A DNA stretch of 48,402 nucleotides, from assembly GCA_009602725.1 (NCBI GenBank), contig WELB01000404.1:1-48402 (forward strand), given 5' to 3'. Positions 1-48,402 of this stretch are shown one piece after another. Numbering within the stretch: position 1 is the first letter of the stretch; every line of letters starts with the position of its first letter. A program made the translations under genes and the position numbers. The notes beneath the pieces are model-generated. The model saw only the letters and a list, made by a program, of their open reading frames with translations, had not been told where the DNA came from and made no database searches. The DNA is from Spirogloea muscicola. Its lineage: Eukaryota; Streptophyta; Zygnematophyceae; Spirogloeales; Spirogloeaceae.

Positions 1-395
1 AGAAATCGATCGTAATCTCTTAAATGACTGATTCATTCAAATGCTTGTTTCTGATCTATGCAACTAGTGTTGTCTCTGTTGGCCTTATATTGGGAACCAC
101 TGCAGTCAGCTTGGCCAACATCACTCATCTCTTAAGTCTGTTCTTCTTACATCATATACATTGGCATTTCGTCTGACTTCACTCATCGATGTCACATGGC
201 AGTCGACTCCATATATGACGCCAGCGCCCCAGCCGCGGGCCTGGGTCGCTCCCGCTGCGTCTCTGTTCATTCTATATGATTTGGCCTCTCATAGCCACCA
301 CCTCCTTTTGAAGGGATGTCTGGGAGTGTCTTTGTTCGCTTGTTTATGTTTGTGTTTAAAACACTCAATGACGAGGACGAGGGACGATGGAGTAA

Positions 396-513
396 GGTGG
401 AAGAGGTGTTATAGGGCAAGCGCAGACTGGCATCAACAAAAGGATGGCATAGATGGTGGAAGAGGTGGAATAGGGCAAGCGCACACAGACATCAAGAAAC
501 AATGGAGGTTTCA
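396..513. repeat. 59-bp direct repeat, two units
   Basis: Two adjacent imperfect units begin with GGTGGAAGAGGTG at 396 and 455, each followed by TAGGGCAAGCGCA. No gene is supported in 1-1,300. The open frames there are short, overlap on both strands and lack recognisable motifs or splice logic. Confidence 0.7.
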
Positions 514-1317
514 AACACGCAATGTTGGAGGTGGTGACCAGCAAAGACGTCGATGAGGGAGCTAAGGAGTTGAAGATGGGCTCAGCACAAGCTCTCAAGG
601 ACTTGCACGGTGCCCTCCTTGGTAGAGAAGCTGGTAAGAGGAGTAGTAGACGAGGAGCAGAACAACTGTCATTCGACTTTCGGGCACATGGAGCTTCTGT
701 GAGTTCTGCTTCGTGCAGCCTTTGATTATTGCACTGGACAAATGCATCTTGACGAATTGACAAATTGGAAAATTGAGATGGTAGTGTGCAGCCACTGCTA
801 CCTGGGAGAGCGGTATGGCACAACTTAACCCCAGTCGACTCAATACAGAAAGTGCACATAGGCCATGTTGGCGATCCTGCCACACTCTTTGCTAGAGAGA
901 GCTATTGTGGCATCGTTTGCATGATGCCATCTGCTTTCCAGACGAGCAACTGCTACTTCAGTAAGCACTGTGCATGTTGGTCATTCGCGCACCAACACAA
1001 GCCCTTGGAAATCTGACCGCTAGCATGATTGTGTACGATATTGCATTGATCAGCAGAAGTGGACGGCAAGGCCACTAGATCCTGCTCTCTATTTTCTGGG
1101 CAATCAGTTTTTCTATTGCTGCAGTAGACCTTGCAGAGAACCGAATCACCCTGATAGAGAAAATCTCCCTCAGAAAATCCAGTGAGCACAAGGTAGCTGG
1201 AGTGTATTCAAGAGAAGAGCTTCTACTACGCAAGAGAGCAACTGCTGCTAGGCAACACTGAAATGACATGGAAGTTGCCTTCATCTGTCATCACTCATAG
1301 CTGAGCAACAAGGCAAG

Positions 1318-1665
1318 CTAGTGCAGTCTTGCTGGATAAGACTGTTGAAACAGGTATACTTGCAAGGCTAGGAACAACTCCATACGTTTCAACAGGTATA
1401 CTTGCAAGGCTAGGAACAACTCCATAAGAAGGACTGGCACATTTTTGCAATACGCGAGGATCAATCGTCTATGTAATCTCACCCCTTGCTCGGGATTTTC
1501 CAACAAGAAGTCTGGAAAGTCTGCAAGCGCGCCGTCCTTGGGCATGTTGTCCATGTAGTCAAGGAACGGCTTGCTCCGAGGTTCAAGGATGCTATCCCAT
1601 TGCTCCAAGAGATTCCGCCACCATGCGTCCTTGGAGACTGTAAGTGCGCAAGTGTCAGCCGCCAT
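1318..1665 (-). CDS. Possible exon of an unrecognised protein (or decayed copy)
   Basis: The frame encodes a compositionally protein-like stretch (WWRNLLEQWDSILEP, then PFLDYMDNMPKDG). It is preceded on the minus strand by a plausible acceptor (cttacag before TCTCCAAGGACG). The 3' part contains a 34-bp unit repeated with a 42-bp period (1351-1384 and 1393-1426), which duplicates 14 codons in frame. A diverged relative lies at 6,831-7,094 minus (FEQWNFDSVMEVIQ). I do not recognise the family. It may be a captured host exon or part of a mobile element's own ORF, because the flanking paralogous segments are repetitive. No start or complete gene structure can be defined. Confidence 0.3.
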   Translation of the reverse strand: MAADTCALTVSKDAWWRNLLEQWDSILEPRSKPFLDYMDNMPKDGALADFPDFLLENPEQGVRLHRRLILAYCKNVPVLLMELFLALQVYLLKRMELFLALQVYLFQQSYPARLH

Positions 1666-2235
1666 TCAGCGAATACACGGTGGTGTGCAAGATGAAAGGG
1701 AGAATGTCGGGAGCAGAGGGCATCTGGCATGTCGTCGCCTTCGACTCAAAGCCCGAACCTTGAGATTGCATCGTGGAGGAGACAGTGTCGAGTCGCTCGA
1801 GGGAGCGCGGCACGCAGGCGCAGCGCCACGGCGGGAGCAAAGGAAGAGCGGAGGGAGGGCGGGGGGGAAGTGGGTGAAGGGGCAGGGGGCGGGATGTGGG
1901 CTGTGGGCCGGAAGGGGTTGCGCACTGGCGGGGTCGAGGATAGCAGGGGCTGGAGGTCAGAAGGAGCGGGGGGTAGCGGGTTCAAGCCGTCACAGCCGGC
2001 GGGGCCACCGACCACTGAGAGGCTGGCTGTAGGTATCTTGCAAGGATCTTTGGAAAGGGGTGGAGGCAGACTACCAGTATCAGGGGGTGTAGCCCAGCTC
2101 CGGCCACGGGTACTGCGCCGACCCATTCCTTTCTGCCGCCCCAGCGAGTATAGCGTCCTGCACTATATCCACACGGCTTTTTCGACGGGCGGGGGGATGG
2201 CTTTTCCAGGCTTTTAGGCCCTTCGTAATTATGCC

Positions 2236-2430
2236 CCTTCGAACCCTGTCAAATCTTTTCGGGCTGGCTTATCACAGCGCTTGCCCCCATGGGGAGATCC
2301 ACTCCTTCTTTTCCAGGCAGTCATTGCTAGGCCACAGCTAATGGACGCCCTTTCGGCCCTTTGGACCTTGTGATTCTATCTGGGCTGGCTTCTCACAATC
2401 GCCGCGCCCTTTGAATGAGCCCACTTCTTC
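2236..2430 (+). repeat. GGCTG-hairpin modules, two tandem copies
   Basis: Two plus-oriented copies of the dispersed module lie here. At 2,236-2,312 the order is ccccttcgaaccctgtcaa, cgggctggc, cacagc, then ttgcccccatggggag. A more degraded copy follows at about 2,357-2,430 (ggaccttgtgattc, gggctggcttctcacaat). Confidence 0.7.
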
Positions 2431-2633
2431 GATTGCAAAAAAGGCGGCCAATGGGCCACCCTGGACAAAGTTCTGCTTTTGCTGTCAGCTGCCACGGCGA
2501 CGTCGGCCGCACAATACAGTTGCTGCATCTATGCCACGTGGTAAGCACAACCCCCCTCACTTAGCTACAGTAGTCCAACACACAATAGCTGCTGATAACA
2601 GGCCATAGATTCCAGCCCTTTTTCCCGGCACCT

Positions 2634-3122
2634 TTTGGATATTGTCCATTCTTTTCTGGGATGGCTTTGCTAGCCCCTCTGTTTTCTAGGGGCGAGCAAT
2701 TTCTTCTTTTTCTCGGCCCCACCCATCTCAGCACCACCCAGCCTCTGTGGCCATTAGCAGCAACACATGGCCACTTGGCACTTCCTGATTTAGCCTTCAG
2801 CAGAGCAGTGGCCGGTGAAGACGTGATAACGGCGCCCGCCCACGAGCCGAGCCACCGACGCGCCCACGGGCTCCTGGCCCTCCTCACTCGACGCTCCGGT
2901 CCGCGGGCAGGCTGACAAGGAGAGGGCGGTGGCCTGGGAGAGGCCAGCCCAGAAATAAGAATCCACAAAGCACGAAAGGGGATCAGGAACACGGCGGGCC
3001 CACACTCAGGAGGCGCTCGGACAGTGCCCGTTCTCCCTGCGTACCCCTCCCGTCCTCTGTTCATTCTTTTTTGGGTTGGCTTTTCCCAGTCGCTATCCTC
3101 AATCGGCGAGCCCTTTCTCAAG
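2634..3122. repeat. GGCTG-hairpin modules, three copies in mixed orientation
   Basis: Copies lie at about 2,634-2,715 (plus; ttgtccattctttt then a variant stem), 2,930-2,970 (minus; gggagaggccagcccag) and 3,055-3,120 (plus; ttcattcttttttgggttggc). All are diverged from the consensus. The sequence between them has no supported gene. Confidence 0.6.
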
Positions 3123-3852
3123 GCGCCAGAGGTGGCCAGACCAGCCCGCCACACCACGGGCTTCAAATCTGGACAGACTCCTTCTCTCGCGATAGCCGTT
3201 GATGTATCGCTAACCAGCGGAGTATGCCACGCGTCCATATGATAGCCGCGGGTAATAGGCCAGGGGAGGAAGGTGGGCAGCGAGCGCGCCTCGCTACCGC
3301 CACCTCCCGCGCTATCTCTCCCCCCGCCGCCCCTTCACCATGGGCCGCTGCCGGCAAGGGGCGGCTGCCGCCAGTGCCGCCCTCGAGCCCACTGCGGCCG
3401 CCTAGCCATCGTCACCACCTCCTTTGCCATCACCGCTGGGGCAGGCTGCTACGCGCATCGACCCCGCGCCCGCTGCCGTCGCTCCGGCCCCCGCAGCTGA
3501 TGCTGGCGCCCGGCCCAGCCATGCAACTGCCTCCGCCAGCCTTGCCGCTGCTGGCGGGCACGCTCCACGGGCCTTTGTCCCAGCATTTACGGCCACAGTG
3601 GGCCCCCACGCTTCACGGCCTCGTGTTACTGGAACTAGAGCAGCTTCAATACCCGCCGTCCCCTCAGGTCTGCGCGCTAGCTCCCACCACCCCATGCTTC
3701 AGGCCTCCTGCGCTAAGGCACTGCACATCGCACATTCAGCCTTCTTCGCCCAAGCGACCCCTGCTGTTGACTGCCTGCAAACACAGCTGGCCGTGAGAAC
3801 GTACAATCAGCCACAAGGTCTTTGCAGAGGGCCTTTGTCTTCAGCCGGTCAG

Positions 3853-3882
3853 AGGAGGTGACAGGAGGTGACAGGAGGTGAC
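3853..3882. repeat. 10-bp tandem repeat, three perfect units
   Basis: AGGAGGTGAC is repeated three times without mismatch. The paralogous position near 8,983 has a single unit (agaggaggtt), so the expansion happened after the two copies separated. Confidence 0.9.
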
Positions 3883-4059
3883 AGGGCTTCTGTGTAGCCT
3901 ACAATATCAGCCTCCGAGGATGATGCGTAAGTTGCTAATTGGCCTGGGACGACTCCAAGCCATGTGTGTTAGTTGGCCTTGGGCGACCCTCACCCTTTCA
4001 TGGTCTAGCAGTGGAGACGTATAATCTAATAGCATTGTCCGCCCTGTGGCCGTGTGTTA

Positions 4060-5069
4060 CAGAAGACGCAGCAGATTTTGTCACAATTTGCAATCACCTG
4101 GATCTATTTGAAATTCATGCTGGCATTGGTTCTTGCGAGAAAGACCAGCATTGAGAATAACGCAGAGTGTGCCTTACCCTGGGAGAATAACGGGTCTGGC
4201 CAGCAGCAGGCACATCACATGGAAGGCCAGTAGGCTTGGGCTTCGCTTCCAAGTAGCTTGTCAGAGACGGCCCCAAACACATTGAGTTTCGGTCGTGACG
4301 GCCATAGCTCTGCTAGCCTCAGCTGCACAATGAAAGTGAGTGCCTTGACAGCAAGAGCCTTACGATTGAATCAGCGACCTGCCGGGGGTTGGGGAGGCAT
4401 TGGACTCGCGTTATGCTAACGTGGTTGTGCAAGTTCACGGGAGTACAGCCCGCAAACTTGGGTGTACCACATCTGCAACATGAGGCAGGTAGAGCGGCAA
4501 ACGTCTTGCTCTTCCATCCGGCCGTATTAGAGATAACCTGCCAGAAAGGACCAGGTTGCTGCGATCAAGAGCTGTTATTAAACACATCAGCAACAATGGG
4601 CGTGCCACCACCATAGTGGCTTAGTGGCAATGAGATCCAAACCCCTTGTGAGAGTCTGTTGGTTGGGCCCATCCAACAGACCGATGGATATCTTCCCTAT
4701 GATAGCCTGCAATGCCAAACATACCGTCTTTGAGGAGGTCTTGGATGGTCGTCGCTCTCCTCCATCCGCTCAGCGGAGTATGTGCACAGCCAGCTCTGCC
4801 AAAAGCATCCTCCCCTCTCTGCACTCGCATTGCACCATGCTAATGAGACAGGGCGGAGGAAGACTGAGGAGGCCGCGAACGGCTTTCCAGAAGGACAGCT
4901 CCGTCATCCACAATGCAGCATATGTGAGAAGCACCATCAACCATTTCAGTACTACCACTAAAGATGTACCACAATCAGGCACACACGGGCAGGTCTTTCT
5001 GAGCTGCAAAAAAAAGTCGAAGGCCGCCGGGAGAGCCACTTTCTGTTCGTCCACTTTTGAGCTTGTCAC
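4060..5069 (-). mobile_element. Degenerate non-LTR element C-terminal region (RLE family), copy 1
   Basis: On the minus strand this segment shows, in broken frames, the knuckle-like stretch CECREGRMLLAELAVHILR (about 4,770-4,835) and TIQDLLKDGMFGIAGYH (about 4,685-4,735). Towards 4,200-4,280 lies a stretch equivalent to NVFGAVSDKLLGSEAQ. These correspond to the CxC...HxxxC knuckle and following helix in better copies (28.2-28.8 kb and 30.8-31.4 kb minus/plus). Stops and frameshifts show it is dead. The paralogue lies at 9.5-10.36 kb. Confidence 0.55.
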
Positions 5070-5165
5070 ATATTAACGGGCTGGCTGTTCACAGCCTGCG
5101 CCCCCCCCAAGGAGAGTCACTTTCTAGCTACTCGGATCTGCACTTGCTGACTGGAGGTTTCTATC
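5068..5165 (+). repeat. GGCTG-hairpin module followed by a non-LTR tail fragment
   Basis: Plus strand: gggctggctgttcacagcc with a C-rich right flank and an agagtcacttt right end. It is directly followed by a fragment translating as SYSDLHLLTGGF, close to the common element C-terminus SYSDLHLLTRGY. Here the module precedes the tail, whereas it usually follows it. That points to tandem or nested insertion. Confidence 0.6.
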
Positions 5166-5237
5166 GAGCGTCCATTTGATGAAGTCATGGATGGTACTGT
5201 TGTTTTATTGCGCCTTCAGACAAGAACCAGCTCTTCC

Positions 5238-5343
5238 AGTACCTCCTACCTGCCGCATTTGACACCTCTGGCTGCACTGGTCCTCGTGTTCATACGCTAC
5301 TTAAGAATATCGCAAGTCTAGGCTTTGCACGACGAGGGGTATG
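5238..5343 (+). mobile_element. Non-LTR element C-terminal fragment, diverged family
   Basis: The frame reads QYLLPAAFDTSGCTGPRVHT and then LLKNIASLGFARRG before a stop. A close relative occurs at 34,413-34,566, where it is followed by a recognisable LYMLTRGY end. It aligns in position and pattern with PLAIDTHGALGARWLELLNQLS of the main RLE family, so I read it as a second, diverged element family. Confidence 0.5.
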
Positions 5344-5439
5344 ACAATCACCTTAATTGTGAGCGCCAACCAGCGCTGTTGCAATTACGTGATTCAAATA
5401 GTTGCGGGCAAGTTCCACCAAATCTACCCAAACTATGCG

Positions 5440-5800
5440 GTCGTCAGCCTCGAGACGCACTCTACCTTTTCGAATATAAGCATTAGCTCCTTCTACTTAG
5501 TCTTTATACTGTCTAACCGTCCCACTTGGGAGGGGGCGCTTGTCGCTCCTGGAGGCGGCTTGCCCGGACCGTCGGGGTGACACGTAGGCAGAAGGAAGGC
5601 AGATCCCACGTGTGAATTGGAAACTCCTGGTGTGGACTCTCTAGCTTAACGGACACCTTCGGGCCGGCTCTGCAGCCGGCCCTCTCTCTCGGGCCCTCTC
5701 TCGGGCCCCGGGCGGGTTGACCCGCCGGGTCCACTGTGCTCCGTGCTATTGATATTCTTTCTATCAATAAGCAAGGGGGTCAGTGGGCATAAGCTCACTC
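5440..5800 (+). other. Possible solo LTR or promoter-like block with palindromes
   Basis: A compact block contains a perfect 9-bp inverted repeat with a 4-nt loop (GGGCCGGCT at 5661-5669, AGCCGGCCC at 5674-5682) and a second stem (GGCGGG 5711-5716, CCCGCC 5721-5726). A third sits in an AT-rich context (ATTGATA...TATCAAT, about 5749-5769). About 150 bp downstream is a well-placed ATG with a gag-like basic N-terminus, which is the arrangement expected of a 5' LTR and leader. No paired LTR or primer-binding site was recognised, so this is inference. Confidence 0.3.
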
Positions 5801-5920
5801 ACTACCAACTGGGGCCACCGAGCTCCTTTCAGCCACTACTCCTCGCTTGCCAGCACCCACACCACCTTCCTTGAGTTGCTGCCGGCCTGCTTCTGTCCGG
5901 AGCCTGCCGCCGTCACCGCC

Positions 5921-6256
5921 ATGGGCAAGAAGGCCTTCTTTGCCTCGGGCAAGAAGGCGAGGAAGGAGCGCAGCGCTTTTGTCAAGAGCGCCGCTTCTAC
6001 ACCGCCTGAGCCCCAAGCTTCTTCGTCACCTGAGCCCCAATTGAGTGACGGTGACACTCCGGGGAATTTGTTTAGCCCTACTAGGGCACTAACGAACACC
6101 CACTTTTCACTACGTTCCTGTGCGGGTCCAACGATTGTCCCCTTATCGTCCTTAAGCGACCTGGCATTGCCAGCTAACATGCTGTGGGTCTGCACATGGG
6201 CCCAGGTGGTTGCCTGTGTATCTTCACCTGGTGTTCATGTCCTCACGTGGTCCTGA
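5921..6256 (+). CDS. Basic, Pro/Ser-rich ORF fragment (possible gag-like start)
   Basis: The ATG at 5,921 is in a strong context (caccgccATGGGC) and opens a lysine-rich N-terminus (MGKKAFFASGKKARKERSAF), then a PPEPQ...SSPEPQ Pro/Ser stretch. Coding-like composition fades after about 6,070, although the frame runs on to 6,256. No zinc knuckle or known domain is visible. It could be the start of a retroelement gag after the putative LTR, or the first exon of a basic nuclear protein. Nothing else is supported in 6,260-6,830. Confidence 0.3.
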   Translation: MGKKAFFASGKKARKERSAFVKSAASTPPEPQASSSPEPQLSDGDTPGNLFSPTRALTNTHFSLRSCAGPTIVPLSSLSDLALPANMLWVCTWAQVVACVSSPGVHVLTWS

Positions 6257-6830
6257 CAGCACCAGATGGCGGCAGAAGCTCTGTCGCTAGCAGCTTGGTA
6301 GCAGCATACAGCTTGTCGTATTTTCCTCGTGCCAACCTTCCTTCACGAGGTGGGCTTTGGGGCAACCCCCACACAACCTGGAGGGAGGGTGGCACGGAGG
6401 AAGCACTGGAAGGTGCGGGCGGAGACCCGATTAAGGGAGCTCAAATCGGTGAAGCCAAGAGAGAGGCAGTAGTGCTGCTGCCTGCTGCCGCCCCCCGCCC
6501 CCACAGCTCGCTGCCGGCTCGCTGCGAGGGCTCTCTCGGAGGGCTAGGTGCTGACTGTGTATAGGAGGTGAAGTCGCTGCCCAACGGCTGCCCGAAACCT
6601 CCGCTAACGCGCAAGTGCTTCAATCCAAAGGGGCTTTGCTCCTTATTCCCCTATGTCCAGATTCAACCGGGACCTAACATCCTAGTTTCCTGTGTAGAGG
6701 AGCAGGTCACTATATCTTACTTGGCAGTTAGGCAAGTGGAATCAACTCCAGACTCGAAACGAGCGCTGGCGCATTGAGAACAAGCCCTTACCGCCTCACA
6801 TTTGCACATTTCGTTAATTCACATATTTGT

Positions 6831-7094
6831 TCACAAATTTTGCAAGTTCGCTTTTGTTGAGTATGTTGTCAAGCTCAATGCAGACGAGGAAAGAGATAGC
6901 TCGCTCCCGTTTTGAATCACCTCCATGACACTGTCAAAATTCCACTGCTCAAAGATCATCCTCCTGTCGTCCTTAAATCTGCAAGTGCACGCAACCGTCA
7001 GCGGGTTTGGCGTCTGAAGCCCACTGGTATGCAACTTGCAAGGACGACCACAGGGAGCAGAGGACACCTGGATGTGCTTTGCCTTCGACCTCAT
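6831..7094 (-). pseudogene. Diverged paralogue of the 1.3-1.7 kb exon-like frame
   Basis: The minus frame contains CRFKDDRRMIFEQWNFDSVM, which corresponds to LEQWDSILEP in the 1,318-1,665 frame. The flanking nucleotides also match (tccttaaatctgcaagtgcacgc with tccttggagactgtaagtgcgc). It is too diverged to be called functional. Confidence 0.3.
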
Positions 7095-7324
7095 AAGCTG
7101 GAGTCGTCAGATTGAATCTTACTAGAGTATATCGAGTCGTCCGAGGAAGCTGCGGCAGGTCGGCGCAGCGCGACGGCCTTGTGAGCGGGTCGATGGAGGA
7201 GTGAAGGTAGAGGAGGAGGGATAGTGGGCAGGCTGGGGCAAAGGGGCCGCGGGGTTGCGCAATGGCGGGGTCGAACGTGGCAAATGGGAGGTCACAGCAG
7301 GAAGTGGTGAGCTCTTCAAAGGGG

Positions 7325-7555
7325 GGGCAGGCTGTGAAAAGCCAGCCCAGAGAGATGAAGGCGCGCGGTGCGCTTGAAATGAAAGCGTGGCCAATTCAAG
7401 CCAATACATTGTTCAGACAAAAAGTAGTGCAAAGAAATGGGGGCCTTGTCGACCCGTCCAACGACCAATATTGGAGCTGCGGGAAGCAAGCGCGGCCAGA
7501 TTAACTGGTGGCTGGGAGAGGCCAGCCCAAAAGAATGGAGCGGGATGAGTGGGGC
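7325..7555 (-). repeat. GGCTG-hairpin modules, two copies, with a flank shared at 33.26-33.45 kb
   Basis: Minus-oriented modules lie at 7,325-7,365 (ggctgtgaaaagccagcccag) and 7,491-7,555 (cgcggccagattaactggtggctgggagaggccagccc). The intervening 7,360-7,440 sequence (ggtgcgcttgaaatg, tggccaattcaagcc) is a diverged copy of 33,265-33,345. The modules therefore sit within a larger repeat unit of roughly 190 bp. Confidence 0.7.
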
Positions 7556-7880
7556 AGCAACAGTGGCAGGAGGGATGGCAGGGGTGGGAATGAGGGCCAG
7601 AATTGCTGGTGAAGGCCCTGACGACCTGTCCTTCATCCACTTCTGGAGCCGCTAGAGGAGTAGGGCAGCAGCAGTGGCAGGAGGGATGGAGGAGAGGGGA
7701 AGGAGGGCCGATGAGGGCCTCGACGACCTGTCCTTCATCCACTTCTGGAGCCGCTAGAGGAGTAGGGCAGCAGCAGTGGCAGGAGGGATGGCGGAGGGGG
7801 AAAGGAGAGCCGGACAAGCCCATGAGGGCCTTGACGACCTGTCCATTATCCACTCCTGGAGCCGCTAGAGGAGTAGGGCA
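7553..7880. repeat. Minisatellite, three units of 102-111 bp
   Basis: Landmark GACGACCTGTCC recurs at 7,620, 7,722 and 7,833. Each is followed by a shared stretch (tggagccgctagaggagtagggcag), and the first two units share GCAGCAGTGGCAGGAGGGATGG. Both periods (102 and 111) are multiples of three, and one minus-strand frame stays open through all units, encoding a repeated EVDEGQVVEALIG...CHCCCPT motif. I take it as a repeat array, not a proven gene. Confidence 0.85.
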
Positions 7881-7954
7881 GAATTAGGAGGGAGAGGGCA
7901 GAGAGAATGAAACAAGGTCCAAAGGGCCAAAAACGCCAAAGCCACACAGCGATG

Positions 7955-8125
7955 CAGCAGGCGACGTCTTTCCGCCTGCTAGCTACTCAGATTTGCATCT
8001 ACTCACTAGAGGTTACTGAGCGTTCGCCTACTGCTGTCTCCGTCCTTAGCACTCCGGCTCCTTCAGACCTTGTCCATTCTTTTGGGCTGGCCTCTCCCAG
8101 CCCTCAGTTAATTTGGCCGCGATGG
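7955..8125 (+). mobile_element. 5'-truncated non-LTR element 3' end plus hairpin module
   Basis: The fragment contains the C-terminal codons (equivalent to VFPPASYSDLHLLTRGY), the stop, a short 3' UTR and a plus-oriented module (cagaccttgtccattcttttgggctggc...ggccgcg). It is nearly the same as 34,125-34,290, which retains much more coding sequence upstream. This pair shows directly that the module belongs to the element's 3' UTR. Confidence 0.75.
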
Positions 8126-9906
8126 CTTCCGATGCAGGAGACTACAGCAAACGGGAGCTTAGTAATCCTGCGTCAGCAGCCGGAGGATAGCGAGGGCGAG
8201 AGGTCACGGCGGGGCGGGCGGGGTGACGGGGCAGGGCGACCTGCGGACCGTTGAGGAGGAAACAACACGGCGCGATCTTTGTGAAAAGGCCTTAGCCCCA
8301 AACAATTGGGGGCTCGCAGAGGATAGATCACGAATATCGAGTAATGGGCAGTGGCGGGGGCGGCCCGCCACCCTTCGTCGTAGGACCACAGATTCCCACG
8401 TGGCGACCTCTATGCCACTCACTCGTGTCACCCCAGTGGGTAGATTGTCGAACAGTCGAGGGGGTCTATCTCTTGGCAAACTCTTGGCCATGGTAAGACC
8501 ACAGCGGTGCTGTGCCGAGACCACTCGGCAATGCGGCGAGCACGGCTCGCCACCTGACCTTGTAGATTTACCCCTCCCCCACCACGGCCGCCCGCCCCCC
8601 CTGCCCCGCGCCGGCGCCGCCGACGCCGTCGCCGACGCCGCCGCCGCCGCCGCCCTCCTTGGCGCTGACGCAAGCTGCCGCTGTGCCCATGGCGGCTGCG
8701 GCCAATCCGCTGCATCCGCAGCCGCTGGTGGCGCCCGCGCTCGATGGGCTCCCGGCGGAGCCTGAGCAGCTGCCGCACCCGACGGCCCCCACAGGTCTGA
8801 GCATGCTGGCTTCCAGCGCACCACACTTTCAGGCCTCCTGCGACATGGGCATGGCGCATTGCGCCATCCAGCCCTCTTCGCCCAAGCTACGCCTTCTCTT
8901 GACTGGCCTGCACACACAGCTGGCCGTGCGAGTCTGCTATCAGCAACAAAGCATGCGACAGTCCTCTGTCCTCAGCTGATCAGAGGAGGTTATGAAGATT
9001 CTAAGTTGTCTCCGTTGTCCACTTTTCAATGTCGATGCTTGCATTGCTAGCGGGCATGAGACGAACCTATTCAATCGCGTATCCAGATTGGCTTTGGATG
9101 ACCGTGAGCCTTGAAGTGATCGGCATCAGAGTAGCATTTGTCCTTCTGGCTGCGTGTTGCAGAAGACGCAGCACACCATACAACAAACAGTAACCTGGCT
9201 CCATCTGAATATCCATGGCTGGCTGTGTTGCAGGCCCTGTACGGTGGGACTTTACTTTGCGGGAGGACTATGGATATCTTGTAGAAAGCCTCGATGACCA
9301 GACACATACATCTGAGGCTTCTTATCTGTTGCAGTGCTTGGAGGCAATACTGGCTCTTGTCAAGTGCCTAGGCAAGCTGTAACAATGTACATGGCCGGAA
9401 TGTCAATGCCATTGGAAGGGAAGCTTGACGGATGCTTGAAGGGGGCTAGCCTCACGAGCAAGGCCAAACGGGAAGGTGGTTTGCTACCAGACATTGGGAG
9501 ATGCAAGCGGAGTCGTGGCGCAGTTCTGCGTGGAGCTGGCATGGGATCTTGCGAAGAAGACCGGAATTGAAGGCGACCTTTGTGAGGCTCCTGTTAGTAG
9601 GAGACTTCACTGCTCGTAGGACCCGGCTAGAGTCGCCTAGTACGCCAAGTTGTGCCTTAACCTTTGCAGTGAACGGTCTGGCGAACAGCACGCACAATGG
9701 AAGGCCAGTCTGCGTAGGCTTTGCTTCCAAGTCCCTTGTCAAAGATTGCCCCAAACACAAATAAATTGGTCGTGACAGCCGTAGTGTTGCACAACTCAGC
9801 TGGACGGAGAAAGCGAGTGCCTTGACTGCAGAAGCCTTGTGACTGGACGGGTGGCAGTGCGGTTAGTCCAAGAATGGAGTCCCATCTCTTATATTTTTGT
9901 GATGGT

Positions 9907-10310
9907 TCACGGGAGTACAGCACGCCAAACTTGGGTGTACCAGTATTGCACCTGCAACATGTGGCAGGCAGAGTTGCGAATCATCTTGCTCTTCCTTACG
10001 GCCATTTTTTGGAATTTCAACCTGCTGGGAGGGGAGCAGGTTGCTGCTGTCAAGAGCTCTTCTGTGACCACATCAGCAATGATGGGCGGGCCACCACCAG
10101 GTGTGATGGCAACCGGGTTGACACCGCTTGTATGAGTCTGTTGGATGGGCATGATGGACGTGTCCCCCATGGTAGCCTGCAGTGCCAGATATACCATCTC
10201 TGAGGAGGTCGTGGGTGGTTGTTGCTCCCCTTAATCCCTCGGCAAAGTATGTGCACAGCCATCTCCGCCAAAGTCATCCACCACTCTCCGTACTTGCACT
10301 GCGCCATGCT
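9907..10310 (-). pseudogene. RLE-like domain remnant of the non-LTR element
   Basis: The minus frame reads IMPIQQTHTSGVNPVAITPG and then GGPPIIADVVTEELLTA. This matches IMPIQLGADGQPHTRRADLV and PGGGPRVIADVVTTD in the 36.5-36.9 kb copy. The upstream minus frame has TLAEMAVHIL, equivalent to ELAAHVLRC. The catalytic-region ADLV is altered, consistent with decay. A diverged nucleotide copy lies at 4.4-4.83 kb. Confidence 0.6.
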
Positions 10311-11059
10311 GATGAGACAGGGCGGAGGAATACCAAGGAGGTCGTAGACGGCTGTCTAGAAGGCCTTGTCTGTCATCTGCGATGCAGCATGTCTGAGAAG
10401 CGCCGCATCACATGCCATGACTCCCGACGGGGATGCACCACAACCAGGCACAAACGCAGGTACTTCTGACCAGCAAAGCGGAGTCGAAGGCCGGCTTCTC
10501 CACCTCAACATCGTAGCGAGCCTGGCCACACGTGTCAACAGTGCATGCGAGGTGCACAAAGGGGACTGCTGTCTTTACCTGGTTCCGGTGGTCTGTCAGC
10601 AGCAAGTCACAAGCCAAGCGGAGGGCCATCAAGAAGGGCAGCGTGCCAGTCTCCGACTCAATTGCCACCAGTGGCACCTGCTCAAGTGCACAAAAATTAT
10701 GCAGAAGTACGCACTGGTACACACCACCAACAGTCTGCGCTTAGCTGCCCGCGCACGTCGCCCTGCATGCGCCAGCAATCGGAGCACCCAGGCAGTTGCA
10801 GCTGATGAGCAGAGAGCCTGTTGCTTACCAGCCGCTGGGTTGATGCCAGCTACATGTCCTGCAGCTCGATGAAGCGGGCCGCTGGCTTGAGTTGCTCCTG
10901 TAGCCGCGCTTGCAGCTGCTCCTCCAGAAACGCCGGTGCGCCGAGGAGGAGCCCCAAGAGGGCGAGGCTGCCCAGAGCAATCTGGCACCCTGACGCAGCA
11001 TCAGGATGCTGGTTAGGCCTCACGGCAAACAGGCGACGCACTTCTGCGAGCAGATGGTC

Positions 11060-11200
11060 AGGTTGATTGCCCAGCTGCTGCTGGAGGATTGCAGCGGCCA
11101 TATCGTTGCAGGGGCACAGTGTGGTGTCGTTGGCGAATGTAGGCATGAGGACACCAGGGTGAGCACCGGCGTTAGCATTTGAGCGCAACTGTACCAAGAA
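11060..11200 (-). pseudogene. RT motif C-like remnant
   Basis: The minus frame contains VLMPTFANDTTLCPCNDMAA. The position and pattern fit the RT active-site motif C (usually YADD or FADD), with the first catalytic Asp replaced by Asn. The surrounding frame is otherwise unrecognisable. Confidence 0.4.
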
Positions 11201-12814
11201 TAAGACTGCCAGCGGCGGTTCCTCCAGTGCCTGCTGTGGTTGACTACTATTTCTCCACCACGTGGCTCCACGTCTGCAAGACAGACTCACTGGGCTAGCC
11301 GTAGCCCAGGCGGGAAGCAGGAGGGGAGGGGAAAGCCACAGGCGATACCTCTGTGATGGTGCTGTGGACCGTGAACATCGTTCACAGCCACTCACAGGAC
11401 CAGAGTGGCCCTTACCTCGCGCACCACAAAAATTCTGCCGCTCCGCAGCCCTGTGCGGTACTGGTGAGCGCCAGACAGGCCTGGCCCTGCCCCTGTGCTG
11501 CTGCCTAAGTTCGCCCCACTGAGCGCCACAGTACCTCCCTGATAGCAACCGGCTGGACTCTACCAATTGTCTTGCGAAGGGCGAGCACAGCGCTAGTGCA
11601 GAGCACTCCGCTTGCGTTGATGGTGACTTGTCCACACTATGTGCTGGCACACTTGCAGCAGAGCCCAGAAGTCTGCGTTGAGGCCTCGAAGCGCCTTGCA
11701 AAAAGCAGCAGCATTCAGGACTACCTCCTCTTGCGGCTCAAAGGAGGTCAACCACGGGGTGGGGGGTCGTGCACCTCGGCGGGGAGACCCTCCAGAGCTT
11801 GCCTGATCGTCCTTTTTGCTGGCGCCAGCGAGCTCCTCCAGCGCCTACGCGGCCTGTAAGAGCTCGCCGGCGTGATTCAGTAGAGAGCATGCCGTAAAGT
11901 TGCCGTTACTTTTTGGTATCAGCACCGCACGTGAGGCACGGCGAGTGACTGCAGTCGCAGCCACTGCGCGCGGTGCTGCACCAGGAGCTCCTCCCACTTC
12001 CTGGTCTCTCAGAGGTGAATCCGCTGCGAGAGAGCTGGCGGCCCTGACTACGGCCCTCCGTGGGCAGCGCGCCCAAGCTGCAGTTGAGGCATGACAATGA
12101 CAACCTTCCAGGCTGCCTAATCGTGGTGGTCTGCGTGCACTGCGCTGTATCATGGGGCAGAGGGCTCGATGAAGTTGTGGGCGCGCCCAACAGGAGGCGT
12201 GGTGCAGGAGCAGGAGTGCCTCCTGTCTGCAGGTATAGGCTGCGGCCAACTGCCAGTGGTGGTGTTGACCAGCCATCGCTGGTTGGATGTGCCTTCCTTG
12301 GCCGCTGTGGCTGCCACCAGCTGCTGCTGCTTTCCGCACTTGCTCTGCACAATGATGTGGCCACACACAGGCGTGCTCGTGCTGGGTCAGGCCACGACCT
12401 TGCAGGCCGCTACCATTGCTTGCCATAGGAGCAGCTCAGCTGGGTTGTGAGGTCGGGCTGTGCACCTTGGCTGCGCGCAAGGGCTCCTGACGCACGGGCC
12501 GCCACAGCCAGCAGATCATGGCAGAGACGGGGCAGTGACAGCGGTGGCTGCCGCGAATGACGGTGGCGGTGACGACCGCGAAGGCGGCGGCGGCGGCGGC
12601 GGCGACAGGGCTGCAATGTCACAGGCGGCAAAAGCGGCGGTACGGAAAGCAATTGGGACTGTGCTTTTGATGATGATGCGGTGGCAGCGGTGATGATGGT
12701 GGCGATGGTGGAGGAGGTGGCGGCGGCGATGGAGGACGGAGAAGCGGCTGCCAAAGCAGTGGCGGTTCCGCTGCGGGTGGCTGCTGCTTAAATAGAAAGA
12801 GCAATCCCAAGTTG

Positions 12815-12880
12815 ACAGCAGTGCCTGTGAGAAGCCAGCTCAATGGAATAGACAAGGTCTGAAAGGGCCGGATGGCGCAA
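12815..12880 (-). repeat. GGCTG-hairpin module inside RT-derived sequence
   Basis: Minus orientation: ccggccctttcagaccttgtctattcca, gagctggcttctcacag. It immediately follows the RT motif-A segment (VLAVDVQNALNSV...SYRSVSRL) on the minus strand and appears in that frame as LSDLVYSIELASHR. It therefore interrupts the RT as an insertion. Confidence 0.7.
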
Positions 12881-13886
12881 GAAGAGGCGAGATACTGATC
12901 TGTAAGACGTCAGCAAGTAGGCTATGCAGGAGGGAAGGAGGGAGGGGAAGGCAGCTCTCAGCTCCTCGGCAATGGCGTTCCGCTCTACGCTGTTGAGTGC
13001 GTTTTGCACATCGACTGCCAGGACCATCCAGTCAGGGTGGAGATCCAGGGCTGCGCGGACGCCGTGGACGACAGCCTCCCCGCCGCTTCGTAGCCCAGCG
13101 CCGTATGAATGTGGGGCCCGAGATGTTGCTGCTACAGCGTGCGAGCCACCAGACGATATAGAACCTCAACGATGGCGATGGGGCTGACTCTGCCATTGGC
13201 CTTGTTGATGGCGAGGAGGTTGCTGGAGCAGAGCACCGGAAAAGGTAGCAGCAGGGACCTTGACCTGAGCCACGAGCTGACAGACTTGGAGCAGCGCCTG
13301 GAAGTCGGAGGCCTCGCCCTCCAAGAACAGCACACGCAGGTGCTCTGTGAGCATGCCAGAGGGGCCGCCTGCGGCTGCTCTGAGGCTGCTCTGAGTATCC
13401 TGCGGAGGGTTGCGGCGTCGAGGGCCACCGCCTCTGGCGGCTCGAAGGAAGGCAGCCAGGGGGTGGAGGGGGCGCGGGCTTCGGGCTGGAGGGCTTCCAG
13501 GCCGAGTCTGGTTGTCGAGGAAGGCGGAGCCAGGAAGAGTCCTCAAGTGCTTGCACAGTCCGCGAGAGCTCGCCGGCGTCTCCACAACGTAGAGCTCGCC
13601 GGATGGCCGCTGCTCTGTCGGACGACTCCTCCCCGTGCCAGGCGTGGCGACTGGCGGCGGCTGCTGCCACTGCAGCGTCGTGTTGCGCCAGGAGCTCCTC
13701 CCACCGCCCGTTCTCGAAGAGGTGGACGCATGCCAGAAGGGGCTGGCGGCCCTGGCTGCAACCCTTGTGCGGCACCCGGCCCGATAGCAGGCGAGGAAAG
13801 AGGAGGAATATGATCCAGGCGGCCTGGTCGCGCTGATCCGCCGCAATGCGCTGCATGAAGGGGTGGAGGGCGCGGCGGAGGTGCAA
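12880..13886 (-). pseudogene. Reverse transcriptase N-terminal half (frameshifted)
   Basis: Across shifting minus frames I read a helical pre-RT region (RRALRCGDAGELSRTVQALE) and GPSGMLTEHLRVLFLEG. Then come INKANGRVSPIAIVEVLYRL (RT finger motif) and VLAVDVQNALNSVERNAIAE (RT motif A, with Asp in AVDVQNA). This motif series is characteristic of non-LTR RTs. At least three frame changes are needed to link them, so it is dead. Confidence 0.65.
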
Positions 13887-14087
13887 GCGTGCTCAGCGAG
13901 GAAAGTGGCTGATGAGGGGGAGCGCCGCCTGCCTGAGGACCGCAGCCAGGTCAAGGTCCACGGCCCACTGCCAGTGATGGCGGCTCGGTTGTGCTGGGCT
14001 CCGTGGGATAGTCCTCCCGCGGCCGCTACGGCGAGCGCCGGCTGGTGCTGCTCGTCACGCCTGTTCCGCGCGATTGTCGCGACGGGC

Positions 14088-14150
14088 GCAGGCGAGCTCA
14101 TGCTGGGCCAAGCTGCGGGGGGTGGGGCAGGGGCCCTGGCAGTGCCGGCA
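14088..14150 (-). other. C2HC zinc-finger remnant (N-terminus of the non-LTR element)
   Basis: The minus strand encodes C-R-H-C, twelve residues, H, four residues, C (CRHCQGPC...SLAQHELAC). The spacing C-x2-C-x12-H-x4-C is typical of N-terminal fingers of R2-like elements. The frame stops at 14,055, again showing decay. Confidence 0.6.
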
Positions 14151-14239
14151 CAGCAGAGGCGGAGGCAGGCTGGGCGGAACTGAGGGGGGGGGAGGCGTCG
14201 GTTGTAACGGTGGAGGGGAAGGTGGCGGCTGCGAGGGAG

Positions 14240-14410
14240 GAGGCGGAGGCGGCGGTAGTGGCGGCGGCGGGGGTAGCGGCGGAGCTGGCGGCGATGGCGG
14301 CGGCGACGGCGGCGGTGGCGACGGCGGGGCTCTTGCAGAGCAGGAGGAGGCGGAGGCTGGCCTGCGCCAGGGCTCGCGGTCGCACGCGCACGCGGACGAC
14401 GGGGAGGAGG

Positions 14411-14492
<82 letters not shown>

Positions 14493-14493
14493 N

Positions 14494-14524
<31 letters not shown>

Positions 14525-14650
14525 AGGAGGAGGAGGAGGAGGAGGAGGAGGAGGAGGAGGAGGAAGGGGAGGAGGAAGGGGAGGAGGAGGAGGAGGAGAA
14601 GAAGGCGATTGGAGAGGGAATGGCGGCGGCGGCGGCGGCGGCGGCGGAGA
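14240..14650. repeat. GGC-rich, 112-nt poly-A and AGG-rich tract with an unresolved base
   Basis: A GGC/GGA-rich trinucleotide stretch leads into an A run at 14,411-14,522 containing one N at 14,493, then (AGG)n to about 14,605. Frames here give only poly-Lys, poly-Glu or poly-Gly. The N inside a homopolymer suggests an assembly uncertainty. Confidence 0.9.
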
Positions 14651-14849
14651 TTGCTTGAGGATTCAGTGGAGGCAGGAGGCGGCGAGGGCGGCAGGGAGCG
14701 GCAACGGAGAGGCAGGCAGAGGCGCGGCGGGGGGCTGCCGCCTCGTCATTATGCGGGGACGAGGCGCCCCGACCGCCTCACGAAGGTGCTTCGCCTGGAG
14801 GAACTCCGGGCTCCGACTCCGACAGCGGGGCCGTGAAAGCGCGGTTGGG

Positions 14850-15070
14850 GCGATGGGGAGTGGGGCGGTGGAGGCGAGGGCAGCGGCGGCGGGCGGCATG
14901 GCGACGGCGGGAGCTGCGGCGGGGACAGGTGCGAGGGACAGGCCGGGAGGGGGCCGGCGCGCCACGGACCCCATGGCGGGCGCCGCCGGCAGCGACAACG
15001 GCGGCGGCCCGGGGTTTAGGAGGGGTGGCGGCGGCGGCGGCGGCGGCGTCGACCTAGCGCGCGGGGAAAG
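14850..15070. repeat. GC-rich block shared with 34.82-34.92 kb
   Basis: catggcgggcgccgccggc and the following ggggtggcggcggcggcggc...agcgcgcg recur at about 34,822-34,890. This is a repeat family member, probably part of a mobile element's 5' or spacer region. No conserved protein is visible. Confidence 0.5.
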
Positions 15071-15094
15071 GGTCCAAGGAGACACGGCAGCTAC

Positions 15095-15290
15095 GTGTTA
15101 AGCCAGTAACCCCTGCTTAGCAGCCTCAGGTCAGAGAAGCTAGGCTTCTGGAAGAGTCCTTCTTCAGGCGGTGGCGAGCGAGGCATTCCACCGCCTCCCT
15201 GCTACGAGCCTTGGTCAATTCTTTTTCGGGCTGGCTTTTGACAGCCCTTGCCCCGAGTGGGCGTGCCACTTCTCCCTGCGCGACCAGCGG
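15095..15290. mobile_element. Non-LTR tail (minus) next to a hairpin module (plus)
   Basis: Minus strand 15,095-15,150 carries the element end (SLSDLRLLSRGYW-like; plus reads agtaacccctgcttagcagcctcaggtcagaga). At 15,210-15,285 is a well-preserved plus-oriented module (ttggtcaattctttttcgggctggcttttgacagcccttgccccgagtggg). The two have opposite orientations, so they are independent insertions. 15,300-16,230 has no supported gene. Confidence 0.6.
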
Positions 15291-16235
15291 CCCCTCGGCA
15301 AGTAGCGAGTCGAGCCCGCCGCGCAGACAGTCCCCGGCCGCGCGGGACCTCGACTCCGCCGCCAGGGCCCATGGCCGTGCCCCGGCCTCGACCTCCAGAG
15401 CGCACGCTGGCGCAGTCCACCCCCGCCAGCCAGTCCGTTCCCGGGACGCCATGCCCCGCGCCGTGAACGCCCTCTCGGCCCTGCGCCCTGCTTGCTGGCG
15501 CGAGCTTTCCGGCGGCAGCCTCCTCAAGCGCGTCTTGCAAGCAGTGCAGCCTGCCCTCCTGCTGCGCCTGCCCTGCCTTGGCCTTCACCAGGTTCTCCAC
15601 TACTCCCTGTACCCCTCCGTCTCTCCCAGATGGGTGATCTGCCAGAAAGCTGTTGTGCCTTTGTTTGGTTGCTCGAGACCTCCCGCATACGCAGATGCAA
15701 GGTCAAGCCCCAGGCCTGCGTCGAGCTTGGACTCGCACCTTGGCAAAGCACAAAGGCTGCTACTGGTCCGATTCATGTCACTCTGACTTGACTTGCTGCT
15801 CTGTCTGGCCAGCATGCGAAGCGAGGACGGCATGTCCACGCCTCGCAGTCCGTGGGAATATAACCAGATGTTCTGGCAAGCTGTCAGGGAGTCCACTTCA
15901 ACAAGTAAGCTCTGATATAACCACTAATGTGCAAGTCGCTCGTGCGCCTCTACTTCGCCTTATGACCTCTGGTGATGACGATGACTGCCATTGACCAGGC
16001 AAGCTGATCTTGTTTGCCAGCAAAGCTCGTCGCGCCAGGGCAGTATCCCTGCCTTGCCTTGTGTCAAAGGGCCGGAAAGTTGGCATGCATTGGGATTATC
16101 CAGAGGGACACTAGGCACCACAAATTCTGCAGGACGGAGTAGCAGTCATGGCTGCTTGGTGCTATCGCTTAGTCAGTTGCGTGTCTGAAAATCGAATGTC
16201 GCCTGGGCATACAGCTGAAGTCATGCTTGAGTAAC

Positions 16236-17967
16236 ATGTTGAGTGGCACACCTCCTCCTCTGCTTGAAGATTATGCCTGGAAGCTAGGGGACTGGAAATA
16301 TGATGAGGAGGACACGGTGGAGATGTTGGAAGGAAGGGTTGCGCCAAAGGACTTGTCACCAATTCAATTGTACTACGCAGCAGAGATGATGTCGCTGCAC
16401 TGGTTTCGTACTTGTGTGATGGCTAGAGTCTTGGGTCGCTTCCAAGTCAGAGAGGGACCTCATAGCCCTAATGAAACGACCATACACGAGGCTTGTCTCT
16501 TCATCTATTATTTCAGTTGGTTCAGCAGTAAGCCGAAGGTCAAGGATGCAGTAGTAGAAGAACCTCTACCAGATATTGAATATGATCAAATTATCAAGAA
16601 GGCCACTAACAGACGTAGGGAGCTCCGTAGGGAGCTGCAGCCGCAGGACCCATCATGGCGGCATGTTGTTGTCATCAGTGTTCCTCCAGATGCTTTTGTA
16701 TCTGGGTGCGGTTCGCCTTTTGTTGTGGAGTTGCTGGGAATGCTGCGCGGTACTGCCAAGAGCTTATGCATGCATAGGATCTGCATGATGTTCCACTAGT
16801 TGAGCTGGCCCTTATGCGTGCTGCTTGGACTGACTCGAAAGCTTGGGTGAATAAGTGACTAGATTCTGACATCTCATTGCTTGTTCGAGCTTTGCCATGT
16901 GCAGGGAAGTGCAAGCAGAGCCAAGAACAAAGCCTCAAGGATACAGGTGCTCCTGGCCGCGGTTACTTTGAGCACGTCATCAAAGAGCAGCGCGTTACTC
17001 TATACGAGACTGTGGGCACCTTGAAGGAACAGCTTGCGCATGGCATCTTGTTTCTTGCCGATCTGGTCATTGTCTGTTGTGATGAATCTTATCTGCGTAA
17101 GTCACTGACGGAGAAGGAGCCTCATACTGGAGCAGCTATGGCTCTCGCTTACGTCTTGCGAGATACGATTCAATACGCCTTCTGTGTATCTGCGCCTCAT
17201 CTGTGAGCCCTGATAAGCTCTGTAGTATCTGCAGAGTCACTACTTTGCATCCAGTTGGAGCAAGTTTGGCTTCTCTTCTGACTTGTTTGATACACTGCTG
17301 CTCAGGTGGCAAGTGTGCTTCATGTTTGGTCACAAGTTTCAAAGTAAATTGAAGTCTGGCTCTTCAGATAGTCACTTGAGCGTTGCCCGCAAGCTTCGAG
17401 CTGGGATTGGGTCTATTGACTAGCATACTTGTCTGCATTGACCTTCTACTGTAAGAAGTGCAATGGTTTCAGCTGACATCCCTTCTGGTATTGGTAACCT
17501 CCAGGTATCCTGGTGATTTGGAACTTGCCGACCCTGAGAGATTAGTGTATATGAATCGGATTTGCAAGGAGTTGTTAGAGTCTATATTCCGCATCCTGGA
17601 ATCAATGGGCTCCATGAGCAGGATACTCGGAATGTGTTTGGATCTTCCCACTCTTGAGGACTTCGTCAAGCTTGGCATGCAGCATTCCTTTCCAAGTCGG
17701 TTGGAAGCTTCTCTGCTTGGAAAGTCACAACTACCTCGCCCTGAGACGAGCCCAGTTTTCCCAGTTTTTCTTCATGGCGCAAGCTCCAAAGAACCAAATC
17801 ACGACTTCTTTTCCAGAAACCATGATAAATACCAGACGACAGATATTGGGGCCATTGTAGAAGAGCACCTGCTACTGCTTCAGCTTATTTGCAGCCCCCG
17901 AGTACGCTGTTCAGCGACGCCCTTGCTTAATCAGATTCAGATGAATCATGCAGCGATCTGCTTGTGA
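16236..17967 (+). CDS. Unrecognised multi-exon protein gene
   Basis: The sequence changes here to balanced, gene-like composition. Exon a (16,236-16,697) starts MLSGTPPPLLEDYAWKLGDW and ends at ttt|gtatctgg. The next acceptor (catag|gatctg, 16,778) continues DLHDVPLVELALMRAAWTDS. Further blocks are 16,905/16,921-17,206 (EQRVTLYETVGTLKEQLAHG, ESYLRKSLTEKEPHTG), 17,235-17,343 (SHYFASSWSKFGFSSDLFDT, after tctgcag and before gtaaat) and about 17,505-17,967 (DLELADPERLVYMNRICKEL). The protein looks alpha-helical and cytosolic, with no signal peptide or membrane segment seen. I cannot name the family, and the exact donors around 16.82-16.92 kb are uncertain. The 3' end may extend past 17,967. Confidence 0.55.
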
Positions 17968-18103
17968 TCCAACAGCTAATCTAATTGCGACAAGATTGAA
18001 CGGGATCGTGCAATCATTGCTCACTCAGACAGCCCTGTGACAACAGGAACCAGGTGCAGCCACACCATGGCCGCTGCCCTTACGAGTCTGGGACTTACCT
18101 GGG

Positions 18104-18850
18104 CACCCAGTGCAGGGGAGTACTGGAGCTGATGCAGCGCAAACTGCTGCTACACTGCCACTCCCTCCAATGCTGGTGGACGCCAGATCTCTTCATGAGT
18201 GCCAGCGCCATGTCATACATAGCATAAACAAGCCCGGTTGCTCCTAACTGTAGTTGACCAACCAGGGCTGCTGATTTATGCTTTCCCCCCCAGTTTGACA
18301 TCCTTGTGTTTGGAAGCAGAATTTCCGTACTACAGCAGCTTGCATGGTTGTGCTTGTCACTCAGGGTGGTGCATGTGTTAAACCCTTAGGCACCACAAGC
18401 TGAAGGCACAACGTTGGAAAAGAATTTGTTTACAGGAGTTCCTCTGCAGGCTGAGCAGACAAAACTTACAGAACATCTCCTGCCAACATTCTCTGATAGG
18501 GTAGATGCCTTAGCCTTCCAGCCTTCCAGGTTCCTACCTTTAGCTACTGCAGAATCTGCTGCAGTTGATGCTACACTAGTCTGGATAGCCAGCAGTTCAT
18601 GGGCATATGCTGATGTATTTTGGCTGATACTACGTAGTTTGCTGAGCTGCTCATTCAGATACACTTTCTGTGTAAGACATCCTTGTCGGGGGGTCTGTAA
18701 GTTGCGCAAAGCAGCCTGCATAGGTGTACTGATGCAGCAATGGGGTGCTTGTGACAATCTCTCAGGAAGTACCAGGTGCAGCATTTCTGGACTTCTGGAA
18801 GCCGTCTGAGAAAGCCGTGCAGGAGAGAAATGCAACCTCCATGCCGCAAC
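18104..18850 (-). CDS. Possible minus-strand exons of an unrecognised gene
   Basis: Minus strand: an acceptor (cttacacag) precedes KVYLNEQLSKLRSISQNTSA, and the same frame continues AYAHELLAIQTSVASTAADS to a consensus donor (gatgttct|gtaagt). A further minus donor (tgcccag|gtaagtcc) lies near 18,104 after a frame with HKSAALVGQLQLGATGLVYA. The pieces look helical. No start, stop or family is recognised, and the exons are not proven to belong together. It would be convergent with the gene at 16.2-18.0 kb and divergent from the one at 19.46 kb. Confidence 0.3.
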
Positions 18851-19455
18851 TTCCATCAGCACCCTGTGCAGCAGTAAGTGGACCTTTCTGACCTTGTTGA
18901 TTGGGCACCTTTGCGCATTGTCAATCGCGTGGAGAGAGGTGCATTGGCAGGCGCACAAGCACTGATAGAAATTCCTGTTTAGGCCTAGCATGACCCTGTC
19001 GGCTGGACTTTATTAGGTGCTCCAAAATTTTGTCAGCATGACTGTGGCTATGGCCCATGCAACATATGATGTACAGATAAGTCGGTCGTATGATTCGATG
19101 TGCTTGCTCAGGACCACATGGATATGAGGATGGACACGTCATCGCCAGCTAGTATGATGGACGAGGGGAATGCATGGGCAGGTATACAGAGGTTGTGCAC
19201 ATCCATAGGAATGTCAGTGGGCTTGTATTGCCTGGTCGTTGTATGGGATAAGATTGCACGTCTGGTATACGCTCTTTAGAACGTGTCGTAGTGCACGTCT
19301 CTTTTTTGAAATTTAGGCATCTATCCCGCAGTACTAATTAGAACAATCACCTTCGCTTTCTGCTTTGCTGAGGCGGTCAATCAGGTCTCTCTTTCCTGCC
19401 TGTAGAACTCATCAGAGCTGCTTAGTGGAAGCTTCATGCAGGCTGTGAGCCTTCA

Positions 19456-20751
19456 ATGAGTGCAGAAAGGCAGGTAGTGGGGCTCCGCTTTGCTCCCACA
19501 GACGAGGAGTTGGTGCACTACTACTTGAGATCTCGTATAGCAGGGGAGCTTACGGAACAAGAGAAGATCCTTATCCCTGACAAGCACGTCTATGAGACTG
19601 AACCTTGGAACTTGACAAGTAAATTCTTGCCACATTCTGATAGAGACAGATAGAGACTGAGCAGCTAAGCTACTAGATCTATCAGATGCTTTAAATTTGT
19701 GCATATTGCATGGGAGCCAGCATTTGTCTGTGGAGTTGCTATGTCTCAGGCTCTTGAAGCCAAGTTACTGCTTTACACTGATATCGTTCTACACGATGTC
19801 ATCAAGGACCAACATGTGCCTTCGATGCTTGCCGTCATATAGTCACAAAGGGTTTCTCACTTGGACTGCCTGAGAGTGTCAAAGCTTGGTTGCAAAGCCG
19901 GTCTGCTAGTCTCTATCTCATCATTCACTTTGATCACATGCTTGTGTGCAGGCAAGTCTTGTCGAGTGCTCCATGATGCATATTTCTTCTGTGCCCTCCG
20001 GCGCAAGTATCCAGATGGCTCCGAAAGGAAAGGGGATTATAATCGCCAAGCAGGGAAGGGCAAGTGGAAAGGCTGTAGTACCATGACCATGCCACTAAGT
20101 GGAGTAACAGCAACAAAACGCATATTCACGTACTACAGCGAGGATCAAGGACCCATTGATCCGGTGCCTGAAGGCTGGTCCCATCTGGAGAAGAGCAGCA
20201 GTGATGCTCATATGCAACAAGCTGCAGCTCCAGTATGTCAAGTCTCACACCTTTTGCCTCGTCTGCGTTCCTTACCTGCTGGTTGTAGATAGTGCCTACT
20301 TTGACCACAGCCATGCACACTATAGGGGTGCACTAGGACTCTTCTGACGCATTGTGGTCGACCAGACAATTTTGAAGTACTCCATCCTGTGGTAATACAG
20401 GATGCAGTGAAGGAGGTTTCCGTCTCGTCCAAGAAGAGGGTCCGAAAAGGCAGTGCACGCAACAGCAAGACAAAATGGATACTGCACGAGTATCATATAG
20501 TTGACCACCAGTCAATAGCAACACAGGTAAGTACGAGATGCTGCATGTATGGAGCTGTGCTTTAGAACTTGATATTGCTCAAGGTTTATGGATGGACTGC
20601 GTAATTGCACACTTAAAGGCCAAACAGGTCCACTTTGATGAAGACTGCCTGCAGGGTAGGCCAGCCCCTTGTATTCCTTGATAGTGCATATGAAATGTAT
20701 CAGAGGATGTTGCTATTGCAGGATGAAATCGTTGTGTGCAAGCTCAAGTAC
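19456..20751 (+). other. NAC domain (exons 1-4 of the fusion gene)
   Basis: NAC subdomains appear in order. They are [20 protein letters not shown] (A), [16 protein letters not shown] (B), [18 protein letters not shown] and GKGKWKG (C), [13 protein letters not shown] (D; W174 and HEY), and [10 protein letters not shown] (E). The family role is DNA-binding and dimerising transcription factors. Unusual points: the canonical YWKATGKD core reads KWKGCSTM, and about 70 residues are inserted between KRIFTYY and KTKWILHEY, including a basic run ([15 protein letters not shown]). DNA contact may therefore differ from typical NACs. A stand-alone reading would stop at 21,475-21,477 through retention of intron 4. 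Confidence 0.85.
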
Positions 20752-23700
20752 ACTGCTGAAGTCGACAGTGCTTCAATCACCACAGAGCTGGAGAAGTTGG
20801 ATGTCACTTTGTCTGGCGGTAGATCCTCAAGTGCTAAGTGTGCACTTTGCAGCCCCCTGGCTTGGTATGGAAAAGCCATTATTGTCGGCTGTCGTGATCA
20901 GCTGGCGGTGAGCGAGGCAGGTGCTAGTGAGAAATGCACTGCCGGTACTGAGATTGAAGAAAGATCGCTTGGGGGCATCCATGAGACCCGGACCGGACTG
21001 GATGACCATGTCAAGAGGGGAGAAATTGACCAGGCTGGAGGAGAGTGGAGTAGGAACGTACTTCCCACCAGTACAGCGCTAAATGAAGAGGATCTTCAAG
21101 AGGGTGCTCTCATGGGAGGTCGGGGTGGAGGAGCCACGCTTGGAGAGCAGGATCTGGACCTTCGGCTGTGGCCAGCTGAAGCTGCTGCATCTCCCCAGAA
21201 GCAGATTCAGAGGCAGAGGAAGAAAGAAAGAAGAAAGAAAGAATTGGAACACGTTATTACTGACGATGGTTCTGCACCTCATTTAGACCACCATGTGTAC
21301 CACCCACCTGATCATGAGCTCCTAGAACTCCTTACCGCACAACTTCATCGCAACTCCTACTCTCAGCAGGTATGCCTTCATTTCAACAATGGTCTTCAGG
21401 AGATTCCTGAAGTGTGTCAACAGACTCAAGACCCCCTTTTTCTTATTATTTGCACAGCAAGTTTGTGCCGCTGCTGAAGGGCACCAATCCCTCTCATGGC
21501 TTGCAGGATATGGAACGGTTGATGGTAGATATGGAGAAGAGTAGGGAGATAGAAATGGAGATGTGTAGGGAGATAGGGGAGCGATGGAAGGCGACGCAGG
21601 CTGCGGAGGTAGCGCGGCGGCTGGCCAAGGAGGAGAGCCGACTGCGCACGGAGGCCATGGCGGCTGCCCGGGCTGCACAGACGCTTGCTGAGAGCCAGGC
21701 GAAGCCGCGGGAGGAAGCTGAAGCGTTTGAGCAGAACACCCGGCAGGAGCTCCTTGACTCCCAGCAAAGGCGGTACCGCACGTTCACGTGGGAGGAGCTC
21801 CAGGTGCTTGACGTATTAGCCTAGCGAGTTAAAGCTTCTGAATAACCAAGGCACAAGCACTTCCTTGACTGATTTCCCCATAAGCATATGAAATAAGCAC
21901 TTTGACTTGAGAGAGGCCTGAGCTCCAAGTGCCTGATCCTTTCCAGGCTGCTACGGACAACTTCAGCGAGAAGATTGGGGAGGGCGGGTATGGATGGGTG
22001 TTCCGAGGCAGGCTGCACCATACAGACATTGCCATCAAGGTCCTCAAGAGCACAGACGCCAGTGAGGGAAGGTCTGAGGAGTTTCAACATGAGGTACTTC
22101 TTGACGATTTGTGGCCTCGATTTGGTATCCTCTCTTACAGCTTCCCGCTTCAGCATTAGCTTGTATTAGACAGTGAACTGTCTCACTGATATGCCAAAGC
22201 CGACTGACGGTCACTGTCGAGTCTGTCAGGTGGAGCTGCTGGGGCGCATGCAGCACCCCCATATGGTCATGCTTCTGGGCTGCTGCGTCGAAGTGACAGA
22301 CGATGGCTCGTGTCGTTTCGCCATAGTCTATGACTATTGCGCCAATGGAAATCTGGAAGAGCACCTGTCTGGTCAGGCGGCCCTGCCATGGCACACCAGG
22401 ATACGTGTTGCAGCAGAGGTATGAGAAAGTGCTTCAATCACTTACCTCCTCTTCCATCCTGTGGTCAAAGAGCGTGACATCCATGGCCTCCGTAAAGCCC
22501 TGGTGTAAAAGCATGTCTGGTGATCATTTTACACCTGGCCTTGCAAAAGCTGGCCAAGTCACTGGTTTCAGCTCCAACATGTAGGCATGTCTATCTGACC
22601 TTGCAGAAGTAACCTCAAAGTGCTCTGTTGACAGTCATTACTCACAAGCCTTGGGGGTGGGTGCACATGCCTCCAGGTCACGTCAGCACTTGTCTTCCTT
22701 CACAGTAACGATCCGCCCATCCTCCACAGAGCCCTGAAGGCAGCAAACATTTTGCTGGATCAAAACCTCGTGGGGAAGCTTGCGGTGAGCCTGTTAATTG
22801 GGGAACTGCTGACAATCGTAATCACCCAATGCTCTGGTTGATCAAGCCCATGTGGATGTTTGACCTTTTCAGTATTGGTGCTGATGGATGCCCCAATTTT
22901 GAGCTGATGCAGGATGTGGGCATGGCGGAGCTCATGCCGGGCATTGCTGGCCAGCTGAGGATGCGGACGCACGTGACACAGACCATTGCGGTTGGCACGC
23001 TCGCATACGTGGACCCCGAGTTCTATTGGACGGGCCGGTGGGGCACCAAGTCTGATGTCTACAGCCTCGGGATTGTGCTTCTCCAGCTGCTCACCGGGAA
23101 AGTCCAGGTTGCATATTGAAACCTTTGTTCGTAATTGAACCCTAAATCCTAAACCCTAAAACCAGATCATTCCACGTTTTAAGTCCGAAGTAGTCTGGAA
23201 AAGGTAGTCCGTCTCCATGTGTGCCCCCAAAAATGTGAATTGGTTCATCGATCCTCCCTTGGCCGAGAGATGACAGCTGCTGCTGCACATGTGGGTCAGA
23301 TCATGGACAAGGTGGAAGATGCGGTACAGAGGGACAATCTGGAGAGCGTCCTGGACCCGGCGAGCGGCAAGTGGCCCCGCAGTGTTGCGCTGGAGCTGGC
23401 TCTTCTTGCGCTTGAGTGTGTGAAGCTGCGGCGCAAGGACCGTCCAGAGGTTGCAAGCGTCATGGCTCACCTCGACGCCCTCAGAACGACTGCCAAGGAA
23501 GCCGCTGATAAGGAGGCGCCTGCCCAGCGCAGTTTCCCGCTGGTAAGGATGCCCAGCGCAAGACGGCCGTCGCGTCGTTTGCCAGCAAACGACGCGACGC
23601 GAGCAGTTTCAATGCATACTCTTCGTGCCCTATGACACAGGTAAGGGGCAACATTTCGAGACTTCCTCAGGCTTGACCTCCTGAGGTTGCTGCTTGGGTG

Positions 23701-25082
23701 CTGAGTCACTAACCCGTATCTAGTTGCTTCCAAAATAGTCAATTGTGGATACACATGTTTGACCAATTTGCACCTGCTAGGAGGAGCGGAGCATCAAGAA
23801 CTTCTGCTCCGAGATGTCCATCACTAAGGACAGATTGCAAGCTCCCTTCTCCTACGAGGAGCTCATGGACGCAATTAAGGACTTCAATCCCATTTACATT
23901 GTTGGTTGTGGCGCCTTGGGGAAAGTCTATGGGTGCGAATGTTGCCCTGCTTGCAAGCGTGGTTATGCTTGGTGCTTGTGTCCTCGTTGTTTTCTTATCC
24001 CTGGCACTTTCTTATCCTATGGCAAACTCTCACTACCATTCAAAATGCTGAGCAGTGCACAGATGAAGGACGGGCAAAAGTATGCAGTGAAGAAGCTAGC
24101 GTCGGACAACAAGCAAGGACTGAGATTGGTGAAAGCTGAGTTGGAGGTATTAAGTCGCATTTGTCACCGCAACGTGGTCCCGCTACGGGGGTGGTACATC
24201 CCTAAGGACAGCGACGTCGACATGCTGCTCATCTATCCATTCTTGCCTGGCGGGAATCTTGACCAATTGGTGCACGGGGGAATTGGCGTGCCTCCAAAGC
24301 CAGAAGGGTTCGATCACTGGGCTGCACGTAAGAAGGTCATGTTGGGTGCAGCAGTTGGGCTGAGGTACCTGCATCACGGGTGCAACGATCAGGTGCTGCA
24401 TAGGGACATCAAGCCAAGCAACACCTTGTTGGATGAACATGGTGAAGGGTACGTGGCGGATTTTGGGCTTGCACGAACCTTTCAGGCACATGACACGCAC
24501 GTGTCAACCATGGCTGCAGGTGACTCACGATACCCTCCAACGTCCGTTGAGCTGTATCGTAGGCCTCTTTGGCATAGTGCAAGGAGGATGTGTTGACCCA
24601 TGCTGGTAGAGGCACCTCAGACTGCCTGGCAATGATTATGGGTCATCTTTCCTGCAACTCATGACGCGTCACGATGATGCACATGGACAGGCACAGTTGG
24701 GTATATCGGTCCAGATTGCGCCCTAGGCCAACTGACTACATACAGCGCTACATACAGCGATGTCTTCAATTTTGGAGTGATGCTTCTCGAGACTGTGACT
24801 GGCAAACGGCCTGTTGACCCTTTCTTTCAGACCGAAGCTGCAACTGGTGGCAACTTGATTTCGTGGGTGCGATCCTGCTTTCGCCATGAGAAGCCTTTGG
24901 AGTGCGTTGATATAGCGCTAGCTCCATTCGGCCCCCAGAAAGTGGACGAAATTCGGGGCGCCTTGAGAGCGGGGCTACTCTGCTGCTCCTATATCCCAAC
25001 CATGGATGGCGTTGTTGAGATGCTCCAGAATCTTGGAGCATTTGGTGCTATGTTTCCTAAGTGGACCTTTGCCACTGAATGA
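19456..25082 (+). CDS. NAC domain - coiled coil - pseudokinase - kinase fusion protein
   Basis: Thirteen exons join into one frame of about 1,145 codons: 19456-19618, 19952-20232, 20401-20526, 20722-21369, 21507-21803, 21947-22093, 22230-22418, 22677-22784, 22913-23107, 23270-23542, 23781-23932, 24053-24519, 24691-25082. All introns are GT-AG, and most after exon 2 are phase 0. Domains: NAC (residues about 9-200), linker with LDLRL (335-339) and a basic patch (about 357-366), coiled coil (about 407-495), U-box-kinase-type domain (about 499-790; HRD Asp replaced by Ala at 636), receptor-like kinase domain (about 833-1130; K873, D978, D996). No signal peptide or membrane segment is seen, so the protein is probably nuclear or cytosolic. 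The joins between NAC and kinase 1 (137-nt intron) and between the kinases (238-nt intron) are too short for separate promoters. Adjacent separate genes remain possible until transcripts are examined. The acceptors for exons 10 and 12 are the least certain. Confidence 0.75.
21154..21168 (+). other. LxLxL (EAR-like) motif in the linker
   Basis: Exon 4 encodes [13 protein letters not shown] satisfies the LxLxL pattern of plant EAR repression motifs, which recruit TOPLESS-type corepressors. It is followed by a lysine/arginine-rich stretch ([12 protein letters not shown]) that could act as a nuclear localisation signal. Short motifs arise by chance, so function is inference. Confidence 0.45.
21507..23542 (+). 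other. Coiled coil plus U-box-kinase-type pseudokinase (exons 5-10)
   Basis: Exon 5 encodes a charged coiled coil ([20 protein letters not shown]) leading into [11 protein letters not shown], the junction typical of plant U-box kinases (PUB33/35 type). Kinase features are GEGGYG (516-521), AIK with K536, and [13 protein letters not shown]. The catalytic loop is [12 protein letters not shown], where Ala636 replaces the HRD Asp. DVG (654-656) occurs where that family also has DVG, then [20 protein letters not shown] and RRKDRP. The nucleotides read cac aga gcc ctg aag. Without the HRD Asp it is predicted to lack phosphotransfer activity. No U-box follows; kinase 2 takes its place. Confidence 0.8.
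23140..23160. repeat. Interstitial telomere-like repeat in intron 9
   Basis: Three consecutive 7-bp units CCCTAAA, TCCTAAA, CCCTAAA match the plant-type telomere unit with one mismatch. The tract lies in the intron between exons 9 and 10 of the fusion gene. It could be a relic of break repair or a telo-box-like element. Confidence 0.9.
23781..25082 (+). other. Second kinase domain, catalytically complete (exons 11-13)
   Basis: [20 protein letters not shown] leads into glycine loop [10 protein letters not shown] and AVKKL (K873). Next come [40 protein letters not shown] (D978) and ADFGLARTF (D996), then [10 protein letters not shown] and [20 protein letters not shown]. The pattern is that of plant receptor-like or LRR-RLK intracellular kinases. 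The HRD Arg-Asp pair predicts an RD kinase activated through its activation loop. Oddities: YIGPD where YIAPE is usual, and a small internal duplication ([11 protein letters not shown]; tacagcg repeated). The TGA stop is at 25,080-25,082. Confidence 0.8.
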
Positions 25083-25639
25083 CTCAGATCTATTACTCCG
25101 TGCATTTCCCTCTTTTGGCTGGCTCCATATCAATGCCATCCATGAGACTCCTGGAGGTCGAGAATTGATGCTGCAAAGAAATAACAATTCCTATGAATTA
25201 CGACAAGTGTATGGTGGTGCACTGTCCCGTCGCTACTTTTGCCGTCTGACCGTGGTGTTGGTTATGTAGCACGACATAGCAAGAAGCAGAGCTGTGAGGC
25301 ACTGAGAAGTTGAAAGGGTGATAGTGCGAGGAAAAAGTGAGGGTGTGACGGAAGAGAGGAAGTTGAGACGTGGCCAGCCTCTTAGGCAGGGCAGCGTCCC
25401 ATCAGCGTCCCAGTAGCACTGTGGTCAGTGGAATGCAACTGAGCTTTGCCCGTCCTGCAGTGGTGGCAAAAACTGCTATACTGTACAGACTTATATTTGA
25501 AGCATATAACCAAGTCAGAGCATGTGAAAAGCTAGCTCGGAAAGAATTGATTAGGCCCCACGGAGCCGGAAAGTGCTGAGACACGTAATTGAAGTACGTA
25601 CCATGCAGGGTGATCACTTATAAATTTTCTCCTCAGCAG

Positions 25640-25790
25640 CCGCAAGTCAGAAAAAGAAGCTGCCGGAAATCAGCCCCTTGACGAAAGCGAGAGGCTGCAG
25701 CTAGAGCACGGCCAGCACGTAGATGCAAGGCGTGGGCCATGGACCGCTGGACGGATGTGGACAGGGCGCATACAAAACGCCTGCGCTAGC
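25640..25790 (-). mobile_element. Non-LTR element C-terminal fragment
   Basis: Minus-strand frames give pieces equivalent to HALHLRAGRALAAAS and FRQG (plus reads gctgcagctagagcacggccagcac, then gatgcaaggcgtgggccatggaccgctgg). The same block recurs at 35,700-35,790 and 37,640-37,710. The stretch from the fusion gene stop to here (25,083-25,640) shows no supported gene. Confidence 0.55.
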
Positions 25791-26085
25791 CAGTCGAGAG
25801 AGACGCTGGGGCGCGCATGCTGCCTCGCTGACTGGATGTCTGCTGTGGGGGTTGAGGAGGCTGTCGGCTATCGCGGCGAAGGTGTGGGCGAGGCAAGGGC
25901 TGTCGCAGGCCAGGACGATCGTTAGAGCCGCGGCAGTGGGGCCTGTCGAGGCGCCCCCCGCAGGCGCTCCCGCGGAGCCCGATTCATTCTTCCAGTGCCG
26001 CGCTTTCCCTTTTGTTGGGGACGACGAGCTTGTGATGGAGAAGAAGCAGCTCTTTCAAACGAAACAGCTCTTCCAATGTAGGGCA

Positions 26086-26130
26086 TTGGCTGTGAGAGGC
26101 CAGCCCGAAGAGTGAACAAGGTCCATAGGG
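26086..26130 (-). repeat. GGCTG-hairpin module
   Basis: Minus orientation: ggctgtgagaggccagcccgaagagtgaacaaggtcc. It is isolated from any recognised element tail. Confidence 0.65.
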
Positions 26131-26254
26131 CAGAAAGCCGCCAAAAACCCACAGCTATGCAAGAGACTACAGCGGAAAAGCAAGTCCTGCAAAGGGCCAG
26201 CCCCGGTGAGCATGATAAGGTCCACAAGAGCTACGGATAGCACGCATGCCCTCT

Positions 26255-26505
26255 ATCAGTGCCCTCTCCCAGCTCGGCTTTCGTCAGGGGGATAGCATTC
26301 CGGCAGCTAGTCTGTCGGATGTGAGGCTTCTCACTCGTAACTACTGACTGGTCCATCCTCCCCCATTCTGCCATAGCCTCTTCAGGCCCCGCAGTCGCTG
26401 CTTAGCTCGTAGTTTGGCCCCTTCGAACCTTGTCAATTCTTTTCGGGCTGGCTTCTCACAGCCCTTGCCCCCATTGGGAGAGCCACTTCTTCTTCTCCCA
26501 GCGGG
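26255..26505 (+). mobile_element. 5'-truncated non-LTR 3' end with full 3' UTR and module
   Basis: Plus strand: the C-terminal codons (equivalent to LGFRQGDSIPAASLSDVRLL, TRNY, stop near 26,345) are followed by tggtccatcctcccccattctg, ttcaggccccg and ttggccccttcgaaccttgtcaa. A clean module then follows (cgggctggcttctcacagccc, ttgcccccattgggagagccacttcttctt). This is the best reference for the order tail, 3' UTR, hairpin. 26,510-27,330 holds no supported gene. Confidence 0.75.
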
Positions 26506-27339
26506 GAAAATGTTTTGCTGCGGCATGCACAGGCGCCAATCTGATTGGGCGCCTGCCCCTCCGCTTTCCGCCACAGAGCCTCGCCTGGCTTGGCAAGAGC
26601 ATCGTGCCCCGTGAGGGCCTCCTCGCCCCGCCGGCAAAAGCAGCCGCTGGCGCGAAGTCGCGGCTGGTGAGAAATGCTCCGACTGCTGCTGGCCGGGCCA
26701 CCTGCAGGCGGCATGCACAGCACTGCGCGATTTGCTATCCACACCGTCGCCTTCCATGAATCACGGCAGGGAGTGGGCCGACAGTGAAGTTGCCTCTCCT
26801 GGTTGCCTTCAAGGTGTCGAGATCTGTGATGTGCATGTTCACTAGGCAGCCAAAGCCCTTCCTTCATGACCTCGTCGACACCGGCACTACCACATGCACT
26901 CTCCGGCTGAGCGCTGTGGAGCTCTCGGCTCCAGTACCGGACGGCTTATGGCACTCTTCCGTGCCACTTCCGGCGCCTGAGAGGCCCCAGGCCACCAAGA
27001 AAGACATTGATTCTGCCCAAACCTTGACGAGTTGCTGGACCTGGTGAAAGCATGCCAGGGTCTTTGCAAGTATGTACATAACAGCAAGTCACTGGCGGCA
27101 AAAGGAAGATCTCTTCTATTCAATCTGGAGAAGCGAGTACTGAGTTTGGCTTTGTGTTCTCCAAACCAGGACGACCGAGGTCGATTCAGAATAATGTAGT
27201 CTGTTTAAATCTAAGAAAGTCCAGTATAGAGCGATGGCTGTGATTTGCCAGCCAGAAAGTAAATGAAGAAAGTATGGAGGGGCCAGAAAAAGTGCTGAAG
27301 CACAGCGACTCAAGTGGCCGCTGGTGGAGCTCAATATCC

Positions 27340-27725
27340 CCTGCTGAGCAGCCGCAGGTCAGAGAAAGTAGTCCCTGGGTTGCAGGTCCCCTGTCTATAT
27401 TCAGGGGCTGCAGCTAGGCCGCGACCGACACGCGTGTGTCATTGATCCCTGCAGCAATACTGACAGGCGCATGCGGTACACCTGAGCAAAAGAGCCGGCC
27501 GCGTGGACGTTGGCTGTGGAAAGAAAAAATCTAAATAAGTGGCACTCCCAATGGGGGCAAGGGCTGTAAAACGCCAGCCCGAAAAAGAATTGACAAAGGT
27601 TCGAAGGGGCCAAATGATGGAGGGGCCTAAGAAGCGCTAAGCAGCTACAAAGGGGCCTGAAGATGCTATGTCAGAACGGGGGAGGATGGACCACTCAGTA
27701 GTTACGAGTGAGGAGCCTCAAAAAG
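27340..27725 (-). mobile_element. Two non-LTR 3' fragments and a module
   Basis: On the minus strand a tail (LLTRNY-like, 27,690-27,720) is followed by its 3' UTR and a module at 27,535-27,615. Next comes a second fragment at 27,340-27,500 (VHAAGSFAQVYRMRLSVLLQ). The second fragment lacks an intact LLSRGY end in frame. Confidence 0.6.
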
Positions 27726-27729
27726 AAAG

Positions 27730-28070
27730 GGCTCGCCCATTGAGGATAGGGGCTGGAAATGCCAGCCAAAAAAGAAGGAACAAAGTACGAGAAGGGGGCC
27801 AGGGGAAGCGCTAAGAATGGACGTCGGCCTGCGCCCCTTGGTGACGTCGCGCTGCACGCTAGTCGGTGCAGGCGCTCGCGGCACCGAGCGAGGAACTGCT
27901 CGCCCGAGCGAGGAAGAATTGGGCAGAACTGGAGGAATTTGGGCAGTCTCTGCACGACGGCCCGGCTTGGGGCGGATGAGCGATATCAGTAGGAAGTGCT
28001 CGCCCATAGAGAAGAGGGGCTGGCAAAGCCAGCCCAAGAAAGCGCTATGACACAAAAAAGAAACGAAGCA
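27730..28070 (-). repeat. GGCTG-hairpin modules, two copies
   Basis: Minus-oriented copies lie at 27,735-27,790 (ggggctggaaatgccagcc) and 28,005-28,045 (ggggctggcaaagccagccc). In both, the loop changed while the stem stayed paired. In the second, GGCTGGC and GCCAGCC form a longer stem with loop AAA or shorter. Confidence 0.65.
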
Positions 28071-28082
28071 GCTACGAAGCAC

Positions 28083-28880
28083 TCAGTAACCCCTGCTAAG
28101 CAGCCTCAGGTCAGAGAGACTGGGTTCCTGGAAGCGGGTCCCCTGGTCAGAGCCAGAGGCAGCAGCGAGGGCTCTGCCTGCACGCAGGTGCAGCGCGCGG
28201 GCCATAGACCTCTGCGAAACGGCCAAGCGCATGCGGTACACCTGCGCTAGCGACCTGCTGCATGGGAGTCCACCGGCTCCCCATGGAAGCGGCGGACAAT
28301 GGCGTGGCGGGAGAGCTGGTTGAGCAGCTCGAGCCACCGAGCGCCCAGCGCCCCGTGCGTATCGATGGCGAGCGGGAAGAACTCGTCTTCCCGCGGGTAA
28401 TCTGCGTGTTTTAGCTCCTTGGCCCGAGCGGCGCAGGCTACCGCATACCCAGCCTTGGTGGCACGATGGGCTGGGTGTGAGCGGTCATATGAATCAGTGG
28501 TCACCACGTCCAGGAGAAGACGTGGCCCGCCGGCTGGTGGGGTGGCCACAAGGTCGACGCGACGAGCGTGGAGACCATCGGCCCGTTGCTGGAGCGGCAT
28601 GACTGCGGAGTTCTCGGCTGCCACCGAGAAGCCAGCCTCCACAAGGATGCCATGCATCGCATGTCGGAGATGGTCGTGGGCCGCTGTCCGCTGTCCGCCG
28701 TGGGAACAGCGCAGAACATGAGCGGCCAGCTCCCCAGGCTCGGCCCCTCGCTCGCCACATTCGCACTGCTGCACACCCTGGAGACATGGCGGCGGCAGTC
28801 CCAGGAGCATCAGTTGTCCTCGTGAGCGTGGCGCAGTGGTCCAAGCTTGGCCACGCCTGTGTACCCCACGCTCTTCCGCG
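28083..28880 (-). mobile_element. Non-LTR element C-terminal half: knuckle and RLE-like domain
   Basis: Minus frame 28,810-28,247 gives LGLPPPCLQGVQQCECGERG, ELAAHVLRCSHGGQRTAAHD, then HARRVDLVATPPAGGPRLLL with DVVTTDSYD, KELKHAD and DEFFPLAIDTHGALGARWLE. The CxC...HxxxC...RxxxHD knuckle followed by RxDLV...DVVTTD...KxxK matches the layout of the R2-class restriction-like endonuclease. A frameshift near 28,255 leads to a C-terminus ending LSDLRLLSRGY at 28,083. It lacks an RT and is 5'-truncated. Confidence 0.7.
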
Positions 28881-28944
28881 CAACTATGAAAGGGTGCCGA
28901 TCCCCGTGCGTGGCCCTTGAACCCCCCAGCCGCTCACAATAATC

Positions 28945-29045
28945 AGCAGGGCTGGCCTCTTACAGCCATCGCCCCATCCTTGGAAAGATTTGTTCACAGC
29001 CTCTGGGCTGGCCTTTCACAGCCCTCGCCCACTTCCACGGAAGAG
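28945..29045 (+). repeat. GGCTG-hairpin modules, tandem pair
   Basis: Two plus-oriented modules about 50 bp apart: gggctggcctcttacagccatcgccccat and ctgggctggcctttcacagccctcgccc. Confidence 0.65.
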
Positions 29046-29239
29046 CAGCAGCCGCGTTCTGTTTGCACAGTAAGGGGTCACATTCTCTGGGAGAGCCACT
29101 TCTTCTCTGGACATCTACGGCGGCCACGGAACGAAGTGGTCTTCCCTCCTCCATCGCCTGGCAGTGCATGTCGATGTCCGCCCACGTAGTCGGGCGGGTA
29201 GCTTGGGGCATTCTAGCGTCCCGCAAGCCATCGTTGCAT

Positions 29240-29750
29240 GGCTATAGAATGCGGTTATCATTGAGTCTACAGCGCTCCCAGGCACTCGCGATACAGCAGC
29301 GTGCTGTTCGTGCATTAGCCCAGGCTAATGGCTTCCGTGGAGGTGGTTTGGCGCCTCAGTATAGCATGTCAGATATGCATGTGCTCACTCGGGGATATTA
29401 ATGTCCCCCTTAGCCAGCTCATTACCCAGTTAACAGGACATTTGTAAGGCTAGAATTCGCCTCCCTTTCATGCGCACCGCGCACCTTCTCTCTTCTCAAA
29501 ACATGAAAGAAGCAGCTCTGACTGCCATTGCCCCCTGGGGAAGAGCTTCTTCCTCCAGGCACTCGCGATACACCAGCGTGCTGGTCGTGCATTAGCACAG
29601 GCTAATGGCTTCCGTGGTGGTGGTTTGGCGCCTCAGCTTAGCTTGTCAGATATGCATGTGCTCACTCGGGGATATTAGTGTCCCCCTTAGCCAGCTCATT
29701 ACCCAGTCAACAGGTCATTTGTAAGGCTTGAATAGGCCTCCCTTTCAAAT
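29240..29750 (+). repeat. Tandem duplication of a non-LTR element tail (277-bp period)
   Basis: The block starting ggcactcgcgatac at 29,281 is repeated at 29,558. Both extend about 190 bp through the C-terminal codons (MRLSLSLQRSQ in the first; GFRGGG..., SDMHVLTRGY in both), the stop and a shared 3' flank ending cctccctttca. The few differences include the loss of a 5' part in the second copy. The 3' UTR differs from the hairpin family, so this is a separate subfamily. Confidence 0.8.
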
Positions 29751-29759
29751 TTCATGATC

Positions 29760-31393
29760 ACCGCGCGCCTTCTTCTGGCGGCGGCCTTCGTCACCTTTCG
29801 AGCAGCAGCTGGCCACCCTCGGCCTGTCCACCCGTGCGGAGAAGTGCGCGGCTTGGTCCCCCTGCGGCCACCCATCCACACTGGCGCTGCCCCCCGGTTG
29901 CTTGACTCCTGCAGACGGCTTCACCCTCCTGGGGGTCCCCCTCAGACCTTGTCCATTCTTTTGGGCTGGCCTCTCCCAGCCACCAGTTAATCTGGCCGCG
30001 CTTGCTTCTGGGCGCACCAACCTTCGTGGAATGAAGTGCGCGCCCATGGCATGCGGAATGGCAGCTACGTGCCCGACTCGAGGAGCACCTCCAGCCTGCG
30101 GCCGACTCCCCGAGCTGCAGGATATGCGGCTGGGTTTGGCCATGCTGACGAAGGCCATTGCGCAGAGGCTCCAGTACCTGGCGCGGGCCACCCCGACGTC
30201 CCCAGAGGCGCTGGCGGCGTACGCTGGATTCGATGCAGGCATGGTGGCGAGCCTGGCGGCCCTGGTCCGCCACCAGGGATTCCCCCAGTCGCTGGCGCCC
30301 TTCACCAGGCAGCGCTGCCCCTAGGCTACGGCGGTCTTGGTCTTGGCCCGCTCGTCCGTTCCTGCAGGGCGGCGTACCTAGGCAGCTGGGCGCAGACAGC
30401 CGCCTAACGCAGCGCTTCCTGGTCCAGGCCGCCGTACATTGGAGCAGGCGGTGTGGAGGTAACCATGCGTGTGCTGCCCTTCCAGGTGTCGCTGCGCTCA
30501 GCCCACCAGGAGCTACTCGCGGCGCACCCGGATCTGGCGGGTCAGGCGGTCTCCTTCGAGCACCTCGCGCACACCGCCGACCTGCGCGTCCAGGCGCGCT
30601 TCGCGGCGGCCGCGATGGACAGGGCAGCCTACGCCACCACCTTGCAGCTCCCGGAGGCCGACCTGCGCGGGCGCGCACGACTCCACTCGGCCTCTTCCCC
30701 TGGGACAGCGGCGTGGCTCCAGGCCCTTCCCCTCTCCGACGCCCTCACCCTCCCGGACGAGGTATTCCGTAGTGCCGTCCACCGGCTCCTCGGTCTGCCG
30801 CCGCCATGCCTCCAGGGTGTGCTTCAGTGCGAATGCGGCGAGCCGGGGCCGAGCCCGGGGAGCTGGCCGCCCATGTTCTTCGCTTTGTCCTCGCTGGGGA
30901 GCGGACAGTGGCGCACGACCTCCTCCGTGATGCCATGCATGGCATCCTCGTGGAGGCCGGCTTCTCGGTGGCCGTCGAGAATTCCGCAGTCATGCCGCTA
31001 CAGCAGCGGGCGGACGGTCTCCACGCCCGTCGCGTCGACCTCTTGGCCACCCCCCTGGCTGGCGGGCCGCGTCTCCTCCTGGACGTGGTGACAACGGACT
31101 CCTACGACCGCTCGCACATTTCGCAATGTGCCTCCAAGGCTGGGTATGCGGTGGCCTGCGCCGCCCGGGCCAAGGAGTCGAAGTACGCGGACCACCCGCT
31201 GGAAGACGAGTTCTTCCAGCTCGCCATCGACATCCACAGTGCGTTGGGCGCTCGGTGGCTCGAGCTGCTCAACCAGCTCTCGCACCACGCCATCTCCCAG
31301 CGATTCCATGGGGAGCCGGTGGACTTCCATGCAGCAGGGTGTCTTGCGCAGGCGTATCGCATGCGCTTGGCCGTCTCGCTGCAGCGGTCCATG
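29760..31393 (+). mobile_element. Non-LTR element, RT C-terminal half to RLE domain, broken
   Basis: Plus frames give LATLGLSTRAEKCAAWSPCG and ADGFTLLGVPL (RT post-catalytic region), then AIAQRLQYLARATPTSPEAL, PLGYGGLGLGPLVRSCRAAY and AAYATTLQLPEADLRGRARL. The CECG knuckle follows, then ARRVDLLATPLAGGPRLLLD with VVTTDSYD and KESKYAD. Frameshifts fall near 30,320, 30,420 and 30,830. A hairpin module interrupts it at 29,941-30,005. The 3' end is lost at about 31,393, within YRMRLAVSLQRSM, where the copia relic begins. Confidence 0.7.
29941..30005 (+). repeat. GGCTG-hairpin module inserted in RT sequence
   Basis: cagaccttgtccattcttttgggctggcctctcccagccaccagttaatctggccgcgctt sits directly after LLGVPL of the RT. 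It matches nearly base for base the unit at 34,225-34,290 (plus) and those at 33,380-33,440 and 7,491-7,555 (minus). Its discrete ends of about 62 bp argue for insertion of a short unit. Confidence 0.75.
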
Positions 31394-31559
31394 GTGTCTC
31401 TTACTGCTCCATGATATGGCTGCTCCTCCCAGCAAGAAAACATAACCTGTGGTGGATCTTCGAGTATTCAGGTCCCACCCCAATCTGCATCAACATAGCC
31501 ATAGAGAGTTGAAATACGCTCGACACTGTCTTCCAGTTGTTTCTCAACTTCTGATGCAG

Positions 31560-31880
31560 CCACGAAGAGTGACACAGAGCGGGACGACCTGCCAGGGCCC
31601 CTATCCTGTGACAGAGTCGGGGCCCAGTTTCGTTTCGGAGTGATCGAGGCAGCAGTTTGAGCAGACAACAGCGCAGAGCGGGACGACCTGCCAGGGCCCC
31701 TATCCTGTGACAGACTCGGGGCCCAGTTTCTTTCCAAAGTAGATTGTACAGCAGTCAGAGTAGAACACATAGAAGGAGACAACCTGGGAGGGCCCCCATC
31801 CTTTGAGGAGTTCAGGGCCTGCATTCTTTCACTCGCAGAAGAGCGATGCTGAAGTTCGCTATCTCCTCCGAGTGCAAGCC
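31560..31880 (-). repeat. In-frame tandem repeat inside the copia RNase H linker
   Basis: Two near-identical units share cagagcgggacgacctgccagggcccctatcctgtgacag (31,573 and 31,676; period about 103-105 bp), with a third diverged unit to about 31,830. The minus frame stays open across all three. It encodes RNWAPSLSQDRGPGRSSRSA, RNWAPTLSQDRGPGRSSRSV and a diverged copy, placed between FGILIPKN and LYGYVDADW where copia elements normally have only a few residues. Confidence 0.8.
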
Positions 31881-33025
31881 ACGTACTTGTAGTCCCAGAA
31901 TTTTTCGGTATCAAGATACCGAACAATTCGTTTGACGGCTTGCCAGTGGGCCATCCCAGGATGTTACATGAATTGACTAACTACTCCAACTGCTGCAGCA
32001 AGATCTGGTCTTGTCCCAGTGATTAGTTACATTAGGCTGCCCACAGCCCGCTGATATGGTATATTGGACATTGTGGCCTCCTCTGCTGCTGACTGTGGTC
32101 CTGCTCCTTCGTCGATGTCAACTTTAGGTCCATGGGAGTCGACACCGGCTTGCAACCCTCCATGTGGAACTGCTGCAGCACCTGCTCAGCATATCGGACC
32201 TGTCCCAACTTGATGCTTCTCCGCCTTCGATCCTTAAACACCTGCACACCCAGCAGGTAGGACACCTCCCCAAGGTCTGACATCTTAAATCTGCTGCACA
32301 GCAACCCCTTCACCCTGTTGACACTCTCCAGACTGGGGCTGAGTATGAGCAGGTCGTCCACATACAAAGCCAACAGCACCACAGGCTGTGCTGGCTCACG
32401 GAGCACATAGACACTTGTGTCCTAGTACATCGCACGAATCCTGCCTCCTTCAACACGTCATTGATTTTGTAGTTCCACTTTCTGGGCGCCTGCTTTAGCC
32501 CGTACATGGACTTCTTCAAGAGACAGACCGTGGTTGGCTGCTCTGGGTCAGCGAAACCTTCAGGCTGCATCATGAAAATTTCTTCCTCCAGATCCCCGTT
32601 GAGAAACGCTGTCTTCACATCCATCTGGTGAGTTTCAACCTCCCTGATTGCGGCTAGACTCAGCAACACTCGGATGGAGGTGTATTTAGCAACCGGTTCC
32701 AAGGTTTCAGCGTAATCAATTACTTCGACCTGGGAAAATCCCTTTGCCACCAGTCTTGCCTTGTATCGCACAAGTTCTCCGTCTGCACCTCTCTTCCGCC
32801 GAAGCACCCATTTGCAACCGATTGCCTTCCGCCCGTGGCAAGTCAACAAGTTTCTGCGTCTTGTTTTCTCCAATAGAACGCATCTCTTTAGCTGCAGCTA
32901 ACTCCCACTCGTAGCATCCTCCATATGCCTTGCCTGCACCATGGTCAGGGGTTCATCTACGGTAGCTGCAAAACCAAAGAAGTGTGCGGGATCCTCCCTA
33001 ACCCTCACCTGTCTCGTTCTTGTGC

Positions 33026-33140
33026 TTCTTCTAAGCTGCTGCTGCGGCTGCGGCTGCGGCTGCGGCTGCTCGTCGTCCACTGTAACTGGATATCATCCTC
33101 TCCAGCCTGCTGTGGCTGCACCTCCTCCTCCTCCTCCTGC
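33026..33140. repeat. GGCTGC and CTC/CTG microsatellites
   Basis: Repeats of GGCTGC around 33,045-33,070 (Gln/Pro-rich on the minus copia frame) and (CCT)n near 33,120-33,140 (Glu-rich on minus). They lie in the copia linker upstream of the RT. Confidence 0.8.
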
Positions 33141-33259
33141 TCGGAGTCCTGAGACGGTATCAGTGACTGCTCTTGCCCATCGACCTCCACAGAACCTTCA
33201 TCAGTGTGAAGGGAGTCGCGAGCGCAGTACCTCCCGCTCAGCATCTGGTCAGGCAGAGA

Positions 33260-33450
33260 AGGCGAGCGGTGCGCGTGAAACGGAAGGGTGGCCATTTCAA
33301 GCCGATCCACTGGTCAGGCAAAAAGCTAGTGCAAAGATTGGGGATACATGACACGAAATGACCCCCTTTGGTCAGAACAAGCGCGGCCAGATTGCTGGGA
33401 GAGGCCAGCTCAAAGGAATGGACAAGGTCTGAAGGAGCCGGAGTGCTAAG
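33260..33450 (-). repeat. Composite repeat with a GGCTG-hairpin module
   Basis: The block shared with 7,360-7,555 ends in a module (gcggccagattgctgggagaggccagctcaaaggaatggacaaggtctga). It sits between the copia relic and the next non-LTR copy. Confidence 0.65.
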
Positions 33451-33509
33451 GACTGTGGTCAGGCGATTACACCCGACAGCCGTGCCACAAATGGGGCCTT
33501 GATGCAGAA

Positions 33510-34290
33510 GTTGTGACGTGCGCGATACAGCTCTTGCAGCGGGGGATGCGCACGGGGAGGGGAGCGGACCGGCACACACGACCTGCTCCGGAACGCGATG
33601 TTTGGCATATTTGTCGAAGCCGGTTACACTGCGGCGCTGGAGAACTCCAGCATCATGCCTTTGACTGCTGGGGCGGACGGCCGCCTCCACACCCGGCGCG
33701 CCGATCTCGTCGCTAGCGCGCTCGGCGGGGGGCCTCGGCTCATTGCCGACGTCGTCACAACGGACTCCTTGGATTCCAGGAGCGCAACACGCTCGGCGGA
33801 GGAGGCGGGCTACGCCGTCCGCCAAGCGGCCGCCGCAAAGGAGCGCAAGTACTCAGATCACCCGGTAGACGACGAGTTTATCCCACTCGCCGTCGACGTA
33901 CACGGCGCCTTTGGCGCCAAATGGCTGGACCTTCTTCACCGCCTTGCGCGGCGAGCAGCGGCCCGCCGCGACGGGCAGCAAGGCGAGCAGCCTGGCTTCC
34001 ATGTCGCCGGGTCCCTCGCCCAAGTTTTCCGGATGCGCCTGGCCGTCTCTTTGCAGCGGTCCCTAGCTTTTGCGGTCCACTTGCGCGCAGGCCGCGCTCT
34101 GGCGGCGGCCTCCGGCTTCCGTCAGGGCGACGTCTTTCCGCCTGCTAGCTACTCAGATTTGCATCTACTGACGAGAGGTTACTGAGACTTCGCTTACTGC
34201 TGTCTCAGTCCTTAGCACTTCGACTCCTTCAGACCTTGTCCATTCTTTTGGGCTGGCCTCTCCCAGCCACCAGTTAATCTGGCCGCGCTT
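33510..34290 (+). mobile_element. Non-LTR element C-terminal third, best preserved, with 3' UTR module
   Basis: One open frame (33,598-34,185) reads FVEAGYTAALENSSIMPLTA, then TRRADLVASALGGGPRLIAD, VVTTDSLDS, KERKYSDHPVDDEFIPLAVD and VHGAFGAKWLDLLHRLARRA. It ends FRMRLAVSLQRSLAFAVHLR and SYSDLHLLTRGY, stop. Upstream frames (33,513-33,600) retain part of the knuckle. After the stop come about 40 bp and then a perfect module (34,225-34,290). It is 5'-truncated, with no RT. Confidence 0.75.
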
Positions 34291-34412
34291 ACTCCGCCAG
34301 GGGAAGCGCCAAGGAAAACAAGCACAAGAAGAAACAAAGCAGCTACGAAGCACTCAGTAACCCCGAGCTGAGCAGAGAAAGCTCCGACACTACTCTGCCT
34401 ACCCCCGCAGCG

Positions 34413-34722
34413 ATCACCTCCTACTGGCGGCAATTGACACTTTCGGCTGCATGGGTCCTCGCTCTCATACCTTACTGGAGAACATTGCAAGTTTGGGATA
34501 TGCTCGACGTGAGGATATGCTTCCAGCTCAGATGGGCATGCCGGCAGCCTACTTTTCATTTTTGTGACGTCGAGTGTCAGCCTGTCTGCAGCAAGCTCAG
34601 GCTCATGCGTTGCATCAGCAAGCTGGTCGAGCCTTAGCTGGTAGCCCAAGAGCTTGTTGATTGCCGTCTGGCATTTGGGCATCAGTTATCGACCTTTATA
34701 TGCTGACTCGTGGTTACTGAGC
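34413..34722 (+). mobile_element. Second-family non-LTR C-terminal fragment
   Basis: DHLLLAAIDTFGCMGPRSHT and LLENIASLGYARREDMLP are followed, with interruptions, by HALHQQAGRALAG and VIDLYMLTRGY, stop near 34,722. It is related to 5,238-5,343 and carries the same C-terminal signature as the main family. That confirms both belong to one superfamily. Confidence 0.6.
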
Positions 34723-34989
34723 GGGTCCGCTTAGCAGCAGGTGACGTACATTTGTCAATGTGCTTGCCTTTGTACTTGGCCACACAGGCCCTTCATCTCT
34801 TAATACACACTCATTTTCCTCATGGCGGGCGCCGCCGGCGATGGCTTTGAGGGGTGGCGGGGGCGGCGGCGGCGGCGGCATAGCGCGCGCCCTGCCCAGC
34901 GACGTCACGTAGAAAGTCACTCACCCACTCACTCCGAGCTTTGTTCACTTCTTTTTCTATATTTCACTCTCTTTTCTGAAGGGAAAGAC

Positions 34990-35100
34990 GCAGCGTCTTC
35001 CTGGGCTGGCCACTCACAGCCATCGCCTTCTACTGGCCAGGGAACCCGCTACCAGGAGCCCAGTTTCTCTGCCCTGCGGCTGCTTAGCAGGGGTTACTGA
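34990..35100 (+). mobile_element. Hairpin module followed by a non-LTR tail
   Basis: Module cctgggctggccactcacagccatcgccttc (34,998-35,035) joins directly to the tail GTRYQEPSFSALRLLSRGY, stop at 35,098-35,100. It is a chimeric junction, again module before tail. Confidence 0.6.
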
Positions 35101-35194
35101 GTGTTTCTTTCACAGCCACCATTGAAGTTGGAAGCGCTGTTCTTAGCTGCTTGATCTCTTATGTGCTAGCTTTCACACTTCCCCTGGCCCCTGC

Positions 35195-35475
35195 GCACTC
35201 TGTTCCTTCTTATTGGGTTGCCCTGTCCCAGTGGCTCGACCTGCTGGCCAGGCTTGCGCGGCGCTCTGTGTCCCGCAGGCGAGGTGAGCCGGCTGACTTC
35301 AATGCCGCTGGCTCGTGGGCCCAGGTCTCTCATTTTTAATCGCATGCGTTTGTCAGTCTCCCTCCAGCGGTCCTTGGCCCACGCCTTGCATCTGCGTTCT
35401 GGCCATGCTCTCGCTGCAGCCTCTGGCTTTCGTCAGGGAGATTGCTCTCCAGCAGCTAGTCTGTCGGATTTGAGG
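35195..35475 (+). mobile_element. Non-LTR C-terminal fragment with a degenerate module upstream
   Basis: A decayed module (ttccttcttattgggttgccctgtcccag) is followed by frames giving LDLLARLARRS, RMRLSVSLQRSLAHALHLRS and AASGFRQGDCSPAASLSDLR. The last residues of the usual end (LLTRGY) are missing. Confidence 0.6.
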
Positions 35476-35494
35476 TGAGCCCTTCGACAAATTT

Positions 35495-36090
35495 GAGAAA
35501 GGGGCTCTCCCAATGGGGGCAAGGGCTGTGAGAAGCCAGCCCGAACAGCATTGACAAGGTTCGAAGGGGCCAGACTACGAGCTAAGCAGCGACTTCGGGG
35601 CCTAGAGAGGCTATGGCAGAACGGGGGAGGATGGACCACTCAGTACTTACGAGTGAGGAGCCTCACATCCGACAGACTAGCTGCCGGAAAACTTTCCCCC
35701 TGACGAAAGCCGGAGGCCGCACCGAGAGCACGGCCAGCACGCAGATGCAAGGCGTGGGCCATGGACCGCTGGAGGGAGACGGACAATCGCATACGATGTA
35801 CCTGAGCCCACAAGCCAGCGGCGGTGAAGTCAGCCGGCTCAGCGCGCCTGCGGGACACAGCGCGCCGTGCAAGCCTGGCCAACAGGTCGAGCCAGTGGGA
35901 TCCGAGAGCCCCGTGCACGTCCACAGCCAGGGGGACGAACTCATCGGCAGACGGGTGGTCGGCGTGTTTGGCCGCCTTGCTGCGAGCGGCCTTCGCCGCA
36001 GCGTGGCCAGCCCGAGAGGCAGAAAGAAAAAGTGCGCGCCCATAGAGAAGAGGGGCTGGCAAAGCCAGCCCAAAAAAGAATGGACAGTGT
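35495..36090 (-). mobile_element. Non-LTR tail with 3' UTR and module, plus a nested second module
   Basis: Minus frame 36,018-35,640 reads KAAKHADHPSADEFVPLAVD, VHGALGSHWLDLLARLARRA and AASLSDVRLLTRKY, stop. The 3' UTR (tggtccatcctcccccgttctgccatag) and a module at 35,495-35,575 follow. Its 5' junction at 36,018-36,050 is another minus module (ggggctggcaaagccagccc), so the truncation point coincides with a module. Confidence 0.7.
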
Positions 36091-36170
36091 CCAAAGCCAA
36101 AGAAAGAGGAGCCGGAAAAAGGACTACACTACAAATCACTGCAGAACACAGAGACGATGCAGAGGGAAGC

Positions 36171-36906
36171 TCAGTACCCACGAGTGAGCAACATCAGGTC
36201 TGAGTAGCTCGCTGCAGGGAAAGAGGCACTCCGCCGAGACCCAGAGGCGGCGGCCATAGCACGGCCTGCTCGCGTGTGGACGGCGTGGGCAAGGGAGCGT
36301 TGAAGCGATACGGCCAGGCGCATGCGAAAACCTTGTGCGAGCGAACCGGCGGCGTTGAAGTCGGGCATCGCCCCTGGCAGACCCGGCCGCCGGTCAATGG
36401 CCTGGCGGGCAAGCCGCTGAATGAGATCCAGCCAGCGGCTGCCAAAAGCCCCGTGTACATCCATCGCCAGGGCCGCGAATTCATCCCCCCACCGGGGGAT
36501 CAGCATATTCTCGCTCCTTGCCCCGGGCCGCCTGGCCGACCGCGTGCCCTGCAAACGACGCCGATCTGGTGGGGTTGGCGGAGTCGATGCAGTCAGTTGT
36601 CACCACATCAGCGATGACGCGGGGACCGCCGCCGGGAGGGATGGCGACCAGGTCGGCGCGTCGCGTATGGGGCTGGCCGTCCGCGCCCAGCTGGATGGGC
36701 ATGATGGAGGAATTCTCCACCGCGACCTTAAAGCCAGCCTCCGAAAACACCCCCTGCATACCATCGCGCAGGAGGTCGTGGGAAACGGTCCGCTCGCCCC
36801 CGTGTGCGCAACGGAGCATGTGTGCGGCCAGCTCCGCAGGATCAGCGTGACGGGCACCGCACTCGCATTGAGTGACGCCCACGAGGCAGGGAGGGAGGAG
36901 GCCCAA
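36171..36906 (-). mobile_element. Non-LTR element knuckle, RLE and tail with one frameshift
   Basis: Minus: GLLPPCLVGVTQCECGARHA, LAAHMLRCAHGGERTVSHDL, SSIMPIQLGADGQPHTRRAD and PRVIADVVTTDCIDS. After a frameshift near 36,500 come DEFAALAMDVHGAFGSRWLD and SYSDLMLLTRGY, stop at 36,171. The knuckle spacing (C-x-C...H-x3-C...H-D) is intact, which makes it a good family reference. Confidence 0.75.
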
Positions 36907-37106
36907 GAGCCGGTGGACCGCCGTCCTGAAAGCCCCGGGTTGGAGCGGTCGACCACATCAGTGGTGACCACATCAGCGATGATGCGCCCGCCGCCGCCCG
37001 TCGTGGACGCCACCAGGTCGACGCGGCGCGTGTGGAGTCCGTCGGCCCTCTGGAGGATTGGCATGACAATTTGAGGCTCCTCACGCGTTGCTACTGAGTG
37101 GTCCAT
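36840..37106 (-). mobile_element. Nested truncated RLE-domain fragment
   Basis: Minus: a tail-type start (QIVMPILQRADGLHTRRVDL), then VASTTGGGGRIIADVVTTDV, broken off and joined to the neighbouring copy's knuckle at about 36,930. The preceding bases correspond to LLTR.Y...GVDGPL of another copy. At least three insertion events are needed to explain 36.1-37.1 kb. Confidence 0.6.
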
Positions 37107-37149
37107 CTACACCCGTTCTGACAGCGCTTTGGGCACCTCCGTCATTTGG

Positions 37150-37520
37150 CCCCTTTGAACCTTTGTCAATTCTTTTCGGGCTGGCTTTTCACAGCCCTTT
37201 GAGAGAGCCACTTCTAATTTCCCAGCCCCTATTCTCTATGAGCGCTTACTTCTCTGTACTGGAAGCGCCTTTCTTTTCCCCCTGCCCGGGCTGAAATGGC
37301 CTTTTAGGCCCCTCCGTCATTTTGGCCCACTTCGAACCTTTGTCTATTCTTTTCGGGCTGGCTTTTCACAGCCCTTGCCCCCATGGGGAGCACTTTTTAA
37401 TTCATGGGGAGAGCCCGTCCTTCTGCCCGGGGACTCGCGAAGAAGTGGCTCTACCAACGTGGGCAAGGGCAGTGAAAAGCCAGCCCGAAAAGAATTGACA
37501 AAGGGTCGAAGGGGCCACAA
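37150..37520. repeat. GGCTG-hairpin modules, three copies in two orientations
   Basis: Plus copies at 37,150-37,215 and 37,330-37,415 and a minus copy at 37,440-37,515. All carry the long right arm (ttgcccccatggggag or its complement) and the left flank ccccttcgaacctttgtcaa. The plus and minus pair at 37.33-37.52 kb forms a large inverted repeat. Confidence 0.75.
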
Positions 37521-37569
37521 TGACGGAGGGGCCTGAAAATGCCATGTCAGAATGGGTGGAGGATGGACC

Positions 37570-38070
37570 ACCCAGTAGCTACGAGTGAGGAGCCTCAAAT
37601 CCGACAGCTTAGCTGCCGGAAAACTATCCCCCTGACGAAAGCCAGAGGCTGCAGCAAGAGCACGGCCAGCACGCAGATGCAAGGCGTGGGCCATGGACCG
37701 CTGGAGGGAGACTTCCAAACGCATGCGATAAACCTGGGCGAAGCGCTCTCCAGCTGGGGTGCCAGCGGGATGGTCTGGCAGGGTTTTATGCCACCGCACC
37801 CTGGATGGCTGGATGGCTGAATAGCCATCCAGCCCGCCCCCCACCCTTCCCCAAGGCATGCGCCCCGCGCGCCTTCTCAAGAAGAAGTGGCTGTCCCAAC
37901 GGGGGCCAGGGTTGTGAAAAGCCAGCCCGAAAAGAACTGACGAAGGTCGAAGGGGCCAAAGGACGGAGGGGCCTAAAGCGCTATGTCATAACAGGTGTAG
38001 ATGGACCACTGGACCACTCAGTAGCAACGAGTGAGGAGCCTCAAATCCGATATCCATGCGGAGCCCTCTT
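37570..38070 (-). mobile_element. Two non-LTR tails and a module
   Basis: Minus 37,735-37,575: FAQVYRMRLEVSLQRSMAHA and AASGFRQGDSFPAAKLSDLR, LLTRSY, stop. Minus 38,060-38,010: only the last codons (LRLLTRCY) plus 3' UTR, with a module at 37,880-37,960. Between them, at 37,738-37,860, is a single unit of the minisatellite that expands at 38.09 kb. Confidence 0.65.
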
Positions 38071-38086
38071 CACTCTCTACCCCGGG

Positions 38087-38500
38087 GGCTTGGGAAGGCT
38101 TCTCCAGCTGGGATGCGCCGGGATGGCATGACAAGGAGTGCATGCCACCGCAACCGAGTGGCTGGCTGGCCAGTCCCCCGCCCCCCCCACCTTCCCCGGG
38201 GCTTGGGAGCGCTCTCGAGCTGGGGTGCGACCAGGATGGTGTGGCGAGGAATCTATGCCACCGGCAACCTGGGTGGCTGGCTGGGCATCCCCCCCGCCCC
38301 CCCCCCACCTTCCCCGGGGCTTCGGGGAGCGATCTCGAGCTGGGGTGCGACCGGGATGGTGTGGCAAGGAGTTTATGCCACCGCAGCCTGGATGGCTACG
38401 CTAGCCATCCCCCCCCCCCTCCTCCGGGGCTCGGGGAGCGCGACTCGAGCGGGGGTGCGACCGGGATGGTATGGCAGGGAGTTTTAGCCACCGCAGCCTA
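38087..38500. repeat. GC-rich minisatellite, four tandem units of about 108-120 bp
   Basis: Units start near 38,087, 38,201, 38,321 and 38,429 and share tcgagctggggtgcgac, gggatggtgtggca, tatgccaccgcagcc and a C-rich run ending ccttccccggggct. An isolated fifth unit lies at about 37,738. Open frames through it are simple translations of the repeat (WGATRMVW, CHRQPGW). Confidence 0.9.
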
Positions 38501-38702
38501 GATGGCTGGGCTACTAGCCAATCCCCCGGCTAACTGCGTAGTCCCCACGCCTGCGCCCCNCCACTTCCCGACTGCCTGCCCCCTCGCAGCAACCCCGTCC
38601 ACAGCCAAAGCCAGCGCCAGCCTGCCCGCCGCGGCCGCCGCTGCCGCTGCCGCCCTCTCTCCACCGCCTCGCCTAGCCCGCCACCCACCCCCCTCTGCCA
38701 AC

Positions 38703-38921
38703 ATGGCCGCTGCCGCCACATCCGACGTCGCCGCCGGCACCGTCGGAGTGAACGACCCCTATGCAGGGCCTCTGAGCGCTTCTCCCAGCACACGCCCGGG
38801 CGCATTTGTGCGCCCTGCCGAAGCGGGCATGACGCTGCTGCAGCACCCGCAGCAGCCATTGGCCGACTCAGGTGCGTCCCTGCTGGCCCCCTCCCTTGCA
38901 CTGTGTATCTCCATGTTCTAG
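38703..38921 (+). CDS. Alanine-rich short ORF, possible first exon
   Basis: ATG at 38,703 (accaacATGGCC) opens MAAAATSDVAAGTVGVNDPY and continues PAEAGMTLLQHPQQPLADSG to a possible donor (ctcag|gtgcgtcc, 38,871). Comparable alanine-rich starts occur in the repeats at 8,690 and 34,822, so this may be element-derived. An N at 38,560 lies upstream. No gene can be followed beyond it in 38.93-41.15 kb. Confidence 0.25.
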   Translation: MAAAATSDVAAGTVGVNDPYAGPLSASPSTRPGAFVRPAEAGMTLLQHPQQPLADSGASLLAPSLALCISMF

Positions 38922-39289
38922 CTCGGGCGTCGCTCAAGGTTGCCGGCCTCCTCCAGGCGGCCTTGGCATCATGTCTGCGTCCAAACCTTACGCCTGGCTG
39001 CGAAGTTGCTACGTCAAGCAGGAGTCGCAAGTCATCCCCAGCTCCACTGTCGCCGTCCAGACAACATGATGGCTTGGTGCTAGGCAGCGCTTATAGTCTT
39101 GCTCGTGTCACCCATCCGTACTCCTCAATCTTCAAGGACAACTTGTTAGGTCTGATGCTTTTGATCTTGCTTGTCTTCAGCAGGGGCAGCCCTCGTTCAG
39201 GACGCCGTCTCGGTACACGAGCCTTTCTTCTACTGCCTGTGCGCGGATTGGCAGAGGCTGACTTAGATCCCAGGGACTGATTTGCAGCT

Positions 39290-39365
39290 GCCTCGACCTT
39301 TCTTGCGCATGCGTCTATCTATGTCTCTATAGCGGTCCCAAGCGCTAGCTTTGCACCGCCTTTGC
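39290..39365 (+). mobile_element. Decayed non-LTR C-terminal fragment
   Basis: cttgcgcatgcgtctatctatgtctctatagcggtcccaagcgctagctttgcaccg translates as LRMRLSMSL, stop, RSQALALHR, matching RMRLSVSLQRSLALALHLR with an internal stop. It is the only recognisable element trace in the 38.9-41.1 kb AT-richer stretch. Confidence 0.5.
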
Positions 39366-39648
39366 AAAATGTAGTGGAATCCTGTAGAAGAGACAAAGCT
39401 CCTTCCACTGGAATCAAGATTGGGGTTGAGAATTTTGTGGCAGCTACTTATGATGCAAGTTACGCGTGCAGTAAGGTATGTATTAATGTTTTTGTGTACG
39501 TGTGCTAAGTCTCTGTGTGCTGCCACAGACGACTACCTAGTGCTAGACTTGCTCTCAATTGCTAGCTTTCCAGCAGTCTAGCTCCTCAACCTTTTCAGAT
39601 ACCCTAAGCACAACTTTCTTGGCAACGCTTTCAACGTTTCAACGCTTT

Positions 39649-39720
39649 CAAGACTTGAAGTCAGTGAGCTTCAAGTCTTGAGTAAGTTAAAGTGAGTCAA
39701 GTCTTGAGTAAGTTAGTGAG
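39649..39720. repeat. Perfect 12-bp palindrome with a nearby direct repeat
   Basis: CAAGACTTGAAG (39,649-39,660) and CTTCAAGTCTTG (39,669-39,680) are exact complements separated by 8 nt. The right arm and following bases (tcaagtcttgagtaagtt) are repeated at about 39,698. Confidence 0.9.
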
Positions 39721-41179
39721 CTGCTGATGCCGTACTGTAAGTGTGAGCAGACGCTTAGCTTGTCACGGGGGCCGTCGGAAACTCTGAAAGCAGCACGAAA
39801 TGACTGCGCTGTGCAACTCTTCCTAGCTCTTCGTATCCTTGACGTTGAGGCAAAAGGTTATCAGCAGTATCTCTTGCCTGAGCCCTTTCTCCATCAAGTG
39901 CAAGTTCCGTCCTGGTGAGAGGCAGGCTTGTTTTTACAACGTCCTCATAAGGTTGTATGCTGTATCTTTGCACAACCTGGATCTCATCTTCTGTAGAAGG
40001 GTTCTAGAAACATGTGAGATATTAGCAATCCGGTCCTGTCCAGTAGACATTCTGTGCGCTTCACCATCTGTGCTGCTGATTGCCTGTGCTGAGTCTCTCG
40101 CAGCTGTCTATCTGTTGAGAGCTACTTTGACCCAGATTGAATTACAATCAGTTTGTGCAGTTTATTTCAATTCATACTTTCTTGACTAGGATACTCACAC
40201 ACCAGCTAGGACGGCACTTCACATACATAAGTGACCATCCTTCTGCTGCCGCCGGAATAAACTGGTTCTAGAGGCTCTACCTTCTACCTTTTAAATAGAA
40301 GGCCGAATGTCCACTACACTCTTCTGCTAGTAGCAAGGCCTGACGATGTTGTGTATAATCAGCTTGCTCGACTTGGCCTCCCTTGAAAATAATAAGCACC
40401 GTGCACCTTTTCTTTTGTGAACACCCTTGACGGATACTTGTTTTTAGAAGTTCTATGCAAGCCCCGTGTCACGAGTACGTGTGCTGCTCAAGCACATTAG
40501 GCAAGATTTACAGAGCAGCACACTGGTATATGGCCATATTGTCCTAGGTTGACAATTAGTCAAAATGTAACATAACATCATAAGCAAGTCGCAGTCACAT
40601 TGGTGCTAGTAATTTTGCAAGGCGCATTGGCGTAAGTGGTTTGCTTGGACTTTCATTTTCGTCTGGAAGAACGTACCAGAATACAGGCACCAGAACTTGG
40701 CCATGCAGTGCACTGCAGAGCACTGCAGTAACTCAAGTTTTCCACTGATTATGTATCACTGTTGACTTTTATTCCTGAAGGATCTCAAGCTATCTGAAGA
40801 CCGCATTTTCAGAATGGTCTCAAGCATTGACATGGACGTTGATATTAGCCTCAGCTGCTGACGCTTCGCAACAATTTTTATATCAATAATCCTTTGCAAA
40901 GTGGAACAGGCAATCTCAAAAAGGCCATGGACGGCTGCTGTATCAGCTAGCATTTGGAAGTGACAGGCATTGGGCAAGATGTGTGCTCTTACAAGTATAC
41001 AAGTATGCTCTTATTGTTGCTTGTACTATCTTCTTGAAGAAACTGAAATTGCCTCAGCATTTACTAAGCATTGTTGGAGCGTTTCCGCCCACTGCTTGTT
41101 CTGATCTGAATCTGTTCTCGAAATTGATTGAGCGCCCATTTGCAGAAATCGCAGAGGTTCCTGCTGTTGCGCCATCCGG

Positions 41180-41310
41180 CCGTTTTAAACCTTGTCCATT
41201 GCTTTTGGGCTGGCCTCTCGCAGCTGTTGCCTTACTTGAAAAAGAAGAGACGCTTCCAGGAGAGGGCGGTGGCTGAGAGAGGCCAGCCCAGAAGAAGAAT
41301 GAACAGGATG
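41180..41310. repeat. Foldback pair of GGCTG-hairpin modules
   Basis: A plus module (ttgcgccatccggccgttttaaaccttgtccattgcttttgggctggcctctcgcag) is followed after about 45 bp by a minus module (ctgagagaggccagcccagaagaagaatgaacagg). Their arms are complementary over about 28 bp, giving a MITE-like foldback structure. The spacer between them is unique. Confidence 0.75.
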
Positions 41311-41899
41311 ATCCTTGAAGAGGATGTCTCTCTGGAGCATTGCTACAATTAAAAGACGTGAACAGTGCCTTGATGTAAGCAACAGTGAATGGAGTAAAGC
41401 TGACCACAACAACGTCTCCGCAATGCAAGTGCAAGATGAAAATATTCAGTAGAACAGGAAGGTTGTTCTGGAGAAAGCAAGATATAGGAGTCTCCTATCT
41501 TTCCTTATGGAGCAACATATATGTGGCCAACTTGTCAATTAGCATGTCTACATGTACACATCGCCTTGCAGTACACAAGAGAGCGTGGTACTATACGCTC
41601 TTGCCAGCATGTCTGCAATACAAATCCAATCAGTATACCTGGTCTTACACTGGCTTGAAAAACTGGAGGTGAGATGGAGTATAAAGGGTGAAAGAATGAC
41701 AATGGCGTACAAAACAGGAGTAAGATTGCTTGCTTCACAAGTCGTCTCTTTGTTGGCGTCTATCCTATCCAGTCATTGACGCAGCATCTCAAGCTGCAAG
41801 TCAATTTAGCACAAAGGGTATCAATAAGTGAGAAGGTCGTCTTTATTGCGTCTGTGATGCAAGCGGGCACCATGTGCAGAACCCCTTAAAGGCCGGTCG

Positions 41900-42065
41900 C
41901 GCATTGGCTGCAGCCTTCCGCTCTGGCCAGAAATTTCGTGTTTTTGAAACCAACGAAGGCCAAATGGCCAAGTACAAAGGCAAGCACATCTCACGACCTA
42001 CATGACCTACGGTAGATTGACCCGCTCAGTAACCACGGGTCAAAACATGAAGGTCGCTAACCGAT
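41900..42065. mobile_element. Non-LTR tail fragments, opposed
   Basis: Plus 41,905-41,945 contains AGRALAAAFRSGQKFR-like codons. Minus 42,064-42,022 contains a tail (SDLHVLTRGY, stop; plus reads cgctcagtaaccacgggtcaaaacatgaaggtcgctaacc). Between them, gccaagtacaaaggcaagcac is the reverse complement of 34,766-34,790. Confidence 0.5.
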
Positions 42066-42149
42066 GCCTGAATACTAGATGGCAGATACGAAGCCCTTCT
42101 GCCACCAACTAGAGCTCGGCGAAGAGAAGAAGTAGACTTTTCCAAAGGG

Positions 42150-42580
42150 AGAGAGAGACTCTTCCAGTAGAGGGCAAGTGCTGTGAAGGGCCAGCCCAGA
42201 AAAGAAATGAATCAAAGGAGGCGAGGGCTGTGAAAAGCCATCCCGGAAAGGATGGACACAGGCCAAAGGGCCGAGATGCGTTCACTTCACAAGCTCTGCG
42301 AGTGACTTCAGAAAGGGTGTCCGATGACCGGCACTCAGCATTGGAGTAATGCATCTGGAAACGCACCGGAAATGGGAGAGGGAAGTTGGAGAAAGGCGAC
42401 GGCTTTGAAAAGGTCAGCCCAAGACTACAAGAACCTGGATGGGGCGATGGCTGTGATAGGCCAGCCCAAAACGGGATCGACAGAGGTCCTAAGGGGCCGA
42501 GAGAAAGATAGCGCGGCCCAATTGACTGGTGGCTGTGGGAGGCCAGCCCAAAGGAATGGACAAGGTCTGAAGGAGTCGGA
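42150..42580 (-). repeat. Array of five GGCTG-hairpin modules
   Basis: Minus-oriented modules centre at about 42,190, 42,235, 42,410, 42,460 and 42,540. The last is the about 62-bp subtype with ggcccaattgactggtggc. Spacing varies (45-175 bp). All point the same way, which suggests serial insertion or local amplification. Confidence 0.75.
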
Positions 42581-43544
42581 TGGCGCAGAGAGAAAGGAGC
42601 ACCTGCTCATGCACGCCGTCTTTCTGGAGGTCGTCAAGGCCGGGTCGTCCCCCGGCGGTCGTTCCACGGTGGTTCCGACAAGAATCCAAGGCCGGCCCTT
42701 TCAGACCTTGTACACTTCTTACGTTGGAAGAGCTGCTTCCAAGAGGCGGGGCGGGCTCCTGCACGGCGAGAGGGCCTCCGCCAGCCCGGGCCAGGCGGGT
42801 CCCTCCCGGCTCCTGCTGCGCCAGCACCGCCCACAGCCGCTTGCCGTGCGGTCGTCGCCCGGACCGGGGGTTGCTGGAGCCTCCTGCGCTTTCGCTGACA
42901 ATTTGAGCTCGATCGGGGTGGTCATGCGACGTGTGCCAACAAGCAGTCATGACCACCATTCGGTCACTGCGGATGCAGGCGCGTCTCACCAAGTCTGAGG
43001 ACCGGCCTGAATTGAAGCGCGCGAGTGACTGGGCTTGTGAGAGGAGGCTAGGAGGAGAGAAGGGAGAGGATGGACGCACATACATGGCAGTCACATGCGC
43101 TGCCGCCAGCCGCTTCAGTCTCACAACAGTGTGAGTCCCAAAATAAAGGGTGGTGAGGCCGGTGCGCAATTGGCTGCGAAAATTTGTCTCCGAGGCAATT
43201 CGCGAGGCACTTCCCCGATGCTAACGTCCTCTTGCCCATCCCCATCATGCATCTACTATGCACACATCTACTCTGGCGTGCACGAAGCCTCTGCCAGCAT
43301 CCACGCTCCTCGTATCTTATGCAGCCCTTCTTGAGTTTCACAAGCTGGCATTCTGCATCTTCATGGCAGCTTCTGTCCATGACTGCCGCCTCTGGGACTT
43401 GCGTGGCAACTCTCTTCCCTGCTGCAATTGTAATCTGACTTGCAGTCGTGACGCGAGGGCATAAGTGGCTACTGCAACAGGCCACACGCTACACAGAGGT
43501 TATGTCCACTTGTTATGGTCTCCTTGCAGACATATGTCCATGCT

Positions 43545-43595
43545 TTCAGGCTGGCTCTTCTCAGCCACCACCTTCTGCAGAGGAGCACCATCCCA
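43545..43595 (+). repeat. GGCTG-hairpin module, diverged
   Basis: tcaggctggctcttctcagccaccaccttctgcagagg retains the stem GGCTG...CAGCC and the left-flank position. 42,600-45,180 otherwise holds no gene I can support. Possible exon-like frames occur on both strands around 43.7-44.45 kb (for example TMFLCMANQHMLALVFANLA on plus), but none forms a consistent model. Confidence 0.45.
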
Positions 43596-45210
43596 CTTAA
43601 GACTCGCATGTGCCTATGCACCTCTCCTGCTTGTGGGTGGTCAGATGGAAAAGCCAGCCTCGCCTCGCCTACACTGCAGGTGCACAAGCTGATTCAGCCG
43701 TCCAAGGACTGGCCCGCCTGCAGAAGCACCCAAACATGTGCTGATTGCATTCGTAGCCAGAGCTGCAAGCACCGCCAGCAGGCTTGCCAGTGCCTTTACC
43801 TTCTGTTTGAGGGCATCCAGCCTGTCCTAGGAAGAGGGCCGAAACTTCTGACTACCTGTCTCTTAAGAGCCACAAACTGCAGGTGACTGCCAGCGGCGAC
43901 ACACAGCCATCCTGCTCAGCACGTGCTGCAGTCACCCAGCTTGCTCAAGAAGTCTGCCAGTACTAAGCAGTTGTGCCGCAGCACTTCGTAGTCAAGGAGT
44001 CTCAAGACATATGCTTACGTCCAGCACACAATATGCCATCCAGACCTGCAGCCCAACTTACACATGCTCACATGTGCTCACATTCAGATTCTTCAGCTAC
44101 TGGAGCCGAGCAGACAGCTCGCATCTTTGTCATCACAGGACAGGTCCGAAGGGCAGCCCCTTCGGCTAAGAGGACTCTGGCCAGAGACTGATGGGTCCGC
44201 TGCTTCTGCTTTGAAAGTGTAGCGAGGTCCGAGCAGTTGCGTGGAGCAAACCTGTGGAGCTATCTGCACGAAGAGTGTGCAGGTGAGTATGCAACAATAC
44301 ATGGACGTGACAATGTTCTTGTGCATGGCCAACCAGCATATGCTGGCCCTGGTGTTCGCCAATCTGGCTTCAGCAGCTCCTAAACCGTCACCACACTGCA
44401 ACTCACAGCATGTGTCGCACACAGACAACAGCTTGCGGTGCCGAACCAACCGAAGGTAAGGCTGCTTGTTAGAAGGTGCCAAGATAGCAGCCTAGCACGT
44501 CCCACCACCTACCAAAGAGTTCCGAAGAGCTCGTTGCCAGGTAGTTGTGGCTCTATGCAATATCAACTTCATCTTCTTAAGCATCATCTACTGATTGACA
44601 GTAGATTGCATGAGATTGTCGGAATGCATTGCGGTAGGCTGGAATTTGGAGGGTTGATGAACGACTGTTCCTTGTGCTGCTGTGCGGTAAGCAAAGCTCT
44701 CTGTATCAAGAACACATCGACTGTTGTCAGACAGACTTTAACCCCTTGTGTAATGCCTTGCGGGTCATTACAAATCTGGACGACAGTGCCCTTCAGTACT
44801 GTTGACTTTGGGGGATTTTTAAGGTTTTAAGGTACAGCTAATCGTTTGCGAGCTTTCACAGCAGCTGCAGTCAAAAGACTTGCGAACAGCTGGCTCCACC
44901 TTGTCTTGCAACAACAGAAGTGACCCAAGAACAACGATGGTGCTGTCTGCTTCTCCAGGCCTGAAGCAAGAAGAACAGTAAGCTCTGCACTTTTTCCCAG
45001 CGATGTAATTATGCACCCCAGCTTCCATGACTCACGTTTACTGTCAGAAGACGTGCTAGCTGACGTGACTTCCTGATAGACGTTGATAATGTTCTGGTCA
45101 GAACTTTTGTCTGCAGAAGCATATTATACACAAATCAGGAAAGGCAAGAAATTATCACCAACTCTCAGCGAAAGTTGCATCTAAGCTGGCCATGTGGTTT
45201 TCCGATGAAG

Positions 45211-46670
45211 ATGAAGATGACCACCTTCTCATCCCACGGCGGAGAGAAGTACTTCAAGAAGGTTACTACATTTTGTAGAGCAAGTGCTTTTCTTGCATGA
45301 ATGCATGTTCTGTGGTATTCAAGTTCATGGATTGTGTGTGCCATTGGAACAGTGATCCCGTCATCTAGTGCTTTTCTGATGTGAGTTGCTGCAAATTAGT
45401 CATGAAGGTGATTCACTTGCATGGACTGCTTCTAAGAATGTTCGCACTTGTATTGCAGCAAGTGGAGGTGCTTGAAGCTTCACAAGCAAGAGCAGCCACA
45501 AAGTATGGTACTCTTGTCGTGGTCAACTGTCAGGGGTGATCCAGCCGTGGTTCACATCCTCGGTGTATCATGAAGTGACACAGCATCTATTGAAGCGTGA
45601 GCATCGAGCCACGCTTGACTACTGCATTGCAGTCCCTCAGCATCGTAATATACAAGTATTTGGTCAATTTGTCGGATGCTATATAGATTACTCTGTTGAT
45701 GTTACACACGCAGAGTCTCTGCAGCCCACTACATTGCCATATGAAATTATGGAGTGTGATCTCGAGCAGGGAGTGTGAGCTGCGCCTCGCCGCCGCTGCC
45801 GCTGCTGCGATTTCTGATAGTCATGACCACCTTCTCATACCACAACGAAGAGCAGGACTTCAAGAAGGTTACTACTTCTCGTAGAGAGCAAGTGATTTCC
45901 TGCATGAATGCAAGTTCTATGTGATTCTAGATCATGCATTCTGTGTGCCATTGGAACAGTGACACTGTCATCTAGTGGTTTGCCAATGTGAGTTCCTGCA
46001 GATTTGTCAAGAAGGTGACTCACTTGCATGGGCTGCCTCTAAGAATGTGCGCACTTGATAAATATGACCTTCTCATACCACAACGAAGAGCAGGACTTCA
46101 AGAAGGTTACTACTTCTCGTAGAGAGCAAGTGCTTTACTTGCATGGATGCAAGTTCTATATGCTTCTAGATCATGCATTCTGTGTGCCATTGAAAAATGA
46201 CATTGTCATCTAGTGGTTTGCCAATGTGAGTTGCTGCAGATTTGTCAAGAAGGTAATTCACTTGCATGGGCTGCCTCTAAGAATGTTCACACTTGTCATA
46301 TAGCAAGTGGAGGCGCTTGAAGCTTCACAAGCAGGAGCAGCCACAAAGTATACTACTCTGGTCGTGGATTGTTCAGGAATGGAGTGTGGATTAAGCTCAG
46401 GGGTGAGTCAGCCGTCATTTACATCCTTGGTGTACCATCAAGCGACACGGCATCTACTGAAGCGTGAGCATCGAGCCACGCTTGACCACTGCAGTTGTAG
46501 TCCTCAGCATCGGATTGTACAATGCTTTGGTCATTGTGTCGGATGCTAAGTGAATGCCTCTGGTGATGTTACACACGCATACCCTTGCAGCCCATTACAT
46601 CGTCATATGGACCTATGGAGTGTGCTCCTAGGCGGGGAGTGTGAGCTGCGCCTCTCTGCCGCTGCTGCTG
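45211..46670. repeat. Tandem segmental duplication (A-B-C, A, A-B-C)
   Basis: Block A (accaccttctcat...cacttgcatgggctgcctctaagaatg) occurs at about 45,211-45,460, 45,828-46,050 and 46,068-46,300. Block B (caagtggaggcgcttgaagcttcacaag...ggtcattgtgtcggatgc) is at 45,460-45,680 and 46,302-46,548. Block C (gttacacacgc...gagtgtgagctgcgcctc) is at 45,700-45,820 and 46,567-46,680. Block B frames are protein-like (VEALEASQAGAATKYTTLVV; HLLKREHRATLDHC) and are preceded by AG acceptor-like sites. The unit may therefore include exons of an unrecognised gene. Confidence 0.8.
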
Positions 46671-46952
46671 CGACAATGCTGCACGCGGCAGCAGCGAGCT
46701 GCTCAAATCAGCGCCATCCAAGTCAGGGGCGGGCACCTTGCCTCCAGCTCCCCGAGGAGGGCACCGAGGAGCTGGAGAAGTGTGCGCTTCACAACTGAAG
46801 CTTCGATGGCGAAGTCTTCGTCAAATCAACCGCTCCCTCCCGCAAGCTCCTATGTGGGGGTCAACGGGCGGCCGGGCGAGGACCTTCCGCCCAATCACGC
46901 GCATTCACCCCGCGCGCAGGGGTCAACGCACCACCGACAAGCTGGGCTGGCT

Positions 46953-47047
46953 GTGGGCCCGATGGCGGGCCGTGGGCCCGATGGCGGGCCGTGGGTCCGA
47001 TGTGGGGCCGTGGGCCCGATGTAGGGCCGTGGGCCCTATGTCGTCCA
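46953..47047. repeat. 19-bp minisatellite, five units
   Basis: GTGGGCCCGATGGCGGGCC-type units start at 46,953, 46,972, 46,991, 47,010 and 47,029 with a few substitutions. The first two are identical. The unit is partly palindromic (GGGCCC, GGCCG). Confidence 0.95.
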
Positions 47048-47140
47048 GGCAGCGCTCTGCTCAGTGCACCTGGCTGGCTTTTACCTTTTATATCAGCAGC
47101 CGCGTTTTCTTCAAGCTCGTCGCGACGCGCTCCCGCGGCC

Positions 47141-47236
47141 ATGGCCGCCGCCGGCTCGACTTATCATCTCAGGTTCGCCGTCTACTCGGAGTGCAGGCTG
47201 CTGGAAATGTTGTACAAATGTGAGATCGAATATTGA
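47141..47236 (+). CDS. Short ORF in a GC island, doubtful
   Basis: ATG in a strong context (gcggccATGGCC) opens MAAAGSTYHLRFAVYSECRL, with a stop after 31 codons. It might be the first exon of a gene whose promoter is the GC-rich 46.85-47.1 kb region, but no donor or downstream exon is convincing. Confidence 0.2.
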   Translation: MAAAGSTYHLRFAVYSECRLLEMLYKCEIEY

Positions 47237-47239
47237 CCT

Positions 47240-48402
47240 AGGGCGACAAGTCGGCCGCTCCGTCATGGTCGAGGCATGGTGCCAAGAAGGGCGCACCCCC
47301 GGCAGTGCAGAGTGGAGGGGATTGTTGCGACTGCCACGTTCAGGCAGCAAGCAAGCGGCCATTGAGCAACCTGCGGCGTCCACAGCAGAGCGCACGGGCC
47401 AAGCGCTGTGCCTAAAGCCGCCGCGAGGCGGGGCTCTGACGAAGGCTGCCTCTGGGCAAGCATACTGCTGATGCTGGTAAAGCTTCGTTCCACCTTCTCG
47501 AGCCCAAACTTTGCAATCGACATCATGGCTGCACCACCGTGCTTGCTGCTGCAACAATCACCGGGCTCCTTTTGTATCACGCTTGCCCTCTTCACCTGCT
47601 TGTGCATTGCCCTGCCCGATATGATGTTGCTTCCCTTTGTTTTGGTCACTCTGGCCCTCCATTACCCGATACATGTCACTCTTCTTTGCAACACTGAACC
47701 ATGAGCTCACACGACGCTTATCCAGCATTGCATACAATTCAGAAGGCAACAATGACGCAAGCCCATACACCCCCAAGTATTGGCCAACATTTACGTATGA
47801 CATGCACTTGGAGAAAACCCATCAGAGCCACCATTGAAGTTGAATGCTGCAGGGCGGAGGCAGCACTAGGCGGAATGCAAGTGCCTTTTTGCAGCGTTGG
47901 AGAATCGCCTCAAGTCCTTCAGCTTTCCTTCTCTCTCCCTTTCTTCTCCTCTCTCCTTCCTCTGTATCCCTCTCTCCTCCATCACTCTCCTCTCCCTCTC
48001 CCTGTCTCATGCTTTTCTTCAGTGTTAGTCTCTTAGATGCGAGCGTTGACAGCAACGTGCCTTCATGAACGTAAGGCTCCATGTGCAGTACCTGAGGGGA
48101 CGCCCTTGGCTGTGACAGCAAATGTCGTCGTGCATCATCTTGACTAAATTATCAGATCCTTGACTGTGAACATCTGCTTATGCAACAGGCTATGCATGTT
48201 GAGCGTGATGGGGGCCATTTGAGGCACATGACTTGCTTCGTTTACTGCCGCAGTCGGCAAGGGATCATCAGGGCCAGCATTTATGAAGTTCAAGTCAATG
48301 CTGCAGTCAACAAGAGCCAGCCTCACAGGAACAATTCATTGCTTTGCTGAATATGAGAGAAAATCGGGCTCCGTGTAACTGTGGATTGCGTCCTATGTCA
48401 GA
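47240..48402. other. No supported gene; polypyrimidine tract
   Basis: Only short overlapping frames are present. A C/T-rich tract (47,925-48,010, tctctccctttcttc and similar) is the only notable structure. Confidence 0.6.

Follow-up and report, generated by a model that had tools for sequence, protein, structure and literature searches.

The locus and its gene model

The window analysed here is an entire contig (C404, 48,402 nucleotides) of the assembly of Spirogloea muscicola, a unicellular alga closely related to land plants; the assembly comprises 153.1 Mb in 471 contigs. On its forward strand, thirteen exons between positions 19456 and 25082 carry pieces of a NAC gene, a U-box-kinase (PUB) gene and an LRR-receptor-kinase gene (Table 1). 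The thirteen GT-AG exons with matching phases that had been predicted from the letters form one open frame, of 1,134 stop-free codons when acceptor 24055 is used (rather than the approximately 1,145 first counted), and the public model is spliced alike: SM000404S15665 (1,735 aa; s404:15451-25082) contains the 1,134-aa protein at 100% identity. Removing 21 GT-AG introns from the window sequence regenerates that model exactly, and its last 12 introns include the 11 that follow exon 2 of the predicted gene, plus the NAC intron at 19619-19951. Identifiers built in this way denote S. muscicola genes in PMC10262750 and PMC12290401. Pfam likewise recovered the expected NAC and two kinase domains in the 1,134-aa model, as a NAM match at residues 8-121 (80 bits, against a curated cut-off of 27) and two kinase stretches; a domain search found no NB-ARC domain in this model or in P0001. 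The ATG at 19456 was rejected as a conserved start. It is missing from both close NAC kin, on contigs C21 and C264, and the true start therefore probably lies upstream (the public model starts at 15451).

Table 1. Features of the chimeric locus, in window coordinates.
Feature	Position	Strand	Evidence or remark
Segment A, NAC gene	19456-21319: exons 19456-19618, 19952-20232, 20401-20526, 20722 to ~21319	+	NAM and collinear kin
Junction 1	21318-21353, inside coding exon 4 (20722-21369)	+	last NAC homology by ~21319; PUB scored from 21354
Segment B, U-box-kinase (PUB) gene	21354-23703: exons 21507-21803, 21947-22093, 22230-22418, 22677-22784, 22913-23107, 23300-23542	+	PUB homology; Pfam kinase
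Intron inherited from PUB gene	21370-21506	+	same donor; PUB acceptor gone, next AG (GCAG) taken
Net insertion, approx. 56 nt, with internal inverted repeat	23543-23598	+	gives donor 23543, disrupts the frame behind
U-box start remnant, frame-shifted	23603-23640	+	followed by the rival ancestral donor (GT at 23641); stop codon ends at 23635
Fourth source, 54 nt	23727-23780	+	ends in TAG acceptor of intron 23543-23780; 89-93% to seven other places
Segment C, kinase 2 from LRR receptor kinase	23781-25082: exons 23781-23932, 24056-24519, 24691-25082	+	23779-25094 86.3% to L017
3' flank common to receptor-kinase kin	25083-25976	+	scored pieces to 25961 (L017), 25976 (L022)

Open reading frames at 16270-17901, upstream of the NAC part, differ from their C21 counterparts more in exons than in introns. 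Exon 16270-16749 showed dN 0.281 against dS 0.129 (bootstrap P 0.003; 0.013 gap-guarded), with its flanking introns at 5%; dN lay above dS in the other two pairs as well, not significantly (1.46 and 1.25), and exceeded intron divergence in all three. This pattern of substitution possibly reflects diversifying selection on a domain, of the kind seen in recognition proteins. Three pieces of the region matched no Pfam family at E up to 10, and AlphaFold2 reached a mean pLDDT of 26.9 for P0005 with its two kin. C264 holds a further copy of the upstream domain, with greater divergence and with NAC pieces arranged behind it as in the window (L027:1597-5770, at ~96.6-100.8 kb). We did not accept as proven the public model's join of these frames to the NAC part: the exons that would make the link, 18047-19181, show intron-like evolution (omega 1.04, 1.27 and 1.38), so the upstream frames may be a separate gene. 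On the other side of the locus, 26-38 kb holds further repeated open reading frames, and a frame at 32313-32897 on the reverse strand resembles, by eye, a copia-type reverse transcriptase.

Sources and junctions of the chimera

Own-genome searches placed the nearest kin of the pieces on separate contigs: C21 and C264 for the NAC part, C26, C11 and C18 for the coiled coil and kinase 1, and, among the matches listed, C2, C320, C330 and others for kinase 2, the kinase lists giving minimum numbers of kin, as scoring covered 105 of 469 and 120 of 533 candidates. Comparison of the listed places by eye revealed no NAC match within 50 kb of a kinase match outside C404. With a difference of 12-18% between each piece and the closest kin found for it, the contig is no patchwork of stretches present elsewhere in the assembly. 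DNA homology switches at ~21320, within exon 4, and again between 23703 and 23779. The gene is a chimera, and the sequence itself shows where its pieces come from, where they were joined and which gene ends went missing, as well as that the frame is open and that the U-box and the HRD aspartate are lost.

The NAC part is collinear at the DNA level with C21 over 15287-21317 (86.9%) and with C264 over 15351-21218 (81.0%). The corresponding genes, SM000021S06534 and SM000264S09760, belong to the same NAC group (89% and 85% identity over the NAC region) and, unlike the window gene, have no kinase in either model and retain their own end and donor at exon 4. Similarity across 15287-21319 is itself a mosaic, with 10 of 12 introns at least 93% identical to C21 and the second half of exon 4 closer to C264 (83% vs 77%), which suggests conversion among copies. 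In solved NAC structures, the motif WKATG lies near the DNA interface of the domain. The window NAC matches two such structures, NAC1 and ANAC019, with WKGCSTMT at the position of that motif and ~50 additional residues preceding TKWILHEY, both of which are found in the two kin also. DNA binding by this NAC is doubtful, given WKGCST in place of WKATG.

From ~21320 on, the window carries the closing part of a PUB exon (...YSQQ) with the PUB donor, where the C21 and C264 kin keep their own; by eye, PUB homology is visible from ~21322. The intron behind it is largely common to the window and the PUB homeologs, and corresponding introns occur in the exactly mapped PUB models P0003 and P0006. The acceptor of the PUB models, CATCAG, is absent from the window when compared by eye, as are ~300 bases of PUB sequence behind it, and no scored match to the PUB loci covers 21503-21588. 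On either side, 21354-21502 matches three PUB loci at 77-79%, and 21589-23703 matches C26, C11 and C18 at 82.9-84.0%. A genome search with 21300-21600 returned the window and three PUB loci, and nothing else. A genome triplication has been reported for S. muscicola (PMC7994812), and the three-fold PUB loci on C11, C18 and C26 fit that report. With the original 3' end of the NAC gene gone, and likewise the start of the PUB piece, transcription through the NAC exons would continue into those from PUB, and the fusion of NAC, coiled coil and kinase 1 is established at the DNA level. Such break points and lost ends make a stronger argument for fusion than the lengths of the two border introns (137 and 238 nt), which the original prediction had used and which we dropped.

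The coiled coil and kinase 1 derive from the family represented by the U-box kinases SM000018S03598 and SM000011S19065, similar to land-plant PUB52; both possess the U-box, the N-terminal part and HRD, all three of which the window copy lacks. No U-box was found in P0001, and the window keeps only its frame-shifted start. Kinase 1 reads HRA where the PUB kin read HRD (P0007 of the tandem set reads HRN), so that its earlier description as a pseudokinase is correct at residue level; DVG in place of DFG is ancestral and common to the PUB kin, and the ATP-site lysine (of AIK) is retained.

Junction 2 is more complex. The exon in PUB kin continues into the U-box and ends at a donor equivalent to 23641, and in the window read-through past 23542 meets a stop at 23635, 30 codons on and ahead of kinase 2. 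Genome searches found no kin elsewhere for the insertion at 23543, and likewise no origin for 23704-23726. In the four of those seven places that were read, the 54-nt segment ends in CTGCTAG or TTGCTAG ahead of a conserved stretch, and this could be a native intron end. A repeated family sharing these 54 nt lies near the middle of each of L032, L033, L034 and L035, with a conserved open reading frame (ALWSQV...) after the shared piece. In six aligned receptor-kinase kin, by eye, the exon continues upstream of 23779 with LRR, transmembrane and juxtamembrane parts. Intron 23543-23780 thus owes neither of its splice sites to the source gene flanking it on that side, the donor lying in the insertion and the acceptor where receptor-kinase kin code.

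These sites were scored with a splice matrix drawn from 67 introns of six other public models (P0002 and P0005, two of the nine proteins, had no exact mapping and were left out). Donor 23543 scored 6.9 (49th percentile) and its competitor 23641 scored 9.7 (93rd percentile); acceptor 23780, at -0.3, fell under all 67 training acceptors, but so did the family-conserved acceptor 24055 at -2.3, making the matrix only a rough guide. A product carrying kinase 2 would be possible, and likely a minority. The original prediction of a single fused protein holds for NAC and pseudokinase, where the DNA break points bear it out; the link to the second kinase hangs on one intron with both splice sites out of ancestral context, and is an uncertain prediction. 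The public annotation seems to merge neighbouring genes sometimes, P0002 (which looks like two tandem PUB genes within one model) and the neutral-looking upstream linker exons serving as warnings; this objection is answered at junction 1, because the join there is exonic, and still weighs on junction 2.

Kinase 2 itself retains the lysine, HRD and DFG, has an open frame across its three exons, and finds its best solved-structure match in the BRI1 kinase. Compared with L017 it shows a 4-residue insertion, four residues (KERP) missing near the end, and changes in the P-loop. The LRR ectodomain and transmembrane helix are absent from the window, as receptor-kinase homology begins downstream of them. 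The transcription unit likely ends within the 3' flank that the receptor-kinase kin have in common.

Divergence and constraint

Segments A, B and C contain no stop in the window, as compared with one in t18, two in L019 and two in L025 among the kin. Exons have diverged less than introns, both in B (6.7-8.0% vs 17.0-18.5% from PUB kin) and in C (9.9% vs 18.4% from L017). Between the window and PUB kin dS was 0.120-0.171, against 0.113-0.145 among the kin themselves, and dN was 0.050-0.056 against 0.022-0.029. Omega was computed for window-unique changes, which pools changes before and after the join as these are indistinguishable. Segment A gave 0.66 and segment B 0.47 (P against neutrality 0.15 and 0.02, respectively), and C gave 0.58 on the agreement of five kin (P 0.11) and 0.46 on that of two (P 0.0013). 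The range in six controls drawn from the kin was 0.16-0.44. L021, its projected exon 13 being out of step, was left out of the dN/dS and omega comparisons. Constraint thus appears looser than in most kin, and falls short of proving that the gene is actively maintained. When neutral drift was simulated over the 3,258 bases of A, B and C, the frame stayed free of stops in 9.9, 3.85 and 0.25% of runs at 2, 3 and 5% divergence. The join is therefore either young or has experienced some constraint, and youth is likely. Pairwise DNA alignment left exon gaps that were not multiples of three (three per kin in A; 1, 0 and 1 in B; 0, 1 and 1 in C), which we read as alignment slips, and the codon alignment keeps every frame used.

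Predicted products and alternative explanations

The explanation that we favour, and to which we would give an even chance of being right, is an in-frame fusion between exon 4 of a NAC gene and the PUB exons for coiled coil and kinase, with the HRD aspartate replaced, at a locus that makes mainly a NAC-coiled-coil-pseudokinase product; the kinase domain of an LRR receptor kinase would be appended by predicted splicing. Transcription would run from the promoter of the NAC gene to the 3' end of the receptor-kinase gene, because the PUB piece keeps neither a start nor an end of its own. Use of the ancestral donor at 23641 would yield the main product, with a 30-residue tail, and use of donor 23543 with acceptor 23780 a minor one that includes kinase 2. 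Through its NAC part the protein may enter the nucleus and pair with NAC kin, and the PUB coiled coil and pseudokinase, with the ATP-site lysine kept, may serve as a docking module. Deprived of the U-box, such a protein would not ubiquitinate the former partners of PUB but hold them at NAC sites or deplete them by titration; with the minor form, a kinase whose catalytic residues are intact would arrive there too.

A less probable, although serious, competitor is a chimera in decay: a fusion produced by chance repair, with little or no transcription, on its way to becoming a pseudogene. Omega above that of most kin controls, the lost HRD aspartate and the frame-breaking insertion at 23543 would all be expected of such a gene; the NAC-kinase combination was found once, and several kin of the arrays (t18, L019 and L025) carry stops. 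Against decay, the neutral chance that A, B and C remain stop-free together is 0.099, 0.0385 and 0.0025 at 2, 3 and 5% divergence, and B departs from neutrality (P 0.02), although part of that signal may predate the join.

That NAC, pseudokinase and active kinase form one chain, selected as a switch or a decoy, as was originally proposed, now appears unlikely. In its favour, intron 23543-23780 preserves the frame, the three kinase-2 exons are open and encode the lysine, HRD and DFG, and SM000404S15665 agrees, this agreement being one of gene prediction and not counted as RNA evidence. The weak acceptor at 23780, the stronger rival donor at 23641, the relaxed constraint and the divergent NAC motif all speak against it. 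Neither the signal-to-transcription switch nor the integrated decoy has direct support, in view of a combination found once, the relaxed constraint and a NAC group without WKATG. We regard as similarly improbable the idea of a newborn, nuclear, one-protein signal-to-transcription device assembled from four sources, with NAC, a pseudokinase scaffold and an active receptor-type kinase, in which the choice between donors 23543 and 23641 would toggle kinase 2. Least probable of all are separate neighbouring genes, or an assembly join, mis-merged by annotation: P0002 resembles two tandem PUB genes in one model and the upstream public-model exons at 18047-19181 evolve like introns, but junction 1 lies within a coding exon, the pieces lack their own ends, and every piece stands 12-18% from its nearest found kin.

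If the favoured NAC-coiled-coil-pseudokinase gene is expressed, it would show how transcription-factor and kinase domains come to be joined in a single protein, at a stage when break points, missing gene ends and rival splice sites can all be read; if it is not, it makes a clear case for requiring transcript support behind domain fusions in algal gene models.

Relation to known proteins

Among the best 120 of 364 proteins (from 7,992 candidates scored), NAM occurred in three and NAM with a kinase in one, SM000404S15665. A search with the NAC part among long proteins gave 3 of 453 candidates, all from S. muscicola and including SM000404S15665. Such searches reach only proteins sharing short exact words, so that absence elsewhere is unproven. 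The literature searched (open-licence papers, represented mostly by titles and the beginnings of abstracts) yielded no NAC-kinase fusion protein. A transcription-factor domain and a kinase-type domain do share one protein in Arabidopsis WRKY19, described as an NLR with PAH, two WRKY and MAPK-type domains (PMC9528084); WRKY19 differs in being an NLR and in having WRKY rather than NAC, no NB-ARC having been found in the window gene.

Tandem kinase proteins (TKPs) such as RPG1 and WTK1/Yr15 are a second point of comparison. In one survey 40 of 92 TKPs were ascribed to gene fusion, and the 92 were described as having no additional conserved domains (PMC6170490). As in TKPs, a kinase and a pseudokinase from different kinase families are predicted in one chain here, the pairing being legible in the residues themselves (kinase 1 with HRA, kinase 2 with HRD and DFG), but a NAC domain stands ahead of them and the second kinase hangs on an uncertain intron. 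If expressed, the gene would encode a TKP-like protein with a transcription-factor domain, and would offer a test case for the birth of signalling proteins near the origin of land plants.
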